Assembly (NCBI GenBank): GCA_028290305.1
Contig: JAQGKC010000395.1
Coordinates: 1-7,711, forward strand
DNA from: Bradyrhizobium sp.
GTDB taxonomy: Bacteria > Pseudomonadota > Alphaproteobacteria > Rhizobiales > Xanthobacteraceae
Reading direction: 5' to 3'
Length of the DNA: 7,711 bases
The position numbers and the translations under genes were made by a program. This document shows, piece after piece, positions 1 through 7,711 of this stretch; positions within the stretch are counted from its first letter, which is position 1, and every line of letters starts with the position of its first letter. The notes under the pieces were generated by a model, which worked only from the letters and a program-made list of their open reading frames with translations, was not told where the DNA came from and did not search any database.

Positions 1-954
1 GCGCTGTACCGAGCGAGAGACTGGCGCATCCTTGTTCAAAGACCGATGCGTTCTGACTCCGTTGTAGTAGCGGGCGTAAGATTTCAGAATGCGACTCAGA
101 TGCGCCTCGCCCAGGACAATCACATGATCGACACTCTCGCGCCGGATCGAGCCGACGAGCCGTTCAGCAACGCCATTCTGCCAGGGTGAGGCCGGTGCGG
201 TAAGCTTGTCCCGGATGCCCATGGCACGCAGTCGGCGTGTGACGACCGCACCATAGATGCGATCCCGGTCGCGGATCATGTAGCGCGGAGCTTCGTTCCA
301 CGGGAATGCTTCTGTGATCTGGCGCGCGACCCAATCGGCGGTCGGATAGGCTGTGACATTGATCCAGACAAGATCTCTGCGACCGAGCCGGACGATGACG
401 AAGGCATAGAGCAGGTCGAAACCGATGGTCGGAACAACGAACAGGTCCACGGCGGCAATGTCCGGCGCGTGGTTGTGCAGGAAGGTCCGCCATCCCTGGC
501 TGGGCGGCCCGCGTCGTTTGACGATGTATTTGGCGACACTCGACTGCGCGACCTCAAACCCGAGCTTGAGTAGTTCGCCGTGGATGCGGGGCGCACCCCA
601 AAGCGGGTTCTCGATGCTCATCCGCCGGATCAGTGCGCGCAGCTCCGTCTCGATCTGTGGCCGACCTGCCCGTCGACGCGATTTCCAACGCCAATAGCAG
701 CGAAAGCCCGCCCTGTGCCAACGCAAGAGCGTTTCAGGCCGAACGATCATCAGCACCTTCAGGATCGATGGAAACCAGCAATACAGCTGGACAAAGAACC
801 ATCGATCATAGTTGGTCAGCTGGGCGCGACCATGCGGCCTACGCCTCAAGACAATCAACTGATGTCGAAGCGCCGCGTTCTCGGCTTCAAGCCGCAACTT
901 CGACTTGAATGGCGAGGCCAGGATGGCCAGAGCGAAACAAAGCAGCCCGATCAT
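1..954 (-). CDS. DDE integrase-core transposase, C-terminus cut by the window edge
   Basis: The minus strand is open for exactly 318 codons from an ATG at 954-952 to base 1 with no stop, so the gene continues past the left edge. An in-frame TAA lies four codons upstream of this ATG, and no clear Shine-Dalgarno sequence precedes it. The N-terminus (about residues 1-40) is a hydrophobic stretch followed by a LRLEAENAALRHQLIVLRRR segment. A helix-turn-helix-like region with WGAPRIHGELLKLG lies at 119-132, and the rve integrase core spans about 160-300. Candidate catalytic residues are D170 (IAAVD), D229 (IRDRD) and E264 (WQNGVAER), with roughly the D-x34-E spacing of IS3/IS481-like enzymes; YARYYNGVRTHRSL follows. 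It should cut and join DNA ends of its insertion sequence. Relatives I recall are about 335-340 residues, so some 20 are missing. Element ends and target duplications cannot be placed because one end is outside the window. Family confidence is high; the exact IS name is unknown. Confidence 0.9.
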   Translation of the reverse strand, partial: MIGLLCFALAILASPFKSKLRLEAENAALRHQLIVLRRRPHGRAQLTNYDRWFFVQLYCWFPSILKVLMIVRPETLLRWHRAGFRCYWRWKSRRRAGRPQIETELRALIRRMSIENPLWGAPRIHGELLKLGFEVAQSSVAKYIVKRRGPPSQGWRTFLHNHAPDIAAVDLFVVPTIGFDLLYAFVIVRLGRRDLVWINVTAYPTADWVARQITEAFPWNEAPRYMIRDRDRIYGAVVTRRLRAMGIRDKLTAPASPWQNGVAERLVGSIRRESVDHVIVLGEAHLSRILKSYARYYNGVRTHRSLNKDAPVSRSVQR

Positions 955-1101
955 TAGGACAGTTTAAGCGGTTCCGTCACGTTATCAACTCGGATGAGGT
1001 TTTCGGTACACACACCCGGATGCCGCATGCGACACTGGATCGACGGTGGTCCGGAAACAGCTTCCGTTCGCGGCATGTCTGTGCCGGGCCGTCGGTTTCT
1101 G

Positions 1102-1274
1102 CTAGGTTATCACCGCCTCGAATTTGTCCATGAGCTCTTTGGCCAGGCTTCAAACGTATTGGCCCGCGCGTTCCGGCGCTCTTCCTTCCGATTAACCGAG
1201 GGATCAACACCTTCGCCCAGCAATTTCTTGGCGTTGTCTCGCTTGATGCGCGCGTCCGCGAGTGACGTCACTAT
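1102..1274 (-). pseudogene. Frameshifted fragment of a tyrosine recombinase (phage/island integrase)
   Basis: Directly in frame with the dehydrogenase remnant, the sequence reads SLADARIKRDNAKKLLGEGV then DPSVNRKEERR and ARANTFEAW. This is the pattern seen where the arm-type DNA-binding domain of P4-like/island tyrosine integrases meets the core-binding domain. After the NTFEAW codons the original frame gives unrelated residues and stops at 1110. Shifting by one base near 1145-1143 restores AKELMDKFEAV, typical of the family, which then hits TAG at 1104-1102. The catalytic domain (R-H-R-Y) is absent. Only about 60 residues of a roughly 400-residue protein survive, so it cannot be functional. 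It points to an old integrated element. I assign the family from motif resemblance alone. Nothing recognisable lies in the ~147 bases between this fragment and the transposase start at 954. Confidence 0.7.
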
Positions 1275-1514
1275 AGCAGCGTCAACACCTTCGCCAGTCG
1301 CGTCGACGATGCCGACCGCTTCGCTACCGCCGATGGCCGGCAAAACAGATTTAAAGCCGTACTCGCCGCGCACAGTCCAAAGATCGTGATTGTGGATCGG
1401 CGACAGGAGGGTGCGGATGCGCACCTGTCCCGGACCCGGCGTAGGAGCCGGCGCTTCTCCGACGACAAGAACTCCGGCGGGATCGGCGAACGCGTGATGG
1501 ATCAAGCCTCGCAT
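1275..1514 (-). pseudogene. N-terminal remnant of an MDR-family (zinc-type) dehydrogenase/quinone oxidoreductase
   Basis: Starting at the ATG at 1514, about 80 codons match the GroES-like N-terminal domain of medium-chain dehydrogenases. Visible segments are MRGLIHHAF (1-9), EAPAPTPGPGQVRIR (20-34), SPIHNHDLWTVRG (38-50) and LPAIGGSEAVGIVDATGEGV (58-77). An ATG eight codons upstream (1538) is in frame, but AGGAGG at 1525-1520 sits five bases before the 1514 ATG and fixes the start there. Full-length members are around 320-340 residues with a Rossmann NAD(P)-binding domain, which is entirely absent here. After residue 80 the reading frame continues into unrelated integrase sequence. What remains could not be an active oxidoreductase. 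The cut probably came from insertion or recombination of a mobile element. Family assignment is confident; the original substrate is unknown. Confidence 0.8.
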
Positions 1515-1539
1515 TGCATCCTCCTGATTTTCGGGCATT

Positions 1540-1926
1540 GCAATGCATGCCGGTTGGGATAGCTGAACCGATCGGAGCGGCAGAGTTTAGCTTGAGTAGT
1601 GAGAAGCGGGCGTGTTCGTCCTGCAACTCTCGCCAAGCTCGCTCTGTGACTGCTGAACAGCTCGCTCGAACGAACCTCGCGATTCCTTCGCGGCCGCTAT
1701 TCCTGCAATCGCAGCACAGATCCTAGCGATCAGGAACACCGCCTCAATGACGTAAATGCGGTGATTTAGGACATCTAGGGCGACGGCGTTTCGACATCGC
1801 CGATTGACACCCGGCGAAAGCCGTTTGCATCTCACATCAGAAACCAAGGTTGTCCAAGATCATTCAATATTTACGAGTCCAACTTGAGCAAACTTCGCAA
1901 CATTAGAGGTTCAAGGAAGACATCGA
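1540..1926. other. Gene-free stretch upstream of the UGSC-like gene
   Basis: I recognise no gene here. The open frames on either strand are short and resemble no family I know. The stretch separates the outward-facing RBS of the dehydrogenase remnant from the start of the plus-strand gene at 1927. It should hold the promoter of that gene, since no other gene lies upstream on the same strand. A perfect TTGACA hexamer sits at 1804-1809. Confidence 0.5.
1804..1832 (+). promoter_or_regulatory. Possible sigma-70-type -35 element (TTGACA) upstream of the UGSC-like gene
   Basis: TTGACA at 1804-1809 is a perfect -35 consensus about 115 bases before the ATG at 1927. The best -10 at usual spacing is poor (TTGCAT 1825-1830 or GCATCT 1827-1832), so the hexamer may be chance. 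An AT-rich patch at 1861-1872 is an alternative location for promoter melting, but no matching -35 is visible. Confidence 0.2.
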
Positions 1927-3630
1927 ATGACGAAAGGTACTTCTTATCAAACGGTTTGGCCGGGAGGTCGTCCTTCGATCGAGGTATTTGCGCCAGCACG
2001 CCGTCCCACGACCCTTGCAGGTCTCCGGATTGCGTTCGTCTGGGACTATCTCTTTCGAGGTGACGAAATCTTTGCGATACTGGAGGAAGCTTTGCGCGAA
2101 GCCTATCCGGATGCGACTTTCGTGGGCTACGAAAATTTCGGAAATACGCTCGGCGCCAATGATCATAAAGTGCTCGCCGAATTGCCCAGCAAGCTTGCCG
2201 AACATGGCGTGGATGTGGTCGTTTCCGGCGTCGGATGCTGCGGCGCATGCACACCGGCAGTCATGCGCGCCAGCGCCGTGATGGAGAAAGCCGGTATCGC
2301 AACAGCCTCGCTCGTGTGCGAGGGCTTTGCAGGGCAGGCCCATGCGGTATCCCCGGGTCTTGGTTGCGCGTGGCTCCCCGTGGTGGAGATGCCAGGATAT
2401 GTCGATAGCTTGAGTGACGCAGAGCTGCGTGAAATGGTGCTGTCCCACACCCAGCATGCCGTGGTGAAATGCCTTACGACGAAGCCCATTTCTCAAGGAA
2501 GGGCAGCAAAATCATATTCGCCCGAGAAGATCGTGGCGACGGGCGATTTTAACGAGGTCAACGACACCTATCGGGCCGAAGGCTGGTCCGACGGCCTGCC
2601 GATCGTCCCGCCAACCACGGACGTGGTGCAAGCCTTCTTGAAATTCACCAAGGATTCCCCGGACAGGCTCATCGGGTGCGTTCAACCCTCCGGGTCCGGT
2701 GTGACAATCTGGAATGTGGCTGTGAATGGCGTAATGGCGGGATGCGCCCCCGAATACATGCCGGTCTTGGTTGCCATTGCCGAGACCATGGCCAGTCCCG
2801 AATACGGGGTCGAGCACAGCGGCGACACGACAGGTGGCGATCCGCTCATAGTGCTCAGCGGTCCGGTCATCGAATCCCTTGGTTTCAATTGCGCAAACGG
2901 CGCAATGCGGGAAGGGGCGAGGGCTAACACCACCGTTGGAAGGTTCGTGCGCCTCTTCCTGCGAAATATTGTCGGTCTTCGCCCGGGTGAAGGCGACAAA
3001 TGCACGTTCGGCCACTCTGCCCGCCTTGTCCTGGCCGAGCACGAGCCGGAAATTTCGAAACTCGGCTGGACGACGTTTGCGGAACGCCGCGGGTTCGCGA
3101 AAGGCTCCAATGTCGTAACGGTAGGACGTTTCACGGGCGACACGGTCGTGGGATCAATCTACGGTCGCGATCCGGAGGACATCGCGCTCTACCTGGCTGA
3201 CGGTCTGATCCGTCAAAGCGGTTGGGAGCTTTGCTTTACTGCTGGCCTTGCTCCCGGCACGCACCGTCCGCTGTTGGTGATAAGTCCGATGGTCGCCAAA
3301 ACGCTGGCGAAGGCCGGAAGCAATATCGAAGATCTCCGAGATCGGCTTTATCGTCACGCCCGGATTACTGCTTGGAAGTTCGAGGCCTACATCGGCAAAT
3401 ACTCAAACTTTGTTCCAGGACGTAGAACGCTGCGGCAACTGCATGATGATGGTCTTGCTGCCGGGCAATTCGCAGAGAGCGACGATCCGAACCGCTTGGT
3501 TCCGATCGTCCAGCGCCCGGAAGACATCCTGATTGTCGTTTCCGGTGATCCATATCGGTCCAACGCGATGGCTTTTGGAAGCAATGGGCTTCACGGCTTT
3601 CCGACCAGTCGGGAAATACGGCTCGCTTGA
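1927..3630 (+). CDS. UGSC-type (seleno)protein homologue with Cys replacing Sec, fused to a large C-terminal domain
   Basis: This 567-residue, probably cytoplasmic protein has no signal peptide or membrane segment. The ATG at 1927 follows AAGGAAG (1913-1919) at seven bases. Residues about 30-185 form an alpha/beta domain with LRIAFVWDYLFRGDEIFAIL (33-52), VGYENFGNT (66-74) and VVVSGVGCCGACTPAV (97-112). The last matches the UGSC family signature G-x-x-U-G-S-C-T, with C105 at the selenocysteine position, A107 for Ser and C108 kept. Residues about 205-567 are a second domain often fused to it in my recollection, with EGWSDGLPIVPPT (218-230), WNVAVNGVMAGCAPEYMPV (262-280, C273 conserved), ANTTVGRFVRLFLRN (333-347) and the terminal PTSREIRLA. 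The C105-G-A-C108 pair suggests thiol redox or metal/organometal chemistry, but no reaction is established for the family. It converges on the AraC-type gene, 106 bases away, and lies near an ABC substrate-binding gene, so a role in processing an imported compound is an inference. Family confidence is good; function unknown. Confidence 0.8.
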   Translation: MTKGTSYQTVWPGGRPSIEVFAPARRPTTLAGLRIAFVWDYLFRGDEIFAILEEALREAYPDATFVGYENFGNTLGANDHKVLAELPSKLAEHGVDVVVSGVGCCGACTPAVMRASAVMEKAGIATASLVCEGFAGQAHAVSPGLGCAWLPVVEMPGYVDSLSDAELREMVLSHTQHAVVKCLTTKPISQGRAAKSYSPEKIVATGDFNEVNDTYRAEGWSDGLPIVPPTTDVVQAFLKFTKDSPDRLIGCVQPSGSGVTIWNVAVNGVMAGCAPEYMPVLVAIAETMASPEYGVEHSGDTTGGDPLIVLSGPVIESLGFNCANGAMREGARANTTVGRFVRLFLRNIVGLRPGEGDKCTFGHSARLVLAEHEPEISKLGWTTFAERRGFAKGSNVVTVGRFTGDTVVGSIYGRDPEDIALYLADGLIRQSGWELCFTAGLAPGTHRPLLVISPMVAKTLAKAGSNIEDLRDRLYRHARITAWKFEAYIGKYSNFVPGRRTLRQLHDDGLAAGQFAESDDPNRLVPIVQRPEDILIVVSGDPYRSNAMAFGSNGLHGFPTSREIRLA

Positions 3631-3703
3631 TCGATCGTTGCGTTTGAATTGGCCGACGTTCGGGTACCGGGATATTACGGCTGGATCGCGTGCACCATGC
3701 AGG

Positions 3704-3722
3704 GAAAGGCTCTTCGCTTTTC
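3704..3722. terminator. Weak hairpin between the convergent UGSC-like and AraC-type genes
   Basis: GAAAGGC (3704-3710) can pair with GCTTTTC (3716-3722) around a TCTTC loop, with one G-T pair. It lies between the two convergent stop codons. The stem is short and there is only a four-T run inside the arm, so a terminator role is weakly supported. Confidence 0.2.
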
Positions 3723-3736
3723 GACGCAACAGTTGC

Positions 3737-4600
3737 CTACGGGTATGGAAGCGGGAATAAGCGCGGGTGGGCGTTTGCCGTCTGCGACTGGAACACAAGG
3801 TGGTCTTTCCTAAACCGGCCCGGCGTGATGCCGGTGACCCGCTTGAAGGCGCGTGTAAGGTGGGCCTGGTCCGCAAAACCCGTGGCAGCCGCCACGTCTG
3901 CTACGGCCTGCCCCTTCGATAGCAGTTCAAGACCCCTGTGTAGACGCCGTTGCATGTGCCAAGCATGCGGAGGCATGCCGACAATCGTCGTAAAGCATCG
4001 GACCAGCAGGAAGCGGTCGATCCTCGCAATTCGCGCCAGCTCGGTCAGCGTCACGTTTTGATGAAGAAATGCAGCGAGATAAGACTTGCAGGTCTCGACC
4101 GCCCGCAGCTCCGTGGGCTTGTGCGATGCCCTCCGCGGAAGACGGGCGTGACGAGTAAGAAAGCATTCCAGCATTTCCAGAAGCGCTTCTTCCTGCTGCA
4201 AGACGGGTGTGCCATTGAGGCTGCGAAGCAGGGTCTGGAGCACAGATTTCGTCCCGGCGTCGGAGATTTTGGTCTCGCACAGAAAGCGCGAGCCCTTGGG
4301 ACGATGTTGTTCGAGCACGTCCGAAGGAATCGTTATCGAGTGATAAAACCACCCAGCTTCTACGCCTGGCTCTGCTGAGTGCACTTCATTAGGCGGCACC
4401 GCCAAGATCGTCCCCGCATCGGCCGAATGCGTGACACCTCGGCAATGGAGCGCCTGCACGCCATCGCCCAAGAGCGAAAGCATCAACCCGTCGTGGCTAT
4501 GCCGGGGCAAAACATGGCCGCGGTATCGTCCCGCGACGACCTCCATCCCGCCCAGATCATGCAGTTTGAGGCCGCGAGGAATAGCGCTCTGGATTGCCAT
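3737..4600 (-). CDS. AraC/XylS-family transcriptional regulator with N-terminal cupin
   Basis: The protein is 287 residues, the usual size for an AraC activator with a sensing domain. The N-terminal half (about 10-150) is a cupin-like effector domain with LPRHSHDGLML (31-41) and PPNEVHSAEPG (69-79). The C-terminal half (about 180-267) is a double helix-turn-helix: first HTH VTLTELARIARIDRFLLVRC (183-202), then MPPHAWHMQRRLHRGLELL (209-227), and second HTH VADVAAATGFADQAHLTRAF (233-252) closing with GITPGRFRK. It should bind a small molecule and activate or repress nearby promoters. A TAA lies four codons upstream in frame, so the ATG at 4600 is the first ATG; no strong RBS precedes it. It converges on the UGSC-like gene and diverges from the ABC substrate-binding gene. 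The likely target is the shared upstream region 4601-5028, but the effector is unknown. Confidence 0.92.
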   Translation of the reverse strand: MAIQSAIPRGLKLHDLGGMEVVAGRYRGHVLPRHSHDGLMLSLLGDGVQALHCRGVTHSADAGTILAVPPNEVHSAEPGVEAGWFYHSITIPSDVLEQHRPKGSRFLCETKISDAGTKSVLQTLLRSLNGTPVLQQEEALLEMLECFLTRHARLPRRASHKPTELRAVETCKSYLAAFLHQNVTLTELARIARIDRFLLVRCFTTIVGMPPHAWHMQRRLHRGLELLSKGQAVADVAAATGFADQAHLTRAFKRVTGITPGRFRKDHLVFQSQTANAHPRLFPLPYP

Positions 4601-4638
4601 GGGGCGAGTTTAGGAGTCCGGCGGGAGAGGGCAAGCGT

Positions 4639-4660
4639 TTTGCAACGCCTCGCTTTGCAA
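4639..4660. repeat. Direct repeat TTTGCAA x2, candidate regulator site
   Basis: TTTGCAA occurs at 4639-4645 and again at 4654-4660, start-to-start 15 bases, about 39-60 bases upstream of the AraC-type start. Two direct half-sites on related helix faces are a common arrangement for AraC-family operators, though 15 bases is not a whole number of turns and the 7-mers may be coincidental. Confidence 0.25.
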
Positions 4661-4682
4661 ATTATCCAATAACGTTCAAGCG

Positions 4683-4706
4683 TCCATGTTCCTCTTCTGG
4701 CATGGA
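4683..4706. repeat. Inverted repeat TCCATG-N12-CATGGA
   Basis: Perfect six-base arms at 4683-4688 and 4701-4706 span 24 bases in the divergent promoter region. This size fits a dimeric regulator operator. It is short enough to arise by chance. Confidence 0.25.
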
Positions 4707-5014
4707 AAGACGCGGGGAAAATTGAGGAACGCGCCCCAGCGACGGTTGCTACAATTGTTGCGGCGACTGGGAGCGGAGTCACCACCAAATTGATCTTACG
4801 GCGCGCTGGTCTAGGCCGGCCCCGGAAAAAAATTGCCGGCGTCTCCGCAAGCAAGCCGATCTACGAGATGGCTGCGTCAGCAGATGCGGTCTTGAGCTCG
4901 GACCGACCAAAAGACGCGAGTCAATCGCGCACAGTTCCTCAAGCGACCTGATGAAGCCCGAACGTTGTCGGACCTCGTAACAATGTGGGGTGCGGTCATG
5001 CCTGTAACTTCCAG

Positions 5015-5020
5015 AGAAGG
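5015..5020 (+). promoter_or_regulatory. Ribosome binding site AGAAGG that decides the start of the ABC substrate-binding gene
   Basis: AGAAGG at 5015-5020 is eight bases from the ATG at 5029 but only two from the in-frame GTG at 5023. The spacing favours the ATG. Confidence 0.6.
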
Positions 5021-5028
5021 TAGTGGAA

Positions 5029-6243
5029 ATGTTGAACTCTAAGTTCGGCGCAACGTTGCTGACGCTCCTGATTATGGCGCCGATTACCACGCTGCAGGGT
5101 CTGCGCGCTGAGGAGGCACCCGTTCGTATAGGCGTTATCAACGACCAATCGGGCAACTCCGCAGATGTAACAGGGCAGGGCTCGGTGATTGCGGCCCGGC
5201 TTGCGATCGAGGATTTTGGCGAGAAAGTGCTTGGGCGTCGCATCGAACTGCTCACCGCCGACCACCAGAACAAGGCTGACATCGCGGCGTCTATTACACG
5301 GCGATGGATAGACGTAGAGAATGTCAGTGCCATCGTCGATGGGGGTACGTCCGCGGCCGGCTTAGTGATCCAGGACATCGTGAAGGAGAAAGGAAGGATC
5401 GCCATGTTCTCGGGCCCGGCGACTTCCGACCTCACTGGTAAGGCTTGTTCGCCCCTCGGATTTCACTGGACTTACGATACTTATGCGCTAGCCAATACGC
5501 TTCCGCAGGCGATGGCCAGATCCGGCGCCGATACATGGTTTTTCATAACCAGCGACTATGCGTTTGGCCATGCGCTCGAGCGAGACGCGACGACGGCCAT
5601 CGAACGCACTGGCGGAAAAGTACTCGGTCACGTGAGGCACCCGCTCGGGACCTCTGATTTCGCTTCCTTTCTGCTGCAGGCACAAGGATCCGGTGCCAAA
5701 ATCATCGGCCTCGCCAATTCCGGCGATGATTCATTGAATACGATCAAACAAGCGGCAGAATTCGGTATCGTCGAGGGTGGTCAGCGAATTGGAGGGCTTC
5801 TTCTTCTCATAAACACGATCCATGGCCTTGGACTTAAAACTTCGCAAGGCATTGTGGTGACTGAAGCCTTCTATTGGGACATGGATGATGAAACCCGGCG
5901 CTTCTCCCGGCGCTTCGAAGCGCTCGCCAGGAAGAAGCCCAATATGATCCAGGCCGGTGTCTATAGCGCCGTCAGTCACTATCTGAAGTCCGTGCAGAAG
6001 GCGGGATCAATCGCTGGGGCGGCCGTTTCCGATGCGATGCGTTCGCTGCCGGTCAACGATTTCATGAGCAAAGACGTCAGGATTCGTAAAGATGGCCGCG
6101 TCTTACGTGATATGCATTTGTTCCAAGTAAAATCTCCATCGGAGTCCAAAGGGCCCTGGGACTACTACAAATACCTCTCCACCGTTCGTGGTGAAGACGC
6201 TTTTAGGCCTGTGGCTGAGAGTGAATGTCCGCTGCTCCGCTAG
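5029..6243 (+). CDS. Periplasmic ABC transporter substrate-binding protein, branched-chain amino acid type (Peripla_BP_6)
   Basis: From the ATG at 5029 the protein is 404 residues. A GTG two codons earlier is in frame but sits too close to the RBS. Residues 1-27 are a Sec signal peptide with a long hydrophobic core (ATLLTLLIMAPITTL) and likely cleavage after LRA. The mature protein begins VRIGVINDQSGNSADVTGQG, the opening of type-I periplasmic binding folds. Further family segments are EDFGEKVLGRRIELLTADHQ, SGPATSDLTGKACSP, TWFFITSDYAFGHALE, TSDFASFLLQAQ, TEAFYWDMDDETRRFSRRF, QAGVYSAVSHYLKSVQKAG, and SESKGPWDYYKYLST near the end. It should capture a small ligand in the periplasm for an ABC importer. 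No permease or ATPase gene is in the window, so it is an orphan here or shares a distant transporter. It is transcribed away from the AraC-type gene, which probably controls it. The subfamily covers amino acids, amides, urea and aromatic compounds, so the ligand is open. Confidence 0.92.
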   Translation: MLNSKFGATLLTLLIMAPITTLQGLRAEEAPVRIGVINDQSGNSADVTGQGSVIAARLAIEDFGEKVLGRRIELLTADHQNKADIAASITRRWIDVENVSAIVDGGTSAAGLVIQDIVKEKGRIAMFSGPATSDLTGKACSPLGFHWTYDTYALANTLPQAMARSGADTWFFITSDYAFGHALERDATTAIERTGGKVLGHVRHPLGTSDFASFLLQAQGSGAKIIGLANSGDDSLNTIKQAAEFGIVEGGQRIGGLLLLINTIHGLGLKTSQGIVVTEAFYWDMDDETRRFSRRFEALARKKPNMIQAGVYSAVSHYLKSVQKAGSIAGAAVSDAMRSLPVNDFMSKDVRIRKDGRVLRDMHLFQVKSPSESKGPWDYYKYLSTVRGEDAFRPVAESECPLLR

Positions 6244-6686
6244 GTGATTGCGCTTCGGAGGGAAGTGCTCGCGACGGACGCCATTAAGCCAGGCGAAACT
6301 ATATTCGTCCAATTCCGCCGTGATAACTCGCCCGCTTTGATCTCTTCCTACGCCGCCTGCTCTGCCGCATACTTGGTTATATCAAAAAGCAGCGGGGTTG
6401 GGACAGCATGACCGCACGATTAGATCGGTTCTCACTCGTTACCGCTCCGTTTTCCCTCTACTTCCTTGCGTTGGTGTCGCGCCCCGCTTGGCAGTCCTCT
6501 CTGCAAGCTGCCGAAATACGTTCGCCATTACCCATCGCTAGATGAAAGGTGGGGTTCAGGCCACAAGCAATCAATGTGACTGGCGGTTGTGGATGCATTA
6601 GCCGAACGCAGAAGTATTTCGGATAGCACCACCCGGAACCTCGAACGCAACCGCGCCCGTCATCGCTCTCTTCGGAGTTTCCACAG
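6244..6686. other. Gene-free stretch between the substrate-binding and MFS genes
   Basis: No recognisable gene occurs in these 443 bases apart from the hairpin at 6250-6268. A 45-codon plus-strand frame starts at ATG 6408 and ends at 6545, but it lacks a good RBS and resembles nothing I know. The place where permease or ATPase genes would be expected in a transport operon is empty, and the sequence looks non-coding or too decayed to identify. The MFS promoter should lie in its right half; I cannot point to one. Confidence 0.5.
6250..6268 (+). terminator. Hairpin just after the substrate-binding gene
   Basis: GCGCTTC (6250-6256) pairs with GAAGTGC (6262-6268), including one G-T pair, around a GGAGG loop. 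It starts seven bases after the stop codon. There is no T-run, so intrinsic termination is doubtful; it may protect the 3' end or mark a Rho-dependent end. Confidence 0.3.
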
Positions 6687-7637
6687 ATGCTCTCTGCCAA
6701 CCGGCCGGCGACCCGGCTTGCCACGCGGCTTTCGTTTCTAGTGGCGGGTTTCGGCATCGCGTGCTGGGCGCCGCTCGTGCCGTTCGCGAAGCAGCGGCTG
6801 GCCATTGATGATGCGACCCTTGGGTTGCTCCTGCTTTGCCTGGGGATTGGGTCGGTCGTCGCCATGCCGTTGACCGGCAGCTTGAGTGCTCGGTACGGCA
6901 GCAAGACGATTATCATTATAGGCGGGCTTGGCCTTGCCGTCCTTCTACCCTTGCTGCCGATCGCCAACTCGCCCTCGACGCTGGGATTGTCTCTCTTCGT
7001 GTTCGGCGCCTCGCTTGGCTCCATCGACGTCGCCATGAACATTCATGCGGTCGAAGTGGAACGTGCGGCAGGACGCCCGCTAATGTCAGGCTTTCACGCA
7101 CTCTTCAGTGTTGGTGGTTTCGCCGGATCCACTTTGGTGACCTCTTTGCTTTCGCTGCGCCTCGGAACGCTCGCGAGTACGCTAATCTGCTCGGTCCTGA
7201 TGCTGATCGCGATGCTCGTCGCCTGGCCCCGTCTGCTCCGATCGGCGCAAGCGCAGGACGGGCCGCTGTTCGTCCTGCCCCGCGGAATTGTACTGTCGCT
7301 CGCTGTGCTCGCAGCTATCGCCTTCCTCGTCGAAGGCGCACTCCTCGACTGGGGCGCGTTGCTGGTCATCGGCGCGGGGTTAGTCCCCGAGGTGCATGGC
7401 GGGGTAGGCTATATTCTTTTCTCGATCGCAATGACAGCCGGTCGATTTGGCGGAGACGCTGTCGTCGCGCGCGTCGGGGATCGCGCCACGCTATTCTGGG
7501 GAAGCCTTCTGGCCGTCGCAGGCTTCGCGGTCCTGCTGATCGCGCCCGTGGCGGCAATCGCGATCCCCGGTTTTCTTCTCATTGGCCTAGCCCAACTTTC
7601 CCAACTGAGGGGTAACGCAGCCAAATATTCCTTATGA
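6687..7637 (+). pseudogene. MFS transporter (YbjJ-like type), C-terminally truncated, probably decaying
   Basis: The frame encodes 316 residues of an integral membrane transporter with about ten hydrophobic segments. Features are PLVPFAKQRLAIDDATLGLL (29-48), the MFS motif-A-like loop GSLSARYGSKT (64-74) between helices 2 and 3, DVAMNIHAVEVER (114-126), the long central loop about 180-200, and GYILFSIAMTAGRFGGD (241-257). Relatives I recall run 380-400 residues with twelve helices. Here the similarity ends near FLLIGL (296-301) and the last residues are unrelated before TGA at 7635-7637. Beyond that, other frames contain segments resembling the missing part, such as AGTDGFAIAPAAV in 7671-7711, so small indels probably broke the gene. 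The ATG at 6687 has only a weak GGAG (6674-6677) nine bases upstream. The substrate is unknown. It could still make a shortened protein, but loss of the last two helices would normally abolish transport. Confidence 0.72.
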
Positions 7638-7711
7638 ATCAAGGGCCATGGTCAAAGAGTCTTCACTACGAGGCCGGGACTGACGGCTTCGCGATCGCGC
7701 CCGCCGCGGTA
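7638..7711 (+). pseudogene. Out-of-frame residue of the MFS C-terminus
   Basis: Past the early stop, one frame reads AGTDGFAIAPAAV up to the window end, similar in pattern to the GYxGxxxGPAAxGF stretch of helix 11 in related transporters. Another frame reads QPNIPYESRAMV, where relatives have a QxxMPxxLAxxAV-like segment. The alternation of frames suggests two or more indels. The match is short and from memory. Confidence 0.4.

Follow-up and report, generated by a model that had tools for sequence, protein, structure and literature searches.

What does a UGSC-family protein do, and what is to be made of a member that carries cysteine where most of its relatives have selenocysteine (Sec)? The question is raised by a protein, P0001, encoded in a stretch of Bradyrhizobium DNA of 7,711 nucleotides (referred to as the window). 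The original prediction had described it as a two-domain UGSC protein bearing the Cys form of the motif, placed in a rhizobial setting together with its own regulator and binding protein. A search with the UGSC profile, suggested there as a check, gave a significant match, with Pfam PF24696 covering residues 11-183 at 88.7 bits (E 6.5e-25, cut-off 25), and a second, large domain (domain 2) follows in the same chain. At least 2398 homologues of P0001 were found at E ≤ 0.001 among 7996 scored. The rhizobial setting is likely, given that a Bradyrhizobium protein ranks first (85% identity) among matches whose organism is named, and that the transposase of the flanking insertion sequence has copies on two Bradyrhizobium plasmids (84% and 80% identity). 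The AlphaFold2 model (mean pLDDT 93) predicts a Rossmann-like UGSC domain whose Cys loop lies at the junction of a strand and a helix. Structural neighbours of the model within Foldseek's top 1000 are generic, the best ones being Rossmann-like. P0001 shares with the UGSC-containing (seleno)proteins of PF24696 and NF041046 the UGSC domain, the U/C-G-[SA]-C loop and the fusion to a second domain. It differs from them in having Cys for Sec, in apparently possessing its own AraC regulator and binding protein, and in reaching only 50.3 bits with the NCBIfam equivalog NF041046 (UGSC_fam), under the cut-off of 125, which marks it as a divergent UGSC protein. The features of the locus are listed in Table 1.

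Table 1. Features of the window, in order of position.
Feature	Positions	Strand	Basis or remark
IS3/IS481-type transposase beside an ORF joining an ADH N-terminal piece and an integrase arm-domain piece	1-954, 1110-1538	-	mobile-element remnants
UGSC two-domain protein, Cys form (P0001, 567 aa)	1927..3630	+	ORF and Pfam match
UGSC domain, residues 11-183	1957..2475	+	Pfam PF24696; Rossmann-like in model; very probably a remote GrdB/PrdB relative
C104, TGC codon, Cys ahead of the motif	2236..2238	+	Cys in 39/71 Sec forms too
C105, TGC codon, proposed nucleophile	2239..2241	+	same position is TGA (Sec) in 71/80 loci
C108, TGC codon, proposed resolving Cys	2248..2250	+	same column as the Cys of UGTC in GrdB/PrdB
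Domain 2, residues 195-567	2509..3630	+	without Pfam family; C273 at 2743-2745
AraC-family regulator	3737..4600	-	HTH_18 and AraC_binding
Periplasmic binding protein, amino-acid/amide (HAAT) type	5023..6243	+	PF13458 Peripla_BP_6, E 1.6e-103; HAAT name from close relative P0245
MFS protein	6687..7637	+	74 bases from its end to the window edge; appears short for an MFS protein

The motif region, residues 97-112 of P0001, reads VVVSGVGCCGACTPAV (window 2215-2262). Its relatives were sampled as 80 genome loci, one of which (L056) is unreadable in the frame used. At the C105 column, 71 of these loci have an in-frame TGA and eight have Cys, so that C105-x-x-C108 lines up with U-x-x-C, as the original prediction had expected from an alignment of Sec and Cys forms. 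The second Cys is likewise kept, with U-G-x-C read in 71 of the 71 Sec forms and C108 aligned to its last position. Two further traits singled out beforehand are present in P0001 but not peculiar to Cys forms. The extra Cys at 104 is one, because Cys also precedes Sec in 39 of the 71 Sec forms (the others having A in 21, G in 7, S in 2, F in 1 and D in 1), and Ala in place of Ser is the other, UGAC being found in 7 of the 71.

Among the matches listed, the 31 closest proteins all keep C104, and 30 of them keep C105 and with it the C-G-x-C pair, as far as 64% identity. The exception, P0014, belongs to the clade of P0001, has Tyr at 105 and reads C-Y-G-A-C, with C104 and C108 retained; either this metagenome record is in error, or C105 is not essential, or C104 can serve in its place. 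Of the best 120 homologues listed, 65 records begin just past the motif, at M/V-(L)-R-A/V-S, which is what gene callers starting after a UGA would produce; the motif is present in the remaining 55 (CGAC 43, CGSC 11, YGAC 1). Fifteen of 385 sampled alphaproteobacterial genomes matched at E ≤ 1e-60: 14 of them gave 15 full-length matches, every one with a single in-frame TGA and a UGxC loop, and the remaining genome gave a fragment without the motif region. A Sec-type frame comprising UGSC and domain 2 also lies near IS1071 and IS91 on an IncP plasmid of Acidovorax sp. T1 (L146:5680-7209), where the annotation covers only 96 aa, up to the TGA. A distant fusion of a UGSC-like part with domain 2, on a Sporomusa plasmid (L147:5323-7047), has MGTS in place of C/U-G-x-C and hence neither redox residue.

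A tRNA-Sec scoring above the cut-off was detected in five of five Sec-form genomes versus none of the three Cys-form genomes tested. Scores were 64-75 bits in the former and at best 45.6 in the latter, the cut-off of 47 being a soft line since some second matches in Sec-form genomes pass it at 47.7-50.7. Other selenoproteins may also abound in five of the UGSC-carrying genomes (G399, G400, G401, G403 and G407), where several AhpC-TSA matches contain a single in-frame TGA. A quick tree was computed from 105 rows, without bootstrap and omitting 11 of the 80 loci (ten by choice, and L056); in it, P0001 belongs to a Cys clade that lies among Sec rows. The rows comprise 73 Sec sequences, 12 of which were assigned as Sec from truncated records, and 32 Cys sequences (P0014, with its Tyr at 105, counted as Cys), and nine changes between Sec and Cys are needed, at least seven of them forced by starred branches. 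As judged from sequence, P0001 is the Cys version of a widespread, uncharacterised selenoprotein.

A clue to the chemistry comes from GrdB and PrdB (PF07355), the Sec subunits of glycine and D-proline reductase. GrdB, PrdB and PrdB-like selenoproteins were collected by a PF07355 search of genomes and compared by hhalign with a profile of 123 UGSC sequences. The comparison gave a probability of 94.4 and a score of 58.2 against GrdB (11 sequences), 95.8 and 60.4 against PrdB (4), 94.3 and 54.6 against the PrdB-like set (7), and 96.5 and 67.9 against PrdB and PrdB-like sequences together (11), with the Sec columns aligned in all cases. Column-shuffled controls, 100 for each set, scored at best 24.9 (GrdB) and 25.1 (PrdB set), and reversed profiles 19.1 and 20.5, respectively. 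A further control with 23 clusters of neighbouring ORFs, which were drawn from our own gene caller and of which cluster 3 is apparently an antisense ORF over UGSC genes, stayed at or below 24.1. Masking the two Sec/Cys columns left scores of 43.0-51.9 (probability 77-93), and masking six columns left 39.0-47.2 (59.5-89.8, with GrdB lowest at 59.5). With only the 73 UGSC sequences derived from the loci, the GrdB/PrdB sets were matched at 53.6-66.4. As yardsticks, Trx versus Prx scored 44.9 and GrdB versus the PrdB set 215.4.

The Sec loops can be compared directly in PrdB-like L097 (DAVLLVPVUPACTRAVGALGHFLERQGIPTT), GrdB L106 (DAVILTSTUGTCTRCGATMVKEIERAGIPVV), PrdB L119 (DAVLLTAGUGTCHRSAVIVQRAIEEIGIPTI) and UGSC L054 (DAVISGMGCUGSCAPAVLRASAAAEAAGIPS). 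UGSC shares with GrdB and PrdB the UG[TS]C loop, and the spacing from Sec to E-x-x-G-I-P is identical in all four sequences, whereas the gap from DAV to Sec is six residues in the UGSC sequence quoted and five in those of GrdB and PrdB. Unlike these proteins, P0001 has no PF07355 match (residues 1-198, E ≤ 10) and no PrdA/GrdE-like partner in domain 2, its UGSC domain being fused to a different large domain. The PrdB-like proteins (L089, L091, L092, L093, L097, L098 and L101) carry the motif V-U-P-x-C, and contigs of the same genomes also gave UGSC loci. On the strength of the profile comparison, the UGSC domain is very probably a remote relative of GrdB/PrdB.

Candidate redox partners are found near some relatives. 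TrxB-like genes lie near 10 of the 80 loci, all on the UGSC strand and seven within about 1.4 kb. Among NCBIfam models, the ten encoded proteins all score best with TIGR01292, always under the equivalog cut-off. A background of 25 matches in 49.7 Mb (eight genomes, all of them UGSC carriers) predicts about 0.49 such genes for the 0.98 Mb of flanking sequence, and the corresponding Poisson P is about 1.5e-10, for loci that are not independent. The gene order is trxB-trxA-domain2-UGSC on an Arthrobacter plasmid and UGSC-domain2-TrxB-like in Haloterrigena, and a DsbD_TM-type protein is encoded close by at the Bacillota loci L076 and L079. No TrxB-like gene occurs in the window, and neighbour clustering gave none at 70 of the 80 loci, many of which are on short contigs. 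A thioredoxin supply such as that of glycine reductase is likely for UGSC.

This linkage to thioredoxin and its reductase, together with the UxxC/CxxC motif, would also suit an enzyme of thioredoxin-like fold acting on peroxides or disulfides, as a peroxidase or a general thiol oxidoreductase. Such a role, suggested for the family in 2008, we consider unlikely for P0001. The UGSC profile matched Trx (19 sequences) with a probability of only 6.0 (score 21.9) and Prx (23 sequences) with 1.2 (score 17.6), over nine columns each, whereas Trx versus Prx as a positive control reached 94.2. Also counting against a thioredoxin-like enzyme are the model, whose best structural matches within Foldseek's top 1000 are Rossmann-like, the presence of a large second domain in the same protein, and the many neighbourhoods that look catabolic (TctC binding proteins, MmgE/PrpD, CoA transferases and solute-binding proteins).

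Across the 80 loci, with one representative identified per cluster of neighbours, the clusters include TctC binding proteins (28), MmgE/PrpD (9), CoA-transferase III (9) and SBP_bac_5 (7), pointing to the breakdown of acids or amides taken up by the cell, with substrates that vary between loci. Phosphosulfolactate synthase annotations near UGSC genes on two unrelated plasmids (L143:2886-3353 and L144:3731-4519) are a possible hint at a substrate. At the locus of P0001 itself, the UGSC cluster borders mobile-element remnants, as it is flanked by a transposase and an ADH/integrase composite ORF. The regulator and binding protein that were predicted to belong to P0001 do seem to travel with its clade, co-location being deduced from shared contig sizes and not from maps. 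Among the matches listed, the longest contig is identical in size for AraC relatives and 9 of the 30 close UGSC relatives (six of these nine contigs being shorter than 17 kb), and for binding-protein relatives and 3 of the 30. In Parasedimentitalea, the contig sizes listed differ (96,107 and 413,599).

Carboxylate-type binding proteins near 28 of the 80 loci would also be in keeping with an Asp/Glu racemase-type enzyme (a racemase, isomerase or decarboxylase) that uses Cys or Sec without a cofactor and with no net reduction. The UGSC profile does match PF01177 weakly around the Cys loop (probability 57, score 35.2, against 19.1 or less in 60 shuffles; 15 sequences, of which one, L178, may be wrong). 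We nevertheless regard this identity as decidedly unlikely, since the match to GrdB/PrdB is stronger (54.6-67.9). The racemase family also lacks the U/C-x-x-C pair in the aligned stretch shown. The GrdB and PrdB sets themselves give a fainter PF01177 signal (probability 15.1 and 14.5), so the resemblance may reflect deep shared ancestry, and P0001 has no direct Pfam match to PF01177 at E ≤ 10. Asp/Glu racemases are not known to have an electron supply, and a thioredoxin system would not be needed by a racemase. It is very improbable that the Cys form is merely what remains, weakened or idle, of a selenoprotein in a host that lost selenium use: the replacement of Sec by Cys, the Tyr of P0014 in the same clade and the mobile-element and broken-gene remnants of the upstream flank would fit, but the 567-aa frame is intact, 30 of the 31 closest proteins listed retain C-G-x-C, and the AraC and binding-protein partners seem to travel along.

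Domain 2 brings features of its own. Residues 199-567 have no Pfam match at E ≤ 10, and the model of this domain (mean pLDDT 91) shows no clear fold. Its C273 is invariant in 33 and in 81 aligned homologues and is kept in at least 90% of 56 more diverse rows. Profile comparison of domain 2 with GrdE/PrdA, the pyruvoyl-type partner (PF09338), gave a probability of at most 1.1, so the pyruvoyl part of the known GrdB/PrdB mechanism has no counterpart found here. On three haloarchaeal plasmids, UGSC and domain 2 are adjoining separate genes. One genome (G001, L081-L087) contains a single UGSC-domain 2 gene and six further domain-2-like matches, and domain 2 thus seems to be a paralogous family of its own.

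By analogy with the Sec subunit of glycine or D-proline reductase, P0001 may be the thiol version of a thioredoxin-fed reductive C-X lyase, a proposal to which we give an even chance; for the UGSC family at large, reductive C-X cleavage as in GrdB/PrdB would be the reaction class with about equal chances of being right or wrong. Briefly, the neighbouring binding protein would import a small substrate that AraC senses, and domain 2, with C273, would hold it. The thiolate of C105 (a selenolate in most relatives) would then attack a carbon of the substrate and expel the leaving group. C108 would come in next and set the reduced product free; the disulfide then formed between C105 and C108 (in Sec forms, a selenenylsulfide) would be reduced by thioredoxin and thioredoxin reductase. 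Covalent attack by C105, departure of a leaving group, the part played by domain 2 and the electron donor in this host are our inferences. In glycine and D-proline reductase, a selenoether is thought to form and then to be cleaved with formation of a selenenylsulfide, and thioredoxin is used by the former enzyme and not by the latter, according to the available portion of PMC10298544. GrdB-like proteins of a Synergistota operon have been credited with C-F cleavage of fluoroacetate (PMC10838667, in part), which makes leaving groups beyond amines plausible. That operon resembles the present case in that GrdB-type chemistry is proposed beyond amino acids, and differs in that, as far as the accessible text goes, its proteins are true GrdB-complex relatives from anaerobes.

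Several observations count against the lyase proposal, namely the missing PF07355 match, the drop of the GrdB match when six columns are masked, a domain 2 unlike PrdA/GrdE, the window and the 70 loci at which TrxB-like neighbours were not found, the Tyr at 105 of P0014, the MGTS of the Sporomusa fusion, the thioredoxin-free D-proline reductase, and aerobic hosts. GrdB and PrdB act in anaerobes, whereas several of the UGSC hosts in this analysis are aerobic. In its fullest form, which we hold tentatively and think somewhat more apt to fail than to stand, UGSC with domain 2 would be a third branch of Sec-dependent reductive C-X lyases, lacking a pyruvoyl partner, fed by thioredoxin and serving the aerobic catabolism of imported acids or amides. 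Sec and Cys versions would exist in parallel, P0001 being one of the latter, equipped with a sensor and a binding protein of its own.

Parts of this picture have been in print for some time. As far as the available text of PMC2398784 goes, the UGSC family, its Cys homologues and a UGSC/Unknown_1 fusion were already described there, Unknown_1 being assumed here to be domain 2. UGSC is the fifth family in its table of the Global Ocean Sampling selenoproteome, with 255 Sec and 21 Cys sequences, its fold was thought in 2008 to be likely Trx-like, and PrdB was listed apart. A 2026 review still counts UGSC among selenoproteins with largely uncharacterised functions (PMC13188914, available portion). 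Neither a function for UGSC nor a kinship with GrdB/PrdB is stated in the accessible parts of PMC13188914, PMC9312934, PMC5029168, PMC7435645 and PMC7539508, and no link between UGSC and glycine reductase is stated in the portions consulted of the literature searched, the scope of which excluded subscription papers and preprints. What is new here is the GrdB/PrdB kinship with its controls, the linkage to thioredoxin reductase, and the placement of P0001 in a Cys clade with its own regulator.

From the links to GrdB/PrdB and to thioredoxin reductase, a reaction class can be proposed for UGSC, together with its catalytic residues and its electron donor. The kinship with GrdB/PrdB would thereby supply the testable reaction class that this family has been said to lack, and the Cys form would be a practical entry point to it, because such a protein can be produced in ordinary hosts without selenium machinery.
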